From Actinomycetota bacterium (lineage in GTDB: Bacteria > Actinomycetota > Actinomycetes > Mycobacteriales > Mycobacteriaceae), in the NCBI GenBank assembly GCA_018268465.1, contig JAFDWN010000012.1:32949-96948 (forward strand): a DNA stretch of 64,000 bases. The letters run 5' to 3'. The notes under the pieces were generated by a model, which saw only the letters and a program-made list of their open reading frames with translations, searched no databases and was not told where the DNA came from. Below are positions 1 through 64,000 of the stretch, piece after piece; position 1 is the first letter of the stretch; each line of letters starts with the position of its first letter. The position numbers and the translations under genes were made by a program.

Positions 1-1181
1 TTGACGAACTGGCCGTCGGTCTGCCGCAGCGTCTCGGCCTGCCGGACGAGGTCGGTGATGGGATTCGCGTCACCGTCCCGCGCGACGGCCAGCGTCCTGG
101 CCAGCTCGTCGGTGGCCGCCACCCGATCGCCGCGCGGGAAGGCCAGGGCGGTGGAGATCGCTTCGGCGAGGGTCGCCACCGACGCCCCGCCCGGGCCGCG
201 GCCGGCGCGCGCGTCGGCCAGCAGCGTGTCGACGGCCGCTTTCGGATCCGGGCCGAGCGGGCAGCTGGCCGCCGCGCACTGCGCGGCGAATGCGTCCAGC
301 GCGGCCTGTTCACCCTTGACGCGCTGCTCGGCGACCGCCTCGGCGTTGACGCCCAGTGGCAGCGGCGAGTCGAGCACCAGCCGCGAGACCTTGTTCGGGT
401 GGGAGCCCGCGTACGCCAGCGCCACCTGCGCGCCGTTGCCCACGCCGAGCAACGCCAGGGTGGGGACGTCCCAGGTGCTGCGGAGGCGTTCGAGATCTTC
501 GGCGGCGTGGGAGTTGTCGTAGGCCGAGTCGCCGGGCGCGATGGTGTCGGTGCAGCTGGTGGTCGCGGCCATGGTGATGGCGCCGAGGTTGGCGACGGGG
601 TCGTCCCCGGACTGGAATTGCGCCTGGTCGAGCATTTCCTGGCGGTCGTAGTAGTCGCGGCAGTCCAGCGCCCCGGACATGCCGATACCGCGCCGGTCCA
701 CAGCCACGATCGGGTGGCTCTTGAGGACGTCGGCGCCCGCGCGGGACACCCACACCGGCAGCTGCACCGAGGTGGGCACGTCGCTGCCGGTGGTCATCAC
801 CAGCGGGCCGGCGTCCGCCGGAGTCTGGGCCGACCGTGCCCGGACCACACCGATGCTGACGATGCCGCTGGCGCCGTTGATCGGGTCCAGGTCGGCGTCG
901 TAGCTCGCGCAGTCGAGCATCACGCCGGGCACCGGGTCGGTTCCGGCGTCGTCGAACACGCGGGACGTGCAATCACGCCATGTCAGATCGTTCTTGGGCG
1001 CCTCGATGGGTGGGGGTCCGGTGGGCGCTTCGGTCTTCTCGGGTTCGCCCTGCGGTCCGGCGCCGGTATCGGTGGCATACCGCGGGTTGGCTGCCAGCCC
1101 GGGTGCGCAGCCGGCCAGCACGGTCGACAGCACAACAGTCGCCACACTCAGGGCCCGGAGTTGCTGACGATGCCGACGCAT
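1..1181 (-). CDS. Secreted alpha/beta-hydrolase lipoprotein, 3' end cut by window edge
   Basis: Minus-strand reading frame that starts with ATG at 1181 and runs off the left edge. The N-terminus is MRRHRQQLRA, a hydrophobic stretch, then a lipobox ending LAGC, so export and lipidation are predicted. It is followed by a Pro/Thr/Glu-rich linker and an alpha/beta-hydrolase core (VAVDRRGIGMSG, then a nucleophile-elbow region reading LLGVGNGAQVALAYAG, where Gly replaces the expected Ser). This layout resembles the mycobacterial tripeptidyl-aminopeptidase-like proteins (Rv2223c/Rv2224c/Rv2672). Position next to ribD-like and zapE genes favours the Rv2672 orthologue. The predicted site of action is the cell envelope. 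The missing Ser in the elbow makes catalysis uncertain, and the catalytic Asp and His would lie outside the window. Confidence 0.8.
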   Translation of the reverse strand, partial: MRRHRQQLRALSVATVVLSTVLAGCAPGLAANPRYATDTGAGPQGEPEKTEAPTGPPPIEAPKNDLTWRDCTSRVFDDAGTDPVPGVMLDCASYDADLDPINGASGIVSIGVVRARSAQTPADAGPLVMTTGSDVPTSVQLPVWVSRAGADVLKSHPIVAVDRRGIGMSGALDCRDYYDRQEMLDQAQFQSGDDPVANLGAITMAATTSCTDTIAPGDSAYDNSHAAEDLERLRSTWDVPTLALLGVGNGAQVALAYAGSHPNKVSRLVLDSPLPLGVNAEAVAEQRVKGEQAALDAFAAQCAAASCPLGPDPKAAVDTLLADARAGRGPGGASVATLAEAISTALAFPRGDRVAATDELARTLAVARDGDANPITDLVRQAETLRQTDGQFV

Positions 1182-1232
1182 GGGACCACAGTAGCGATTG
1201 GCTGCGACGGTCCCGCCGGACCGCGTGGGCCC

Positions 1233-2006
1233 TCAGCCGTGCCGGATGTAGCGGGTATAGAGATAGCCGTCGTCGTCGGACAGCACGTGGGCGCGACGCA
1301 TCCGGGTGTGCACCGCGCCCGCCCCCGTCGCGATCCGCGACGCCGCGCCACCGACGAGGACCGGTGCGATCGTCAGGCAGAGTTCGTCGAGGAGTCCGTC
1401 GGCTATCAGCAGGCCCATCAGATGCGGGCCGCCCTCGGCGAGGACGCGGAAGAGCTTGCGCATGGCCAGCGCAGCCAGGACGCGGGCGGGGTCCACGGCG
1501 CCGGGGTCGGTCGCCGACGCGTCGATGACCTCGGCGACGCCACCGAGCCGGTGTCGGGCGTCGGCCACCGAGCGTGTGCAGGTCAGGATCAGCGGCGCCA
1601 CCGCGCTGAGGGTGAACAGCCTGCCGTCCGGGTCGAGATCGGCGGAGCGTGTGACGACCGCGATGGGCGGCACCTCCGCCTGGCCGCGGCGTTGTCGTGC
1701 CTGGCGTTGCGCGACGGACAGCTGGGCACCGGCGTAGTTCTCCGCGCGCACGGTGGCGGCGCCGACGATGACGACGTCGGCCGCCCCGCGCATCAGGGCG
1801 AACACGGCACGGTCACCGGGCCCGCCCAGCCCGCCGGAGAGTCCGCCGTCGGTGGCGCCGCCGTCGAGGCTGGTGATCATGTTGCCGCGCACCCAGCATG
1901 CCCGGAGGCCGTCGGGGTAGGCGTACCACGCGGTCAGCCGGTCGTCGTCGGCCACGGTGGTGGGACCGAACTCTGTGAGGTATGTCCCAGCGGGGGTATC
2001 GGACAT
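1233..2006 (-). CDS. ribD: RibD C-terminal-type pyrimidine/dihydrofolate reductase (Rv2671-like)
   Basis: A 257-aa protein with a single RibD_C reductase domain: early motif NMITSLDGGATDG, then GAADVVIVGAATVRAE and a late LAEGGPHLMGLLIADGLLDELCLTIAPVLVGG. No N-terminal deaminase domain is present, so this is not a full bifunctional RibD. Length matches Rv2671 of M. tuberculosis (about 258 aa), which is reported to reduce dihydrofolate with NADPH and to affect para-aminosalicylate susceptibility. I chose ATG 2006 (MSDTPAGTYLTEFG); a longer frame to 2108 would run into the divergent zapE gene. Assignment to the reductase family is firm. The exact substrate is inferred from the Rv2671 relationship. 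Confidence 0.87.
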   Translation of the reverse strand: MSDTPAGTYLTEFGPTTVADDDRLTAWYAYPDGLRACWVRGNMITSLDGGATDGGLSGGLGGPGDRAVFALMRGAADVVIVGAATVRAENYAGAQLSVAQRQARQRRGQAEVPPIAVVTRSADLDPDGRLFTLSAVAPLILTCTRSVADARHRLGGVAEVIDASATDPGAVDPARVLAALAMRKLFRVLAEGGPHLMGLLIADGLLDELCLTIAPVLVGGAASRIATGAGAVHTRMRRAHVLSDDDGYLYTRYIRHG

Positions 2007-2040
2007 GAGGTCGATTGCAGCACGCCGATACGCTGCGTGC

Positions 2041-3099
2041 ATGCATGGGTCCAGCGGCGCAGGCCACCTCGTCGACCGGCATCCCACGGTCACCCCGGAG
2101 CGGCTCATCGCGCAGCTGATCCCGCCGCCGACGTTCGCCGACGTCAGCTTCGACAGTTACCGGCCCGACCCGGCCGAGCCGACGCAGGGCGCTGCGGTCG
2201 GATTCTGCCGACGGTTCTGCGAGGAGGCCGCCAAGCGGCGCGAAGGTAAGCGCAAGATGTTCGGCAAGCGGGAGGTGCTGCCCGGCGTCGGTCTCTATCT
2301 CGACGGCGGGTTCGGCGTCGGGAAGACCCATTTGCTCGCGTCGTCCTACTACCAGCTCGCCGCGCCGCACGGCGGCGGGCCGGCCTTCAAGACCGCCTTC
2401 GCGACGTTCGGGGAGCTCACCCAGCTGGCGGGGGTGTTCGGATTCGTCGAGTGCATCGAGCTCCTCGGTGACTACGTCGTGGTCTGCATCGACGAGTTCG
2501 AACTCGACGATCCCGGCAACACCACCCTCGTCTCGCGGCTGCTGTCGCAGCTCGTCGAACGCGGTGTCTCGGTGGCCGCGACGTCGAACACGCTGCCCGA
2601 ACAACTCGGTGAGGGACGCTTCGCCGCGCAGGATTTCATGCGTGAAATCCACACGCTGGCACAGATTTTCACCACCGTGCGGATCGAAGGCCCCGACTAT
2701 CGGCACCGCGGCCTGCCGCCTGCGCCGCAGCCGCCGACCGACGCGGAGGTCGGCGAGCGCGCGGCGGCCGTCGAGGGCGCCACCCTCGACGACTTCGATG
2801 CCCTGTGCGCGCACCTGGCGACGATGCATCCGTCTCGCTACCTGACCCTGATCGAGGGGGTGCGTGCGGTGTTCGTCACCGGTGTGCACCCGATCGACGA
2901 CCAGAACGTCGCATTGCGCCTGGTGTCGCTCACCGACCGCCTCTACGACGCCGGCATCCCGATCGTCTCCTCGGGGGCCAAGGTGGACACCATTTTCAGC
3001 GACGAGATGCTCGCGGGCGGTTTCCGCAAGAAGTACCTGCGCGCCACGTCTCGGCTGCTGGCCTTGACCGCGGCGGGGCAGCAGGTCGGCGCCGGTTAG
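2041..3099 (+). CDS. zapE: ZapE/AFG1-family ATPase
   Basis: A 352-aa protein of the AFG1/ZapE P-loop ATPase family. The Walker A motif is GFGVGKT at residues 90-96, followed by a Walker B-like VVCIDEFELDD, typical of this family. In E. coli ZapE associates with the division ring; mitochondrial AFG1 relatives act in membrane-protein quality control. The start at ATG 2041 gives a length close to Rv2670c and keeps the gene just clear of the divergent ribD start at 2006; GTG/ATG codons from 1957 on are possible but overlap ribD. The 34-bp divergent gap must hold both promoters, so they are probably overlapping and the transcripts nearly leaderless. Confidence 0.88.
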   Translation: MHGSSGAGHLVDRHPTVTPERLIAQLIPPPTFADVSFDSYRPDPAEPTQGAAVGFCRRFCEEAAKRREGKRKMFGKREVLPGVGLYLDGGFGVGKTHLLASSYYQLAAPHGGGPAFKTAFATFGELTQLAGVFGFVECIELLGDYVVVCIDEFELDDPGNTTLVSRLLSQLVERGVSVAATSNTLPEQLGEGRFAAQDFMREIHTLAQIFTTVRIEGPDYRHRGLPPAPQPPTDAEVGERAAAVEGATLDDFDALCAHLATMHPSRYLTLIEGVRAVFVTGVHPIDDQNVALRLVSLTDRLYDAGIPIVSSGAKVDTIFSDEMLAGGFRKKYLRATSRLLALTAAGQQVGAG

Positions 3100-3644
3100 A
3101 GCGGCCTGACCATCACGTAGTCGTGCTCGACGGCGCTGCCCAGCCGAAACGTCTTGGTCCCGGTGACGGCGAAGCCGTGTTTGGCGTAGAAGCGTTGCGC
3201 GCGGGCGTTGAGCTGGTTGACGCCCAGCCACACGCACGCGGCGCCCGATCGGCGCGCGGATTCCAGTGCGGCGGTCATCAGGGCACTCGATGCGCCGGCG
3301 CCGTGCGCGTCGGGCAGCACGTACATCTTGGAGAGCTCCGCGGCCGGGTGCGCGGTGACCGCGCGCTGGACGTCCTCATCGTCGGGTACGCCCCGGATGA
3401 GCATCGCGTAGCCGACCGCCCGCCCGCCATCGCGTGCCAGGAGCACCGCACGGTCGGGGTCGGTGAGATATCCGGCGAACCGTGCCGCGGAGAGGTTTTC
3501 GGCGATGAACGCGGCGACGTTTTCGGTGGTGGCCGACGGGGGGCAGGCCAGCGGGAAGGTTCGCGCTGCGACGTCGGCGAGTTCGGCCAGGTCGTCGGGG
3601 ACCGCTCCGGCGACGTCCACGGCCGGTGTCACCGCAGGCCCCAT
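3096..3644 (-). CDS. GNAT-family N-acetyltransferase
   Basis: A 182-aa acetyl-CoA-dependent acyltransferase of the GNAT fold. The acetyl-CoA region reads SKMYVLPDAHGAGASSALMTAAL, where the usual Q/RxxGxG/A loop is DAHGAGA, and the C-terminal part contains the typical NARAQRFYAKHGF segment. It overlaps the last bases of zapE tail to tail. Orthologous position in M. tuberculosis is Rv2669. Substrate cannot be read from the sequence; small-molecule or protein N-acetylation are both possible. Confidence 0.85.
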   Translation of the reverse strand: MGPAVTPAVDVAGAVPDDLAELADVAARTFPLACPPSATTENVAAFIAENLSAARFAGYLTDPDRAVLLARDGGRAVGYAMLIRGVPDDEDVQRAVTAHPAAELSKMYVLPDAHGAGASSALMTAALESARRSGAACVWLGVNQLNARAQRFYAKHGFAVTGTKTFRLGSAVEHDYVMVRPL

Positions 3645-3746
3645 CGGGCGGGTGTCGCGACGGGGACGGCGTCCCGGCTGCCTGGCGCGTCAGTTCGCAT
3701 GGTCCTCCTCGCTGTGCCTCGCATGATGGCACACCGGGGAGGTGGG

Positions 3747-4172
3747 TCAGGCGGCCCAGGGGCCTACGCCGCCGACCTTGTCGATGCGGATGTGGGTGAG
3801 GTATCCCGGCGGCGGATTGTCCGGCGGGAAGGGAACTCCCGGCGGGACCCGGGTCGCGGCCAGCTTGCGCAGGAGGTCCGGTGCGCCGCCGTCGGTGATG
3901 TACGCGGTGCCCTGGATCGCCAGATACGGCGTCATCGGCTGGCCATGTCCCGGTGGTGCGGCGATCGTGACGGCGACGCGCGCATCGCGGCGGATGTTGC
4001 GGACCTTCTTGTGTTCGGAGAGGTGCGCGACCACCAGCTCGTCGCCGTCAGGAGTGGAGTCCAGCGCCATCCACACCATGGTGACCTGCGGGCTGCCGTC
4101 GGGGTTGATGGTGACCAGGGTGGCGTCGCTGGCCGTTTCGACCAGCTGGCGGGCGGCGTCGTCGAGTTTCAT
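3747..4172 (-). CDS. PPOX-class F420/flavin-dependent oxidoreductase
   Basis: A 141-aa split-barrel protein of the pyridoxamine-phosphate-oxidase-like superfamily. The opening segment ATLVTINPDGSPQVTMVWMALD is the standard beta-hairpin that lines the cofactor pocket, and HKKVRNIRRDARVAVTI is the second conserved stretch. Mycobacterial members of this size often use coenzyme F420, but some bind FMN or heme, so cofactor choice is inferred. The gene stands alone between a GNAT gene and ogt, all on the same strand with gaps of 37-102 bp. Confidence 0.85.
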   Translation of the reverse strand: MKLDDAARQLVETASDATLVTINPDGSPQVTMVWMALDSTPDGDELVVAHLSEHKKVRNIRRDARVAVTIAAPPGHGQPMTPYLAIQGTAYITDGGAPDLLRKLAATRVPPGVPFPPDNPPPGYLTHIRIDKVGGVGPWAA

Positions 4173-4209
4173 GTGAGGTTCTACGGCGCCGCATGCCGTT
4201 TCATTCCCC

Positions 4210-4803
4210 TCAGAGCGCCTCCAGCTCGAGCAGCTGCGACTTGGCGGTTGTCCCGCCCACGTACTGGCCGGTGGATCCGTCCGAACGCACGACCCGGTGG
4301 CACGGGATGACGACGGGCAGCGGGTTGTGCGCGCACGCGGTACCCACCGCCCGGACGGCTCGCGGGTTGCCGACCGCGGCGGCGACCGTCGCGTAGGTTT
4401 CGCGCATCCCGTAGCCGATGTCGCGGAGGTGTTCGACGACGGTGCGGCGGAAGCCCACCGCCAGGCGCAGGTCCACCGGGACGTCGAATGCGGTGCGGCG
4501 CTTGGCGAAGTACTCGTCGATCTGGCGCGCGGCGGGATCGAGGCGGGCGGGGGCGCGCAGGATGCGCGGGCTGACCGACGCCGCCAGGCCGTCCAGGACG
4601 GCGGTGTGATTCTCGACGGCGTAGGCGACGCGCAGCAGGCCGGTGGGGGTGGCGGCGAGCAGCAGGACGCCGACCGGGGTGTCGACGGTGCGGTAGGCGA
4701 CGTCGAGTACGCCTGCGGCGTCGGCGGTCTTCACGAGGCGCCGGTGCAGTGCGGCCAGTACGGCGTCATCGGTATCGTCCTCGCGGAAAATGTTGGTGCT
4801 CAT
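4210..4803 (-). CDS. ogt: Methylated-DNA--protein-cysteine methyltransferase
   Basis: A 197-aa suicide DNA-repair enzyme that transfers the alkyl group from O6-alkylguanine to its own cysteine. The active-site motif PCHRV and following VRSDGSTGQYVGG are intact, and the DNA-binding helix-turn-helix precedes them. The N-terminal domain is also present. ATG 4803 overlaps the stop of the upstream ECF sigma gene by an ATGA, so the two are translationally coupled. Coupling to a sigma factor suggests a stress-controlled repair unit. Confidence 0.93.
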   Translation of the reverse strand: MSTNIFREDDTDDAVLAALHRRLVKTADAAGVLDVAYRTVDTPVGVLLLAATPTGLLRVAYAVENHTAVLDGLAASVSPRILRAPARLDPAARQIDEYFAKRRTAFDVPVDLRLAVGFRRTVVEHLRDIGYGMRETYATVAAAVGNPRAVRAVGTACAHNPLPVVIPCHRVVRSDGSTGQYVGGTTAKSQLLELEAL

Positions 4804-5279
4804 GGTTGTTCGTCCTCGGAATAGATCTTGCGCAGAGTTTTGATGCCGTCGGCGGCGGCGCGGCGCGCGGCGTCGGGGGAGTTGCCCAGCAGTGCGGCGA
4901 TCTCGGCGTACGGCAGTCCGGCGATGTGGTGGTAGGCGACGGCCTGACGTTGTTTGTTCGGTAGTCGGGCCATGGCCGCCCACACGTCGGAGTCGCGCGC
5001 GGCCGGGTCGGCGCCCGCGGCCGTGCTTTCGGGCAGGCACGCGGTGGGCACCGGTGTGCGTGAGCGTGCCCGGCCGACGTCGAGCGCGCGGCGATGCGCG
5101 ATGGTGACCAGCCACGCCTCCACGTTGGCCCCGGCCGGGAGGTCGGGGTAGGCGCGCAGCGCCGAGAGGAACGTCTCCGACCAGGCGTCGTCGGCGTCGA
5201 TCGGGCCGACGACGGCGCGGCAGACACGCAGCACCGTGGCGCCGTGTTCGGCCACGACTTCCTCGAACGGTTTCACCAT
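4800..5279 (-). CDS. ECF-type RNA polymerase sigma factor
   Basis: A 159-aa sigma-70-family protein with region 2 (residues about 5-75: FEEVVAEHGATVLRVCRAVVG, DDAWSETFLSAL, VEAWLVTIAHRRALDVGR) and region 4 (LPNKQRQAVAYHHIAGLPYAEIAALLGNSPDAARRA). It is compact, with no C-terminal extension. No anti-sigma gene lies beside it; the downstream partner is ogt, joined by an ATGA overlap. ATG 5279 was chosen because upstream codons in frame fall inside clpC2. Function as an ECF sigma is clear; the regulon is unknown, with ogt the obvious candidate target. Confidence 0.88.
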   Translation of the reverse strand: MVKPFEEVVAEHGATVLRVCRAVVGPIDADDAWSETFLSALRAYPDLPAGANVEAWLVTIAHRRALDVGRARSRTPVPTACLPESTAAGADPAARDSDVWAAMARLPNKQRQAVAYHHIAGLPYAEIAALLGNSPDAARRAAADGIKTLRKIYSEDEQP

Positions 5280-5323
5280 CACAGTCTGTAGACGCCGCGC
5301 GGGGTGCCGATGTGAGATCGCGG

Positions 5324-6040
5324 TCAGCTGTCGGTGAGGGATTCGAGCGCCGCGGCGAGGTCGCCCTCGGCACGGCCCTTGTCGAAGCCCAGCCGGTGCA
5401 GCGGGCCGTCGGGTTCCTCCGCTTCGAGCAGGGCGAGCAGGATGTGCTCGGTGCCCACGTAGTTGTGGCCGAGGCGCAGTGCCTGGCGGAACGTCAATTC
5501 CAGCACCTTGCGCGCCTGGCCGCTGAACGGGATGAGTACCGGGGTCGCGTCCGTGCGGGGTGGGAGGGTGACTGCGGCGCGAACCGTGCCGGCGTCGGCA
5601 CCCTGCCCGGTCAGCAGGCGCACGGCCAGCGAATGGGGGTCGGCGACCAGGGCCAGCGTCAGGTGCTCGGACCGGATCTCGTCGTTGCCGGCCTCGTGGG
5701 CGAGATTCTGGGCGGCGACGACGACGTTGCGGGCCCGGGGGGTGAAGCGGCCGAAGCCGGCGTTGGCATCCAGCGCGGCCTCGACGTTGTCGGCTTTCGG
5801 GACGAATCGCTTCTGGGCGGCCTGTTTGGTGACGCCCATGCTCTTGCCGATGTCGGTCCACGACGCACCCGACCGGCGGGCCTGGTCGACGAAATGACCG
5901 ATGAGATGGTCGGCGAGCTCGCCGAGGTGTTCGGCGGCCAGCACGGCGTCGCTCAGTTGGTCGAGTGCCCCGGAGCGCACCTGCTTGATCGCATCGATGA
6001 GATCGTCGAGGCGGATGGGGTAGGCGATGGGCTGCGACAT
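5324..6040 (-). CDS. clpC2: ClpC2-like protein, Clp N-domain plus N-terminal helix-turn-helix
   Basis: A 238-aa protein with no AAA ATPase module. The first half contains a probable helix-turn-helix (ASWTDIGKSMGVTKQAAQKRF, about residues 60-80). The second half holds Clp_N repeats (FTPRARNVVVAAQNLAHEAGNDEIRSEHLTLALV and a second TFRQALRLGHNYVGTEHILLALL). This is the architecture of mycobacterial ClpC2 (Rv2667). As I recall, ClpC2 binds ClpC1-targeting antibiotics such as cyclomarin, sparing ClpC1, and controls its own promoter. ATG 6040 is preceded directly by a promoter with two palindromes, giving a predicted leaderless mRNA. Confidence 0.88.
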   Translation of the reverse strand: MSQPIAYPIRLDDLIDAIKQVRSGALDQLSDAVLAAEHLGELADHLIGHFVDQARRSGASWTDIGKSMGVTKQAAQKRFVPKADNVEAALDANAGFGRFTPRARNVVVAAQNLAHEAGNDEIRSEHLTLALVADPHSLAVRLLTGQGADAGTVRAAVTLPPRTDATPVLIPFSGQARKVLELTFRQALRLGHNYVGTEHILLALLEAEEPDGPLHRLGFDKGRAEGDLAAALESLTDS

Positions 6041-6043
6041 GTC

Positions 6044-6088
6044 GTCAACTGTAGGTTGACGGGTCAGTGCGGTCAACGTCGGGTTGAC
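6044..6088 (-). promoter_or_regulatory. clpC2 promoter with two GTCAAC-N5-GTTGAC palindromes
   Basis: Two copies of the palindrome GTCAAC-N5-GTTGAC lie at 6044-6060 and 6072-6088, 28 bp centre to centre. On the minus strand a -35 TTGACC (6076-6071) and -10 TACAGT (6053-6048) are separated by exactly 17 bp. The -35 sits in the distal palindrome and the -10 in the centre of the proximal one. Transcription would begin near the ATG at 6040. This is the geometry of a tight repressor site, and the HTH in ClpC2 itself is the natural candidate ligand. Confidence 0.75.
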
Positions 6089-6224
6089 GGCGGTGTGGTG
6101 GCGAATTGTCCCGGCGCCGGGGTGAATGGGTGGCGAATTCCACGCATGCACTTCCAGCAAAGGTCTGCACGCGGGGGCTTTCTGTCGTAATCTGCCATTC
6201 CACAGTCAGTCCACAGGAGGCACA

Positions 6225-6533
6225 ATGCGCGGCATGTTCGTGTGTTCGGCACTGGCGGCCGGTGCCGCCCTCGCAACAGTGTTGGCGGCGCCCGCGCAGG
6301 CCGACGAAATCGACGACATCTTCATCAGCGTGCTCGATGATGAGGGGATTCCCTACACCTCGCCCGGCGACGCGATCACCGTCGCCAATGCGGTGTGCGA
6401 CTACCTCGCCGACGGAAATTCCTTGGAGGACGCGACCGTCGAAGTGATGAACGAGAGCGGTCTCGGCATCACCGACAGCGGATTCTTCGTGGGCGCATCG
6501 ACCGCTGCGTACTGCTCCGAGTATTCGCCGTAG
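6225..6533 (+). CDS. Small secreted DUF732 protein
   Basis: A 102-aa protein preceded by a perfect AGGAGG at 6215-6220, which fixes the ATG at 6225. A signal peptide (MRGMFVCSALAAGAALATV, cleavage after AQA) leads to a mature acidic domain of about 75 residues with the DUF732 pattern: DDIFISVLDDEGIPY, then AVCDYLADG and a final AYCSEYSP. The two cysteines in these last motifs likely form a disulfide. Such proteins are abundant in mycobacteria and exported; their function is unknown. Confidence 0.85.
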   Translation: MRGMFVCSALAAGAALATVLAAPAQADEIDDIFISVLDDEGIPYTSPGDAITVANAVCDYLADGNSLEDATVEVMNESGLGITDSGFFVGASTAAYCSEYSP

Positions 6534-6958
6534 CTAAGACCTAGCCGGCGAAGAGGAGCGGCCGTAATTACGTCGTTGTCGTATTCTCCGGCGACGTTCG
6601 TCGCGCGTCGTGCGTTCCTCGCGGAGGCTGTGCCCGGCTCAGCGCGGCTCGCCGTCAGGCGATATGGACGCGACCCTCGTTGTCGTCACCTGGGCACGGG
6701 CCGACGCCACCGGCGGCTTTGCGTGCTTTACGTCGGCGTTGGATGCGTTGACGCTGAGCCCTGTCGACAGGCACGGTTTCGTCGCAACAATTGCGCAGTC
6801 GACGTGGGATGACCCGGGGCAGTGGCGGTACACCCAGGCGTTGGGCAGGGGGAGCCGCTGGGCACAACCCTCACCGACGGTGACGCCCGGAGCCCGCGCG
6901 CCACCGAGGTTTCATCTCGACCGGCCCGCGGCCCAGGGCCCGTCACCGGTCAGGTGAA
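6534..6958. other. 425-bp interval without a convincing gene
   Basis: Short frames cross this stretch on both strands (for example 6610-6957 on the plus strand), but none has a ribosome binding site, a recognisable domain or normal mycobacterial amino-acid composition. I see no RNA gene, repeat or clear terminator. It may be decayed coding sequence or untranslated DNA before the tRNA cluster. Confidence 0.4.
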
Positions 6959-7069
6959 TTACTTCTTCTTGTTTGAACCCGGCGTGGCATTCGGTGCGGG
7001 CTTGGCCTTGGTCTGCGGTTCGGCCTTGTTGGGTCCACGCGGAGCGGTCTGCTTCTTATCGTCAGCCAT
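6959..7069 (-). CDS. Small Lys/Pro/Asn-rich protein, possible
   Basis: A 36-codon frame from ATG 7069 encodes a very basic, low-complexity peptide: MADDKKQTAPRGPNKAEPQT, then alternating KAKPAPNATPG and a C-terminal SNKKK. A GAGGA lies immediately upstream but only about 2 nt from the ATG, which is closer than usual. The composition is unlike shadow frames of GC-rich DNA, which favours a real gene. It resembles short basic disordered proteins that bind nucleic acids or ribosomes, but I cannot name a family. Confidence 0.45.
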   Translation of the reverse strand: MADDKKQTAPRGPNKAEPQTKAKPAPNATPGSNKKK

Positions 7070-7270
7070 TTCCTCATGGTAGATACGAGCGGGTTGTGGG
7101 GAATGGGAAACGGCCCGCTCTGTGTGATGAGAATGCCGGGCGGTCGGTCGCGGCTCGGGGCCCGCATGATGTCGACCCGAAAGGGCCGGCGGGGCGTAGG
7201 GGCGGATGCCGCGGGTGGGAAGCTGGTGCAGGACGGGCCGCGATGGCACTACTGTGACCTGCGTCGAACG

Positions 7271-7345
7271 TGGTGCGCGATACTGGGATTGAACCAGTGA
7301 CCTCTTCCGTGTCAGGGAAGCGCTCTCCCGCTGAGCTAATCGCGC
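7271..7345 (-). tRNA. tRNA-Val (GAC)
   Basis: The minus strand folds as a cloverleaf: acceptor GCGCGAT pairs with ATCGCGC, the D arm is TAGCTCAGCGGGAGAGC, the anticodon loop is CTGACAC (anticodon GAC), and the T arm is CTGGTTCAATCCCAG. The CCA end is encoded (7271-7273). First of three minus-strand tRNA genes in tandem. Confidence 0.95.
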
Positions 7346-7356
7346 GGGATACCTCT

Positions 7357-7430
7357 TGGAGGTGGAGACGGGAATCGAACCCGTGTGCACGGCTTTGCAG
7401 GCCGTTGCCTCACCACTCGGCCACTCCACC
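7357..7430 (-). tRNA. tRNA-Cys (GCA)
   Basis: Acceptor GGTGGAG pairs with CTCCACC, the anticodon loop is CTGCAAA (GCA), the T arm is CGGGTTCGATTCCCG, discriminator U, and CCA is encoded at 7359-7357. It lies 11 bp from the tRNA-Val gene, so the two are probably co-transcribed. Confidence 0.95.
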
Positions 7431-7456
7431 GCTGGGGTTGATGCGACTGCACCTCG

Positions 7457-7529
7457 AGCGGATGACGGGATTCGAACCCGCGACCCTCACCTTGGCAAGG
7501 TGATGCGCTACCAACTGCGCTACATCCGC
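7457..7529 (-). tRNA. tRNA-Gly (GCC)
   Basis: Acceptor GCGGATG pairs with CATCCGC, the anticodon loop is TTGCCAA (GCC), the T arm is GCGGGTTCGAATCCCGT, and the discriminator is U as expected for bacterial Gly. CCA is not encoded. It is the promoter-proximal member of the Gly-Cys-Val cluster. Confidence 0.95.
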
Positions 7530-7828
7530 GCGCCACGGGCGAGATCGTCGTCCGTCGCGATGCACGACGATAGTCGACGGACGCGCCGCGGCACAAATCC
7601 CCACCTCGACCCGCGGGAACGCGGCGGCCGGCGGTTGCGGGGGTGGCCGGTCGGGTCGCGCACGGCGGAGCTCGACCGGTGGCGACGGCGGACGACAGGA
7701 GCTGCGGGCTGCACTGCTCGGCGATCACCACCGTGCGCATGCGGGCGGGGATTCGGGTGTGAACGCCGGTCCGTGCTAGTCTTCGACGTCGTTCGGCCCG
7801 TTCGATTCACACATCGTGCGGCATCCCC

Positions 7829-7903
7829 GGTCTCGTAGCTCAGTGGGAGAGCGTCCGCCTCACACGCGGAAGGTCGCTGGTTCGAACCCAGCCGGGACCA
7901 CCA
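7829..7903 (+). tRNA. tRNA-Val (CAC)
   Basis: Plus-strand cloverleaf: acceptor GGTCTCG with CGGGACC (one G-T pair), D arm TAGCTCAGTGGGAGAGC, anticodon loop CTCACAC (CAC), T arm CTGGTTCGAACCCAG, encoded CCA. It faces the other three tRNAs. Accessory DNA with a Fic gene begins right after its 3' end, which is a typical integration position. Confidence 0.95.
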
Positions 7904-7997
7904 CATGCTCAAGGCGATCGAGCAGGCGGTGCACGAGCTCGAGCGGCTGCTCGGTGAAACCCTGGGTCGTGGGTACGTCGGGGGGTTGTTCGCGCGA

Positions 7998-9206
7998 TCA
8001 AGACGGTTGCGCGCGCCGACCGGCCCGAACAGCGAATGCGTCGAGGGCGCTCAGGACTTCCGGTGCGCGCCAGGCTCTATTGCGGGCGCGGTCCGTGAAC
8101 TCGACGATGATGTCGGCCTCTGCCAGTGGGTCAATATAGCGGCGCGCGTTGCCGGTGCTGATATCCAGCTCTCGCTCGAGGAGTTTGGCGTTCAAGACGG
8201 GGTAGGTGATCAGTAGGTCGGCGACGCGGTGCACGGCGGAGTCGCGTCGAGCGGTTATTCTTGAATCCCATTCTGCGCGTATCGATCTCAGTTCCTCGAC
8301 GAGTTGGCGGCCGTTGGTGACGGCCAGCAGCGATGCTTCGGAGAGGCGCTCGACGATCGCAGCGGGATCCGCGTCGCGGTAGCGCTCGAGGGCCGCAAAG
8401 TAGGCGTCGGTGTTGGTCAACAGCCCTGCCGAGACGGGGACGGTGATCTGGCGGGTTAGTCGTTTGTGGCGCAGCATCGCTTGAATCAGCGCTCGTCCGG
8501 TGCGTCCGTTGCCGTCGGTGAACGGGTGAATGGTTTCGAACTGTGCGTGAGCGATGGCGACGTGGGGGAGTGTGGGCACGTCGGCGCGGCAGGTGAAGTC
8601 GATCAGGTCGGTGATCGACTCGTGGATTCGGGTGTGGTGAGGGGCGATGTAGTCCGCACCGCGAGGGCCGAAGTTTCCGCCGCCGATCCACCCTTGTGCC
8701 CTGCGCCAGCGTCCGGCTGAGCCGGGGTCGCTGTCGCGCATCAGCGCGCGGTGCATGGCCAGGATGGCGTTGCCGTCGAGTCGGTCAGCCAGAGCAACTG
8801 CTGCTTTCATCGCCTCGGTGTTGGACACGATCTGGGCGGCGTTGCGTCGACCGGTGCTACCGAGGGCTTCGGCTTCAGCGATGGCCCGCGCCGAGGCGGT
8901 CAAGTTTTCGATGTTGCAGCTGGCCGCTGATTCGGATCGAAGCAGGACCGCAGCGAAGGGGGCGATTTGGTCGCCGAGTTCGGCGTCGAACCGGGTGATC
9001 TCGTTGCTTGCTTCTTCGGCGTCGGCCAGAACAGCCGCGGGAAGAGCGACGGTCAGTTCAGCGATCGCGGCGGGGATCGCGGCGGCATAGTCTCCCGCCT
9101 GCCGCTGGGCTGCGCGGAGGTCCGCCAATCCGTAGCCCGCCTCTGCGGGGGCGTCCCACGTCAGCGTTTCGTATCCGATCGCGGTTCTGGCATTAACCGA
9201 TGCCAT
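7998..9206 (-). CDS. Fic-domain protein with inhibitory motif and C-terminal winged helix
   Basis: A 402-aa protein that probably transfers AMP (or another nucleotide) to target proteins. The Fic core HPFTDGNGRTGR starts at His227 and keeps every catalytic residue. An N-terminal inhibitory motif S-x3-E-N is present (Ser96, Glu100, Asn101), so activity is likely autoinhibited with the Glu blocking ATP. After the Fic domain, residues about 320-390 look like a winged helix (VADLLITYPVLNAKLLERELDISTGNARRYIDPL). I chose ATG 9206 (MASVNARTAIGYE); GTG 9224 and ATG 9221 are alternatives. Base composition is less GC-rich than the neighbours, and it sits beside tRNA-Val, both suggesting acquisition. 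Confidence 0.88.
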   Translation of the reverse strand: MASVNARTAIGYETLTWDAPAEAGYGLADLRAAQRQAGDYAAAIPAAIAELTVALPAAVLADAEEASNEITRFDAELGDQIAPFAAVLLRSESAASCNIENLTASARAIAEAEALGSTGRRNAAQIVSNTEAMKAAVALADRLDGNAILAMHRALMRDSDPGSAGRWRRAQGWIGGGNFGPRGADYIAPHHTRIHESITDLIDFTCRADVPTLPHVAIAHAQFETIHPFTDGNGRTGRALIQAMLRHKRLTRQITVPVSAGLLTNTDAYFAALERYRDADPAAIVERLSEASLLAVTNGRQLVEELRSIRAEWDSRITARRDSAVHRVADLLITYPVLNAKLLERELDISTGNARRYIDPLAEADIIVEFTDRARNRAWRAPEVLSALDAFAVRAGRRAQPS

Positions 9207-9246
9207 GGGCCAAGATAGCATCACTTATACAATTAACTGATGCCAT
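9193..9246 (-). promoter_or_regulatory. fic promoter with inverted and direct repeats
   Basis: Upstream of fic the DNA turns AT-rich. A minus-strand -10 candidate TATAAG lies at 9229-9224. An inverted repeat GCATCA-N14-TGATGC (9218-9223 and 9238-9243) brackets it. A direct repeat TTAACYGATGCCAT occurs at 9193-9206 and 9233-9246. Together these look like an operator, possibly for the Fic protein's own winged-helix domain. The beginning of the inner repeat overlaps the start codon. Confidence 0.45.
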
Positions 9247-9479
9247 CATCGCGGGCGGCATCATTTCGAACGCCGTTCACGCCAGGGCGGAAAGTCGCCA
9301 GAAAGCCGCCGCGTTCTTGGTCGCCGACAGCCGGGTTAAATGGGGCCAAAATCGGGCCGAACCTTCAGACCGTTGCTCGGAAGGATCTCATTCGGTCGGA
9401 CCGGGCCGCCGGCAGGTGTCCCAACAGCCGCGACCGGCGACACCACCCTGAGGGTCGTGCCGCCGGGAACCGACGTTCG

Positions 9480-9707
9480 CTAGCCGACCGGCTGCCCCGC
9501 GGCGAGTGCCTTGACGTCGGCAGGGTGAATCGGCCGTCCGCCGATCCCCCAGTCGCCGCCTGCGACCTCCTCGACCACCACCCAGGTGACCGGCCGCAGG
9601 TTCTCACCCTCGATCTCCACCATGGCATCGGTGAGTTTTCGCACGATGTCTTCCTTCTGCGCGGCGGAGAACACGCCTTGGATGACTTTCACATTGACCA
9701 ATGGCAT
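9480..9707 (-). CDS. 4-oxalocrotonate tautomerase family protein
   Basis: A 75-aa protein starting Met-Pro (MPLVNVKVIQGVFSAAQKED), so the catalytic Pro becomes N-terminal after Met removal. The sequence follows the 4-OT pattern, including VWVVVEEV-like core strands (VTWVVVEEVAGGDWGIGG). It would tautomerise keto-enol substrates or act on related small molecules. ATG 9707 is chosen because it exposes the Pro; a GAAGG lies upstream on the minus strand. It is a stand-alone gene downstream of the hydrolase-glycosyltransferase. Confidence 0.85.
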   Translation of the reverse strand: MPLVNVKVIQGVFSAAQKEDIVRKLTDAMVEIEGENLRPVTWVVVEEVAGGDWGIGGRPIHPADVKALAAGQPVG

Positions 9708-9917
9708 TCCGGTTACCTTCTCTGATTCTGTTGCCGGCCAATCGAATAGCCGACAGGATTTGACGACGACGCGGGTCACGTGTCGCGGTGGACTGGTGTC
9801 CGTGTGTGCACCTCACCATGGTCGCGCTGGTTCGTGCTGCCCCGAATCCGGTGGCCCACCTAGCGTTTTCCCGTGCCGCTTGCCCCGTCTCGCAGGTGCG
9901 GGCGACCACGCGTACCT

Positions 9918-12053
9918 TCAGAGGAGCTCGGCGAGCATCGCCGCCACCCGGGCCGCCCCGTCGGTCTCGACCGGGCGGCGCGACGATGTTCCTGCCGACG
10001 CTTCGGCCACCATCGCCTGCGCCAGCTGATCGGGATCGGCGGCGTCGGCATAGCTCATCGCCCGACCCGCGCCGTACTGCTGCAAGCGATGCCGAACGTG
10101 AAAGTTCTGCTCGAAGTGATGCTCAAGCGGCACGTAGATGAAAGGCGTACCCGCGGCGGTGAGTTCCATACAGGTGCTCAAGCCGCCCTGGACCACCGCG
10201 ACATCGCACGCCGCCAGATACTGATCGAGATCGGGCAGGAAGCCACGCACGTGGACCCCGTTGCGTCGCGGCAGCGCAGCGGGATCGATACGTGGCCCCG
10301 TGACGAGCAGGAACTGCAGTGCGGGCATGAGCCGGCGCGCGATCGGCACCGCATCGAGGACGCGACGCAACAACGGTTCCCCGACGGCGGTTCCGCCGAC
10401 GGTGACCACGCACAGCCGCTGGTCCGGCCTCAGCCCCAGCCGCCTTCGTAGAGTGGTGCGTTCGGGTGCCGACGGTGGCAGCCCACCGACGACGTAGCCC
10501 GAGAACTCGAAGTTCTGCTCGGTCCACTCGCGGATACTCGGCAACCCCGGCCCGAACCGATCGGCGACGACATCGGCGGGATTGCCGACGAAGATCGAGC
10601 GATCCCGCAGCCGCGGGAAGCGAGCCCGGTGCTCGATCATCTCGCTGTTGTAGTCCGCGGTGAGTGCCGCCTCTTTTTCCCCGCCGTCGGGCATCGGCAG
10701 GTAGCCGACGAAGTCGGTCAGCCAGGCGAAGGCGAACCGCTTCAGCTCAGGGTTCTCGTGCAGGAAGTAGTCGACCTCCCACGCTTCGTCGCCGATCACC
10801 AGATCGGGCATGTCGGTTCGGGTCACCTCGTCGAACAGCATGAAGTTGGTGACGAGGATCTCGTCCATCCGGCGCAGCGCCTCGAAGGCGTGCAGATCGT
10901 GTTCGCCGGCTTCGGCCTCGAAGTGCCCGGACTCGGTGAGCAGGTGATGAGATGCCGGGTGCACGCGTTCACCGGCGGCCTCCAGCACCCTGGTGACGGG
11001 GTGTTGTGCGAGCCATTGGATGTCCAGATCGGTTCGGGCCCCGCGTAATTGCTGCGCGATCGCGACGTCGCGACGGGCGTGGCCCAGGCCGATCGGCGAG
11101 CATAGATACAACACGCGGCGACGTCGTCGCAACGCGCGGGTCCAGGTGATCTGCCGCGGAGGGGGAGGGGCCACCGCGTCGACGAACTCGCGGATCACTG
11201 CGTTGATGAGGACCGGGTCGCGGCCGGGGAGGCCATGGCCGGCCTCCGCGACGAGGGTGAGGTGACCACCGGTCAGTTCGGCCAGACGTTCCCCGATGGC
11301 CGACCTTCGCAGTCGGTCGTCCGTCCCGTGCACCACATGAACCGGACATCGCACGTTCGGCGCGATGTCGTCGATCAGCTCGATCGGCGCCTCTGCTCCC
11401 AGCCGTGCAGCGGTGGTGTCGACGAATGTCTGCGCGTCGCTCTCCGCCGACCAGGCCAGGGCGTCCTCGATCTGCTTGGTGGAGTGCGGCTCGGAGAACA
11501 TCTCGGTGAAGTAGAACTCGCGAAAATCGGCCAGATCACCATGCAGCCAGTTGTGCCGGGTGTATTTCTGCCATCCCTGCGGATCGTCGAACGTCCTTTG
11601 CCAGCGCGCGAGTTCGATATCCGGGCGGGTGATCTGCAGCCCGCACGCCGGGGCGATCGCGACGATGCCCAGTGCCCGCTCGGGATGCGCCGCCGCCAGG
11701 TGGACCGCCCAGGTGGCACCGCAGGAAAAGCCGACCAGCACTGCGCGGTCGGTCTGTGTGGCGTCGAGAACCGCGAGTGCGTCGGCCGCGAACTCGCGAT
11801 CGGCGAACGCTGCGGCGCCTCGCGGCCGGCCGGACAGGCCCGCGCCGCGGCCGTCGAACGTGATGACCCGATAGTGCCGGGCCAGGAATGCTACTTGGGC
11901 CTTCCAGAACCGCGACGGCACGACCGACCAGGTCGGTAGCAGCATGACCGTTGTGGCGGCGTCACCGTAGACGTCGAAGTGCAGCGAGACGCCGTCGCGG
12001 CTCGCTGCACCTGAGCGGTCCGGCAGGCGCGCGGGCCGCTGTTCGGCCTTCAC
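9918..12053 (-). CDS. Alpha/beta-hydrolase fused to MurG-type glycosyltransferase
   Basis: A 711-aa two-domain protein. Residues about 15-295 are an alpha/beta hydrolase: oxyanion-side DGRGAGLSGRP, nucleophile elbow GFSCGAT, late HGTDDRLR and catalytic AGHGLPG. A basic linker (RALRRRRRVLYLCSPIGLGHARRD) leads into a GT-B glycosyltransferase of residues about 315-711, with the nucleotide-sugar segment VVQGGLSTCMELTAAGTPFIYVPLEHHFEQNFHVRHRL. The GLGHARR loop matches the first GT-B Rossmann motif. No signal peptide or membrane segment is evident, so action in the cytosol is expected. It follows a methyltransferase gene by 27 bp and probably forms an operon with it. Both catalytic sites look intact; substrates are unknown. 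Confidence 0.85.
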   Translation of the reverse strand: MKAEQRPARLPDRSGAASRDGVSLHFDVYGDAATTVMLLPTWSVVPSRFWKAQVAFLARHYRVITFDGRGAGLSGRPRGAAAFADREFAADALAVLDATQTDRAVLVGFSCGATWAVHLAAAHPERALGIVAIAPACGLQITRPDIELARWQRTFDDPQGWQKYTRHNWLHGDLADFREFYFTEMFSEPHSTKQIEDALAWSAESDAQTFVDTTAARLGAEAPIELIDDIAPNVRCPVHVVHGTDDRLRRSAIGERLAELTGGHLTLVAEAGHGLPGRDPVLINAVIREFVDAVAPPPPRQITWTRALRRRRRVLYLCSPIGLGHARRDVAIAQQLRGARTDLDIQWLAQHPVTRVLEAAGERVHPASHHLLTESGHFEAEAGEHDLHAFEALRRMDEILVTNFMLFDEVTRTDMPDLVIGDEAWEVDYFLHENPELKRFAFAWLTDFVGYLPMPDGGEKEAALTADYNSEMIEHRARFPRLRDRSIFVGNPADVVADRFGPGLPSIREWTEQNFEFSGYVVGGLPPSAPERTTLRRRLGLRPDQRLCVVTVGGTAVGEPLLRRVLDAVPIARRLMPALQFLLVTGPRIDPAALPRRNGVHVRGFLPDLDQYLAACDVAVVQGGLSTCMELTAAGTPFIYVPLEHHFEQNFHVRHRLQQYGAGRAMSYADAADPDQLAQAMVAEASAGTSSRRPVETDGAARVAAMLAELL

Positions 12054-12080
12054 CTACCTATGGTCGCCCATCGTCGCGGT

Positions 12081-13157
12081 TTAGGGCCGGACCTCGAACA
12101 CATTGTTGAACGGTGTCTGCGCGGCGAGCCGGAAACGGGTGAATCCGGCCGCCGCCACGACGTCGCGGATGCGTGCCGGGCCCGCCTGCGTTCCCAACGC
12201 CAGTCCGACCGGCTGCGACAGCGACGACGGGGTGCACAGCAAGGTCGAGAATCCGTAGTAGGCGCGCCCCACCGGGTGCAGGTTGTCCTCGACGTGGTCG
12301 CCGGCAATCGGTTCGACGATCATCCAGGTGCCGTCGTCGGCGATCACCTCCCGGACATGCCGGGCGGCGCCGACGGGATCGCCCATGTCGTGCAGACAGT
12401 CGAACATGGTGACCAGGTCGTAGGGGCCGCCGGTGAAGGCGTCGGCATCGGCGGTCTCGAATTCGATCCGAGCGGTCGAACCCGTCCGGGACGCACGGGT
12501 CCGCGCCGTGGCGATCGATCCCGAATGGCAGTCGGTGCCACGTACTCGCGAGTTCGGAAAGGACTGGGCCATCAGAATTGTCGATGCGCCATGCCCGCAG
12601 CCCACATCGGCGACCGAGGCCCCGGCGCTCAGCTTGTCGACGACACCGTCGAGGGCGGGCAACCAGTCCGAGACCAGATGCGCGGTGTAGGTCGGCGCGA
12701 AGAACCGTTCGCAGCCCACGTGCACGTCGGAGTTGTGATCGCCCCAGCCGACCCCGTCGCCGGTGCGGGCGACGTCCAGGATCCTGGCCGAGTCGCATAC
12801 GGTTCCGTGCGCGATCTGGAACAGGCCGCCGACGAACGCCGGACTGTTCTCGTCGGTCAGGGCGATGGCGTGCTCGGGCGGCAACTCGTATCGACCGGTC
12901 GACGGATCGTAGGTGACGAACGATCCCGCGGCCTGCGCATTGAGCCATTCCCGCGCGTAGTGCTGATCGGTATCGGTTCGCTCGGCCAGTTCGGCAGCCG
13001 TGCTGGGCCCGTGGTCGGCCAAACTTCGGTAGTAGCCGAGGCGGTCACCCATCACGACCAGTGCGCCGTTGAGGACGGCGCCGACCTCTTCGACCGCTTT
13101 GAAGACGAAGGCCATCAGTTTGTCGGTGTCGACTGCCGGTGCAGTGGTGGTGTCCAT
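12081..13157 (-). CDS. SAM-dependent methyltransferase, Rv2258c-like
   Basis: A 358-aa class I methyltransferase. The N-terminal 90 residues form a winged-helix-like dimerisation domain (YYRSLADHGPSTAAELAERT), which has led relatives such as Rv2258c to be labelled regulators. The SAM-binding motif is SVADVGCGHGAST, followed by FDCLHDMGDP as motif II-IV. A minus-strand AAAGGACA sits before ATG 13157. It is divergent from a LAL regulator with 93 bp between, and is followed by the hydrolase-glycosyltransferase. Small-molecule O- or C-methylation is the likeliest activity. Confidence 0.86.
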   Translation of the reverse strand: MDTTTAPAVDTDKLMAFVFKAVEEVGAVLNGALVVMGDRLGYYRSLADHGPSTAAELAERTDTDQHYAREWLNAQAAGSFVTYDPSTGRYELPPEHAIALTDENSPAFVGGLFQIAHGTVCDSARILDVARTGDGVGWGDHNSDVHVGCERFFAPTYTAHLVSDWLPALDGVVDKLSAGASVADVGCGHGASTILMAQSFPNSRVRGTDCHSGSIATARTRASRTGSTARIEFETADADAFTGGPYDLVTMFDCLHDMGDPVGAARHVREVIADDGTWMIVEPIAGDHVEDNLHPVGRAYYGFSTLLCTPSSLSQPVGLALGTQAGPARIRDVVAAAGFTRFRLAAQTPFNNVFEVRP

Positions 13158-13238
13158 GAGGTGTCCTTTCTCGACACCGCCACCGTCGCAGCCCAGGGCA
13201 CCCCTCCGAATCAGGTGACCCCCCCGGTAATTCTCTCC

Positions 13239-13244
13239 TACGAT
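13239..13244 (+). promoter_or_regulatory. Predicted -10 of the LAL regulator gene
   Basis: TACGAT lies 6 nt before ATG 13251, so transcription would start at or next to the ATG, giving a leaderless mRNA as is common in mycobacteria. A weak -35 (TGACCC at 13216) is 17 bp upstream. No ribosome binding site precedes the ATG, which agrees. Confidence 0.45.
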
Positions 13245-13250
13245 CAGTCG

Positions 13251-15998
13251 ATGCTGGTCGGTCGCGAACCCGAGCAGCAGCGGATCGCGACGCTGGTTGC
13301 CGGAGCGCGGGTGCGCCAAAGCGGCGTACTGGTCATCTCGGGCGAGGCGGGGATCGGGAAGACCGCGCTGCTGGAGGACGCGGCGCGCACCGGCGGCGAG
13401 ATGCAGGTGCTGCGGGCCTCCGGAAGCGAGTTCGAAGTCGGGCTCGGCTTTGCCGGTCTGCACCAACTGCTACGGCCGGCCCTCGGGTTTCTCGACCACC
13501 TGCCCGAGCAGCTCCGCGATGCGCTCGAAGTCGCGCTCACCCTGCGCAGCGGTCCCGCGCCGGAGCGGTTCGCGGTCGGGGTCGCGACGCTCAGTCTGTT
13601 GAGCCGCTGCGCCGAAGACCGTCCGCTGCTGCTCCTCGTCGACGACGCGCACCTGCTGGACCCGGCGACCGCGGAGACCATCCGATTCGTCGCGCGCCGT
13701 CTCGTCGCCGACCCGATCGCGCTCCTGGTGTTCTTGCGGCCGGAACCCGATGCCATCCTCAACACCGCGGATCTGCCCAGGTTGGAACTGACCGGCGTGG
13801 CAGTCGATGCGGCGCGGGCCTTGATCGCCACCGGGCACGGCGCATCGTCGGCACCCGAGAATGTCGTGGTCCTGCATCGGGTGACTGCCGGTAATCCGCT
13901 TGCGCTCCTGGAGCTTTCGCGCGACCTCGACAGCGTCGCACGGCTGCCCCGCGAACTGCCGGTCACCGTTCCCGAAGCCGTCGCCCGGGCCTTCGGCGGT
14001 CGGGTGTCGTCGCTGACGGAGTCCGCGAGACGCGTACTGCTGATCGCAGCCATCGCGGACGGCGATCTGCGTACGACCGCGCAAGCAGCGGCGGCGCTGG
14101 GGTGCACAGTGGAGGAACTGGTGCAGGCCGAGGCGATCGGTCTGCTGCGTCTGGTCGGCGACCGCGCGCTGTTCCGGCACCCGCTGGTTAGCCCGGCAAT
14201 CTACTCGACCGCCACGCCCGGCCTGCGCCGCGACGTGCACCGCGCCGTCGCCGCTGCCCTGCCGGACACCTCGGACGACCTGCGGGCGTGGCACCTCAGC
14301 CAGGCCTGCATCGGTCCGGATGACGACGTCGCCGACGCTCTCGCCGCGGTGGCCGACCGCGCATGCGCGCGAGGGGCGCACGGGGCGGCGGTGGCCGCGC
14401 TGGCCCGCTCTGCCGAACTGACGATCCGCGACGGGCTGCGGGCGACCCGGATGCTCAGCGCCGGCGAGACGGCGTGGCTTGCCGGACAGCCCGCCAGGGC
14501 CGACGCGCTCCTGGAGAAGGCGACCGCGCTCACGGCCGACCGCGCCACCCTCGCCGAGATCGCCGAGCTGCGGGGAAATCTGGCCCTGCTGTCGGGATCG
14601 TTGGGCGAAGGTCGTGAAATGTTGCTTCGCGCAGCAGAACTCAGTGTTGCGTCGGAACCCGATGCCGCGGTGATGCGACTGGCCGACCTGATCTCCGGCT
14701 GCTTCTACCAATGTGACACCGCCGCCGCGCTGGATGCCGCCGACCGAGTGGAGCGACTCATCGACAGCTGCAGGACGGATGTTTCGCGCATCCGCGGCCA
14801 GATGGCGATCGGCGTGGCCCGCGTGCTCGCCGGCGCCCCGGGTGTGCAGTGGATTCGCGCGGCGGTCGAGGCGTTGACGAACCATCCCGATCTCCCCATG
14901 GACCCCCGCCGTCCGCACTGGCAGGTGATCGGCACCCTGTTTCTCCGGGAGGCGGGCTCGGGCCGCGACCTCATGACCCGGGCCATCAACGACGACCGCA
15001 GCAGGACGGCACTCGGGGCGCTGCCCACGCTCCTGTTTCACACCGCGCGGGACGACGCGACAACCGACCGCTGGGCGTCGGGTATGGCCGCCTACGACGA
15101 GGGGATCGCCCTGGCGCGAGAAACCGGCCAAACCACCGACCTGGCCGTATCACTGGCGGGGCTGGCCTGGTTGCAGGCCAGGATGGGTCGGGTCGAGGAG
15201 TGTCAGGCCAACGCCCGCGAAGCACTCACCCTTGCCGACAATCACGGCATCACCCTGGCCACGCTGTGGGCCCTGTTCGCACTGGGCGATCTGCATCTGG
15301 CCACGGGGGATGCACCCGCCGCCGCGGACTGGTTCCAGCGTCTGCGACACACGCTGCACCAGATCGCCTTCCTGGACGTCGATCTCGCACCCGGGCCTGA
15401 GCTCGCCGAGGCGCAACTGCGCAACGGCGACGTGTCCGGCTCGGCGGACACCGCCCGTGAATACCTGACTCAGGCCACCGCCAAGGGCCAGCCGTGGGCG
15501 CTGGCGCGCGCCTATCGCGCGGCCGCGCTGACCTGTGCCGAGGCGACCGAACGAACATCACTGTTCGAACGAGCGCTCGAACTGCACAGCGGCAGCCCGG
15601 ATTTGTTCGAAGAGGCTCGCACGCGTCTTGCCTACGGGGCGACGTTGCGCCGCAACCGCAGCAGGGTGGCTGCCCGGCCTCAACTCCGCCTGGCGCTGGC
15701 GGCGTTCGAGCGGCTCGGGGCGCGTCCCTGGGCCGATCTGGCGGCGACGGAGCTCGACGCGACGGGGGAGAAGGTCCGCCGGGGACGCGACGGCTACCTC
15801 GGAGTCCTCACGTCCCAAGAGATCCGCATCGCCCGGATGCTCAGCGACGGACGCACGACGAAGGAAACGGCGGTGGCCCTGTTCCTGAGCCCCAAGACCG
15901 TCGAATACCACCTGCGTCACGTGTACCAGAAGCTGCAGATCCGCTCGCGGGAAGAATTGAGCTCGGCGATGGCGCTCGAGGCGCACGAGGAACGGTAA
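13251..15998 (+). CDS. Large ATP-binding LuxR-family regulator (LAL)
   Basis: A 915-aa transcription factor of the LAL/STAND type. An AAA module opens the protein with Walker A GEAGIGKT at residues 31-38 and Walker B LLLLVDDAHLLD. A long TPR-like helical repeat section follows. A LuxR/NarL helix-turn-helix closes it (LTSQEIRIARMLSDGRTTKE, then LSPKTVEYHLRHVYQKLQI, about residues 855-905). LAL proteins bind ATP and a small ligand, then activate nearby promoters. It diverges from the methyltransferase/glycosyltransferase operon, the obvious target. A long open frame upstream to 12060 is a shadow of the methyltransferase. Confidence 0.88.
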   Translation: MLVGREPEQQRIATLVAGARVRQSGVLVISGEAGIGKTALLEDAARTGGEMQVLRASGSEFEVGLGFAGLHQLLRPALGFLDHLPEQLRDALEVALTLRSGPAPERFAVGVATLSLLSRCAEDRPLLLLVDDAHLLDPATAETIRFVARRLVADPIALLVFLRPEPDAILNTADLPRLELTGVAVDAARALIATGHGASSAPENVVVLHRVTAGNPLALLELSRDLDSVARLPRELPVTVPEAVARAFGGRVSSLTESARRVLLIAAIADGDLRTTAQAAAALGCTVEELVQAEAIGLLRLVGDRALFRHPLVSPAIYSTATPGLRRDVHRAVAAALPDTSDDLRAWHLSQACIGPDDDVADALAAVADRACARGAHGAAVAALARSAELTIRDGLRATRMLSAGETAWLAGQPARADALLEKATALTADRATLAEIAELRGNLALLSGSLGEGREMLLRAAELSVASEPDAAVMRLADLISGCFYQCDTAAALDAADRVERLIDSCRTDVSRIRGQMAIGVARVLAGAPGVQWIRAAVEALTNHPDLPMDPRRPHWQVIGTLFLREAGSGRDLMTRAINDDRSRTALGALPTLLFHTARDDATTDRWASGMAAYDEGIALARETGQTTDLAVSLAGLAWLQARMGRVEECQANAREALTLADNHGITLATLWALFALGDLHLATGDAPAAADWFQRLRHTLHQIAFLDVDLAPGPELAEAQLRNGDVSGSADTAREYLTQATAKGQPWALARAYRAAALTCAEATERTSLFERALELHSGSPDLFEEARTRLAYGATLRRNRSRVAARPQLRLALAAFERLGARPWADLAATELDATGEKVRRGRDGYLGVLTSQEIRIARMLSDGRTTKETAVALFLSPKTVEYHLRHVYQKLQIRSREELSSAMALEAHEER

Positions 15999-16206
15999 CC
16001 CGCACCGTTGGGTGGCACACACGGTCGTAGTGGCCGGTACCCCCGATGAGACCCTCACGGTGGCGGTGGCATTGGTCCGCGAGGCCGGCGTCACCCGCGG
16101 CGCCCGACGTGCCCGACGTCGCGCGCGGTCCATATCGTCCCAAGGCGGTACCGGCGGTACTGTGTATTCGGGTGTTCGAGCATCCCAACTGTCTGGAGGG
16201 TGGCCC

Positions 16207-17079
16207 GTGAGTGACTTGAAGTACCTCGAACTGCACGGTAACCGCGTCGCGTACCGCGATTCGGGCCACGGGGAGGCGTTGTTGCTGATCCACGGCATGG
16301 CCGCCAGTTCGGCGACGTGGCGATCGGTGACACCGCAGCTGGCCAAGAAGTACCGCGTCGTGGCACCGGACCTGATCGGGCACGGCCAGTCGGACAAGCC
16401 GCGCGGCGACTACTCGCTCGGCGCATTCGCGGTGTGGCTGCGCGACTTCCTCGACGAACTCGGCATCAGCCGTGTCACCGTGGTGGGCCAATCGCTCGGT
16501 GGCGGCGTTGCGATGCAGTTCGTCTACCAGCACCCCGACTACTGCGAGCGGCTCGTCCTGATCAGCAGTGGCGGACTCGGCCCGGATGTCGGTTTCATCC
16601 TGCGACTGCTATCCGCCCCGGGTGCGGAGTTCGTCCTGCCGATCGTCGCCCCCAAACCGGTGCTCCAGGTCGGCAACAAGGTGAAGTCGTGGCTGAGCGG
16701 GGTCGGCATCCAGTCGCCACGCGGTGCGGAAGTGTGGAGCGCCTACTGCTCACTGTCGGACGCCCAGACCCGGCAGTCCTTCCTGCGCACGCTGCGTTCG
16801 GTGGTCGACTACCGCGGCCAGGCCGTCAGCGCGCTCAGCCGGCTGCAGCTGCAGGCGGGCCTGCCGGTGATGACGATCTGGGGAGAAAAGGACGACATCA
16901 TCCCCGTCGAACACGCCTACGCAGCGCAGGCCGCACGCGAGGGCAGCCGGGTCGAGGTGCTGCCCGGCGTCGGGCACTTCGCCCAGGTCGAAGCACCCAT
17001 GGCGGTCGTCGACCTCATCGAGGAGTTCATCGCCACCACCGGCGCCGCCGACATCCCCAGCCAGCAGTCCACCCACTGA
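16207..17079 (+). CDS. Alpha/beta-fold hydrolase
   Basis: A 290-aa serine hydrolase with oxyanion motif LIHGMAASSATW, APDLIGHGQSDKPRGDYS, nucleophile GQSLGGG, acid region WGEKDDIIPVEH and catalytic GVGHFAQVE: the full Ser-Asp-His set. The start is GTG 16207, preceded by GGAGGG at 16195-16200. Closest remembered mycobacterial relative is the Rv2715 group of C-C bond/ester hydrolases. Substrate unknown. It lies 208 bp after the LAL gene on the same strand. Confidence 0.9.
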   Translation: MSDLKYLELHGNRVAYRDSGHGEALLLIHGMAASSATWRSVTPQLAKKYRVVAPDLIGHGQSDKPRGDYSLGAFAVWLRDFLDELGISRVTVVGQSLGGGVAMQFVYQHPDYCERLVLISSGGLGPDVGFILRLLSAPGAEFVLPIVAPKPVLQVGNKVKSWLSGVGIQSPRGAEVWSAYCSLSDAQTRQSFLRTLRSVVDYRGQAVSALSRLQLQAGLPVMTIWGEKDDIIPVEHAYAAQAAREGSRVEVLPGVGHFAQVEAPMAVVDLIEEFIATTGAADIPSQQSTH

Positions 17080-17272
17080 CCGGATCGCGGTCAGGCCGGT
17101 TCCCGAACCGCCGGCCGCCGGCCCCGACGACACCTCGCAAAGTCCCGCCCGCGCAAGCGTGCAGGCGCGACAATGGACCAGCTGTGGACCAGCCGTCAGG
17201 GAGGGGCCGTCATCGCATGCGCAGAGTCACCGGTTGGACACGCCACCATTTCGCGCCGCGGCAGGGGCCGCG

Positions 17273-18694
17273 GTGACAACCGCGCACCCACCCCGCGGCC
17301 ACACCGTGCTGGCCGAAACCGACAGCGGCGCCTACCACTCCCTGCGCCAACGGCCCGTCACCCGCGCCGAACGCTATGCGATCGGCAAGAGCCTGCGCGA
17401 TCGGGTGCCGCGGCGGTCGCTGGCGGATTGGGCGCCGCCACCGGGACGGCCCGATCCCGTCGAGCTGATCCAGGTCAGCCATCAGGGCCGGCTCGACCGC
17501 CTGATCCCGATCCGGGTCGGGCGGATGATCGCCTCGCCGTACGGCTTCCTGCGCGGCACCGCGGTGGTCATGGCCGAAGACGTCGCCACCTTGCCGTCCA
17601 CGGGCATCACTCCCGTCGTCTGCGGCGACTCTCACCTGGGCAATTTCGGGTTCTACGCCTCGCCCGAACGCGACCTGGTGATCGACCTCAACGATTTCGA
17701 CGAGGCACACCCCGGCGGGTGGGAGTGGGATCTGCGCCGCCTCGTGGCCAGTATCTGGGTGGCCGGACGGCAGAACGGGGCCAATGAGGAGCAGTGCGGC
17801 GCATCCGCGCGCTCCTGCGTCGCCGCCTACCGCTCGGAGCTGCGCCGCCTCGCCGACGAACCGCTGTTCTCCCGATCCTTCACCCGCCTCGACGTCGACC
17901 GGCTGGCCGCCGAGACGGCCGGACCTCTCAGCGAGGAGGTGGCACGGTCGGCCAGGCGTGCCCGCAACCGCACCAGCGACCGCGCGCTGCCCCGGTTCAC
18001 CCGCGAAGTCCACGGGGTTCGCCACATCGTCGAGGAACCGCCGCTGATCACCCGCCTGCCCGAGCAGGAGGCCGAAGCGCTCGCCGAGGCCCTTGACGAC
18101 TACCTGCAGACGCTGGCCACCCACTGGCGGCGGGTCCTGGGTGGCTACACCCTCGTCGACGTCGCCCACAAAGTGGTCGGCGTCGGCAGCGTCGGCCTGC
18201 GCGCGTACGTGGCGCTACTGGAAGGGTCCTCGGCCGAGGACGTCGTCTTCCTGCAACTCAAACAGGCCCGCCGGTCCGTGCTGGCGCGCTACGTGCACGG
18301 CGAATCGGCCTGGCACGCCCATCAGGGGCAGCGTGTCGTCGAATACCAGCAGGCACTGCAAACGGTCAGCGACCCGCTGCTCGGCTGGACCAGCATGGAC
18401 GGCCTGCAGTACTACGTGCGGCAGTTCCGCAACATGAAGGGCACCGTCCCGTTGGACGCCATGGACCCCGACGCCCTCACCGACTACGCCGGCGTGGTCG
18501 GCCAGCTGCTGGCCAAAGGCCACGCCCGCACCAGCGGCGCATCGATGATCGCGGGTTACCTGGGCCGCTCGGACCGCGTCGACGAGGCATTGTGCGTATT
18601 CGCGCGGCGCTACGCCGACCAGACCGAAGCCGACCACGCGGCACTGGTCGCCGCCGTCGACCGCGGATTGCTGCCCGTGGAACGCGGGGTGTGA
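17273..18694 (+). CDS. DUF2252 family protein
   Basis: A 473-aa protein of the DUF2252 family, which is distantly related to protein kinase-like/APH folds. Diagnostic segments are VVCGDSHLGNFGFYASPERDLVIDLNDFDEAHPGGWEWDLRRL (a phosphotransferase-like catalytic loop HxxN and DxxD) and DVAHKVVGVGSVGLRAYVALL. GTG 17273 is preferred; a frame to 17159 would add a low-complexity N-terminus. The DSHLGN and DFDE motifs suggest kinase-like chemistry, but the substrate is unknown. Cytosolic, no membrane segment. Confidence 0.85.
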   Translation: MTTAHPPRGHTVLAETDSGAYHSLRQRPVTRAERYAIGKSLRDRVPRRSLADWAPPPGRPDPVELIQVSHQGRLDRLIPIRVGRMIASPYGFLRGTAVVMAEDVATLPSTGITPVVCGDSHLGNFGFYASPERDLVIDLNDFDEAHPGGWEWDLRRLVASIWVAGRQNGANEEQCGASARSCVAAYRSELRRLADEPLFSRSFTRLDVDRLAAETAGPLSEEVARSARRARNRTSDRALPRFTREVHGVRHIVEEPPLITRLPEQEAEALAEALDDYLQTLATHWRRVLGGYTLVDVAHKVVGVGSVGLRAYVALLEGSSAEDVVFLQLKQARRSVLARYVHGESAWHAHQGQRVVEYQQALQTVSDPLLGWTSMDGLQYYVRQFRNMKGTVPLDAMDPDALTDYAGVVGQLLAKGHARTSGASMIAGYLGRSDRVDEALCVFARRYADQTEADHAALVAAVDRGLLPVERGV

Positions 18695-18704
18695 CCCGCC
18701 GGCA

Positions 18705-19475
18705 TCACGAGTAGGCGTCGATCCCCAGTTTGACTGCCAGGCACAGCCCCGCCACGCCGATGAGGATGCGCAACGGTGTCGCCGGCGAGTGCCGCACTAC
18801 CACCGGCCCGAGCCGCGAGCCGATCAGACAGCCGATCCCCAGCGGTACCACGGCCAGCCAGTCAACCGGGGCGAGAAACGCAAATGCCACCGCGGCAACG
18901 GAATTCGAGATGCCGAGCATGACGTTCTTGGCCGCGTTGGCGTGCGCCAGGGTCGCACCCCCGGCGCGCAGCAGCAACGCGAGCAGCACCACACCGGCGG
19001 CGGCGCCGAAATACCCCGCGTACACCCCGACCAGGAAGATCGCCGCACCCTCCAGCAGCACCACCGCCCGGCGTTTGCGCGGTTTGGCGCCGTCCAGCGC
19101 GCGGCGGGGCAGCACGATCGTCAGCGACGCCAGCGCGATCAGGATCGGGACCAGCTTCTCGAATCCGCTCGCCGGGGTAAGCAACAGTAGGCCCGCGCCC
19201 GCGGCCCCGCCGAGCACCATGAGCGGGACGGTCCGCACCAGCCACGGTCCCTGGCCGCGCAGTTCGGGCCGCGAACCCGCGATCGAGCCGACCCCGTTGA
19301 ACACCAGCGCGACGGTGTTGGTGACGTTGGCGGCCACCGGCGGCAGTCCCACGGCCAGCAGAGCGGGGTAGGTCGTCAGCGATGCCAGTCCCGCGATGCT
19401 GCCCACCAGACCGCCCCCGACGCCGGCCAACAACAGGATCGCGGCATTCCACCACGTCATCGGTGATCGGGACAT
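18705..19475 (-). CDS. TauE/SafE family membrane permease
   Basis: A 256-aa protein with about eight hydrophobic segments, beginning with WWNAAILLLAGVGGGLVGSIAGLASLTTYPALLAVGLPPVAANVTNTVAL, the hallmark TauE/SafE repeat; the second repeat reads GYFGAAAGVVLLALLLRAG. It is expected to move sulfonates, sulfite or other organic anions across the plasma membrane. Start could also be ATG 19460. It ends 10 bp from the convergent DUF2252 gene. Confidence 0.85.
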   Translation of the reverse strand: MSRSPMTWWNAAILLLAGVGGGLVGSIAGLASLTTYPALLAVGLPPVAANVTNTVALVFNGVGSIAGSRPELRGQGPWLVRTVPLMVLGGAAGAGLLLLTPASGFEKLVPILIALASLTIVLPRRALDGAKPRKRRAVVLLEGAAIFLVGVYAGYFGAAAGVVLLALLLRAGGATLAHANAAKNVMLGISNSVAAVAFAFLAPVDWLAVVPLGIGCLIGSRLGPVVVRHSPATPLRILIGVAGLCLAVKLGIDAYS

Positions 19476-19588
19476 CCGGCGGAACGCGGCACGATTGCCC
19501 AGTCTGTCATCCGCTCCGCGGCGGCTCCCAGGCGGTGAACGACACACCGCGTGCCGACCTCACCGCCGCAACGCCGGCGCTCCCGCGG

Positions 19589-20410
19589 TCAGCGCCGCAC
19601 CACCAGCGCCGACGACTCTCCGCGGCGCAGCGGGTGATGGCTGTGATGCCCCTCGGGGCGCCCGACGATCTGCGCGATATGCCCGGCCTCCGACTCGCCG
19701 ACGACGGCCAGCAGAATCTGCTCGTCTTGGTGTCTGACGAAGTGCGCGACGTCGGCTCCGTCGTCGACCGGGTAGACCCGGACATCCGGATATCGCTCGC
19801 GCCACATGGTGATCGCGTGGTCGAGGGCACTGCGCGCCTTCTCGGTGGGCCGGCGTCGATCGCCGAGGGCCAGCACCGGAGCGCCGCGCAGCCGGGCTTC
19901 CCGCATCGCCTGCTCGACGACGCCGTCCTGGTGAGGTTCGGCGTTGATCGCCACCACGATCCAGTTGACGTCGGGATCCGGTGCACCGTCGCGCGGCCGG
20001 ATGATGGCCACCGGGCACCGCGCCCGCTCGGCGAGCTCGGCGGCCGTCGACCCGACGATGGCGCGGGCGTAGCCGTTGATCCCGACCGAGCCGACGCAGA
20101 TCAGTGCGGCGCCCTCGGACTGCGCGACCAGGGTGGGCCCCGCGGGGCCCGAGAGCATCGCGGTCTGCACCCGGACCGGACCGCCCGCCGCCTCCACCGC
20201 GGCGCGCGCGGCGCCCAGCGCCGCCTTCGCCCGCGCGACCTCCGCGTCGTAATCCGCGGCGCACGGGTGGTTGGCGGCGATCACGTAGACCAGGCGCAGG
20301 GGTAGCGAGCGGCTGGTCGCCTCGTCGACCGCCCACAGCGCGGCACCGATCCCGGCGTCGGAACCGTCGACGCCGACGATCACCGCCGGTGACGTGCTGC
20401 CGTCGTCCAT
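19589..20410 (-). CDS. Universal stress protein, second Usp domain degenerate
   Basis: A 273-aa protein with two Usp domains. Domain 1 has AVIVGVDGSDAG and the ATP motif G-2x-G-9x-G-S (GSVGINGYARAIVGS). Domain 2 lacks that motif: the corresponding loop reads VGESEAGHIAQIVGRPEGHH and continues into a His-rich SHHPLRR. ATP binding by the second half is therefore doubtful. It follows another USP gene by 63 bp on the same strand and probably shares its promoter. Such USPs are typical DosR-regulon members. Confidence 0.88.
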   Translation of the reverse strand: MDDGSTSPAVIVGVDGSDAGIGAALWAVDEATSRSLPLRLVYVIAANHPCAADYDAEVARAKAALGAARAAVEAAGGPVRVQTAMLSGPAGPTLVAQSEGAALICVGSVGINGYARAIVGSTAAELAERARCPVAIIRPRDGAPDPDVNWIVVAINAEPHQDGVVEQAMREARLRGAPVLALGDRRRPTEKARSALDHAITMWRERYPDVRVYPVDDGADVAHFVRHQDEQILLAVVGESEAGHIAQIVGRPEGHHSHHPLRRGESSALVVRR

Positions 20411-20473
20411 GCCGAACTCCGATCCAATCGGGGAAACCCTTACTGCACAGGGGATTTCATGGGGAAGTCGGGC

Positions 20474-21355
20474 TCAGCGACTGCGCACCACGACTACGGG
20501 CGCCTTGGCCTGATGCACCACGCCGGCGCTGACCGAACCCAGCAGCATCCCGGTGAACCCGCCACGGCCGTGGCTGCCGACGACGACGAGCTGGGCGTTT
20601 TCGGATGCTTCGATCAGCCAGTGCACCGGCCGGTTGTAGACGATGCGCCGCTCCACCGTCACGTCGGGGTACTTCTCCTGCCAGCCCGCAAGCCGTTCGG
20701 CCAGTATCTCGTTCCCGTCCTCCTCGAATTGCCGCCAATCCATCCCGGCGGTGGGCACGGCGCCGAAATCGCTCCACGCATGCAGCGCGACGAGTCCGAC
20801 GCCGCGCCGTGACGCTTCGTCGAACGCCAGCGCGGTCGCCGCTTCGGAAGCCGGGGAACCGTCGACGCCCAGCAGCACGGGCCGTGCGGTGTCCTCGTCG
20901 CCGACGCCGGCGCGGATGACCACGGTGGGGCAGTGCGCGTGGCGGACCAGGGCGCTGCTGACCGAACCCAGGACCGCACGACCGACGGCGCCGAGTCCGC
21001 GGCTGCCGACCACCACCATCCGGGCCTTGCCGGACGCGTCGACCAGTGCGGGTACGACGGCGGAGTCCTGGATCTCGACGTGGATCGGGGGCTGCTCCGC
21101 ACTGGACAGGACCGATTGCACCGTCTTCTGCGCCTGGTCGATGACGTCCTTGGCGTTGTCCTGCTGCCACTGGTAGAAGCCGGATTCCAGAGTGGCCACG
21201 GGCCAGCTCACGATCACCGGGGCCACGACATGCAGCAGGGTCAGACGGGTGTGCTGCAGAGCCGCTTCACGTGCAGCCCAGCGCACCGCGGCGTCGGATT
21301 CCGGCGATCCGTCGACGGCCACCAGAATGCCGTATTGATCGGGGGATTCGGACAT
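20474..21355 (-). CDS. Tandem universal stress protein
   Basis: A 293-aa protein with two intact Usp domains; both carry G-2x-G-9x-G-S ATP-binding loops (GSRGLGAVGRAVLGS and GSHGRGGFTGMLLGS). Close in form to Rv2623 of M. tuberculosis, a DosR-regulon USP. The ATG at 21355 is preceded by AAAGGAG. A DosR-type box at 21447-21460 lies 92 bp upstream. First gene of a two-USP operon, divergent from the WS/DGAT gene. Confidence 0.92.
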   Translation of the reverse strand: MSESPDQYGILVAVDGSPESDAAVRWAAREAALQHTRLTLLHVVAPVIVSWPVATLESGFYQWQQDNAKDVIDQAQKTVQSVLSSAEQPPIHVEIQDSAVVPALVDASGKARMVVVGSRGLGAVGRAVLGSVSSALVRHAHCPTVVIRAGVGDEDTARPVLLGVDGSPASEAATALAFDEASRRGVGLVALHAWSDFGAVPTAGMDWRQFEEDGNEILAERLAGWQEKYPDVTVERRIVYNRPVHWLIEASENAQLVVVGSHGRGGFTGMLLGSVSAGVVHQAKAPVVVVRSR

Positions 21356-21446
21356 TTCGCACTCCTTTGTGCCCAGGGTCGGCGCGGTCTGCACGCCGGC
21401 CATCCGTTCCCCTCCCACGCTAGGCCGCGGGGGCCGGGCGGAGTCA

Positions 21447-21460
21447 GGGCCTTTGGTCCC
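21447..21460 (-). promoter_or_regulatory. DosR-type box upstream of the USP operon
   Basis: GGGCCTTTGGTCCC matches the DosR core GGGACTWWAGTCCC at 12 of 14 positions and lies 92 bp upstream of the USP ATG at 21355. DosR is the two-component response regulator induced by hypoxia and nitric oxide. Confidence 0.65.
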
Positions 21461-21539
21461 CGGAGCGAAGCCGGTGGTCCCGAACCGTCGCCACCGTGCG
21501 CCCGGCCGGCGGGGCGGTCCCCGCCGCGCCCGTCACGGA

Positions 21540-21553
21540 AGGACCAAAGTCAC
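21540..21553 (+). promoter_or_regulatory. DosR-type box upstream of WS/DGAT
   Basis: AGGACCAAAGTCAC matches the DosR core GGGACTWWAGTCCC at 11 of 14 positions and lies 90 bp upstream of the ATG at 21643, mirroring the box of the divergent USP operon. Confidence 0.5.
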
Positions 21554-21642
21554 CGCGATGCCCCGCGTTGGGCTCTCGGCCGACCACACGGGTCCCTGAT
21601 GGACTGAGGTGATCCAGTTCACGCCAACGGGTCGGGGACATC

Positions 21643-23070
21643 ATGGCCGAGTTCATGCGCAACAGCGACGCTTTCGCCTGGTCGATGGAGCACGATCCCC
21701 GGCTGCGGTCGACGATCGTGAGCATCGTCCTGCTCGACCGCGCCCCCGACTGGCAGCACATGGTCGACAGGTTCGACCGGATCAGCAGGATCGTCCCGAT
21801 GTTCCGGCAGCGTGTCCTGCCCTCGCCGATGCTGGCTCCGCCGCGGTGGGAGTCCGCCCCGGACTTCGACCTCGAATTCCACGTGCGGCGCGTCGCCGTG
21901 CCGGCCGACCTCGAGAGGGGAGAAGAGAGTCCGCCCGGCGAGCGCGCCCGCCGCGAACGCGAATTCGTCCTCGGCATGGCCCGGGTGGCGGCGATGGCCG
22001 ACTTCGACAGGGCCAGGCCGCTGTGGGAGGTCACGCTCATCGAAGGCTTCGCCGGTGGCGGCGCCGCGCTGCTGTGCAAACTGCATCACGCCCTCACCGA
22101 CGGCATCGGCGCCGTCGAGATCGCCCGGAATCTCTACGACTCGACCGCTCGACTCCGGGACCTCCCGCCGCTGCCCGACGCGCCGGCGGCGGCCGCGGCC
22201 GGGCCGCTCGATACGGTGCGCGACACCCTGACCTATCAGGCGGGGCTGGCCGTAACGGCGGTGACGGGTGCGCTCGCCGCGGTTCCAGCGCTGGTCGGCA
22301 ACGTCCGCCACCCGGTCGGTGCTGCCACGGCGGCCTGGAACGCGGCGGCCTCGATCTACCGGACGATGCGACCCCTCACCCGGCCGGGCTCGCCGATCAT
22401 GCGGGACCGCACCCTGCGGCGCCGGGTGGGGACCCACGAGGTGCCCAAGGATCTGTTGCAGCGGGCCGGGCACGCCGGCGGCGGGTCGATCAACGACGCA
22501 TTCCTCGCCGCGGTCGCCGGCGGAATCCGCCTGTATCACGAGAAGCACGATGTCGGCGTCGGCGATCTCATCGTCACCATGCCGATCAGTCTGCGCACCG
22601 ACGACGACCCGATCGGCGGGAACAGGGTCACCCTCATGCGGTTCGGCGTGCCCGCCGCGATCGCCGATGCGGCGCAGCGTATTCGGGCCGTTCACCAGCA
22701 GACGGGCGCCGTGCGCGGCGAGAAGTCGCTGCCCTACACCCAACTCATCGCCGGTGCACTCAACGTGATGCCCCGCTGGTATGTCGGGTCAGTATTGTGC
22801 AACGTCGACGTCGTGGCCAGTGACGTCCCGGGATTCCCGGCACCGGTGTATCTGAGCGGGTCAAAAGTACTGGGGCAGTTCGCGTTCGCGCCCACGATCG
22901 GCGCGGCGGTCAACGTGACGTTACTGTCCTACGCCGATACCTGCGAACTCGGCGTCAACGCCGACGCGGGTGCGATACCGGACTTCGACGTGTTCCTGGA
23001 ATGCCTGGCTGCCGGTTTCGACGAGGTGCTCGCGCTGGCGCGGCCACCGCGCGATGCGCGGCCCGGGTGA
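21643..23070 (+). CDS. Wax ester synthase/diacylglycerol acyltransferase
   Basis: A 475-aa acyl-CoA-dependent acyltransferase that makes triacylglycerol or wax ester. The catalytic HHALTDG motif is at residues 148-154, and the C-terminal part contains NVDVVASDVPGFPAPVYLSG and the conserved SYADTCELGVNADAGAIPD. Related to Tgs1 (Rv3130c), the DosR-controlled enzyme of dormancy lipid storage. It stops 7 bp from the convergent arcC. Probably membrane-peripheral and linked to lipid bodies. Confidence 0.93.
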   Translation: MAEFMRNSDAFAWSMEHDPRLRSTIVSIVLLDRAPDWQHMVDRFDRISRIVPMFRQRVLPSPMLAPPRWESAPDFDLEFHVRRVAVPADLERGEESPPGERARREREFVLGMARVAAMADFDRARPLWEVTLIEGFAGGGAALLCKLHHALTDGIGAVEIARNLYDSTARLRDLPPLPDAPAAAAAGPLDTVRDTLTYQAGLAVTAVTGALAAVPALVGNVRHPVGAATAAWNAAASIYRTMRPLTRPGSPIMRDRTLRRRVGTHEVPKDLLQRAGHAGGGSINDAFLAAVAGGIRLYHEKHDVGVGDLIVTMPISLRTDDDPIGGNRVTLMRFGVPAAIADAAQRIRAVHQQTGAVRGEKSLPYTQLIAGALNVMPRWYVGSVLCNVDVVASDVPGFPAPVYLSGSKVLGQFAFAPTIGAAVNVTLLSYADTCELGVNADAGAIPDFDVFLECLAAGFDEVLALARPPRDARPG

Positions 23071-23077
23071 GACGCCG

Positions 23078-23986
23078 CTAGGACGCATGAACCCGGGTGC
23101 CCGCCTCGCCCTCGACGATGTCGGCGATCTGGGTGAGTGACCCGATCACGGCCTGGTTGCCGGTGCGTCGCGCGAAGCCGCACGCCGCGTCGACTTTCGG
23201 GCCCATCGATCCGGCGGGGAACCGCAGCGCGGCGAGTTCGGCGGCGGCCACCCGCCCCAGCTTGCGCTGAGCCGGTAGCCCCCAGTCCAGGTAGACGCCG
23301 TCCACGTCGGTCGCGATCACGAGCAGATCGGCATCGAGTTGCTCGGCCAGCAGTGCCGACGCCAGGTCCTTGTCGATCACCGCTTCGACGCCGTGCAGCC
23401 TGCCGTGTTCGTCGTACATCGTCGGGATGCCGCCGCCTCCCGCGCACACGACGATCGTGCCCCGTTCGACGAGAGTGCGGATCGGACGGATCTCGAAGAT
23501 CCGCTGGGGTTTCGGGCTTGCGACCACCCGGCGGAACATGTCGCCGTCCGGCGCGACGCTCCACCCGCTGGCCGCCGCGAGACGCTCGGCGGTGGCGCGG
23601 TCGTACACCGGGCCGATCGGTTTGGTGGGGTGCGCGAAGGCCGGGTCGTCCGGGTCGACCTCGATCATGGTCAGCAACGTCGCGATCGGCTGCTCGGGTG
23701 GCAGGACGTTGCCGAGCTCCTGTTCGATGACGTAGCCGATCATCGCCTCGGTCTGCGCCCCGAGGACGTCCAGCGGGTAGGGCGCGACGGCGGTGTACGC
23801 CTGGGCCTGCAGGGCCAGCAACCCCACCTGGGGCCCGTTACCGTGGGCGACGACGATTTCGTTGCCGGGCGCCACCGCCGCGATCCGCTCCGCGGCGAGT
23901 CTGATGTTGGCCCGCTGATTCTCGGCCGTCATCGGCTGACCGCGCCGGAGCAGGGCGTTGCCGCCCAGCGCGATGACGATGCGCAC
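23078..23986 (-). CDS. arcC: Carbamate kinase
   Basis: A 302-aa enzyme that converts carbamoyl phosphate plus ADP to ATP, CO2 and NH3, the energy-yielding last step of the arginine deiminase pathway. Motifs: [41 protein letters not shown] and [16 protein letters not shown]. The start is GTG 23986, two bases after the arcB stop. Last gene of the arc operon. Confidence 0.94.
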
Positions 23987-23988
23987 GG

Positions 23989-24993
23989 TCAGCTCAGTGC
24001 GGCCACGAGGACCGCCTTGATGGTGTGCATCCTGTTCTCCGCCTGTTCGAAAGCGATGTTCGCGGGCCCTTCGAAGACGTCCTCGGTGACCTCGATGCCG
24101 TCGGCGAGGTGCGGGTAGGACGCGGCGATCTGTGCGCCGACGGCGGTCTCGGCGTTGTGGAAGGCGGGCAGACAGTGCATGAACTTCACCCGCGGACTCC
24201 CCGCGGCCGCCATGAGCGCGCGATTCACCTGGAAGGGCAGCAGGGCGTCGATCCGTTCACCCCAGGTGTCCAGTGGCTCGCCCATCGACACCCACACGTC
24301 GGTGTAGATGAAATCCACGCCGGCGACCGCCTTCACCGGGTCGTCGGTGACGGTGATGCGCGCGCCCGACGCGGCGCCGAACTCCTGACACATCGACAGG
24401 TGGTCCTCGTGCGGCCACAGATCGTGCGGAGCCCCGATGCGCACATCCATGCCGAGCTTCGCCCCGACCAGCAGCAGCGAATTCGCGACGTTGTTTCGGC
24501 CGTCCCCGACGAAGGCGAAAGCGATGTCGGTCAAGGGTTTCGGGCAGTGCTCGGTCATGGTCATGACGTCGGCCAGCATCTGTGTGGGGTGGAATTCGTC
24601 GGTCAGCCCGTTGAAGACGGGGACGCCGGCGTACTGCGCGAGTTCCTCCACGATCTCCTGGGCCGCACCGCGGTACTCGATGGCGTCGTACATCCGGCCG
24701 AGCACCCGCGCGGTGTCCTTCATCGACTCCTTGTGCCCGATCTGCGACGAGGCGGGGTCGATGTAGGTGACGTGCGCACCCTCGTCGTGGGCGGCGACCT
24801 CGAAAGCGCAGCGGGTCCGCGTCGAGGTCTTCTCGAAGATCAGGGCGATGTTCTTGCCTGCGAGACTGTTGCGTTGAGCACCGGAATACTTGGCGCGCTT
24901 GAGATCTCGGGAGAGGTCCAGCAGATAGTGCAGATCGCGGTCAGTGTGGTGCACGAGACTGAGCAAGCTGCGGTTGCGATTGTTGTAGGCCAT
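23989..24993 (-). CDS. arcB: Catabolic ornithine carbamoyltransferase
   Basis: A 334-aa enzyme that splits citrulline with phosphate to ornithine and carbamoyl phosphate in the arginine deiminase pathway. Carbamoyl-phosphate site STRTRC, HPTQ motif ([10 protein letters not shown]) and ornithine-binding HCLPAFHN are all present. Being flanked by arcA and arcC marks it as the catabolic form rather than biosynthetic ArgF. The gap to arcA is 24 bp. Confidence 0.93.
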
Positions 24994-25017
24994 GATGGGG
25001 ATCGTCCTCGTTGCGGG

Positions 25018-26286
25018 TCAGGTGTAGAGCGGATCGCGGAGAATCGGGCAGGTCATACACCGCCCACCGCCGCGGCCCCGGCCGAGTTCGCTGGCGGTGA
25101 TGGTGACGACCTCGACCCCGGCCTTGCGCAGGGCGGTGTTGGTCAGGATGTTGCGGTCGTAGGCGACGACGACGCCGGGTTGCAGTGCCACCACGTTGTT
25201 GCCGTCGTCCCACTGCTCACGCTGCACGCCGTACACGTCACCGGCGGTGGTGACCACCCGGAACCGCACACCCAGCGCCTCGCCGAGGGTGTCGACCAGA
25301 CCCTTGGGCTCGCGGCGGATGTCCAGACCGGACGGTGACGTGTCGTCGGGGCGCAGGCTGAACGGAACGATGCCGTCCACCACGGGTGCGTATGCCGTGA
25401 CGAGGTCGTAGTCGCAGAAGGTGAACACCGTGTCGAGGTGCATCGCGGCGCGCGAGCGGGGGAGTCCGGCGACGATCACCCGCTCCGCCGCCCCAGCCGC
25501 GAACAGGTTGTGCGCCACCTGGGTGATCGCCTGGTGCGACGAGCGCTCGCCCATACCGATGACCACGACGCCCTTACCGACGGGCATCACGTCACCGCCC
25601 TCGAGGGTGGCCGCGCCGCGGTCGCGGGACTTCCCGTCGAGGTCGCCCAGCCACACGTCGAACTTCTCGTCGGCGAACGCCGGATGGAACCGGTACACCG
25701 CGGAGGTCAGCAGCGTCTCCTGCCGGCGCGCCGGCCAGTACATCGGGTTCAGCGTCACCCCGTGGAAGATCCAGGAACTGTTGTCGCGCATGAACTGTGT
25801 GTTCGGCAGCGGTCGCAGGAGGAAGCCGGCGGGATCCAGTTCGCGAAACGCTGCGAGGAAACCACCGCCGGCATCGACGGGCACATCCTGGTAGGAGACG
25901 CCGCCGATGAGCAGTTCGGCCAGGCGGGCCGCGGGCAGTTCACCCAGCCACGCCCGGATCTCGTGGCGCAACCCGGACCCGACGAGATCGTCGGTGACCT
26001 TGCGGTCCAGCAGCCAATCCCTCGCCTCGGCCAGCTCGAGGACATCGGCCAGCAGGTCCTGCAGGTCGAGGACTTCGACACCGCGGTCGACGATCTTGGC
26101 GACGAAGTCGAAGTGGTCGCGGCGGGCCTGCTGCAGCCAGATGACATCGTCGAACAACAATTCGTGGCAGTTCTCCGGAGTCAGCCGCTGGTGGGCGAGT
26201 CCCGGTGCGCTCACCAGGGTTCGGCGCAGACGCCCGGCCTCCGACCACACGCCCAGGCGCGATGCGGTCCCTTCGATGGGGTCCAT
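25018..26286 (-). CDS. arcA: Arginine deiminase
   Basis: A 422-aa enzyme that hydrolyses arginine to citrulline and ammonia. The substrate-binding loop FMRDNSSWI, the [10 protein letters not shown] motif with catalytic His and Asp, and the C-terminal active-site Cys in [14 protein letters not shown] are all in place. ATG 26286 ([20 protein letters not shown]) gives a full-length protein. Follows arcD by 20 bp. Ammonia release also helps acid tolerance. Confidence 0.95.
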
Positions 26287-26306
26287 GGGGCTCGAACCTT
26301 TCTCGG

Positions 26307-27785
26307 TCACAGCACCGACAGGTTGCCGGTGGCCAGGAGCGCGACGGCGGCCGCCGAGGCCAACGCCACCGCGCCGACGATCGCCCACTCGGGTTTGGTG
26401 AACACCGGGAGTTGGTTTTCCCGGCGGGCCCACACGTACAGGCCGGTGCCGGCGAGATAGAACAGCGCCGCGATGAGCAGGTACTGCAACCCGCCCGCGT
26501 AGACCAGCCAGACCGCGTAGGCCAGTGCGACCGACCCGACGACCAGGTCGCGGACCCGGCCGCCGCCGGACTCGTAGGTCTCGCCGCGCACCGCCAGCAG
26601 CACCTGGTAGGCCGCCGACCACAGGTACGGCAGCAGGATCAGCGACGTCGCCAGGTACACCAGGTTCGTGTAGGTGCTGGCATTGGCCAGCGTCCACAGC
26701 AGCAGCGCCTGGACACACAGGTTGGTCAGCCACAGCGCGTTCGCCGGTGCGCCGTGGGAGTTTTCGCGGGCCAGCGCCGTGGGCATGACGTGCTCCAGCG
26801 CGGGTAGGCGCAGGATCTCCACGCAGAGCATCACCCAGGCGATCAGCGCACCGAGCAGTGAGATGATCAGCCCGCCGGAGATGAACGCCGCACCCCAGCT
26901 GCCGACCTCGTGCTCGAGGAGGCCTGCCATGGACGGGTCGGGTAGCCCGGCCAGATCCGCTTGGGCCATCAGGCCGTACGACAGCAGGTTCACCAGCAGC
27001 AGCAGCGCCAGCACCCCGGCGAAGCCGATCACCGTGGCCCGCCCGACGTCGCGGCGGCTGGCCGCGCGCTGGGAATAGACTGCCGCGCCCTCGATCCCGA
27101 TGAACACCCAGACCGTCACCAACATCATGTTCTTGACCTGGGACAGCGTGTCGCCGAGCGGGGCGCCGTCGACAAGGGTGGTCGTGCTCCAGAAGTCCGC
27201 GGTGAACAGCCCGGCCTTGAATCCCACCGCGGCGATGGCGATGAACGTCAGGATGGGCACCACTTTGGCGACGGTGACCACGACGTTGACGAACGCCGCG
27301 GTCTGGATGCCGCGCAGGGTCATCGCGTGCACGGTCCACAGCAGTATCGACGCGCCGGCGATCGCGGGAACCGTTGCGCCACCCTCGAATCCGGGGAAGA
27401 AGTAACCCAGTGTGGCGAACAACAGCACGAGGTAGGCGACGTTGCCCACCCAGGCCGACATCCAGTAGCCGAACGCCGACGTGAAGCCGATGTAGTTCCC
27501 GAAACCCGCTCGGGCGTAGCCGTAGACACCGCCGTCGACGTCCGGCTTGCGCGAGGCCAGGGTCTGGAACACGAACGCCAGGGTCAACATGCCGACACCG
27601 GTGACCAGCCAGCCGATCAGCAGCGGTCCCGGCGCGGCACTGCCCGCCATCTGGGACGGCAGCGCGAAGATGCCGCTGCCGATCATGGAGCCGACGACGA
27701 TCGCGGTCAGAGCGGCGAGACCCAATCCGGGGGTGACGCGCTGCCGGCGTGCCTGAGTGGGCTTCGGAATGACGGAATGTGGCAT
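26307..27785 (-). CDS. arcD: APC-family arginine/ornithine antiporter
   Basis: A 492-aa integral membrane protein with about 12 hydrophobic segments and the amino-acid antiporter signature [16 protein letters not shown] near residue 35-50. Position at the head of arcA-arcB-arcC identifies it as the arginine/ornithine exchanger that feeds the pathway without energy cost. ATG 27785 is preceded by GGGAGG. A DosR-like box lies 85 bp upstream. Confidence 0.9.
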
Positions 27786-27869
27786 CGTTGCCTCCCAACG
27801 TCGGTGCGTGACGGCGGACACACCGTCCTGCGCGTCATGACGGTAGGTGTGACGGCGGTCTCACCCGCA

Positions 27870-27883
27870 GAGGCTTTGGTCCC
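27870..27883 (-). promoter_or_regulatory. DosR-like box upstream of the arc operon
   Basis: GAGGCTTTGGTCCC matches the DosR core GGGACTWWAGTCCC at 11 of 14 positions, is nearly identical to the box at 21447 (CTTTGGTCCC shared) and lies 85 bp upstream of the arcD ATG, the same spacing as at the other two promoters. It is the only such site I see in the 218-bp gap before the GAF-ANTAR gene. Confidence 0.5.
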
Positions 27884-28003
27884 ACATCGACGGCTGCAGG
27901 TCCCTACCCGCCGCGCGACCGGAAACTCGGCAGCGGCTCCGATCGAGGGCGAGCAGCCCGCGGACCTGTCGGGCTGGGACGCAACGGCTTCGGTGGACCG
28001 GAG

Positions 28004-28711
28004 TTATCCGGTGGCCGACTGCGCCTGGGCGATCAGGTCGGTCGCGATGTGGAACAGGGGCACGTTCGAATCCTGGGAGAGCTTGCGCAGCAGGGCGAAC
28101 GCCTGGACCGCGTCGACCCCGTAACGTTCCATGATCATGCCCTTGGCCTGGCCGATGGTGTCGCGACTGGACAGGGCCTGACGGAACTGCTCGTCGCGGC
28201 GCGCGGAGTTCCACGCGACCGACGAGTGACTGGCGAAGATCAGGCCGATCTCGCGTGTCTGCGGCCCGAACGCGTGCGGTGTCTCGGCATAGACGTTCAG
28301 GGCGCCCATCGTCTCGCCGGCGATGAACAGCTGAAACGCCATGATGGTGCGAATCGGGGTCTGCTCCAAGACGTCCCGGCGATACAGCGGGAACCGTTCG
28401 TCGGTCTCCAGGTCCGCGACGTGGATCGTCATCTCCTCCCACGCCGCCGTCAGACAGGGGCCTTCCCGGTGCCGCTGCTGGATCTCGTCGAGGAGTACCG
28501 GCCACTTGTGACTGGCGGCGGGGGTGTCGATCTGCTTGGCGTTGCGGGTCACGGTGACGCCCGCGTACTGCGCGCCGGGAATCTCCACCGCGGCGTGTTC
28601 GACCAGTTCGGCGATGACCGTGTCGGCATCCGCGTCGGGCCTGCTGTGCAACTCGTGCACAATCTCCGCGATGCGCAGATGGGTGGATTCCACCCCGGCA
28701 GGATCGTTCAC
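28004..28711 (-). CDS. GAF-ANTAR domain regulator
   Basis: A 235-aa protein: a GAF sensor domain (about residues 30-165, with AGVTVTRNAKQIDTPAAS and MGALNVYAE) and a C-terminal ANTAR RNA-binding domain (ALSSRDTIGQAKGMIMERYG, then AFALLRKLSQDSNVPLFHIA). ANTAR proteins bind paired hairpins in nascent mRNA and prevent termination. GTG 28711 is the likely start. It lies on the same strand upstream of arcD, separated by 218 bp. Ligand and target are not known. Confidence 0.87.
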   Translation of the reverse strand: MNDPAGVESTHLRIAEIVHELHSRPDADADTVIAELVEHAAVEIPGAQYAGVTVTRNAKQIDTPAASHKWPVLLDEIQQRHREGPCLTAAWEEMTIHVADLETDERFPLYRRDVLEQTPIRTIMAFQLFIAGETMGALNVYAETPHAFGPQTREIGLIFASHSSVAWNSARRDEQFRQALSSRDTIGQAKGMIMERYGVDAVQAFALLRKLSQDSNVPLFHIATDLIAQAQSATG

Positions 28712-28779
28712 CGGCTCATCCGATCGTCGTGCTCGGCTAGGTTGCTTAAATCTACGCGCTGCGCAGAGCGGAGGTACCG

Positions 28780-29895
28780 GTGGCGAACGCGGCAGAGCAT
28801 CCACGTCGGGCGCGACACGGCGCCTTCACCCGCAGCGCGACCGGGCCCAGCGCCGCCGAAGCGTTCGTCCTCATCGCGATCGCGACCATCCTGCTCACCC
28901 GCGGCTATCTGGCATTGACCGGATATCCGCAGGTCGGCGGGGGCAACCTGCATATCGCCCACGCGCTGTGGGGTGGAGCGCTGATGATGCTGGCACTGCT
29001 CATCGGCTGGTTGGTGCTGGGTCTGGGTGCGCGCATCGTCGCCGTGGTGGTTGGCGGAGTCGGATTCGGGCTGTTTCTCGACGAGGTCGGCAAGTTCGTC
29101 ACCAAGGACAACGACTACTTCTACGGTCCGGCCGCCGAGATCATGTACATCCTCGTCGTGATCATCCTGGTCGGCGCGCGGGTGGTCCGCGACTTCCGCC
29201 CGCTCAGCCCGCAGGAATGCCTGGCGTCGGCGGCCGCGATCGCCGCCGACGGGGTGGCCCGCGGACTCGCGCAGCGCCGCCGGGACCTCGGGCTGGCGCT
29301 CGTCGAACGCGCCAGGGCCGGCGGCGCCGACCGCGCCGACGTGGGGCACGTCCGGGCCCTGGTCCTGGCCGCGGATCACGCGCCCGACCGGCTCTACCGG
29401 CTGCAGCAGCAGGCGTCGCGGCTGGTCCCGGGGTTCTTCCGCAGCCCGCGCTGGATACCGGTGGTCGGCTGGCTGATGGTGGCCGGGTCGGTGGGCGGGT
29501 TGTTCTTCGGTGCGCTCGGCATCGCGCTCGGTGGCTACTTCTACCAGGACACCCACGTCCGATTCGAACTGGACGGGGCGAGTCCGGCGTCGGTGATCCT
29601 GCTGGTGAGCGCTGCCCTGACCTCCGGCTTCGCGGTGCCCGCGATGATCGCGCGGCGGCGCGTCGACAGCGTGTGGCCGTTGCGCTGGCTGCGCAACGCC
29701 GCGCTGGTCTTCACCTTCCTCAACGCGTTGGTGGACTTCGCCACCCAAGGGTTCGCCGCGCTGATCAACCTGTCACTCGGCCTGTTCACCCTGGCGATCC
29801 TGTCCTACCACCTCGGGCTGGCGGTGCAGGCCGAGGCCGGCCGGAGTCTGGACGGAACACAGGAGCACCCCCAACCGGTCACGGAAGCCTCGTAG
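28780..29895 (+). CDS. Membrane protein of unknown function
   Basis: A 371-aa protein with three N-terminal hydrophobic segments (AFVLIAIATILLT, ALMMLALLIGWLVLGLG, IVAVVVGGVGFGLFLDEVGKFVT), another near ILVVIILVGARVV, a central cytosolic helical stretch rich in Arg/Ala (RGLAQRRRDLGLALVERARA), and three or four further segments to the C-terminus. GTG 28780 has a good GGAGG 6 nt upstream. No family name recognised; the FLDEVGKFV segment with charged residues inside the membrane region is notable. Confidence 0.78.
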   Translation: MANAAEHPRRARHGAFTRSATGPSAAEAFVLIAIATILLTRGYLALTGYPQVGGGNLHIAHALWGGALMMLALLIGWLVLGLGARIVAVVVGGVGFGLFLDEVGKFVTKDNDYFYGPAAEIMYILVVIILVGARVVRDFRPLSPQECLASAAAIAADGVARGLAQRRRDLGLALVERARAGGADRADVGHVRALVLAADHAPDRLYRLQQQASRLVPGFFRSPRWIPVVGWLMVAGSVGGLFFGALGIALGGYFYQDTHVRFELDGASPASVILLVSAALTSGFAVPAMIARRRVDSVWPLRWLRNAALVFTFLNALVDFATQGFAALINLSLGLFTLAILSYHLGLAVQAEAGRSLDGTQEHPQPVTEAS

Positions 29896-30781
29896 CCGGT
29901 ACCTCGTCGTGGCCGGCGAGGAATTCGCGCAGGGTGGCGAACCCGCCGTGACGCCAGGCCGCGATCGCCCAGACCGCCACGATGATCGGTATCGGCCCGA
30001 ACGCCGCCCACCAGCGTGCGTCCGGCGGGATCAGCCCGGCGATCAGCTGCGCCCGCGGCACCCCGTCCACGTTCGCGGGCAGCCACTCGTGCAGCAGGAT
30101 GGCCAGCATCCTGGTGATCTCGAAGGGCCCGATGGTCGTCGCCACAGCCCAGCTCAGGCAGGCGATGAGCAGCGCCCACGGCCACGCCAGCATCAGCGAC
30201 TGGTCGTCCACGATGTCGGCGGCCGACCGGATCGACTCCGCGACGAACGCGAACCCGAGGGCCACCAGCAGCACCCCGACCTGCGCCGCGAGCAGGTCCT
30301 CGATCACCGAGTTGGCTTCCTCGTCGCCGTAGCGGGTGGGCAGCCCGATCGCCAGTGACAGCAGACCGGCCACCAGCGCCAGCAGGGTGATATGCGAGGT
30401 GGCGTCGCTGACGCGGCGGAAGGAATCGGTCAGGATGCGCACCACCAGTTGCGACGACGCCGCCGGGCCGGTGCGGTAGAGCACCATCACCACCAGCCCG
30501 GAGAACACGATCGCGGTCAGCCACGCCACCACCGCCGTGCACACGATGGCCAGCGCGAGCGACCCGATGAGCGGCACCAGCACGGCGTCGGTGTCACCAC
30601 CGGTGCGCACCACCAGCAACGGCACCAGACCGACGGCCAGCACACCGGCCGCCCGGACCGCCAGCGGAAACGTGAAGGCGGTGATATCGCCCGCGTCGAA
30701 GTCGGGATCGCGCCGACGGATCGCGCCGATCTCGGCGCCGAGCACCGAGCGGGCGCGGCGGAGCGACATTCTGCCTGGCAC
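29879..30781 (-). CDS. Predicted integral membrane protein
   Basis: A 300-aa protein with a short basic N-terminus (RRARSVLGAEIGAIRRRDPD) and about seven hydrophobic segments. It overlaps the convergent 28780-29895 gene by 17 bp. The start may be ATG 30769. I do not recognise a family; the even spacing of helices and small loops suggests a transport or sensory membrane protein. Confidence 0.7.
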   Translation of the reverse strand: MPGRMSLRRARSVLGAEIGAIRRRDPDFDAGDITAFTFPLAVRAAGVLAVGLVPLLVVRTGGDTDAVLVPLIGSLALAIVCTAVVAWLTAIVFSGLVVMVLYRTGPAASSQLVVRILTDSFRRVSDATSHITLLALVAGLLSLAIGLPTRYGDEEANSVIEDLLAAQVGVLLVALGFAFVAESIRSAADIVDDQSLMLAWPWALLIACLSWAVATTIGPFEITRMLAILLHEWLPANVDGVPRAQLIAGLIPPDARWWAAFGPIPIIVAVWAIAAWRHGGFATLREFLAGHDEVPATRLP

Positions 30782-30811
30782 AGCCCGAATCCTAGGGAGC
30801 CGCCGCGCCGA

Positions 30812-31309
30812 CTACAGGGACCTCACGTATCGGCGGGTCATGGCGTGCTGCGCCAGCCTCGTGACCGGCGCGAGCAGTCTGCTCCACCAGGCCGCATGCC
30901 GGGAGAACGCGCTCACCTGCGCGAACACCTCGTCGGTGGCCGGGTCGTAACGCACCGCGAACAACTCCTCGCCCGTTTCGCCGTGGCCGGGCAAGGTGCC
31001 GTAGGCGAAACCCCGCCGGTCGGGCTCGTCGAGGACGTAGACCACCCGGCACGGCACCCGGATCGGACCGAGGCCGACGATCACGTGGGCGCCGGGATGG
31101 GCGATCTCGCTGCTCGCCTCGACCCGCAGGCCCGCGCCGCGCAACATGCCCCACCGCAGCACCGCCGCCGAGGCCTCCTCGAAACGGCGCCGGCCGGTTC
31201 CGATCACCGCCGACGCCCGCACGTGGTGATAGCCGGCGGGCAGCGGTCCCGCGGTGGCGCCGACCTCGGGGTAGGTCAGCCGAAGCGACGTCAAGTCCTC
31301 GATCCTCAC
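30812..31309 (-). CDS. DUF1990 family protein
   Basis: A 165-aa protein beginning with GTG 31309. The body (LTYPEVGATAGPLPAGYHHVR, FEEASAAVLRWGMLRGAGLRV, FAYGTLPGHGETGEELFAVRYD) fits the DUF1990 family. It is cytosolic, with no signal peptide. Function unknown. Same strand as the preceding membrane gene with 30 bp between. Confidence 0.82.
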   Translation of the reverse strand: MRIEDLTSLRLTYPEVGATAGPLPAGYHHVRASAVIGTGRRRFEEASAAVLRWGMLRGAGLRVEASSEIAHPGAHVIVGLGPIRVPCRVVYVLDEPDRRGFAYGTLPGHGETGEELFAVRYDPATDEVFAQVSAFSRHAAWWSRLLAPVTRLAQHAMTRRYVRSL

Positions 31310-31397
31310 CCCGCAACGATGACATCGGCCCCCGCGGATGTGTACAGGTCGGGGGTTCGGCGGTGCCTAATGGCGCGGGCGGCCATACGGTGGGCAG

Positions 31398-32024
31398 GTG
31401 GCCACCCCCTCCACCGACGCCCATGCCGGCGGCGGTTTCAACCCGCCGGTTCCCACCACCCGCGGGGGACCGGACTACGGGCGGTTCGTCGCGGCGGTGC
31501 GCACCCTGCAGGACCATGCCCGCGCGGCCGACGCGCCCGACGAGGTGATCAGCCGGGCCGCGGATCTGATCGAGGCCGCCTCGGAACTGCTGGCCCCGTA
31601 CGAGGCGGACGAATGGAACTCACCGTCGGGCCGCCGCTTCGACCTGCCCAACCGCGGCAACATCCTGCAGGTGCCCATGCGCGTGCGGGCCACCGAAGAC
31701 GGCCGCGTCGCGGGCAGCGCCGAGTTCCGGCGCTATCACCTGGGCCGCAACGGCGCCGCGCACGGCGGTGCGGTGGCCCTGCTGTTCGATTCCGTCCTGG
31801 GCTACACGGTCTTCACCCTGACCCGCGCCAAATCCCAGCGCACCGCCTACTTGCATGTCGACTACCGCGCCGTCGCCCCAGTCCAAAAGCGATTGCGCGT
31901 CGAGGCGGCCGTTGACCGCGTCGAGGGTCGCAAGATCTTCGTCACCGGCCGCCTTCTCGACGCCGACACCGTGCTGGCCGAGGCGCACGCCTTGTTCGTC
32001 ACCCTGCGCCAGGGGCAGCCGTGA
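31398..32024 (+). CDS. PaaI-family hotdog thioesterase
   Basis: A 208-aa acyl-CoA thioesterase of the hotdog fold. The signature is GRNGAAHGGAVALLFDSVLG with the HGG-x3-LFD core, and the following RTAYLHVDYRAVAPVQKRL strand. N-terminal 50 residues are extra and helical. GTG 31398 start. Its stop overlaps the next gene's GTG by 4 bp. Confidence 0.87.
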   Translation: MATPSTDAHAGGGFNPPVPTTRGGPDYGRFVAAVRTLQDHARAADAPDEVISRAADLIEAASELLAPYEADEWNSPSGRRFDLPNRGNILQVPMRVRATEDGRVAGSAEFRRYHLGRNGAAHGGAVALLFDSVLGYTVFTLTRAKSQRTAYLHVDYRAVAPVQKRLRVEAAVDRVEGRKIFVTGRLLDADTVLAEAHALFVTLRQGQP

Positions 32025-32440
32025 TCGGTTCGGGACTCAAACGCGCCTGGGCGCGGTGGCGCGACCGCGTCCGGGACCGCCCACTGGTCGACTTCGGGTA
32101 CCGCATCGCGGTCGGCGTCGTGGGCCTGGTGGTGCTGGCGGTGGGGATCGTCGCGATCCCGTACCCGGGACCCGGCTGGGCGATCGTGTTCCTCGGCCTG
32201 GCGATCCTGGCCACCGAGTTCGCCTTCGCGCAGCGGGCGCTCACCTACGTCAGGGCCCGCTACGACGCGGTGATGGCGTGGTTCGGCCGCCAGCACATCG
32301 CGGTCAAAGGGGTCAGCGCCGTGTTCACCGCCGCGGTCGTGGTCGCCACGCTGTGGCTGTTCGGCGCACTGAGCTTCGGAGCCGACCTCGCCGGCATCGA
32401 ATGGGGCTGGTTGCAGAGCCCCATCGGTATAGGGGCGTGA
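32021..32440 (+). CDS. TIGR02611-type small membrane protein
   Basis: A 139-aa protein with three hydrophobic segments and the family motif PYPGPGWAIVFLGLAILATEF. The start is GTG 32021, overlapping the thioesterase stop (GTGA), so translation is coupled. This family is widespread in actinobacteria and has no assigned function. Located directly before thrS. Confidence 0.87.
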   Translation: MIGSGLKRAWARWRDRVRDRPLVDFGYRIAVGVVGLVVLAVGIVAIPYPGPGWAIVFLGLAILATEFAFAQRALTYVRARYDAVMAWFGRQHIAVKGVSAVFTAAVVVATLWLFGALSFGADLAGIEWGWLQSPIGIGA

Positions 32441-32501
32441 CGACCCGCACCGATAGCATGGTCGCGTTCTCACCCTTGCCGACCACCATGGAGAGTCACC
32501 G

Positions 32502-34556
32502 ATGAGCGCCGCCGCCAGCCCCGCCCCAGCAGCCCCTATCCGGGTCGCTGCCGGGACCACCGCCGGCGCGGCGGTGCGAGAAGCGGGCCTTCCCAACCGC
32601 GGGGCGCCCGACGCCGTCGTGGTCGTGCGTGACGCCGCCGGCAGGTTGCGGGACCTGTCGTGGACGCCCGACACCGACGTCGAGGTGACGCCGGTGGCCG
32701 CCGACACCGACGACGGCCGCAGCGTGATCCGCCACTCGGCGGCCCATGTGCTCGCCCAGGCGGTGCAGGAGCTGTTCCCCGCCGCCAAACTGGGCATCGG
32801 GCCGCCCATCACCGACGGTTTCTACTACGACTTCGACGTGCCGGAAGCGTTCACCCCCGACGATCTGGCTGCGCTGGAGAAGCGGATGCGCCAGATCGTC
32901 AAGGAGGGCCAGCTGTTCTCCCGGCGGGTATACGAATCCAAGGAGCAGGCCCGCGACGACCTCGCCGGCGAGCCCTACAAACTGGAACTCGTCGACGACA
33001 AATCCGGCGACCCCGAGGTGATGGAAGTCGGCGGTGACGAGCTGACCGCCTACGACAATCTCAATCCCCGCACCCGCGAACGGATTTGGGGAGACCTCTG
33101 CCGCGGTCCGCACATCCCGACCACGCGCTACATTCCCGCGTTCACGCTCACGCGCAGTTCGGCGGCATACTGGCGCGGCGACCAGAACAACGCCAGTATG
33201 CAGCGCATCTACGGCACCGCCTGGGAGTCCCAGGAGGCGCTGGACCGCCACCTCGAACTCATCGAGGAGGCGCAGCGCCGCGATCACCGCAAGCTCGGCG
33301 TGGAGCTGGACCTGTTCAGCTTCCCCGACGAACTCGGGTCGGGACTGCCCGTCTTCCACCCCAAGGGCGGCATCATCCGCAAGGAACTCGAGGACTACTC
33401 GCGGCGCAAACACGAGCAGGCGGGCTACCAGTTCGTCAACACCCCGCACATCACCAAGGAACACCTCTACGTCACCTCGGGACATCTGGAGTGGTATGCC
33501 GACGGGATGTTCCCGCCGATGCACATCGACGCCGAGTACGACGATGACGGAGCGTTGCGCAAACCAGGCCAGAATTACTACCTCAAGCCGATGAACTGCC
33601 CCATGCACCATCTGATCTACCGGTCGCGGGGCCGGTCCTACCGCGAACTGCCGCTGCGGCTGTTCGAATTCGGATCGGTGTACCGCTACGAGAAGTCCGG
33701 TGTGGTGCACGGGCTCACCCGGGTGCGCGGGATGACGCAGGACGACGCGCACATCTACACCACCCGCGAGCAGATGCGCGACGAGCTGACGTCGCTGCTG
33801 CAGTTCGTGCTCGACCTGCTCTCCGATTACGGTCTCGACGACTTCTACCTGGAGCTCTCGACCAAGGACCCGGATAAGTACGTCGGCTCCGACGAGGTGT
33901 GGGAGGAGGCCACCGAGACGCTGCGACAGGTCGCCGAGGCGTCCGGCCTGCACCTGGTTCCCGACCCGGGTGGCGCGGCGTTCTACGGCCCGAAGATCTC
34001 GGTGCAGGTCAAGGACGCGCTGGGCCGCAGCTGGCAGATGTCGACGATCCAGCTCGATTTCAACATGCCCGACCGTTTCGAACTGGAGTACACCGCCGCC
34101 GATGGCAGCAGGCAGCGCCCGGTGCTGATCCACCGCGCGCTGTTCGGGTCGATCGAACGGTTCTTCGGTGTGCTCACCGAGCACTACGCCGGCGCATTCC
34201 CGGCCTGGCTGGCGCCGGTGCAGGTGGTCGGCATCCCGGTCGCCGACGGGCATGTGGCGTATCTGGAAGAGGTTGCCGCGCAGCTCAAGTCGCGCGGGGT
34301 GCGGGTCGAGGTGGACGTCAGCGACGACCGGATGGCCAAGAAGATCGTCAACCACACCAACCAGAAGGTGCCGTTCATGCTGCTGGCCGGCGACAAGGAC
34401 GTCGAGGCGGGCGCGGTGAGTTTCCGCTTCGGCGACCGCACGCAGCTCAACGGAGTCCCTCGTGCCGACGCCGTCGAGGCCATCGTGAAGTGGCTCGCCG
34501 ATCGCGAAAACAGCGCTCCCACAGCGGAACTACTCAAGGTGGGCGCCGCGACGTGA
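32502..34556 (+). CDS. thrS: Threonyl-tRNA synthetase
   Basis: A 684-aa class II synthetase charging tRNA-Thr. A TGS-like N-terminal region, the editing domain ([16 protein letters not shown] with the HxxxH zinc-type motif), the catalytic core with class II motifs ([33 protein letters not shown]) and a C-terminal anticodon-binding domain ([15 protein letters not shown]) are in order. Length agrees with mycobacterial ThrS (Rv2614c, about 690). Its stop overlaps the HIT gene start. Confidence 0.96.
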
Positions 34557-35173
34557 CGGGTGACAAGCGGGCCGGTGCCGATGATTGCGACGATCGAATG
34601 ATGCGCGACATCGTCGACAACGGGGTCGGCGAACCCGATCACCTGCAGCGGCTGTGGACGCCGTATCGGATGAACTACATCGCCGAGGCCCCCACCCGGC
34701 ACACCGACGAGCCGAGGTCGCAGCCCTTCACCGACATCCCCACCCTGCCCGACGAGGACGGTCTGGTGGTGGCGCGCGGAGAGGCCGTGTACGCGGTGCT
34801 CAACCTCTACCCGTACAACCCCGGCCATCTGATGGTGGTGCCCTACCGGCGGGTGTCCGAACTCGAGGACCTCACCGACACCGAGAGTGCGGAGTTGATG
34901 GCGTTCACCCAGCAGGCGATCCGCGTCATCAAGGCGGTGTCGAACCCGATGGGTTTCAACGTCGGGCTCAACCTGGGCAAGGTGTCCGGCGGATCGCTGG
35001 CCGAGCATCTGCATATGCACGTCGTGCCGCGGTGGATCGGCGACGCCAACTTCATCACCATCATCGGCGGTTCCAAGATCATCCCGCAGTTGCTGCGCGA
35101 CACCCGCACGCTGCTGGCGACCGAATGGGCCGACCAGACGGGACCGGCGCCGCGACCGGGGGTGGGACGCTGA
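34553..35173 (+). CDS. HIT-family Ap4A phosphorylase (Rv2613c-like)
   Basis: A 206-aa HIT-domain protein with [10 protein letters not shown] (H-x-H-x-H-x-x) as the catalytic triad and [13 protein letters not shown] upstream. The M. tuberculosis orthologue (Rv2613c) is described as a diadenosine tetraphosphate phosphorylase, which would fit a role beside a synthetase that makes Ap4A. GTG 34553 overlaps the thrS stop (GTGA). Confidence 0.9.
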
Positions 35174-35859
35174 GCAACTTCTACCTGATGACCAGGGCGG
35201 CGTACACCAAGCTGTCCCGGCCGGTGGCACGGGCGGCGCTGCGCGCCGGGTTCACCCCGGACAGCATCACGATCCTGGGGACCGCGGGGTCGGTCCTTGC
35301 CGCGTTGACACTGTTCCCGACCGGGCTGTTGTTCGCCGGCTGGCTGGTCGTCGGATTCTTCGTCATCGCCGACATGCTCGACGGGGCGATGGCCCGGGAA
35401 CGCGGCGGCGGCACCCGGTTCGGTGCGGTGCTGGACGCCACGTGCGACCGCATCAGCGACGGTGCGGTGTTCTGCGGGCTGCTGTGGTGGGCGGCGTTCG
35501 GCCTGCGCAGCGCCTCGCTGGTGGTGGCGACGCTGATCTGCCTGGTCACCTCCCAGGTCATCTCCTACATCAAGGCCCGCGCGGAGGCCAGCGGCCTGCG
35601 TGCCGACGGTGGGCTGATCGAACGACCGGAGCGGCTGGTCATCGTGCTGGTCGGCGCCGGCATCTCCGATCTGCCGTTCTTCCCGCTGCCCGCGGCGCTG
35701 CACGTGGCGATGTGGGTCCTCGCGGTGGCCAGCGTCCTGACCCTTTTGCAGCGACTGCACGCGGTGCGGACGTCACCGGGCGCGATGGATCCGCTGCCGC
35801 CTGCGGGTGGGCAGGAAGGGCTGAGCCCACACGAGAAACCCGAGGCGAGCGGCTCGTGA
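35170..35859 (+). CDS. pgsA: Phosphatidylinositol(-phosphate) synthase
   Basis: A CDP-alcohol phosphotransferase that makes the PI lipid core of the mannosides. The signature DMLDGAMARERGGGTRFGAVLDATCDR is intact (D-x2-DG-x2-AR-x8-G-x3-D-x3-D) and six hydrophobic segments follow. Alignment with Rv2612c from memory puts residue 1 on CTG 35170 ([12 protein letters not shown] aligned to MSKLPFLSRAAF), which overlaps the HIT stop; ATG 35188 is the alternative standard start. About 229 aa from CTG. Confidence 0.9.
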   Translation: MSNFYLMTRAAYTKLSRPVARAALRAGFTPDSITILGTAGSVLAALTLFPTGLLFAGWLVVGFFVIADMLDGAMARERGGGTRFGAVLDATCDRISDGAVFCGLLWWAAFGLRSASLVVATLICLVTSQVISYIKARAEASGLRADGGLIERPERLVIVLVGAGISDLPFFPLPAALHVAMWVLAVASVLTLLQRLHAVRTSPGAMDPLPPAGGQEGLSPHEKPEASGS

Positions 35860-36851
35860 TCGAAGGCCTCCGGGGCCTGCGCATCCCGTTCGCCGGGCAC
35901 CTGACGGACTGGGGCTATGCGGCGGGCTGGCAGCTGGTGCGGGGTGTGCCCGAAGTGGTCGCCCGCAACGCGTTTCAGGCCGGGGCGACCTACGCGGCCC
36001 GCGGCGGCGGTCCCGCCCAGCTGCGCAGGAACCTCGCGCGTGTCCTCGGTGTGACGGCCGCCCAGGTGCCGGATGACCTGATTCATGCTTCGCTGGCCTC
36101 TTACGCCCGATACTGGCGGGAGGCGTTCCGGTTGCCTGCGATGGACCACAAGAAACTCGGCGAAGAACTATCCGTGCGCGACATCGAGCACGTCTGGGCC
36201 GCGCTCGAGGACGGCAGGGGCGCAGTGCTGGCATTGCCGCACAGCGGCAACTGGGATATGGCCGGTGTCTGGCTGGTGCAGAACTACGGCACCTTCACCA
36301 CCGTGGCCGAACGCCTCAAACCGGAATCGCTGTACACCCGCTTCCTGGCGTACCGCGAAAGCCTGGGGTTCGAGGTGCTGCCGCTTGCCGTGGGCGGGCC
36401 GGCGACGTCGGGGGCGGGGAATCGGCACCCCTACGAGGTGCTGTGCGAGCGGCTGGGCGACAACCGCGTGGTGTGCCTGATGGCCGAACGCGATCTCACC
36501 CGCACCGGCGTGCAGGTCGACTTCTTCGGTGAGCCGACCCGGATGCCCGCCGGCCCGGCGAAACTGGCCGTCGACACCGGTGCTGCGTTGCTGCCCGTGC
36601 ACTGCTGGTTCACCGACGACGGATGGGGTATGCGGGTGTTCCCGCCGCTGGACACCGAGTCGGGTGACGTCGCAGCGGTCACCCAGGCACTGGCGGATCG
36701 GTTCGCCACCAATATCGCCGCTCATCCCGCCGACTGGCACATGCTGCAGCCGCAATGGCTGGCCGATCTGTCCGACGAACGGCGCGCCCGCATCGAAGGC
36801 GACGAAGGCGACGATGACGCCGTGGGGCCGGCGGCGGGGTCGATGTCATGA
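35856..36851 (+). CDS. patA: PIM acyltransferase
   Basis: A 331-aa lipid A acyltransferase-like enzyme that acylates the mannose of PIM. Catalytic H-x4-D is seen in ALPHSGNWDMAG; further conserved ERLKPESLYTRFLAYRESLGFEVLPL and MAERDLTRTGVQVDFFGEP. GTG 35856 overlaps the pgsA stop (GTGA). Acts at the inner face of the plasma membrane. Orthologue of Rv2611c. Confidence 0.92.
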   Translation: MIEGLRGLRIPFAGHLTDWGYAAGWQLVRGVPEVVARNAFQAGATYAARGGGPAQLRRNLARVLGVTAAQVPDDLIHASLASYARYWREAFRLPAMDHKKLGEELSVRDIEHVWAALEDGRGAVLALPHSGNWDMAGVWLVQNYGTFTTVAERLKPESLYTRFLAYRESLGFEVLPLAVGGPATSGAGNRHPYEVLCERLGDNRVVCLMAERDLTRTGVQVDFFGEPTRMPAGPAKLAVDTGAALLPVHCWFTDDGWGMRVFPPLDTESGDVAAVTQALADRFATNIAAHPADWHMLQPQWLADLSDERRARIEGDEGDDDAVGPAAGSMS

Positions 36852-37978
36852 AGATCGGCATGGTGTGCCCGTACTCGTTCGACGTGCCCGGCGGCGTCCA
36901 GTCCCACGTACTGCAATTGGCCGAGGTGATGCGGGCGCGCGGGCATGACGTCAGCGTGTTGGCGCCGGCCTCGCCGGAGGCGCAGGCCCGCCTGCCGGAA
37001 TACGTGGTGTCCGGCGGCAAGGCCGTCCCGATTCCGTACAACGGTTCGGTGGCGCGCCTGCGGTTCGGTCCCGCTACCCACCGCAAGGTGAAAAAGTGGC
37101 TGTGCGAGGGCGATTTCGACGTACTGCACCTGCACGAGCCCAACGCGCCGAGTCTGTCGATGCTGGCGCTGCAGGCCGCCGAGGGCCCGATCGTCGCGAC
37201 CTTTCACACTTCCACCACCAAATCCCTGACGCTGTCGGTGTTCCAGGGCCTGTTGCGGCCGTTCCACGAGAAGATCGTCGGGCGCATCGCGGTGTCGGAC
37301 CTGGCGCGGCGCTGGCAGATGGAGGCGCTCGGCTCGGACGCCGTGGAGATCCCCAACGGTGTCGACGTCGGGGCGATCGCCGGGGCGCCGCGTCTGGACG
37401 GCTATCCGCGGCCCGGCCGGTCGGTGCTGTTCCTCGGCCGGTTCGACGAGCCGCGCAAGGGGATGGCGGTGCTGCTCGGGGCCCTGCCGGCCCTCGTCGA
37501 GCGGTTCCCCGGCATCGAAGTGCTGGTGGTGGGCCGCGGTGACGAGGACGAAGTGCGGGAGAAGGCCGGTGACCTGGCTGGTCACCTGCGTTTCCTGGGG
37601 CAGGCCGACGACGCGACGAAAGCTTCGGCGATGCGCAGCGCCGACGTGTACTGCGCACCCAACACCGGCGGGGAGAGCTTCGGCATCGTCCTCGTCGAAG
37701 CCATGGCGGCCGGGACGGCCGTGGTGGCCAGCGACCTGGACGCGTTCCGCAGGGTGCTGCTGGACGGAACCGCGGGCAGGTTGGTGGCGGTCGACGACTC
37801 GGCCGCGCTGGCCGCGGGACTGATCGATGTGCTGGAGGACGGTGCGGCGCGGCAGCGTTACGTCGAGGTCGCCACCGCCGCCGTCCGCCGCTACGACTGG
37901 CCGGTGGTGGCCGACCAGATCATGCGGGTCTACGAGACGGTCGCCGGGGCGGGTACCAAGGTCCAGGTGGCGAGCTGA
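36848..37978 (+). CDS. pimA: Phosphatidylinositol alpha-mannosyltransferase
   Basis: A 376-aa GT4-family enzyme that transfers mannose from GDP-mannose to the inositol of PI, the first PIM step. Motifs: GMVCPYSFDVPGGVQSHVLQ at the N-terminus, VLFLGRFDEPRKGM for nucleotide-sugar binding, and the E-x7-E element GESFGIVLVEAMAAGTAVV. Start ATG overlaps the patA stop (ATGA). Orthologue of Rv2610c. Confidence 0.95.
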   Translation: MKIGMVCPYSFDVPGGVQSHVLQLAEVMRARGHDVSVLAPASPEAQARLPEYVVSGGKAVPIPYNGSVARLRFGPATHRKVKKWLCEGDFDVLHLHEPNAPSLSMLALQAAEGPIVATFHTSTTKSLTLSVFQGLLRPFHEKIVGRIAVSDLARRWQMEALGSDAVEIPNGVDVGAIAGAPRLDGYPRPGRSVLFLGRFDEPRKGMAVLLGALPALVERFPGIEVLVVGRGDEDEVREKAGDLAGHLRFLGQADDATKASAMRSADVYCAPNTGGESFGIVLVEAMAAGTAVVASDLDAFRRVLLDGTAGRLVAVDDSAALAAGLIDVLEDGAARQRYVEVATAAVRRYDWPVVADQIMRVYETVAGAGTKVQVAS

Positions 37979-39189
37979 TGGTGACGTGGGTCGTGGTGGT
38001 CGCGCTCATCGTGGTGGTCGCGGTGGTGGTGCTGGTCGGCGCGTGGGCGTACCAGACCGCCAACCGGCTCGACCGCCTGCACGTGCGGTACGACCTGTCG
38101 TGGCAGGCGCTGGACAGCGCGCTGGCGCGCCGCGCGGTGGTGGCGCGCGCCGTCGCCGTCGACGCGTACCAGGGCGGGCCGCAGGGTGCCCGGCTGGCGG
38201 CGTTGGCCGACGCGGCCGAACGTTCTTCCCGTCCCGCGCGTGAGGCCGCCGAGAACGACCTGTCGGCGGCGCTGGCCCGCGTCGACCCCGCGTCGCTGCC
38301 GGTCGCGCTGATCGCCGAGCTGGCCGATGCCGAGGCGCGGGTGCTGCTGGCCCGCCGATTCCACAACGACGCCGTCCGCGACACGCTGGCGCTGCGGGAG
38401 CGCCCGGCCGTTCGGCTGCTGCGGTTGGGCGGCACCGCGGCGCTGCCGAGCTACTTCGAGATCGTCGAAAGGGCGGCCGGAGCCGGCTGGCCGGCGACAT
38501 CAGATGGGGGAGCCGGCTGGCCGGCGACGTCGGATGGGGGTGCCGGCTGGCCGGCGACATCGGATGGGGGTGCCGGCTGGCCGGCGACATCGGATGGGGG
38601 TGCCGGCTGGCCGGCGACATCGGATGGGGCGGGGCTCGTCCCTGCGGCGTCGGACGCGATATCCGCGCCGGTCGCACCGCTGGATCTGCGCACGTCGGCA
38701 CGGGTGGTCCTGCTCGACACCGACGGCGCGGTGCTGCTGCTGTGTGGATCCGATCCGGCCGCCGACCCGGGTACCGCGCCGCGGTGGTGGTTCACCGTCG
38801 GCGGCGCGGTCCAGGAGGGGGAGACGCTGCCCCAGACCGCGGCGCGGGAAGTGGCCGAGGAGACCGGCCTGTCCGTCGACCCGGCCGACATGATCGGACC
38901 GGTGTGGCGGCGTGAGGCGGTGTTCGACTTCAACGCGACGGTGATCCGCAGCGAGGAGCTGTTCTTCGTCCACCGCACCCGGCGGTTCGACCCCACCACC
39001 TCGGGTCAGACCGCGCTGGAACGCCGCTACATCCACGGCCACCGATGGTGCGACGCGGCGACGATCGGCGCGCTGGCCGCCGGCGGCGAGACGGTGTACC
39101 CGCTTCAGCTCGGCGAGCTGCTGGCGCAGGCCAACGCGCTGGCCGACGACGGCGGGCCGCCGACCGTGACCCTGCAATCGATTCGCTGA
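37978..39189 (+). CDS. Membrane-anchored Nudix hydrolase with tandem repeat linker
   Basis: A 403-aa protein starting within the pimA stop (TGATG). One N-terminal transmembrane helix (WVVVVALIVVVAVVVLVGAW), a helical domain to about residue 160, five 10-residue repeats GAGWPATSDG (residues about 168-217), then a Nudix domain. The Nudix box is perfect: G-AVQEG-E-TLPQTAA-REVAEETGL, so hydrolysis of a nucleoside diphosphate-linked substrate is expected. Equivalent to Rv2609c by position. The repeat section is probably a flexible spacer between membrane and catalytic domain. Confidence 0.88.
   Translation: MVTWVVVVALIVVVAVVVLVGAWAYQTANRLDRLHVRYDLSWQALDSALARRAVVARAVAVDAYQGGPQGARLAALADAAERSSRPAREAAENDLSAALARVDPASLPVALIAELADAEARVLLARRFHNDAVRDTLALRERPAVRLLRLGGTAALPSYFEIVERAAGAGWPATSDGGAGWPATSDGGAGWPATSDGGAGWPATSDGGAGWPATSDGAGLVPAASDAISAPVAPLDLRTSARVVLLDTDGAVLLLCGSDPAADPGTAPRWWFTVGGAVQEGETLPQTAAREVAEETGLSVDPADMIGPVWRREAVFDFNATVIRSEELFFVHRTRRFDPTTSGQTALERRYIHGHRWCDAATIGALAAGGETVYPLQLGELLAQANALADDGGPPTVTLQSIR
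38480..38629 (+). repeat. Five 30-bp tandem repeats inside the Nudix gene
   Basis: Five near-identical 30-bp units encode GAGWPATSDG each. Differences are a few bases (for example ACATCA versus ACGTCG). Length is a multiple of three, so changes in copy number keep the frame. This is an in-frame VNTR. Confidence 0.95.
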
Positions 39190-39220
39190 GCTGCGGATCA
39201 AACGGATTTGGCGGCCCCAC

Positions 39221-39226
39221 TAGACT
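39221..39226 (+). promoter_or_regulatory. Predicted -10 of pdxS
   Basis: TAGACT occurs 30 bp before GTG 39256 and fits the mycobacterial -10 TANNNT. No convincing -35 is visible. A GGAGGAG at 39243-39249 serves as the ribosome binding site. Confidence 0.4.
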
Positions 39227-39255
39227 GGTTTGGTCGTAATACGGAGGAGATAGCT

Positions 39256-40212
39256 GTGGATATCGTTGGTCAAGAGCGCAGCGACCGGGGATTTGACACC
39301 GCACCTGGATCGAACGGGTCGACCGGCGTGAGCCAGACGGGTACCGCGCGCGTGAAGCGCGGGATGGCCGAAATGCTCAAGGGTGGCGTCATCATGGACG
39401 TCGTCACGCCCGAACAGGCCCGTATCGCCGAGGCGGCCGGCGCGGTGGCGGTGATGGCGCTGGAGCGCGTTCCCGCCGATATTCGTGCCCAGGGCGGGGT
39501 GTCTCGGATGAGCGACCCGGACATGATCGAGGGGATCATCTCCGCGGTCACCATCCCGGTGATGGCCAAGGCGCGTATCGGGCATTTCGTCGAAGCGCAG
39601 ATCCTGCAGAGCCTCGGTGTGGACTACATCGACGAGTCCGAAGTGCTCACCCCCGCCGATTACAGCAACCACATCGACAAGTGGAAGTTCACGGTGCCGT
39701 TCGTGTGCGGGGCCACCAACCTCGGCGAGGCGCTGCGGCGTATCACCGAAGGCGCGGCGATGATCCGTTCCAAGGGTGAGGCGGGCACCGGGGACGTCTC
39801 CAACGCCACCACCCACATGCGCAAGATCGGCGGCGAGATCCGCAGGCTCACCTCGATGTCGGAGGACGAGTTGTATGTGGCGGCCAAGGAGTTGCAGGCG
39901 CCCTACGACCTGGTGGTCGAGGTGGCCAGGGCCGGCAAGCTTCCGGTGACGTTGTTCACCGCGGGTGGTATCGCCACCCCCGCGGACGCGGCGATGATGA
40001 TGCAGCTCGGCGCCGAAGGGGTGTTCGTGGGCTCGGGGATCTTCAAATCCGGCGATCCGGCGCAGCGGGGGGCGGCGATCGTCAAGGCCACCACCTTCTA
40101 CGACGATCCCGACGTGCTGGCCAAGGTGTCGCGCGGACTCGGGGAGGCCATGGTGGGTATCAACGTGGAGGACATCGCGGCCCCGCACCGGCTGGCCGAA
40201 CGCGGCTGGTAG
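39256..40212 (+). CDS. pdxS: Pyridoxal 5'-phosphate synthase, PdxS subunit
   Basis: A 318-aa synthase that assembles PLP from ribose 5-phosphate, glyceraldehyde 3-phosphate and ammonia delivered by PdxT. Conserved: [66 protein letters not shown] and [10 protein letters not shown]. The start is GTG 39256 with a strong GGAGGAG upstream. First gene of pdxS-tesB-pdxT. Orthologue of Rv2606c. Confidence 0.96.
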
Positions 40213-40227
40213 GCAGAACACATCTCG

Positions 40228-41073
40228 ATGGCGATCGAGCAGATCCTCGATCTCGAGCAACTCGAGGTCAACATCTACCGCGGCAGTGTGTTCAGCCTTC
40301 AATCGCAAACCGCCCAGCGCACATTCGGCGGTCACGTCGCGGGCCAGGCGCTGGTGTCGGCGGTCCGCACGGTCGACCCGCGCTATCAGGTGCATTCGCT
40401 GCACGGGTATTTCCTGCGGCCGGGCGATCCGAAGACGCCGACGGTGTTCCTGGTCGAACGGGTGCGCGACGGTGGGTCGTTCGCCACCAGGCAGGTCAGC
40501 GCGGTGCAGCACGGCGAGACGATCTTCCACATGTCGGCGTCGTTCCAGACCGACCAGGACGGCATCCACCATCAGGACGCGATGCCGAGTGCGCCCGAAC
40601 CGCTCGACGTGCCCGATGTCACCAGCATGACGGCGTTCGACGAGGAAGCCTTCAAGGCCTTCCAGGAGTGGGATCTGCGGCGGGTCCCGCGGGAGCAGAT
40701 CGTGCGGGTCCCCGGTCTGGCCGCCCAGCAGCAGGTGTGGTTCCGTCATCGCGACCCGCTGCCCGACGATCCGGTGCTGCACATCTGCGCGCTGGCCTAT
40801 ATGAGCGATCTGACCCTGCTGGGGACCGCCTGGTCGGTGCATCCACAGGAGAAGGACCACCTGCAGGTGGCGTCGCTGGACCACGCGCTGTGGTTCATGC
40901 GGCCGTTCCGGGCCGACGAATGGCTGCTCTACGACCAGTCCTCGCCGTCGGCGTGCGGCGGGCGCGCGCTGACGCAGGGCAAGATCTACAACCAGTACGG
41001 CGAGATGGTCGCCGCGGTGATGCAGGAGGGCCTCACCCGCTACCAGCGCAACTTCAGCCCGGCGGCGCGGTGA
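40228..41073 (+). CDS. tesB: Acyl-CoA thioesterase II
   Basis: A 281-aa double-hotdog thioesterase: [19 protein letters not shown] in the first hotdog and [20 protein letters not shown] in the second, both with TesB signatures, and catalytic Asp/Gln/Thr regions near LDHALWF and [11 protein letters not shown]. It lies between pdxS and pdxT, as in other mycobacteria (Rv2605c). Cytosolic; hydrolyses acyl-CoA to free acid and CoA. Confidence 0.94.
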
Positions 41074-41675
41074 GCACACCGCCCGCGCCGCGCGTGGGTG
41101 TCCTGGCGCTGCAGGGCGATACCCGCGAGCATCTGGCCGCGCTGCGCGCGGCGGGTGCCGAGGCCTGCACGGTGCGCCGCCGTGGCGAGCTGGACAGCGT
41201 CGATGCCCTGGTGATCCCCGGCGGCGAATCCACCACCATGAGTCATCTGCTGCGGGAGTTCGAACTGCTCGAACCGCTGCGCGCCCGGCTGGCTGAGGGG
41301 ATGCCCGCCTACGGGTCGTGTGCGGGCATGATCCTGCTGGCCTCGGAGATCCTCGACGCCGGCGCGCCCGGACGCGAGGCCGCCCCACTCAAGGCGATCG
41401 ATATGACGGTCCGGCGCAATGCCTTTGGCCGCCAAGTGGATTCGTTCGAGGGGGATATCGTCTTCGACGGGCTGGACGAGCCGGTGCACGCGGTGTTCAT
41501 CCGCGCGCCCTGGGTCGAGCGGGTGGGTCCCGACGTCGAGGTGCTCGCCCGCGCAGGCGGGCATGTCGTCGCGGTCCGGCAGGGCGCGACGATGGCCACG
41601 GCGTTCCATCCCGAGATGACCGGCGACCGGCGGATCCACGCGTTGTTCGTCGACCTCGTGATGTCGGCGCGCTGA
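41070..41675 (+). CDS. pdxT: Pyridoxal 5'-phosphate synthase, PdxT glutaminase subunit
   Basis: A 201-aa class I glutamine amidotransferase that feeds ammonia to PdxS. Motifs: [22 protein letters not shown], nucleophile Cys in [12 protein letters not shown], and catalytic His in [16 protein letters not shown] 41070 overlaps the tesB stop (GTGA). Orthologue of Rv2604c. Confidence 0.95.
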
Positions 41676-41676
41676 C

Positions 41677-43266
41677 GTGGACGCACCGTCGACGAGAGCA
41701 CCGAGATCTTCGACGACGGGCGCGGAGGCGATGGCGCGCACTCTCGTCGGCGGCGGCGTCGACGTGTGCTTCGCCAACCCCGGCACCTCGGAGATGCACT
41801 TCGTGGCCGCCCTCGACTCGGTGCCCGAGATGCGGGGCGTCCTTGCGCTGTTCGAGGGTGTCGCCACCGGCGCAGCCGACGGTTATGCCCGCATCGCCGA
41901 TCGGCCCGCGGCGGTGCTGCTGCACCTCGGTCCCGGTCTGGGCAACGGCCTGGCCAACCTGCACAACGCCAGAAGAGCCGGCGTGCCGATGGTCCTCGTG
42001 GTCGGTGACCACGCCACCTATCACAAGGCCTATGACGCGCCGCTGGAGTCGGACATCGACGCCGTCGCCGCGACGGTGTCGGGCTGGGTGCGCCGCACCG
42101 GGCGGACCGCCGACGTCGCCGCGGACACCGCGGCGGCCATCGCCCACGCCCGGTCCGCCCGCCAGATCGCCACGCTCATCCTGCCCGCCGACGTGTCGTG
42201 GAGCGACGGCGCCGAACCGGTACCGGCGCTTACGCCACCGGCACCCACCACCGCCGCCGCTGCCGGGGCGCTCGACGCCGCCGCTGCCGCGTTGACGTCC
42301 GGTGCGTCCGCGGTGCTGCTGATCGGCGGCGATGCCACCCGCGACGGCGGGCTGCGCGACGGTGCGCGCATCGTCGCCGGCACTGGGGCGCGGTGGTTCT
42401 GCGAGACCTTCCCGACGCGGCTGGCCCGTGGGGCCGGGGTACCCGCCGTCGAGCGGCTCGCCTACCTGGCCGAGGGAGCCGAGGCCCAGTTGGCGGGCGC
42501 ACAACACCTGATCCTCGCGGGGGCCCGCGCGCCGGTGTCGTTCTTCGGCTATCCGGGCCGGCCCAGCGACCTGGTGCCGCCCGGATGCCAGGTCCACACG
42601 CTGTCGGGGCCGCAGGGCGCCGCCGCCGCGCTGGCGGCGCTGGCCGACGCCGTCGCACCGGGTGTCGCCGCGCCGGTGGCCGACGCGGTACGGCCGGACC
42701 TGCCGACGGGCCCGCTGACCGCGGCGTCGGTCGCCGCAGTGGTCGGCGCGCTGCTGCCCGAACACGCGATCGTCGTCGACGAGGGCAACACCGCCGGTTT
42801 CCTGCTGCCGCAGGCGACGGCGGGCGCTCCAGCCCACGACTGGCTGACGCTGACCGGCGGGGCGATCGGCTACGGAATGCCCGCCGCGGTCGGCGCCGCG
42901 ATTGCCGCCCCCGAGCGTCCCGTGCTGTCGCTGCAGGCCGACGGGTCGGCGATGTACACCGTGTCGGCACTGTGGACCCAGGCGCGCGAGGGGCTTGACG
43001 TCACCACGGTGGTCTACAACAACGGGGCCTACGACATCCTGCGGCTGGAGCTGCAGCGGGTCCGTGCGGGTGCGCCAGGACCGACGGCGGCGCGTCTGCT
43101 CGACCTGGGCAATCCGGCGCTGGACTTCGTCAGCCTCGCCGAAGGCATGGGTGTGCCCGCCTGCCGGGCCACCACCGCCGAGGACCTGTCCACCGCGCTG
43201 GGCCGCGCCTCGGCCGAGCCGGGCCCGCACCTGATCGAGGCCGTTATACCGTCCATGCTGGGCTGA
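41677..43266 (+). CDS. Thiamine-pyrophosphate enzyme, acetolactate synthase-like
   Basis: A 529-aa ThDP enzyme: PYR domain beginning GAEAMARTLVGGGVDVCFANPGTSEMHFVAALD with the catalytic Glu in LFEGVATGAADGYAR, a central domain, and a PP domain with the GDG-type motif (LQADGSAMYTVSALWTQAREGLDVTTVVYNNGAYDIL). Best match in memory is the IlvX/acetolactate synthase large-subunit homologue group; benzoylformate-type decarboxylases are also possible. The gene starts 2 bp after pdxT; ATG 41731 is an alternative start. Confidence 0.85.
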   Translation: MDAPSTRAPRSSTTGAEAMARTLVGGGVDVCFANPGTSEMHFVAALDSVPEMRGVLALFEGVATGAADGYARIADRPAAVLLHLGPGLGNGLANLHNARRAGVPMVLVVGDHATYHKAYDAPLESDIDAVAATVSGWVRRTGRTADVAADTAAAIAHARSARQIATLILPADVSWSDGAEPVPALTPPAPTTAAAAGALDAAAAALTSGASAVLLIGGDATRDGGLRDGARIVAGTGARWFCETFPTRLARGAGVPAVERLAYLAEGAEAQLAGAQHLILAGARAPVSFFGYPGRPSDLVPPGCQVHTLSGPQGAAAALAALADAVAPGVAAPVADAVRPDLPTGPLTAASVAAVVGALLPEHAIVVDEGNTAGFLLPQATAGAPAHDWLTLTGGAIGYGMPAAVGAAIAAPERPVLSLQADGSAMYTVSALWTQAREGLDVTTVVYNNGAYDILRLELQRVRAGAPGPTAARLLDLGNPALDFVSLAEGMGVPACRATTAEDLSTALGRASAEPGPHLIEAVIPSMLG

Positions 43267-43321
43267 TTCGGCGGTTGACGCCGTCCGGCCCGCCACCGCC
43301 GGCCCGCGTAGGCTTCGCGGG

Positions 43322-43639
43322 ATGGCCAGTTCCCGTCATGTCACCCGGCCGCCGTCGCCGACCGACTGGGCCACCCCGTGGATCCAGCTGTGTGAGATCG
43401 CCTGTACCGCACCCGTGGTGATCGGATACCGGACGGCGCGGATGCTCACCGGCGGATGGCCGCCGAACGCGCGCGACCGCCGCGAATACCGGCGGATGTG
43501 GCAGGAGAAGGTCCAAGCCTTTACGCAGGCGGCGATGGCCGCGGCGACAGCCCCGCCGGGACCGGTGGCGGCGGCGCGGGCGCTCACCCCGGTGCGACGT
43601 CGGGTGCGCCACAACGCGCGGCGGCTGTCCCGCGGGTGA
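43322..43639 (+). CDS. Small helical protein of unknown function
   Basis: A 105-aa protein with an amphipathic N-terminal helix region (PTDWATPWIQLCEIACTAPVVIGYRTARML), an arginine-rich middle (ARDRREYRRMWQEKVQAFTQA) and a basic C-terminus (RRRVRHNARRLSRG). The pattern is reminiscent of phasin or granule-associated proteins, but the match is weak. The ATG has no strong SD. Confidence 0.6.
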   Translation: MASSRHVTRPPSPTDWATPWIQLCEIACTAPVVIGYRTARMLTGGWPPNARDRREYRRMWQEKVQAFTQAAMAAATAPPGPVAAARALTPVRRRVRHNARRLSRG

Positions 43640-43699
43640 ACCCGTGATCGGCCGGCCCGCTGCGGCGCGTCGCCGGTGGTATCGGTTGACCCGGACCCG

Positions 43700-44284
43700 C
43701 TAATCCTCGACCGTGACGGCGATCTCGTTGCGGCGCCGGAAGGGTATGGTCCACGGCGGATCGTAGAACCACGCAGTGGGCGTGCCGACCGGGTGGAACC
43801 CGACCGCGCGCAGCGTTGCGAGGAGCTGCTCGGTGCGTGCGGCGACGGCGTCGGGGCCGCGGTCGCCGGTGAACCGCAGGACGGCCGTCGATTCGGCGGG
43901 CAGGGAGACGAGGCGGACCCGTTCGTCATCCGGTGCGGGCAGCCTGTCCATCGCCCGGCTCGCCGGCATGAAGAACCGGATGATCCAGCCTTCGTCACCC
44001 TCGTAGGACTGGGCGACGGGTGCGGTCATCGCGATCCGGCTGTCGCGGTGGTTGCCGCCGAAGATGTAGCCCGCCAATCGGCGGAAACCGACAGTGCGCG
44101 CCGCCTCTTCCGTTGCTGCGACAGTGGTTTCGGCGGCGATACGGGGGCCGTAGCGGCGGACCTCCACGCCGTCTATGAGAGGTTGGACGGTGTAGCTCGG
44201 CCCTTCGGTACCCACGCGAATGCCGGCCAGCGACAAGACCGATTCGACGAGCTGCGTCGCCATGGTTCGGATACCGTTCAACAC
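43700..44284 (-). CDS. SOUL family heme-binding protein
   Basis: A 194-aa SOUL-domain protein: YTVQPLIDGVEVRRYGPRIAAET, FRRLAGYIFGGNHRDSRIAMTAPVAQ, and IIRFFMPASRAMDRLPAPDD are typical. Such proteins bind or buffer heme. GTG 44284 is chosen for its AAGGGAG 6 nt upstream; ATG 44263 is the alternative. Confidence 0.87.
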   Translation of the reverse strand: MLNGIRTMATQLVESVLSLAGIRVGTEGPSYTVQPLIDGVEVRRYGPRIAAETTVAATEEAARTVGFRRLAGYIFGGNHRDSRIAMTAPVAQSYEGDEGWIIRFFMPASRAMDRLPAPDDERVRLVSLPAESTAVLRFTGDRGPDAVAARTEQLLATLRAVGFHPVGTPTAWFYDPPWTIPFRRRNEIAVTVED

Positions 44285-44447
44285 CACGCACTCCCTTGTG
44301 CTGCCCTTCGGCGGCCGCGGCCGGCATCTTTCGCCACTGGCCGTCGTGAGCGTCGCCGATAAGAGTGGTTCGTAGCCGCTGCGCCCGCGGATGGGCGCAA
44401 TCACCGACCAGCGGTGGCGCGGGCCCTGCCCACCCGCGTCGAGCCAG

Positions 44448-44453
44448 TAGACT
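44448..44453 (+). promoter_or_regulatory. Predicted -10 of the yebC gene
   Basis: TAGACT lies 40 bp before ATG 44494, the same hexamer seen before pdxS. No clear -35. Confidence 0.35.
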
Positions 44454-44493
44454 CGTCGGGTTACACACGGACGCAGAAAGTGAGTACTGCCCG

Positions 44494-45249
44494 ATGAGCG
44501 GCCATTCCAAGTGGGCCACCACCAAGCACAAGAAGGCCGTCATCGACGCGCGGCGCGGCAAGATGTTCGCCAAGTTGATCAAGAACATCGAGGTCGCCGC
44601 GCGCGTCGGCGGCGGTGACCCGGGCGGCAACCCGACGCTGTACGACGCCATCCAGAAGGCCAAGAAGAGCTCGGTGCCCAACGACAACATCGAGCGCGCC
44701 CGCAAGCGCGGCAGCGGCGAGGAAGCCGGCGGCGCCGACTGGCAGAACATCACCTACGAGGGTTACGGCCCCAACGGCGTGGCGGTGCTCGTCGAATGCC
44801 TCACCGACAACCGCAACCGCGCCGCCGGCGAGGTGCGGGTCGCCATGACCCGTAACGGCGGCAACATGGCCGATCCCGGCTCGGTGTCCTACCTGTTCTC
44901 CCGCAAGGGTGTCGTCACCCTGGAGAAGAACAGCCTGTCCGAGGACGACGTGCTGCTCGCGGTCCTGGAGGCCGGCGCCGAGGAGGTCAACGATCTCGGC
45001 GACTCATTCGAGATCATCTCCGAACCGGGCGATCTGGTGGCCGTGCGCACTGCGCTGCAGGACGCCGGCATCGACTACGACTCCGCGGAAGCCAGCTTCC
45101 AGCCGTCGGTGACGGTTCCGGTAGATCTCGAGGCCGCCCGCAAGGTACTGAAACTCGTCGACGCGCTGGAGGACAGCGACGACGTGCAGGACGTCTACAC
45201 CAATATCGACATCCCCGACGACGTCGCCGCCCAACTCGACGAGGACTGA
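44494..45249 (+). CDS. yebC: YebC/PmpR-family protein
   Basis: A 251-aa protein with the invariant N-terminus [25 protein letters not shown] and [18 protein letters not shown]. YebC family members have been described as transcriptional regulators and, more recently, as factors that help ribosomes through proline stretches. Conserved position in mycobacteria (Rv2603c), upstream of ruvC in many of them. Confidence 0.94.
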
Positions 45250-45251
45250 CC

Positions 45252-45500
45252 TCAGCCTTCGGCGACGGGCAGCGGCCCGGGTTCGGGGTGACGACGCGAG
45301 TCGACGGCAAAGCAGGCCAGGCCGCCGCAGAACGCCGCCAGTGCCAGGGCCGCGGCACCCATCGTGACGGCCATACTCGTGCCGGCGATGGCGCCGAGGC
45401 TCACCGCGAGCGCGGGCAGCGCGGTGAGGATCAGGAACAGCCCGACGGTTCTGATGGCCTCCCCGGCGGAATCGCCGGGGGTGGGGGTGCGGTCGCGCAT
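45252..45500 (-). CDS. Small two-helix membrane protein
   Basis: An 82-aa protein with two hydrophobic segments (TVGLFLILTALPALAVSLGAIAG and VTMGAAALALAAFCGGLACFAV) and a basic tail. A minus-strand AAAGGGAACCG precedes ATG 45500. Function unknown. Ends 3 bp from the convergent yebC. Confidence 0.72.
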   Translation of the reverse strand: MRDRTPTPGDSAGEAIRTVGLFLILTALPALAVSLGAIAGTSMAVTMGAAALALAAFCGGLACFAVDSRRHPEPGPLPVAEG

Positions 45501-45627
45501 CGGTTCCCTTTCGTCGGGCCCTCGCTGGGTGCGTCTCAGATACCCGCCCGCGGTTCGGAGGAAACGCCGCCCCTGGCTGTCGTCGGCGTCCACACCGCCA
45601 TAATCGCGGCGGCCGGCACCGGTGCGC

Positions 45628-46071
45628 TCAGAGCGGGTAGAGCCGGTCGAGGTTGACGACGATCGCCTCCTGCGTGCTGCGTGCGATGACCACCTCAGCG
45701 GGGTGGTCGGGGTCCGGGTTCTCCTCGCGGTGCGGCAGGTACGGCGGCACGAAGATGTAGTCCCCTGGCGCCGTGGAGATGCGGACCTCGTCCTCGCCGT
45801 CGTGGAAGACGAACTCGGGATGGCCGCTACGCACGAAGATCGCCGTCTCGGATGCGCCGTGGTGATGGTTGGCCGAGCGGGTGTCGGGGTCGACGTGGGT
45901 CTCGCCCATCCACAGCTTCTCCGATCCGACCGTCCGGCCGCTGATCGCCGCGAACCGCGCCATGCCGTCGGTCTGCGCCGTGCCGCCGTCGAGTTCGCCC
46001 GCCCGGATATGGTGCACGCGGTTGCGCGCCGGGGTGGCGCCGGTGAGGTCCGGATGGAAGCTGTCCGTCAT
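45628..46071 (-). CDS. Cupin-domain protein
   Basis: A 147-aa protein with one cupin barrel. Metal-binding histidines are visible in ANHHHGASETAIFVRSGHPEF (motif 1) and PGDYIFVPPYLPHREENPD (motif 2), so a metal-dependent dioxygenase or sensor-like role is possible. ATG 46071 is preferred over 46113 because the palindrome 46113-46130 would overlap the earlier ATG. Divergent from an ArsR gene. Confidence 0.82.
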   Translation of the reverse strand: MTDSFHPDLTGATPARNRVHHIRAGELDGGTAQTDGMARFAAISGRTVGSEKLWMGETHVDPDTRSANHHHGASETAIFVRSGHPEFVFHDGEDEVRISTAPGDYIFVPPYLPHREENPDPDHPAEVVIARSTQEAIVVNLDRLYPL

Positions 46072-46112
46072 GAGAGTCACGGTAGCGCCGTCGGTGTGCG
46101 GGGATTGCGACA

Positions 46113-46130
46113 TACAACTATTTGGTTGTA
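46113..46130. promoter_or_regulatory. ArsR operator TACAAC-N6-GTTGTA
   Basis: A perfect 18-bp palindrome between the divergent cupin and ArsR genes, ending 4 bp before the ArsR ATG at 46135. This type of site (TACAACCA-like halves) is typical of ArsR regulators paired with SRPBCC proteins. Confidence 0.65.
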
Positions 46131-46134
46131 CGTT

Positions 46135-46467
46135 ATGGATGTGATCGACACCAGCGAGGAACGGGCCGACGCCCTGTTCCACGCGCTGTCCGACCGCACG
46201 CGGCGCGACATCATGCGCCGCGTGCTGAGCAGTGCGTGTTCGGTCACGACGTTGGCGGCGAACTACGACATGAGTTTCGCCGCGGTGCAGAAACACGTCA
46301 CCGTGCTGGAACGCGCCGGCCTTCTTGCCAAAAAGCGAAGAGGCCGTGAGCAACTCGCCAGTGGCGAGGTGGAAGCCGTGCGTGCGGTGTCGGCGATGCT
46401 GGCCGAGCTCGAGCTCGTCTGGCGCGGCCGGGTCGCGCGCATCGACGACCTACTGGCAACCGAATAA
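46135..46467 (+). CDS. ArsR-family transcriptional repressor
   Basis: A 110-aa winged-helix protein: ADALFHALSDRTRRDIMRRVL, then recognition helix in YDMSFAAVQKHVTVLERAGLLAKKRRGREQ. No metal-binding cysteine pair is seen, so it is an SdpR-type regulator that probably senses a non-metal signal or works with its partner. Followed 19 bp later by an SRPBCC gene, the usual pairing. Confidence 0.88.
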   Translation: MDVIDTSEERADALFHALSDRTRRDIMRRVLSSACSVTTLAANYDMSFAAVQKHVTVLERAGLLAKKRRGREQLASGEVEAVRAVSAMLAELELVWRGRVARIDDLLATE

Positions 46468-46486
46468 CCCGGCAGGAGAACTGAGA

Positions 46487-46972
46487 ATGCCCGTCACCGA
46501 TGTCACCCACGATGTCGACAGCCGAACGCTGACGATCACCGCCGAGTTCGATGCACCGAAAGCGCGGGTCTGGCAGATCTACGCCGATCCGCGTCAGCTC
46601 GAAAAGATTTGGGGGCCACCGGAGTATCCGGCGACGGTCGTCGACCACAGTCTCACGCCCGGCGGCAGGGTCACCTATTTCATGACCGGACCTCAGGGCG
46701 AGAAGTATCCGGGCTACTGGGAGATCGTCGACGTCGACGAGCCCAACGGGTTCTCGTTCAAGGACGGTTTCGCCGACGAGGACTTCAATCCCGATGAGGC
46801 CATGCCGGTTTCGACCAACACCTACACATTCACCGATGTCGCGGGGCGTACCAGGGCGGTATTCGTGAGCACGTTCGAGACCGCCGAGGGACTGCAGAAG
46901 GTTCTCGACATGGGCGTCGTCGAGGGCGCGACCGGCGCGATCAACCAGATCGACGGCTTGCTCGCCGGCTAG
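46487..46972 (+). CDS. SRPBCC/AHSA1-family protein
   Basis: A 161-aa START-like domain protein: DSRTLTITAEFDAPKARVWQIYADPRQLEKIWGPPEYPATVVDH and SFKDGFADEDFNPDEAMP. These bind hydrophobic ligands or act with chaperones. A GGAG sits 6 nt before ATG 46487. Co-transcribed with the ArsR gene. Overlaps the convergent LysR gene by 4 bp. Confidence 0.86.
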   Translation: MPVTDVTHDVDSRTLTITAEFDAPKARVWQIYADPRQLEKIWGPPEYPATVVDHSLTPGGRVTYFMTGPQGEKYPGYWEIVDVDEPNGFSFKDGFADEDFNPDEAMPVSTNTYTFTDVAGRTRAVFVSTFETAEGLQKVLDMGVVEGATGAINQIDGLLAG

Positions 46973-47868
46973 GGTGTCGATCCGCCTGGCGCCAGCACCG
47001 CCCGCTGCTGAACCAACGCGCTGAACGCCGCCGTCAGTGGTTCGTCGGCGTCGCGTGCGACGACGAACACCGACCGTTCGATACCCGGTTGCACGCGCGT
47101 GGTCAGGTGCGCGCAGTCGGAGCCGACGATGTTGGCGGGCACAAGGGCCGGGCCCACCCCCGCCGCGGCATAGCGCACGGCCGCGGCGGTCTGCTCGGTG
47201 CGCAGCGCGATCCGCGGGGCGAACCCCTGTAGCCGGGCGTTGTGGTCGAGGACACCGGCCAGACCGTGGTCCTCGGCGAAGTGCACCCACGCGTCGTCGG
47301 CCAGCTCGGCCAGTGCGATCCGGGGCTTGCCGATCAGCCGATGTCCCGGCGGCAGCACCACGACGAACTCCTCGGTGCCGACCAATCGTCTCGGGCCGTC
47401 CCAGGAGTCGGGCAGCGGGGTGACCGCCAGGTCGGCCTGCCCGGCGCCGAGCGCGTCGAGGAGATCGAACACCTGGGAGTATTCGCGCAGCCGGATCGCC
47501 ACCCCCGGGTGTGCCGCATGCCAGGACGACATCAGGGCGGGCAGCACGCCGAGGCTCAGCGAGTTGATGGTGGCGAGGTCGAGCGATCCGCCCGCCAGCC
47601 CGAGTACCTGGTCGGCCGCCGCCTCGACACGGCGGGCGTCGGCGATGGTCGCGCGGGCGTGCGGCAGCACCGCGCGGCCCAGCGGCGTGAGCCCGATACC
47701 TCGGGGTGTCCGGGTCAGGACCGCACCGCCCAGGCCGCGTTCGAGCGCCCGCAGTTGATGGGACAGCCCCGGTTGGGTGACGTTCATCGCGGCGGCGCCC
47801 GCGGTGAACGATCCGGCGTCGAGCACGGCGACGAAGTACTCCAGCTGCCGAACCGTTGTCATGATCAA
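46969..47868 (-). CDS. LysR-family transcriptional regulator
   Basis: A 299-aa LTTR. The winged HTH is at the N-terminus (LEYFVAVLDAGSFTAGAAAMNVTQPGLSHQLRALE) and a two-lobed effector domain follows. Start ATG 47868 or 47862. Divergent from a quinone-oxidoreductase gene with 65 bp between, which holds an ATCAAA...TTTGAT inverted pair (47864-47869, 47897-47902), a possible operator. Confidence 0.9.
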   Translation of the reverse strand: MIMTTVRQLEYFVAVLDAGSFTAGAAAMNVTQPGLSHQLRALERGLGGAVLTRTPRGIGLTPLGRAVLPHARATIADARRVEAAADQVLGLAGGSLDLATINSLSLGVLPALMSSWHAAHPGVAIRLREYSQVFDLLDALGAGQADLAVTPLPDSWDGPRRLVGTEEFVVVLPPGHRLIGKPRIALAELADDAWVHFAEDHGLAGVLDHNARLQGFAPRIALRTEQTAAAVRYAAAGVGPALVPANIVGSDCAHLTTRVQPGIERSVFVVARDADEPLTAAFSALVQQRAVLAPGGSTP

Positions 47869-47933
47869 AACTTATCGCTCTCATGAAATGCCGTCCTTTG
47901 ATTTATCCTGCGCGACGGCGGCAAGCTGAAACC

Positions 47934-48941
47934 ATGAAAGCCATCGGATACACCGCCAGCGGCCCGGCGACCGTCCTGACCGATATCGAACTGCCCACAC
48001 CCGCGCCTGGACCGCATGACCTGCTCGTCGAGGTGAAGGCCATTTCGGTGAACCCCGTCGACACCAAGGTTCGCGCCTCGATGGCGCCGGAGCAGGGCCG
48101 GACCAGGGTGCTGGGCTGGGACGCCGCAGGAGTCGTACGCGCGGTAGGTGGCCAGGTCACGCTGTTCGCGCCCGGCGACGAGGTGTTCTACGCGGGCTCG
48201 ATCGCGCGGGCGGGGGCGAACAGCGAACTGCACATCGTCGACGAACGCATCGTCGGACCCAAGCCGGCCAGCCTGGACTTCGCCGCCGCAGCGGCGCTAC
48301 CGCTCACCTCGATCACCGCATGGGAGCTGCTGTTCGACCGCCTCGGCGTCGAGGCCGGGGGAGGGGACGGACAGACGCTGTTGGTCGTCGGTGCGGCAGG
48401 CGGGGTCGGTTCGATCCTGGTTCAGCTGGCCGCCAGGCTCACCAAACTGCGGGTGGTGGGGACCGCGTCTCGCCCTGAAACCCAGGCGTGGGTCCGCGAC
48501 CTCGGTGCTCACGACGTCGTCGACCACAGCGGCGACCTGGCCGCGGCGCTGCGGAGTGCGGGCATCGACGAGGTGAACTACATCGCCTCGCTGACCGCGA
48601 CCACTGCGCATTTCCCCGCGCTGGTGGAAGTGCTTGCACCGCAGGGGCATATCGGCGTCATCGACGATCCGGACACCCTCGACGTGACGCCGCTCAAACC
48701 CAAGTCCGGGGCGCTGCATTGGGAGTTCATGTTCACCCGCGCCGTATTCGGCACCCCCGACATGATCGCCCAGCACGACCTGCTGAAAGAGGTGGCCGGA
48801 CTGGTGGATTCCGGCATCGTGCGGACGACGCTGGGCGACACTTTCGGCGAGATCTCGGCATCGAACCTGATCCGTGCGCACGCATTCATCGAGTCCGGGC
48901 GTGCCCGCGGCAAGGTCGTTCTCGCCGGTTGGCCGGCCTGA
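47934..48941 (+). CDS. Zinc-free NADPH:quinone reductase-like MDR enzyme
   Basis: A 335-aa medium-chain dehydrogenase/reductase: GroES-like N-terminus ([31 protein letters not shown]) and Rossmann core ([21 protein letters not shown]). Catalytic zinc ligands are absent, as in quinone oxidoreductases. Divergent LysR regulator upstream suggests substrate-inducible control. Confidence 0.88.
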
Positions 48942-49061
48942 CGGTCAATCGCCGTCGACTTCCCCGCTCGCGGCACCGGCACCACGCCCACCTTGGCCGC
49001 CGCCTAATACCGGCCTATCGGCCCGGGTGTGTCCCTGCACCGGCCGGTCGCGACCCGCCGC

Positions 49062-49084
49062 TAGAGTATCGAACAGCTGTTCGT
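49062..49084 (+). promoter_or_regulatory. ruvC promoter with LexA (SOS) box
   Basis: -10 TAGAGT at 49062-49067 is followed at once by TCGAACAGCTGTTCGT (49069-49084), a mycobacterial SOS box of the form TCGAAC-N4-GTTCGW. LexA bound here would block the transcription start, so the ruv genes should be damage-induced. Confidence 0.85.
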
Positions 49085-49102
49085 AGACCGGAGGGGCTGA
49101 GC

Positions 49103-49660
49103 GTGCGTGTGATGGGTGTCGACCCGGGATTGACCCGGTGCGGGCTCTCGGTGATCGAGAGCGGCAGCGGCCGCCACGTCATCGCGCTGGACGTCGACGT
49201 CGTGCGTACTCCGTCCGACGAACCGTTGCAGCGCCGCCTGCTCACCATCAGCGACACGGTCGAACACTGGATGGACACCCACCGCCCGGACGTCATCGCC
49301 ATCGAGCGGGTGTTCTCCAACCAGAATGCGAACACCGCCATGGGCACCGCCCAGGCGGGCGGGGTGATCGCGCTGGCGGCGGCCCGTCGCGGCATCGAGG
49401 TGTACTTCCACACCCCCAGCGAGGTCAAGGCCGCCGTCACCGGCAACGGCCGCGCCGACAAAGCACAGGTCACCACGATGGTGACGAAGATCCTTGCGCT
49501 GCAGCAGAAACCAACGCCGGCCGACGCCGCCGACGCGCTCGCGCTCGCGATCTGCCATTGCTGGCGCGCGCCGATGATCGCCAGGATGGCGCAGGCGGAG
49601 GCGCTGGCGGCCGAACAGCGGCGGTTGTACAAAGCCCGGCTGAAGGCGGCGCGGGCGTGA
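49103..49660 (+). CDS. ruvC: Holliday junction endonuclease RuvC
   Basis: A 185-aa resolvase. Catalytic acidic residues are visible in [17 protein letters not shown] (first Asp), [16 protein letters not shown] (Glu) and [14 protein letters not shown] (Asp pair). GTG 49103 has GGAGGGG upstream. First gene of ruvCAB. Confidence 0.96.
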
Positions 49661-50250
49661 TCGCGTCGGTCCGCGGCGAGGTGCTCGACATCGCACTAGA
49701 CCATGCCGTGGTCGAGGCGGCGGGTGTCGGCTACAAGGTGATGGCCACCCCGACGACGCTGGCCACCCTGCGCCGCGGTGCCGAGGCGCGGCTGATCACC
49801 GCGATGATCGTGCGCGAGGATTCGATGACGCTGTACGGATTCGCCGACGCCGAAGCCCGCAACCTGTTCCTGACGCTGCTCGGCGTCTCCGGTGTGGGGC
49901 CCAAGATCGCCCTGGCCACGCTGGCGGTGTACGACGCGCAGGCCCTGCGGCAGGCGCTGGCCGACGGTGACGTCACGGCGCTGACCCGGGTGCCGGGGAT
50001 CGGCAAACGGGGTGCCGAACGCATGGTGCTGGAGCTTCGCGACAAGATCGGTCCGGTGAGCGGCGCCGGCGCGTCACCCGTCGCCAGCGGTCACGCCGTC
50101 CGCGGTCCCGTCGTGGAGGCTCTCGTCGGCCTGGGTTTCGCCGCCAAACAGGCCGAGGAGGCCACCGACAAGGTGCTTGCCGCCGATCCGGACGCCACCA
50201 CATCGGGGGCGCTGCGGTCGGCGCTGTCGATGCTGGGGCGGTCGAAATGA
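49657..50250 (+). CDS. ruvA: Holliday junction branch migration protein RuvA
   Basis: A 197-aa DNA-binding subunit with OB-fold N-terminus ([27 protein letters not shown]), tandem helix-hairpin-helix motifs ([16 protein letters not shown] and [19 protein letters not shown]) and the C-terminal RuvB-interacting domain ([18 protein letters not shown]). GTG 49657 overlaps the ruvC stop. Confidence 0.96.
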
Positions 50251-50312
50251 CGGGGCGCCCGCGTCGCGCCGCACCGGGTGTGTCCGGGTCGTCGCCTGTC
50301 GGGATGGCGGTT

Positions 50313-50337
50313 TAAACTGCCTCGAACAACTGTTCGT
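50313..50337 (+). promoter_or_regulatory. Second LexA box, upstream of ruvB
   Basis: -10 TAAACT (50313-50318) followed by TCGAACAACTGTTCGT (50322-50337), the same arrangement as at ruvC. It lies in the 107-bp gap between ruvA and ruvB, giving ruvB its own SOS promoter. Confidence 0.75.
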
Positions 50338-50357
50338 GCACGGGATTGGGTGTCCAG

Positions 50358-51416
<1,059 letters not shown>

Positions 51417-51430
51417 CCGAGGAGTTCGCG

Positions 51431-52069
51431 ATGGGGACGGTGACGACACGCGTCGGCGGATTGTGCGGCGTCGCGTCGGCGGCCGCCGTGGTCCCGGCCT
51501 ACCTCGTCGGTTCACCCGAGGTCCCCGGGGACCGGCGGGATATGCGGGAGTACTTCGACCAGGCGCTGGCATTCACCACCGCCAACGGCACCCTGCCCCT
51601 GCTGCATGTGCTGTTCGGGCTGCTGTTTCTCGGTGTGCTCGTCACGGTCCTGCGCCGGAGCGCCGGACCCACGGCGCTCGTGTACGTCGCTCTGCTCGGC
51701 GGTGCGGTGTTCTTCGCGCTGACCTCAGCCGGCCTGGCCGCCGAGGTGGCCGTCCCGGCGGCGATCGTGCGGTTCGACGACCTCTCGGTCATCGACCAGG
51801 CGGAACCCTTCCTCGCGCTCGCGACCTGGCTCTACCACTACAGCCAGATCGGCTCGGCGATCATGGTTTTCGCGGTCGCGGCGCTCGTCTGGCGCAACAG
51901 GGTGTTCCCGCGATGGGCCGTGGCGTTTGCGGTGTTCGGGGTGCTGCCGCTGCTGCACACCTGGATAGGGCTGCCCGGCGCCGTCAGCACCGCGGCGTGG
52001 ATTGCCCTCACCGGATTGCTCATGCTGATTTCGCCGCCCGCCGTGGGCGCGGACGTCGGGGAGGTCTGA
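51431..52069 (+). CDS. Membrane protein with five to six helices
   Basis: A 212-aa protein with several hydrophobic segments (LPLLHVLFGLLFLGVLVTVL, LVYVALLGGAVFFALTSAGLAAEV, AIMVFAVAALVWR, WAVAFAVFGVLPLLHTWIGLPGA). ATG 51431 has GAGGAG 6 nt upstream; ATG 51413 overlapping the ruvB stop is the alternative. Family unknown. It runs into the next gene with a 1-bp overlap. Confidence 0.75.
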   Translation: MGTVTTRVGGLCGVASAAAVVPAYLVGSPEVPGDRRDMREYFDQALAFTTANGTLPLLHVLFGLLFLGVLVTVLRRSAGPTALVYVALLGGAVFFALTSAGLAAEVAVPAAIVRFDDLSVIDQAEPFLALATWLYHYSQIGSAIMVFAVAALVWRNRVFPRWAVAFAVFGVLPLLHTWIGLPGAVSTAAWIALTGLLMLISPPAVGADVGEV

Positions 52070-52452
52070 TGGTCGGTACCGCATTGGTGTTCGCAGCGCT
52101 GGCGGCGCTGCTGCACGTCTACATCTTCGTGCTCGAATCGCTGCGCTGGACCGCACCGCGGACGAGGGCAACATTCGGCACCACCGCGCAGGAGGCCGAG
52201 ATCACCAAACCGCTGGCCTTCAACCAGGGGTTCTACAACCTGTTCCTGGCGGTGGTCACCGTCGCCGGCATCGTCGCCGTGGTGGCGGGTCACCGTGCGG
52301 TCGGGGCGGCGCTGATCTTCGCCGGCGCCGGGTCGATGGCCGCGGCCGCGGTGGTGCTGGTCGCGTCGTCGCCGGACAAGGCGCGGGCGGCGGCGATCCA
52401 GGGCACTTTCCCGACGATCGCGGTCATCCTGCTGGCGGTCGGACTGCTCTGA
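52069..52452 (+). CDS. DUF1304 membrane protein
   Basis: A 127-aa protein with four hydrophobic segments and the family elements HVYIFVLESLRW, AFNQGFYNLFLAVV and QGTFPTIAVILLA. Function unknown. Followed by a strong hairpin terminator. Confidence 0.87.
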   Translation: MVGTALVFAALAALLHVYIFVLESLRWTAPRTRATFGTTAQEAEITKPLAFNQGFYNLFLAVVTVAGIVAVVAGHRAVGAALIFAGAGSMAAAAVVLVASSPDKARAAAIQGTFPTIAVILLAVGLL

Positions 52453-52457
52453 GACGG

Positions 52458-52492
52458 GTGTTGCCGCCGCGGTGAGCCCGCGGCGGCAACAC
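52458..52492. terminator. Perfect 15-bp hairpin between convergent genes
   Basis: GTGTTGCCGCCGCGG at 52458-52472 and its exact complement at 52478-52492 with a 5-nt loop. It separates the plus-strand DUF1304 gene from the minus-strand carboxylic acid reductase gene and would act for both. No U-run follows, as is usual in mycobacteria. Confidence 0.75.
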
Positions 52493-52499
52493 GCCGGTG

Positions 52500-55400
52500 T
52501 CAGAGCAATCCGAGCTGATGCAGGTCGGTGACGTACTTGACGACCACCGGTGCGGTCACGTGGGGGATGTCGGGGTTCTCCCGGTCCGGCCCGATCTTGG
52601 CTTCCTGCACCGCGGTGCGGAATTGGTCGGTCGGCGCGATCGACCCGCGGATCGGCTGCGCCGGGTACCGGTAGCTGTGCAGCAGCGGCAGCAGCGACGC
52701 GTGGCGCTGCCGTTCCGGCAGCGCCCGCAACGCCGTCTCGAACCGCGCCAGCCAGGTTTGGTAGTCCTCGACGCGCCGGATCGGGTACCCGGCCGCCACC
52801 AGCCAGTCCACGTATTCGTCCAGACCGATGCCGTCGTCGTACGGGTTCATCACGTGGTAGGTCGCGAAACCGTGCTGCACCCGCGCACCGAGCTCGGAGA
52901 TGGCCTCGGCGATGAATTCGACTGGCAGGCCGTCGTAGTGGGCGCGCTGCCGACGGCCCTGGGTGTCGAGTTCGTAGAACGACTCCGGTGCGATCCCGGT
53001 CGCCACCAGGCTCAGGATCAGCCGGGTAAACATGTCGGGCACGTTGAGCTGACCGGTGTAGGTGGTGTCGGCCAGGATCATGTCGCAGCGGAACACCGAA
53101 ACCGGTAGGCCGCACAGGTCGTTGGCCTCGCGCAGCAGCACCTCGCCCGCCCATTTGCTGTTCCCGTAGCCGTTGGCGTATCCGGTTTCCAGGCTGCTGT
53201 CGATGCGCCGGGTCGGGCTGATCACCCGGATGTCGCCGTCTTCGGTGAACTGGGAGGGTTCGATACCCGCACCCACCCCGATGGTCGACACGTAGACGAA
53301 CGGTTTGATCCTGGTGGTCAGTGCCAGGCGGATCAGCTCCGCGGTGCCGAGCGTGTTGGGGCCGAACAGCTGGCTGTAGGGCAGCACGTGGTTGACCAGT
53401 GCGGCGGGATCGACGATGAGATCGACGGTGTCGGCGAGACGCTGCCAGGTCCGGAGGTCCAGACCGAGATCCGGTTCGCCCTTGTCGCCCGCGATCACCT
53501 CCAGATGCCCGGCGAGGTCGTGATAGTGCCGCAGCAGTTCGGGGTCACCGCTGTCGAACGTCGCATCCAGGCGGCGGCGTGCATCGTCGTCGGATTTGCC
53601 TCGCACCAGGCAGATCACCCGTCCGCCGGCGAGTTCCATCCGCTCCAGCCATTCCAGCGCCAGATAGCGGCCGAGGAATCCGGTGGCGCCTGTGAGCAGC
53701 ACCGTGCGTACCTGGGGACTCGGGCCGGGCAGGTGCGGGGCGCCGCGCAGGGTCTCGGCGTCGATGAACTTGTCCAGCGTCAGGTCGCGTGCGTGCACCT
53801 CGGTGGCGGCGGCGCCGTGCACGGAGGCGAAGGTGGGTCGGGCGGCGCCGGTCTGCCGTTCGGCGTCGATGTAGGCCGCGAGGGCCGCGAGGTCGGTGGC
53901 CGGACTGACGATGACGCCCACGGGCACGTCGGTGCCGAAAATCTCCTGCAGCAGGTTGGCGAACGTCAGCGCCGACAGCGAATCTCCGCCCAGGTCGGTG
54001 AAATGCGCCCCGGGTTGCAGGTCGGCGGCAGCCGCGCCGAGCAGTGCGCCGGCGGCCCGGATGACCCCGGCCAACGTGGGCAGGTTCGCGCCGTCGCGGC
54101 GCAGCGCCGCCAGCTCGTTCTCCTGGCTCTCGGCCAGATCGGTGTAGAGCTGCTCCAGCCGATCGCCGTAGTGCTCCTTGAGTTTGGGTCTGGCCAGCTT
54201 GCGGATGCCGGTCAACAATCCGTTCTCCAGCGTAAAGGGCTCCGGCTCCACGATGAGATCCCTTGGTATCTCATAGGATTGCAGATCCGCGGCGGTCGCC
54301 GAATGCTGCAGGGCGTCGGCGATGAGCGGCTTGAGTTCGGCGGCATCGTAGCGTGCCAAAGCCTCGGGGGTGGGCACCACGACGGCGAGCAGATAGGCGC
54401 GAGCGCTGTTGCCGTAGAGATAGATCTGACGCACCAGCGGGCTGCCGGCGAACACCGCCTCCAGCGTGGAGACGGTGACGAACTCACCCTGGGAGAGCTT
54501 GAGGACGTTGTTGCGGCGGTCCACGTACTCGAGGTGGTCGGGTCCGGTCTCGGCGACGATGTCGCCGGTGCGATAGAACCCGTCCGCATCGAACATCTCC
54601 GCGGTCACCTCGGGGCGCTTGTAGTAGCCGGGGAACAGGTGCTCGGTCTTGACCAGCAGTTCGCCGCGGGGGTAGGGCCGGTCGGTGTGGAAGTAGCCCA
54701 GGTCGGGAACGTCGACGAGTTTGTAGTCGAGCACCGGCGGGCGGCGGACCTGCCCGTCGACGAACACCGCACCCGCTTCGGTCGAGCCGTATCCCTCGAG
54801 CAGGTGCATGTCGAGGTAGTTCTGTACCCAGGTCTTCATCTCGGCCGAAATCGGCGCCGAACCGGTCAGGGCGCTCACGAACCGCCCGCCGAGCACATCG
54901 CGACGCTGCTCGACCATGACTTCGGCATCCACCGTGGAGGGGTCTGCTCCGGCCGCGCGGCGGCGGTCCACCTCGGCGCGGAACTCCTGGTGCAGCATGT
55001 CCCAGATGCGCGGCACGAAATTCAGCTGGGTCGGCCGCACCAGCGCCAGGTCGTCGAGGAACGTCGACAGGTCGCTGCGCGCCGCGAAGTATGCGGTGCC
55101 GCCGGAGGACAGCGCACCGTAGAGGATGCCGCGCCCCATGACGTGGCTCATCGGCATGAAACTCAGCACGATCGACGGCTGCGCGACCTGGTCGGCGCTC
55201 CACGCCGCCCTGGCGCTCGCCCGCCACATGGTGGCCACGTTGTGCTCCGGATACATCGCGCCCTTCGGCGCGCCGGTGCTGCCCGAGGTGTAGATGAGCA
55301 ACCGAAGCGGGTCGTCGCCGGCCGGAACCGCCGGTGGGGTGTGCGGTGTCGTGCGCTCGATCGATTCGGCGAGCGTTTCCACGGCCACCCGCCCGTCCAG

Positions 55401-56024
55401 ACGCGCGCGGGCCGCAGCGAGCGCATCGCGGTGATCGTCGACCTCGGGCCGGTAGTCGAAGACGACGAGGCGTGCGGGGGAGTGCTCGCCGAGCGCCAGC
55501 TCGACGGCATCGGCCAGGGTGTCCACGCTGGAGGCGATGAGGATCGGTTCGGTCTCGGCGACGATCGGGCGAAGTTGGGTGAGGGGGGCGCTGGTCTGCA
55601 GCGGTACCGACACCGCACCGAGCCGGACGAGGGCGGTGTCGATGACGGTGTAGTCCACACTGGTGAATCCGAGAATGGCGACCCGGTCTCCGGGGCGCAC
55701 CGGGGCGTCGCGCCACGCGCCGTGGACCGCGTCGATCCGGTCCCGCAGTTGCGCGTAGGTGATGGTGTCGAAAGCCGGCAGCAGCTGCGCGGCCGTCCGT
55801 CCGGTCGCCGGATCGGTGACGAACCGCACGGCCCGTTGGCCGAGGGCGGGACGGTCGGCGTAGCCGGTGAGGACGGTCTCGACGATGTCGGTCAGTCGCA
55901 TATCCGGTCGGTCGATTGCCGCACTGACCTGCGGATCCGGGTGGGCGGCCGCGAACTGGCGGTCGGTCGCGTTCAGGTGTTCGATGCGGCGGGCCAGCCG
56001 GTCCTCGCGGGTTTCGGTGGGCAT
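52500..56024 (-). CDS. car: Carboxylic acid reductase
   Basis: An 1174-aa enzyme that reduces carboxylic acids to aldehydes with ATP and NADPH. Three domains in order: adenylation (about 1-640; AMP motif [15 protein letters not shown]), carrier with phosphopantetheine Ser in [12 protein letters not shown] (near residue 681) and reductase (from about residue 776, NADPH motif [14 protein letters not shown], plus catalytic Tyr/Lys in [12 protein letters not shown]). Orthologue of FadD9 (Rv2590). ATG 56024 has AGGGAG upstream. A palindrome lies in its promoter region. Confidence 0.95.
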
Positions 56025-56114
56025 TCTGTGACTCCCTGGGTAATCGAGTCGAGTCAATCGGCAGTGAGTGGGCGGTGAAAGAAGTGGCGCGCCGTTGCGC
56101 CACAAGAAACTACG

Positions 56115-56127
56115 TTAGTAAAACTAA
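56115..56127 (-). promoter_or_regulatory. Palindrome TTAGT-AAA-ACTAA upstream of car
   Basis: A 13-bp inverted repeat in a low-GC patch 91 bp before the car ATG. It looks like a TetR-family operator. No TetR gene lies in the neighbourhood. Confidence 0.4.
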
Positions 56128-56245
56128 TCTTATTCCGGTCGTGCGCCGGAATCCGGACGGTGTGATCGGGCTCTCGATGTCGGGCCGTGACCGGTTACAC
56201 GGGCGCGGCGACTGGGTATCCCGACTCCGACACGAGGAGGCAATG

Positions 56246-56920
56246 ATGAACGACGTCGACGCCGGGACGCGGACACGAGACGGCAGCCGGATGCGGATTC
56301 CCCGGAGCAGGGGTGCGGCCAGCGGTTTCCTGTTGATCGTCCTCGGGGTGTGGGGCGCACTCATCCCGTTCGTCGGGCCCTACGCGCAGTTCGCGTACTC
56401 GCCGGACACGCCATGGGTGTGGACGGATGCCCGCGGCTGGCTGGAGGTGCTGCCCGGCGCCGTCGCCGTGCTGGGCGGGCTACTGCTGGTGATGTCGCGC
56501 AACCGGGCCACGGCGATGCTGGGCTCCTGGCTCGCGGTGGCAGCCGGGGCGTGGTTCATCGTCGGCCGGGTCTTCGCGTCGATGCTGGCGATGGGCGACA
56601 TCGGGGTGCCGGCGGCGGCCACTCCCGCCAAGACGGTGGTCCTGGAGCTGGCCTACTTCTCAGGGCTCGGCGCGTTGATCGTGTTCCTGGGGGCGCTGGC
56701 GCTGGGGCGTCTGTCCATCCGCAGCGCGCGCGACATCGCGTACGCCCGCAGGCCGCTGGATGTTTCCACCGCCGCGCAACCGGTGGTCGCGGCGCCCCTT
56801 CCGCAGGCGATGCCCGATCAGCGCACCGAGGTCATTCCCACGGCAGGCGAGCGCCCGCCGCGTCGAGGCTGGCGTCACCTGTTCGGCGGCAACGACCGCC
56901 GCAAACTCGTGCACCACTGA
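56246..56920 (+). CDS. Membrane protein with four helices, mycobacterial
   Basis: A 224-aa protein with a basic N-terminus, four hydrophobic segments (SGFLLIVLGVWGALIPFVG, VLPGAVAVLGGLLLVMS, MLGSWLAVAAGAWFIVG, YFSGLGALIVFLGALALG) and a cytosolic tail rich in Pro/Arg. AGGAGG at 56235-56240 gives best spacing to ATG 56246 (ATG 56243 is alternative). Family unknown to me. Confidence 0.78.
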   Translation: MNDVDAGTRTRDGSRMRIPRSRGAASGFLLIVLGVWGALIPFVGPYAQFAYSPDTPWVWTDARGWLEVLPGAVAVLGGLLLVMSRNRATAMLGSWLAVAAGAWFIVGRVFASMLAMGDIGVPAAATPAKTVVLELAYFSGLGALIVFLGALALGRLSIRSARDIAYARRPLDVSTAAQPVVAAPLPQAMPDQRTEVIPTAGERPPRRGWRHLFGGNDRRKLVHH

Positions 56921-56946
56921 GTCCGCGCGGTGCCGGCGGGGACGCG

Positions 56947-58287
56947 CTAGAGATCGGCCAGGACGAGCGCGAGTACGTCCAGCCCCTCGACGAGCAGGTC
57001 ATCGGAGATCGCCAGCGGCGGCAGGAAGCGCAGGACGTTGCCGAATGTGCCGCAGGACAACACGATGACCCCTGCGGCGTGGGCGCCCGCGCACAACGCC
57101 TTGGTCAGATCGGCGTCGGGTTCGGTGGTGCCGGGTTTGACGAGTTCCATCGCCATCATCGCCCCGCGGCCCCGCACGTCACCGATGCGGTCGTCGTCGG
57201 CCTGTAGCCGGCCGAGCCGATCCTTCATCAGGGCCCCGATCTGCCGGGCCCGCTCCACCAGACCCTCGGCCTCGATGGTCGCGATCGTGGCCAGCGCCGC
57301 CGCACACGCGACCGGGTTCCCGCCGTAGGTGCCCCCCAGTCCGCTGACATGCGGGGCGTCCATGATCTCCGCACGTCCCGTCACCGCCGAGAGCGGCAGC
57401 CCGTCGGCGATGCCCTTGGCCGTGACGATGAGGTCCGGCTCGATGCCCTCGTGCTCACAGGCGAACAACGCGCCCGTGCGGGCGAAACCCGTCTGCACCT
57501 CGTCGGCGATGAACAGCACGTCGTTGCGGCGGCACCAATCCAGCAACGCCGGGAGGAATCCGTCGGCGGGGACGATGAAGCCGCCCTCGCCCTGAATCGG
57601 CTCAATGATGACGGCCGCCAGGTTCTCGGCGCCGACCTGCTTGTCGATGATGCCGATGGCGCGCCGAGCCGCCAGTTCGCCGTCGGTGGCCAGTTCCTTG
57701 CCGAATTCGGCGTCGCGGAACGGGTAGGACAGCGGCGCGCGGTAGATCTCCGGCGCGAACGGCCCGAAACCGTGCTTGTAGGGCATCACCTTCGCGGTCA
57801 GCGCCATCGTCAGGTTGGTGCGGCCGTGGTAGGCGTGGTCGAACGCGACGACGGCCGGTTTGTGGGTATAGGAGCGGGCGATCTTGATCGCGTTCTCGAC
57901 GGCTTCGGAGCCGGAGTTGAACAGCGCGGAGCGCTTCTCGCCGGCCCCCGGGGTGAGGCGGTTCAGCGCTTCGGCCACCGCCACGTATCCCTCGTAGGGG
58001 GTGACCATGAAGCAGGTGTGGGTGAAATCGGCCACCTGGGCCTGCACGGCGTCCACGACCAGGGGTGCGGAGTTGCCGATCGTGGTGACGGCGATACCGG
58101 AGCCGAGATCGATGAGCCGATTCCCGTCGACGTCTTCGACGATGCCGCCGCCGGCGCGGGCGGCGTAGACCGGCATGGTGGTGCCGACACCGCGGGACAC
58201 CGCGGCGGCCTTGCGGTCGATGAGGGCCTGTGATCGCGGACCGGGAAGGGTGGTGGCGAGGTGACGGCTCTGCTCGAGGATGGCCAT
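56947..58287 (-). CDS. gabT: 4-aminobutyrate aminotransferase
   Basis: A 446-aa PLP-dependent class III aminotransferase that converts GABA plus 2-oxoglutarate to succinate semialdehyde. Motifs: NSGSEAVENAIKIAR, HAYHGRTNLTMALT, FIADEVQTGFARTG and the lysine in IVTAKGIADGLPLSAVTG. Length fits Rv2589 (about 449). Ends 27 bp from the convergent membrane gene. Confidence 0.94.
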   Translation of the reverse strand: MAILEQSRHLATTLPGPRSQALIDRKAAAVSRGVGTTMPVYAARAGGGIVEDVDGNRLIDLGSGIAVTTIGNSAPLVVDAVQAQVADFTHTCFMVTPYEGYVAVAEALNRLTPGAGEKRSALFNSGSEAVENAIKIARSYTHKPAVVAFDHAYHGRTNLTMALTAKVMPYKHGFGPFAPEIYRAPLSYPFRDAEFGKELATDGELAARRAIGIIDKQVGAENLAAVIIEPIQGEGGFIVPADGFLPALLDWCRRNDVLFIADEVQTGFARTGALFACEHEGIEPDLIVTAKGIADGLPLSAVTGRAEIMDAPHVSGLGGTYGGNPVACAAALATIATIEAEGLVERARQIGALMKDRLGRLQADDDRIGDVRGRGAMMAMELVKPGTTEPDADLTKALCAGAHAAGVIVLSCGTFGNVLRFLPPLAISDDLLVEGLDVLALVLADL

Positions 58288-58621
58288 GTCATGACTCCTG
58301 CGGGGGGTGGCAGCGCGGGTGCGTCCGGCCCCCAGAGCGTAGTCGCCGGGAAGCCTCCCGTGCGGCGTAACCCACCGTGCGGGCGGCGATCGGCGATCGA
58401 TCGCGTGCCGGATCGGCGTGCAACCCACGGTTTCGGTGGCTTCCGGTACCTCAGCGCTTGCCTGGGGCACGCCGGCGGGCCGGATCGGCGACACCGACGT
58501 GGACGGGGGACTCGGCGCTGTGCTGCCGCAATGGCAGACTAGGGACCTATGTGGCGCCTCGACCCGGGTGGTCAGTGCGCGCCGTGACCTGAAAGTCCCG
58601 AAACGAAAGACAGTCGCTGCT
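58288..58621. other. Intergenic stretch between gabT and yajC
   Basis: A 334-bp divergent gap that must carry promoters for gabT and for yajC-secD-secF. I see no operator, RNA gene or repeat that stands out. Nearby plus-strand frames are not gene-like. Confidence 0.4.
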
Positions 58622-59005
58622 ATGGATCTGGTCGTATTCCTGCCCCTGCTCATCATCCTGGGCGCCTTCATGTTCTTCGCGTCGCGGCGGCAGAAGAAAG
58701 CCATGCAAGCCACCATCGACCTGCATAATTCGCTGACGATCGGCGACCGCGTCCACACCACCTCGGGGTTGCAGGGCACGATCACCGGGATGACCGACGA
58801 CAACGTCGACCTGGAGATCGCTCCCGGCGTCATCACCACCTGGATGAAGCTCGCCGTGCGTGACCGCATCGAAGCCGACGCCGAGTCCACCTTCGACGAC
58901 GACTACGACGACGACGACAACGGCGCCGTGGAGCCGCCGTCGACGGCGACCGAGGTGCTGGACAGCCCGACGGTGTCGGATCCGAACCGGCTGAAGAACG
59001 ACTGA
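58622..59005 (+). CDS. yajC: Preprotein translocase subunit YajC
   Basis: A 127-aa SecDF partner. One N-terminal helix (MDLVVFLPLLIILGAFMFFA) is followed by RRQKKAMQATIDLHNSLTIGDRVHTTSGLQGTITG and an acidic C-tail rich in Asp. Upstream of secD as usual. Confidence 0.93.
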   Translation: MDLVVFLPLLIILGAFMFFASRRQKKAMQATIDLHNSLTIGDRVHTTSGLQGTITGMTDDNVDLEIAPGVITTWMKLAVRDRIEADAESTFDDDYDDDDNGAVEPPSTATEVLDSPTVSDPNRLKND

Positions 59006-59077
59006 CAGCCGACCTGCCAGCACGACCACGTACCCTTTGCGGTGCTGACGAACTGATCTCGAGGAGACCCAAGAAAC

Positions 59078-60898
59078 GTGGCATCGTCTTCGGCGCCGGT
59101 GAGGCCTGCCCGCTACCTGACGCTTTTCCTGGTTCTTCTCATCGGCGTCTACCTCCTGGTGTTCCTCACCGGGAACAAGGAGGCCGAGCCCAAGCTGGGC
59201 ATCGACCTGCAGGGCGGGACCCGGGTCACCCTGACGGCGCGCACCCCTGACGGTTCGCCGCCCACCCGTGAAGCGCTCAACCAGGCCCAGCAGATCATCA
59301 GTTCGCGCGTCGACGGCCTGGGCGTGTCGGGATCCGAAGTGGTCATCGACGGCAACAACCTGGTCATCACCGTGCCCGGCAATGACGGCAACGAGGCGCG
59401 CAGCCTGGGGCAGACGGCACGGCTGTACATCCGGCCGGTGATCTACTCGATGCCCGCCCAGCAGCCCGGGCAGGAGGGCCAGCCGCCCGCCGGCGGTCCG
59501 CCCGGTGTGCCGGGTGCCCCGCCGGGACTCCCGGGTGCCCCGCCCGGCGTGCCGGGTGCACCGCCCGGAGTGCCGGGCCTTCCGCCCGCGGGGGAGCAGC
59601 CGGGCGGCGCGGCCCCCGGCGAGGCGCCGGCAGTTCCGCCGACCGATCAGCCGGCGCCGCAGCCGCGGCCCTATCCCCAGCAGCCGCCACCCAGCCCGGG
59701 TGAGCCCACGCCGGCTCCGGCACCGCCGCCGGGTGCGACTCCGGCCCCGTCGCCGGCGCCGCCCGCATTGCCGGGGCCCGGCGCCGACCTCGCCCAGCGC
59801 ATCACCGACGAGAAGCAGATCCGCCAGAGCACCGACCCGTCGGTGCAGTTGCTGGCGCTGCGCATCCAGGCCACGCGCTGCGGCGACGAAGACATCCTGG
59901 CGGGCAACGACGACCCGAACCTGCCACTGGTGACCTGCTCCACCGACGGCCAGACGGTGTATCTGCTGAACAAGTCGATCATCAGCGGCGAACAGATCGA
60001 GAACGCCACCTCGGGGTTGGACCAGCAGCGCGGCGAGTACGTCGTCGACCTGCAGTTCAAGGGTGACGCGGCCACCACTTGGGCCGATTTCACCGCCGCC
60101 AACGTCGGCACCCAGACCGCGTTCACGCTGGATTCCCGGGTGGTCAGCGCACCGCAGATCCAGGAAGCGATCCCCGGCGGGCGCACCCAGATCACCGGCC
60201 AGTTCAACGCGGACTCGTCCCGGGAGCTGGCCAACGTGCTCAAGTACGGTTCGCTACCGCTGTCCTTCGAATCGTCGGAGGCTGAAACCGTCTCCGCGAC
60301 ACTGGGTTTGGCGTCGTTGCGGGCGGGTCTGATCGCCGGCGCGGTGGGTCTTGCCGCGGTCCTGATCTACTCGCTGCTGTACTACCGGGTGCTCGGGCTG
60401 CTCACCGCGTTGTCACTGGTCGCGTCCGGCGCGATGGTGTACGCGATCCTGGTGCTATTGGGCCGCTACATCAACTACACGCTGGACCTGGCCGGCATCG
60501 CCGGTCTGATCATCGGTATCGGCACCACCGCGGATTCGTTCGTCGTGTTCTTCGAGCGCATCAAGGACGAGATCCGCGAAGGGCGTTCGTTCCGCTCGGC
60601 GGTGCCACGAGGCTGGGCCAGGGCCCGCAAGACCATCCTGTCGGGTAACGCGGTGACCTTCCTCGCCGCCGCCGTGCTGTACTTCCTGGCCGTCGGCCAG
60701 GTTAAGGGCTTCGCGTTCACCCTGGGCCTCACCACGATCCTCGACGTCGTCGTGGTGTTCCTGGTGACCTGGCCGCTGGTGTACCTGGCCTCGAAGTCGA
60801 CGATGCTGGCCAAACCAGCGTTCAACGGTCTCGGCGCGGTGCAGCAGATCGCGCGGGAACGACGTGCCGCGTCGCATGCGGCGGCGGGACAGGGATAG
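59078..60898 (+). CDS. secD: Protein translocase subunit SecD with long Pro-rich insert
   Basis: A 606-aa SecD: first transmembrane helix, P1 domain ([19 protein letters not shown]), then a long Pro/Gly-rich, collagen-like insert (residues about 125-238, many GxPPGxPG units), then [19 protein letters not shown] onward and five helices with the transmembrane core of SecD. The insert is longer than I recall for other mycobacterial SecD. GTG 59078 start. Forms the proton-driven SecDF-YajC complex. Confidence 0.94.
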
Positions 60899-60903
60899 AC
60901 GCC

Positions 60904-62205
60904 ATGGCCGAACGAGATACGGACCACAACGGGAAGAACACCGACATCGATACCGACGACGTCGTGGACGACACAGCGGTGACCACTTCAGCCAAGGAAG
61001 CGCCCGCCATCGAGGCGGCCTCGGCCGCACCGCAGCACGGCTTCTTCGTCCGCCTGTACACCGGTACCGGGGCGTTCGAAGTCATCGGCCGGCGCAAGAT
61101 GTGGTACACCGTGAGCGGCTTGATCGTGGCCGTCGCGATCGCAAGCATGCTGTTGCGCGGGTTCACCTTCGGCATCGACTTCGAGGGCGGCACCAAGGTT
61201 TCGATGCCCGTCACGGGCGCGTCGGGACCGGTCGCGGCCTCGCAAGTCGAAGAGGTGTTCAGCCGGACACTGGGCACCAGCCCGGAGTCGGTGGTCATCG
61301 TCGGAAGCGGCTCGTCGGCCACCGTGCAGATCCGCTCGGAGACGCTGACCAACGAGCAGTCGACACAACTGCGCACCGCCCTGTACGACGCGTTCCAGCC
61401 CACCGGCGCCGACGGCCAGACCGGCGAACAGGTAATCAGCGACTCGGCGGTGTCGGAGACGTGGGGCGGCCAGATCACCCAGAAGGCGCTGATCGCGCTG
61501 GTGGTGTTCCTGGTGCTGGCCACCATCTACATCACCATTCGCTACGAGCGATACATGGCGATGGCGGCGATGGCCACGGTGGTGTTCGACCTGGTCGTCA
61601 CCGCGGGTGTGTACTCACTGGTGGGTTTCGAGGTCACCCCGGCCACGGTGATCGGCCTGCTCACCATCCTCGGTTTTTCGCTGTACGACACCGTGATCGT
61701 GTTCGACAAGGTCGAGGAGAACACGCACGGTTTCGAGCACACGACCCGGCGCACGTTCGCCGAACAGGCGAACCTGGCGGTGAACCAGACCTTCATGCGA
61801 TCGATCAACACCAGCCTGATCTCGGTGCTGCCGATCATCGCGCTGATGGTCATCGCGGTGTGGCTGCTCGGGGTCGGGACCCTGATGGACCTGGCGCTGG
61901 TGCAGCTCGTCGGCGTCATCGTCGGTACGTACTCCTCGATCTTCTTCGCCACCCCGTTGCTGGTGTCGCTGCGGGAACGCACCGAGTTGGTGCGCACCCA
62001 CACCCGCCGTGTGCTCAACCGCCGGAAGTCGGCAGCGGCCAAGGCGACCGACACTCCGGCCGCGGAGCCGGAACCGGCCGATGCGGTGGCGGCTGTGGCG
62101 GCGACGCCGGCGCCGGAGAAACCCGCGCCGGGCGCGCGTCCGTCCCGGCCCGCGGGGGCCAGGACCGGGCGGCCCTCGGGTAAGCGAAGCCCGCGGCGGC
62201 GGTAG
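60904..62205 (+). CDS. secF: Protein translocase subunit SecF
   Basis: A 433-aa SecF with the core GIDFEGGTKVSMPV and six helices including LGFSLYDTVIVFDKVEEN. The N-terminal 60 residues are an acidic cytosolic extension, and the C-terminal 60 are Ala/Pro/Arg-rich. Starts 5 bp after secD. Confidence 0.95.
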   Translation: MAERDTDHNGKNTDIDTDDVVDDTAVTTSAKEAPAIEAASAAPQHGFFVRLYTGTGAFEVIGRRKMWYTVSGLIVAVAIASMLLRGFTFGIDFEGGTKVSMPVTGASGPVAASQVEEVFSRTLGTSPESVVIVGSGSSATVQIRSETLTNEQSTQLRTALYDAFQPTGADGQTGEQVISDSAVSETWGGQITQKALIALVVFLVLATIYITIRYERYMAMAAMATVVFDLVVTAGVYSLVGFEVTPATVIGLLTILGFSLYDTVIVFDKVEENTHGFEHTTRRTFAEQANLAVNQTFMRSINTSLISVLPIIALMVIAVWLLGVGTLMDLALVQLVGVIVGTYSSIFFATPLLVSLRERTELVRTHTRRVLNRRKSAAAKATDTPAAEPEPADAVAAVAATPAPEKPAPGARPSRPAGARTGRPSGKRSPRRR

Positions 62206-62210
62206 ACCTC

Positions 62211-63866
62211 ATGGGTGCCCCGACACGGCGGGCTGCCGTTGTGGCGGTCCTATTGTCGCTGGTCGCATCGCTGAGTCTGGCGGCGTGTTCGAAGAGTCCG
62301 GTGGATGAGATCGACTACGCGGTGGACGGTGCGCTGGTCACGTACAACACCAATACGGTGACCGGTGCGGCCTCGAGCGGCCCGCAGGCGTTCGCCAGAG
62401 CGTTGAGCGGTTTCACCTACCACGGGCCCGACGGCCAGATCGTCGGCGACCACGATTTCGGGACGATCTCGGTGGTCGGCCGGGCTCCTCTGGTGCTGGA
62501 CTACCAGATCGGCGATGCCGCGGTGTACTCCGACGGCAAACCCATCACCTGCGACGACATGGTGCTGGCGTGGGCCTCGCAGTCGGGCCGGTTCCCGGGA
62601 TTCGACGCGGCCAGCCGGGCGGGTTACAGCGACATCGCCTCCGTCGACTGCGCCCCCGGTCAGAAGCGGGCCAGGGTGTCCTTCGCGCAGGACCGCGCGT
62701 TCGTCGACTACGGCCAGCTGTTCACCGCGACGTCCCTGATGCCCTCGCATGTCATCGCCGACGACCTCGGCATCGGCGACGGCGGTGTCACCACCGCTGT
62801 GCAGCGCAACGACGGCCCGGCGCTCGACCGCATCGCCAAGGCCTGGAACACCATCTGGGATCTGCGGCCCGACCTCGACTTGAAGCGCTTCCCGTCGTCC
62901 GGACCGTTCAAGCTGGATTCGGTGACGTCCGACGGCGCCGTGGTGCTGGTCGCCAACGATCGATGGTGGGGCGCCAAACCCGTCACGAAGAAGGTGACGG
63001 TGTGGCCGCGCCGTGCCGACATGCAGGAACGGGTGAACCGCGGTGACTTCGACGTGGTCGACATCGCCGCGGGATCGTCGGGTTCGCTGAATCTGCCCGA
63101 CGACTATGTCCGAGTGGATTCGCCATCGGCCGGTGTCGAGCAGCTCATCTTCGGCGCGCGCGGACCGTTCGCGGCCACCCCCGCGCGCCGCGCGCTGGCC
63201 CTGTGCACGCCGCGCGACGTGATCGCCCGCAATGCGGCCGTCCCGGTGGCCAACGCGCGCCTCAATCCGGTGGCCGAGGATGCCTATTCGGCGGCCGAGG
63301 GTGCCGCCGAGGCGGGCCAGTTCTCGGTGTCCAATCCCGACGCGGCGCGCGACGCGCTCGGCAACCGCCCGCTGACGGTGCGCATCGGCTATCAGAGTCC
63401 GAACGCCCGGCTGGCGGCCACCGTCGGCGCCATCGCCAAGGCGTGCGCGCCGGCCGGGATCACCGTGCAGGATTCGGCCAAGGACACCATCGGTCCGCTG
63501 TCGCTGCGCAACAACGAGATCGATGTGCTGCTGGCCAGCAGCGGCGGCGCCACCGGGGCCGGCTCGAGCGGATCCTCGGCGATGGACGCGTATGCACTGC
63601 ACAGCGGCAACGGCAACAACCTGTCCGGCTATGACAACGAGCGTGTCGACGGCATCATCGGCGCGCTGGCGGTGACCTCCGATCCCAAGGACCTCGCTCG
63701 GCTGCTCGGTGAGGGCGCGCCGATCCTGTGGGCCGATATGCCGACGCTGCCGCTGTACCGCCAGCAGCGAACTCTGCTCACGTCGAACAAGATGTTCGGG
63801 GTGAGCAGCAATCCGACACGATGGGGCGCGGGGTGGAATATGGACCGTTGGGTGCTGTCGCAGTGA
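62211..63866 (+). CDS. ABC-type substrate-binding lipoprotein, peptide/solute type
   Basis: A 551-aa extracytoplasmic solute-binding protein of the SBP_bac_5 class. Signal peptide and lipobox LSLAACSKS at the N-terminus; DGKPITCDDMVLAW and FKLDSVTSDGAVVLVANDRWWGAKPVTKK are typical. M. tuberculosis Rv2585c is the positional orthologue. It begins 5 bp after secF, but an ABC permease is not adjacent. Confidence 0.9.
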   Translation: MGAPTRRAAVVAVLLSLVASLSLAACSKSPVDEIDYAVDGALVTYNTNTVTGAASSGPQAFARALSGFTYHGPDGQIVGDHDFGTISVVGRAPLVLDYQIGDAAVYSDGKPITCDDMVLAWASQSGRFPGFDAASRAGYSDIASVDCAPGQKRARVSFAQDRAFVDYGQLFTATSLMPSHVIADDLGIGDGGVTTAVQRNDGPALDRIAKAWNTIWDLRPDLDLKRFPSSGPFKLDSVTSDGAVVLVANDRWWGAKPVTKKVTVWPRRADMQERVNRGDFDVVDIAAGSSGSLNLPDDYVRVDSPSAGVEQLIFGARGPFAATPARRALALCTPRDVIARNAAVPVANARLNPVAEDAYSAAEGAAEAGQFSVSNPDAARDALGNRPLTVRIGYQSPNARLAATVGAIAKACAPAGITVQDSAKDTIGPLSLRNNEIDVLLASSGGATGAGSSGSSAMDAYALHSGNGNNLSGYDNERVDGIIGALAVTSDPKDLARLLGEGAPILWADMPTLPLYRQQRTLLTSNKMFGVSSNPTRWGAGWNMDRWVLSQ

Positions 63867-64000
63867 CCGGCGGGCAGGAGCGAAGCGACGCGGGGATTGG
63901 GTCCGGCGGGCAGGAGCGAAGCGACGCGGGGAGTGGGTCCGGCGGGCAGGAGCGAAGCGACGCGGGGATTGGGTCCGGCGGGCGGGAGCGAAGCGACGCG
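63867..64000 (+). repeat. 36-bp tandem repeat running off the right edge
   Basis: Three full 36-bp units and a fourth partial unit begin right after the lipoprotein stop. The core is GGAGCGAAGCGACGCG; units differ by single bases (GGATT versus GGAGT, GGCAGG versus GGCGGG). This motif family recurs in mycobacterial intergenic DNA. Its total length cannot be known from this window. Confidence 0.9.

What the first reader, a model, noticed from the sequence alone, without database searches (positions are those of the whole stretch)
6044..6088. clpC2 promoter overlaid by two perfect palindromes
Sequence: GTCAAC-N5-GTTGAC occurs twice, 28 bp apart, and coincides exactly with the -35 TTGACC and the -10 TACAGT at a 17-bp spacing. 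The predicted start is at the ATG, so binding would shut the promoter. Knowledge: ClpC2 contains an HTH and Clp_N domains that bind ClpC1-targeting antibiotics. Inference: ClpC2 (as two dimers) represses its own gene, and drug binding to Clp_N releases it, making this a drug-sensing switch.
Basis: partly seen in the sequence, partly recalled or inferred. Interest (0 to 1): 0.75.

Follow-up and report, generated by a model that had tools for sequence, protein, structure and literature searches.

The report
ClpC2 self-repressor's twin operator sites
The two mirror-image DNA sites are the already published switch by which the drug-binding protein ClpC2 shuts off its own gene; what is added is comparative evidence that the protein's front end, not its drug-binding end, reads the DNA, and that the same front end and sites recur with other partner domains.

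Summary
The switch is in print (Taylor 2023, PMC10030653): same consensus, two sites over -35/-10, leaderless transcript, autorepression, release by cyclomarin A. As a discovery it is known. Comparison adds three things. (2) Spacing follows protein class: at 9/10 matches, 66 fused-ClpC2 loci have 132 GTCAA-N7-TTGAC sites and no N6; 31 of 32 loci of a short HTH gene followed by a separate Clp_N gene have 56 N6 sites and no N7. (3) Pattern-only scans of 71 genomes put 32 of 34 N7 pairs at clpC2 and 36 of 39 N6 pairs at a short HTH-family gene; reversed patterns gave 0. In one genus an N7 pair also precedes a flavin monooxygenase (5 of 5 orthologues). Reading by the HTH is inferred, not measured.

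The parts
5324..6040 (-). clpC2 coding sequence (238 aa, ATG at 6040, stop at 5326-5324)
   Evidence: ORF, read from its internal ATG; Clp_N in Pfam, E 1.2e-16; phmmer to ClpC2 chains 8ad9 and 8ada and to a Clp amino-terminal-domain chain 8b9o
6072..6088 (.). operator 1 (promoter-distal), GTCAAC-N5-GTTGAC, holds five of the six -35 bases
   Evidence: consensus as published
6044..6060 (.). operator 2 (promoter-proximal), GTCAAC-N5-GTTGAC, holds the -10
   Evidence: consensus as published
6071..6076 (-). -35 hexamer TTGACC
   Evidence: 9 of 12 over both hexamers, 17-bp spacer
6048..6053 (-). -10 hexamer TACAGT; start predicted at or next to the ATG (leaderless)
   Evidence: start not mapped
5795..6040 (-). 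N-terminal dimerisation and HTH domain, residues 1-82
   Evidence: AlphaFold2 models; homologous to 8ada
5804..5860 (-). predicted helix-turn-helix, residues 61-79 (WTDIGKSMGVTKQAAQKRF); recognition helix 72-79
   Evidence: helices 61-68 and 72-79 in the full model, 61-67 and 72-79 in the domain model; Q73 to F79 invariant in 38 of 38; the 8ada chain ends at the position of V70
5327..5758 (-). C-terminal Clp_N domain, residues 95-238, with F96, F172, E181, R185, R189
   Evidence: Pfam; residues checked; contacts named in Taylor 2023

Best explanation
The two palindromes are the operators of ClpC2, which binds them as dimers, covers the -35 and -10 of its own leaderless promoter and keeps clpC2 nearly off; a ligand of the Clp_N domain such as cyclomarin A weakens DNA binding, the gene is released, and the extra ClpC2 soaks up the drug. 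That much is published and applies here by homology. My addition, by inference: the sequence is read by the HTH at residues 61-79 of the N-terminal dimer, one recognition helix per GTCAA half-site, while the Clp_N domain, joined by a low-confidence (flexible) linker shortly after the recognition helix, is the sensor and may add weak non-specific DNA contact through R185/R189. Ligand binding would act on DNA binding through that tether.
For: Operators, promoter and domains. Published mechanism. Reader = N-terminal HTH: (a) models give helices 61-67/68 and 72-79, and the crystal fragment 8ada stops before the second of them; (b) HTH relatives with no fused Clp_N have such sites upstream: 31 of 32 class B loci (short HTH gene) have sites of at least 9/10 and all 32 at least one of 8/10; 9 of 13 class C loci (HTH with DUF3887 or other tails) have two or more N7 sites of at least 8/10; (c) the spacer follows the HTH class: at 9/10, 132 N7 and 0 N6 for fused ClpC2, 56 N6 and 0 N7 for class B (at 8/10 one N6 site appears in class A); (d) scans by pattern alone lead to genes of this HTH family: N7 32 of 34, N6 36 of 39 (29 of 30 and 29 of 30 by script; the others and by matching places); (e) all 32 genomes with an N7 pair have a ClpC2 match of E 6.2e-22 or better; (f) in print, ClpC2 R57A and the isolated C-terminal domain were the variants used to argue that the dimer is needed for high-affinity binding, and R57A derepressed more (4.6-fold) than R188A/R192A (2.0-fold) in M. 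smegmatis.
Confidence: 0.87

Rival explanations
1. As published: the operator is read by the C-terminal Clp_N helix with R185 and R189, and the N-terminal domain only dimerises; cyclomarin A blocks the reading surface directly or by a change of shape.
For: R185A/R189A weakens the shift, and R188A/R192A derepresses 2.0-fold in M. smegmatis; that surface is positive and near the cyclomarin site.
Against: Short HTH proteins and HTH-DUF3887 proteins, with no Clp_N in the chain, have such operators; [quoted passage not shown] the crystallised N-terminal fragment lacked the recognition helix.
Confidence: 0.08
2. A different regulator binds the palindromes, and ClpC2 meets them only in vitro.
For: In this species no binding was measured.
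Against: Deletion of clpC2 in M. smegmatis raises the reporter to the induced level; N7 pairs occur in 32 of 71 genomes, each with a ClpC2 match.
Confidence: 0.03
3. The repeats are chance or a by-product of strong promoter hexamers.
For: One arm of site 1 is most of the -35 itself.
Against: The left arm of site 1 and the last bases of site 2 are in no hexamer; 80 of 80 named relatives keep both sites; reversed-pattern control 0 in 71 genomes.
Confidence: 0.01

Closest known systems
ClpC2 autorepression in M. smegmatis and M. tuberculosis (Taylor 2023, PMC10030653)
   Same: Same protein family, same CGTCAAC-n5-GTTGACG consensus, two sites over -35/-10 in many species, leaderless.
   Different: That paper assigns DNA reading to the C-terminal domain; here the N-terminal HTH is favoured. 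Other HTH classes, N6 sites and further targets are not in the passages and sections I saw.
RelI antitoxin (Rv2664) of RelS-RelI (PMC13284704, PDB 9sdc; passages seen)
   Same: Same HTH-region family: profile match E 1.8e-08 over positions 5-80; the paper notes similarity to ClpC2 and fusions to DUF3887 and DUF2812.
   Different: Its C-terminal helices hold the toxin and no inverted repeat was reported upstream.
Orphan 16-bp palindromes upstream of MSMEG_3760, beside MSMEG_3761 (PMC5660060; passages and sections 16 and 19 seen)
   Same: Two copies, at -47 and -19 of the ATG, a 16-bp motif with a 6-bp palindrome, not bound by the neighbouring TetR protein; 16 bp and 28-bp spacing are the class B form. 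MSMEG_3761 is called clpC3 in PMC10454040 (passage).
   Different: I did not see the MSMEG_3760 sequence, so that it is the short HTH is a prediction; that paper reports 3760 and 3761 as monocistronic.
Fis (nucleoid protein)
   Same: Dimerising helices followed by a C-terminal HTH (recalled); weak structural match.

Membership tests
ClpC2 (Rv2667-type N-terminal domain plus Clp_N) | Clp_N domain at the C-terminus | tested here: met
   PF02861, E 1.2e-16; 8ad9 match E 6.7e-53
ClpC2 (Rv2667-type N-terminal domain plus Clp_N) | N-terminal domain of Rv2667 type | tested here: met
   8ada_A, E 9.2e-33 over residues 3-70
ClpC2 operator | CGTCAAC-n5-GTTGACG one to two bases before the ORF, second copy upstream over the promoter | tested here: met
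   here the 17-bp core of site 2 ends 3 bases before the ATG (2 for the 19-bp form) and has 7-bp arms; site 1 has 6-bp arms
ClpC2 operator | Binding by ClpC2 and release by cyclomarin A | not testable with these tools
   In print for M. smegmatis and M. tuberculosis
Cyclomarin-binding Clp_N | Two contact phenylalanines (F96, F172) | tested here: met
   Both present in the window protein; binding itself not tested
HTH DNA-binding domain (N-terminal) | Two short helices with a tight turn, second helix conserved | tested here: met
   Predicted helices 61-68 and 72-79; Q73-F79 invariant in 38 of 38
HTH DNA-binding domain (N-terminal) | Match to a curated Pfam HTH model | tested here: inconclusive
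   ClpC2 N-terminal domain: only Myb_DNA-bind_8 at E 0.015, below its cut-off; the class B relative passes HTH_23 (29.8 bits, cut-off 24.6)
HTH DNA-binding domain (N-terminal) | Structural match to a solved DNA-binding HTH protein | tested here: inconclusive

The most novel reading that the evidence does not exclude
ClpC2 is one member of a modular actinobacterial family of leaderless self-repressors. A shared dimeric HTH reads twin GTCAA-N6/N7-TTGAC operators laid over the promoter, and the attached sensor is exchangeable: Clp_N fused (ClpC2), Clp_N in trans from the next gene (a two-gene, ClpC3-like form), DUF3887, or none. In the two-gene form the Clp_N protein, which keeps the cyclomarin-contact phenylalanines (31 and 28 of 32), would sense the drug or misfolded protein and act on the small repressor. 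In one genus ClpC2 also controls a flavin monooxygenase, so it would run a small response and not only itself.
Probability: 0.65. Interest if true: 0.62.

Novelty: already known. Interest (0 to 1): 0.45.

Why it matters
The window feature confirms a published drug-sensing switch in another species. The comparative result matters more: it puts the DNA-reading surface on a different domain from the one in print, so cyclomarin release would have to pass between domains and not by simple masking. It also offers an owner for the palindromes upstream of MSMEG_3760, links ClpC3-type proteins to a repressor of their own, and gives a half-site and spacing rule by which candidate targets of each class can be listed in an actinobacterial genome.

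Tried and rejected
Regulon in the window's own genome: 4 exact single sites. Two are the clpC2 pair, one lies inside a long coding frame (L003), and for one I saw no related gene among the frames listed (L004). No second exact pair. The only other hit with an HTH-like ending, L006 (E 0.02), was not pursued beyond a Pfam scan.

Structure search of the N-terminal model gave 8ada (badly superposed) and then only weak matches. I draw no membership from it.

DUF3887 fusions were sought in 248 genomes and found in 10 at E 1e-10 or better, two of those rows being HTH-only matches. For a two-gene HTH plus Clp_N system, the listings showed me no paper; the Cell 2023 paper that I recalled as the source of ClpC3 is not held.

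How loci were chosen. Class A (66): the window's own, the 29 other loci that one search gave, and 36 of the 40 that I picked for spread. Class B (32): the 30 best-scoring, plus L093 and L094. Class C (13): the 11 loci, plus L081 and L085. Rows dropped before counts: L057 (same place as L032); L068 and L069, divergent ClpC2-like proteins with degraded sites (9 and 8 of 12 in L068; in L069, by eye, two repeats GTCAA-N8-TTGAC); L070, a short HTH with a separate Clp_N gene, put in no class. L086 is in no class either; by eye it has GCAAC-N4-GTTGC. L088, L089, L095 and L096 repeat L118, L133, L109 and L110. Of the 20 paralogue loci, L082, L083, L084, L090 and L092 show no pair. In class C, L085, L106 and L107 are HTH proteins in which I saw no DUF3887, and L102-L105 have no pair.

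Full report
WHAT IS THERE. On the minus strand the sequence upstream of clpC2 reads GTCAACCCGACGTTGAC, 11 bases, GTCAACCTACAGTTGAC, GAC, ATG. The two 17-bp repeats lie at 6072-6088 and 6044-6060. TTGACC (6076-6071) and TACAGT (6053-6048), 17 bp apart, are the only promoter-like pair in 5900-6300; shuffles give a mean of 0.0, sd 0.2. The ATG at 6040 falls where transcription should start, so the mRNA is probably leaderless; this is not mapped. The product is 238 aa with a Clp_N domain. Its best matches among chains with a solved structure are a Clp amino-terminal-domain protein (8b9o) and ClpC2 (8ad9; 8ada, Rv2667).

IS IT MORE THAN CHANCE. Yes. The window has two exact matches; with up to two mismatches there are 9 against 2.33 expected, reached by 0 of 100 shuffles. 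The genome has one such pair. In 80 of 80 named relatives from the species collection (Mycobacterium, Mycolicibacterium, Rhodococcus, Prescottella, Antrihabitans, Streptomyces, Micromonospora, Planotetraspora; the best 80 of 407 confirmed) there are exactly two sites with at least 10 of 12 matches, 28 bp (48) or 29 bp (32) apart, and a start codon (79 ATG, 1 GTG) 2-3 bases after the second.

ALREADY PUBLISHED. Taylor et al. 2023 (PMC10030653; abstract, passages and sections 7, 11 and 13 read) give the consensus CGTCAAC-n5-GTTGACG, a second copy in many species, sites over -35 and -10, the leaderless reading, repression lost in a clpC2 deletion, gel shifts, binding of both sites, a 263-fold rise of mRNA with cyclomarin A and weaker DNA binding with the drug. 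A 2026 paper finds that of three ClpC1-binding peptides only the cyclomarin raises ClpC2 in M. tuberculosis (PMC12913811; passages). The finding is therefore a known switch in another species.

WHICH DOMAIN READS THE DNA. Taylor 2023 proposes the C-terminal helix with R185 and R189. Their N-terminal structure, 8ADA, was proteolysed to residues 4-72. In the profile alignment that chain ends at GKSMGV, the window's V70, while AlphaFold2 models of the whole protein (38 sequences, mean pLDDT 81.7) and of the domain (34 sequences, 82.1) place a second short helix at 72-79 after one at 61-67/68. That is a helix-turn-helix whose second helix was not in the crystal; Q73 to F79 are invariant in 38 of 38. 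Cautions: confidence over residues 71-80 is 78 in the full and 67 in the domain model, and the domain model superposes badly on 8ada (rmsd 14.0), so only the helix limits, not the packing, are used. The Taylor text never says HTH; the RelI paper of 2026 calls this the HTH domain region of ClpC2 (passage).

TEST BY RELATIVES. If the HTH reads the sites, proteins with this HTH and another C-terminus should have them too. Class A, fused ClpC2: 66 loci, all with sites, 132 sites of GTCAA-N7-TTGAC at 9/10 or better, none N6 (one N6 at 8/10). Class B, a short HTH gene: 31 of 32 loci with N6 sites at 9/10 or better (56 sites), none N7 at 8/10 or better; 27 of 32 have two sites at 8/10 or better, 27-29 bp apart, and L109, L110, L111, L112 and L116 have one. 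Class C, HTH with DUF3887 or other tails: 8 of 13 loci have N7 sites at 9/10 or better (14 sites), 9 of 13 have two or more at 8/10 or better; 6 of the 10 intervals are 29 bp. The reversed pattern at the same spacer and 9/10 gave 0 in each class; at other spacers (2-12) the 9/10 totals were 10 sites in A, 4 in B and 2 in C (all). DUF3887 was confirmed in the three members scanned. Loci within a class share ancestry, so the counts are not independent events; the contrast of B and C with A is what informs. Of the 20 paralogue loci fetched, 14 show sites of N6 or N7 type, L086 a variant, and 5 none.

SCAN BY PATTERN ALONE. In 71 genomes the N7 pair occurs 34 times in 32 genomes and the N6 pair 39 times in 34; the reversed patterns occur 0 times. 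Of 30 N7 loci given to a script, 29 lie at a fused ClpC2; of 30 N6 loci, 29 lie at a class B HTH, 25 of these with a Clp_N match next to it and 4 without (L170, L172, L185, L194). Adding the 4 and 9 further places by position, N7 is 32 of 34 and N6 36 of 39. The misses are two flavin monooxygenase sites (N7), and one site each in G047, G023 and G019 (N6). All 32 genomes with an N7 pair have a ClpC2 match, and 33 of the 34 with an N6 pair have a class B match (not G047). Five genomes with a ClpC2-like match of 1e-12 or better but no exact N7 pair (G004, G014, G037, G054, G061) have inexact or differently spaced repeats.

THE TWO-GENE FORM. In 32 of 32 class B loci a Clp_N gene follows, the matched domain starting -19 to +28 bases from the HTH stop codon; F96 is kept in 31, F172 in 28 and E181 in 22 of 32. 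These 32 are mostly the best-scoring matches; the pattern-chosen set gave 25 of 29. This HTH class is found in 169 of 248 genomes of the order at E 1e-6 or better, in 48 of 62 genera, but not in the window's own genome. In M. smegmatis, two 16-bp palindromic motifs at -47 and -19 of MSMEG_3760 were seen in 2017 and shown not to be bound by the nearby TetR protein (PMC5660060), and MSMEG_3761 is named clpC3 in PMC10454040 (passage). A review says that cyclomarin and ecumicin bind ClpC2 and ClpC3 with comparable affinity (PMC10864484; passage). I predict that MSMEG_3760 is the class B HTH and owns these sites. I could not check its sequence, and the 2017 paper reports both genes as monocistronic, which speaks against an operon there.

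FURTHER TARGETS. In genus g2 (8 genomes), 5 have one flavin monooxygenase at 74-100% identity to the query (the 100% being the query itself), and all 5 have an N7 pair 47-76 bases before the matched part; the other 3 have only matches of 34% or less and no pair there. Its best solved matches are tetracycline destructases (E 8.6e-27), among 6-hydroxynicotinate monooxygenases; the curated tetracycline-destructase model is far below its cut-off (112.5 against 550 bits), so no drug is implied. In G286 and G183 an N7 pair precedes another gene of about 180 aa; in G183 this is the only exact pair, so its clpC2 lacks one.

MECHANISM, STEP BY STEP. Shown in print: ClpC2 binds the sites, represses itself, and cyclomarin A relieves it. 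Shown here: sites, promoter, conservation, class-specific spacing. Inferred: HTH as reader, one dimer per palindrome; Clp_N as tethered sensor; a supporting, non-specific role for R185/R189, which would explain why their loss derepresses less than R57A (2.0-fold against 4.6-fold).

VERDICT. The finding is correct and already known. The domain assignment and the family rule did not turn up in print in my searches, which cover open-licence papers only.

Noticed in passing
window about 4800-5279 (-) and 4210-4803 (-): Directly downstream of clpC2 lie, by eye, an ECF-type sigma factor gene and an Ogt-type alkyltransferase gene, close enough to share the transcript. Of 80 named relatives only L209 and L211 show matches to both at that place.
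   Followed up: partly
L161, L289, L291, L294, L296 (N7 pair near base 1500 of each): In one genus the ClpC2-type operator pair precedes a flavin monooxygenase, 5 of 5 orthologues among 8 genomes. In L161 the other strand starts a PEP-utiliser mobile-domain gene 2 bases after the pair.
   Followed up: partly
L287 and L292, near base 1500: In G286 and G183 an N7 pair precedes a gene of about 180 aa, role not examined.
   Followed up: no
L201 base 1482, L202 base 1496: N6 pairs upstream of genes without an HTH: by eye a membrane protein and an alpha/beta hydrolase. Possible further targets of the short HTH.
   Followed up: no
L078 and L087, upstream region: Short HTH genes with three palindromes about 21-23 bp apart instead of two at 28-29.
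   Followed up: no
L069, upstream of the ClpC2-like gene: A divergent ClpC2 (43% identity) whose two repeats read GTCAA-N8-TTGAC, a third spacing.
   Followed up: no
G176:C1:2724162-2724397: clpC2 match split over two reading frames in one genome; a frameshift or a sequencing error.
   Followed up: no
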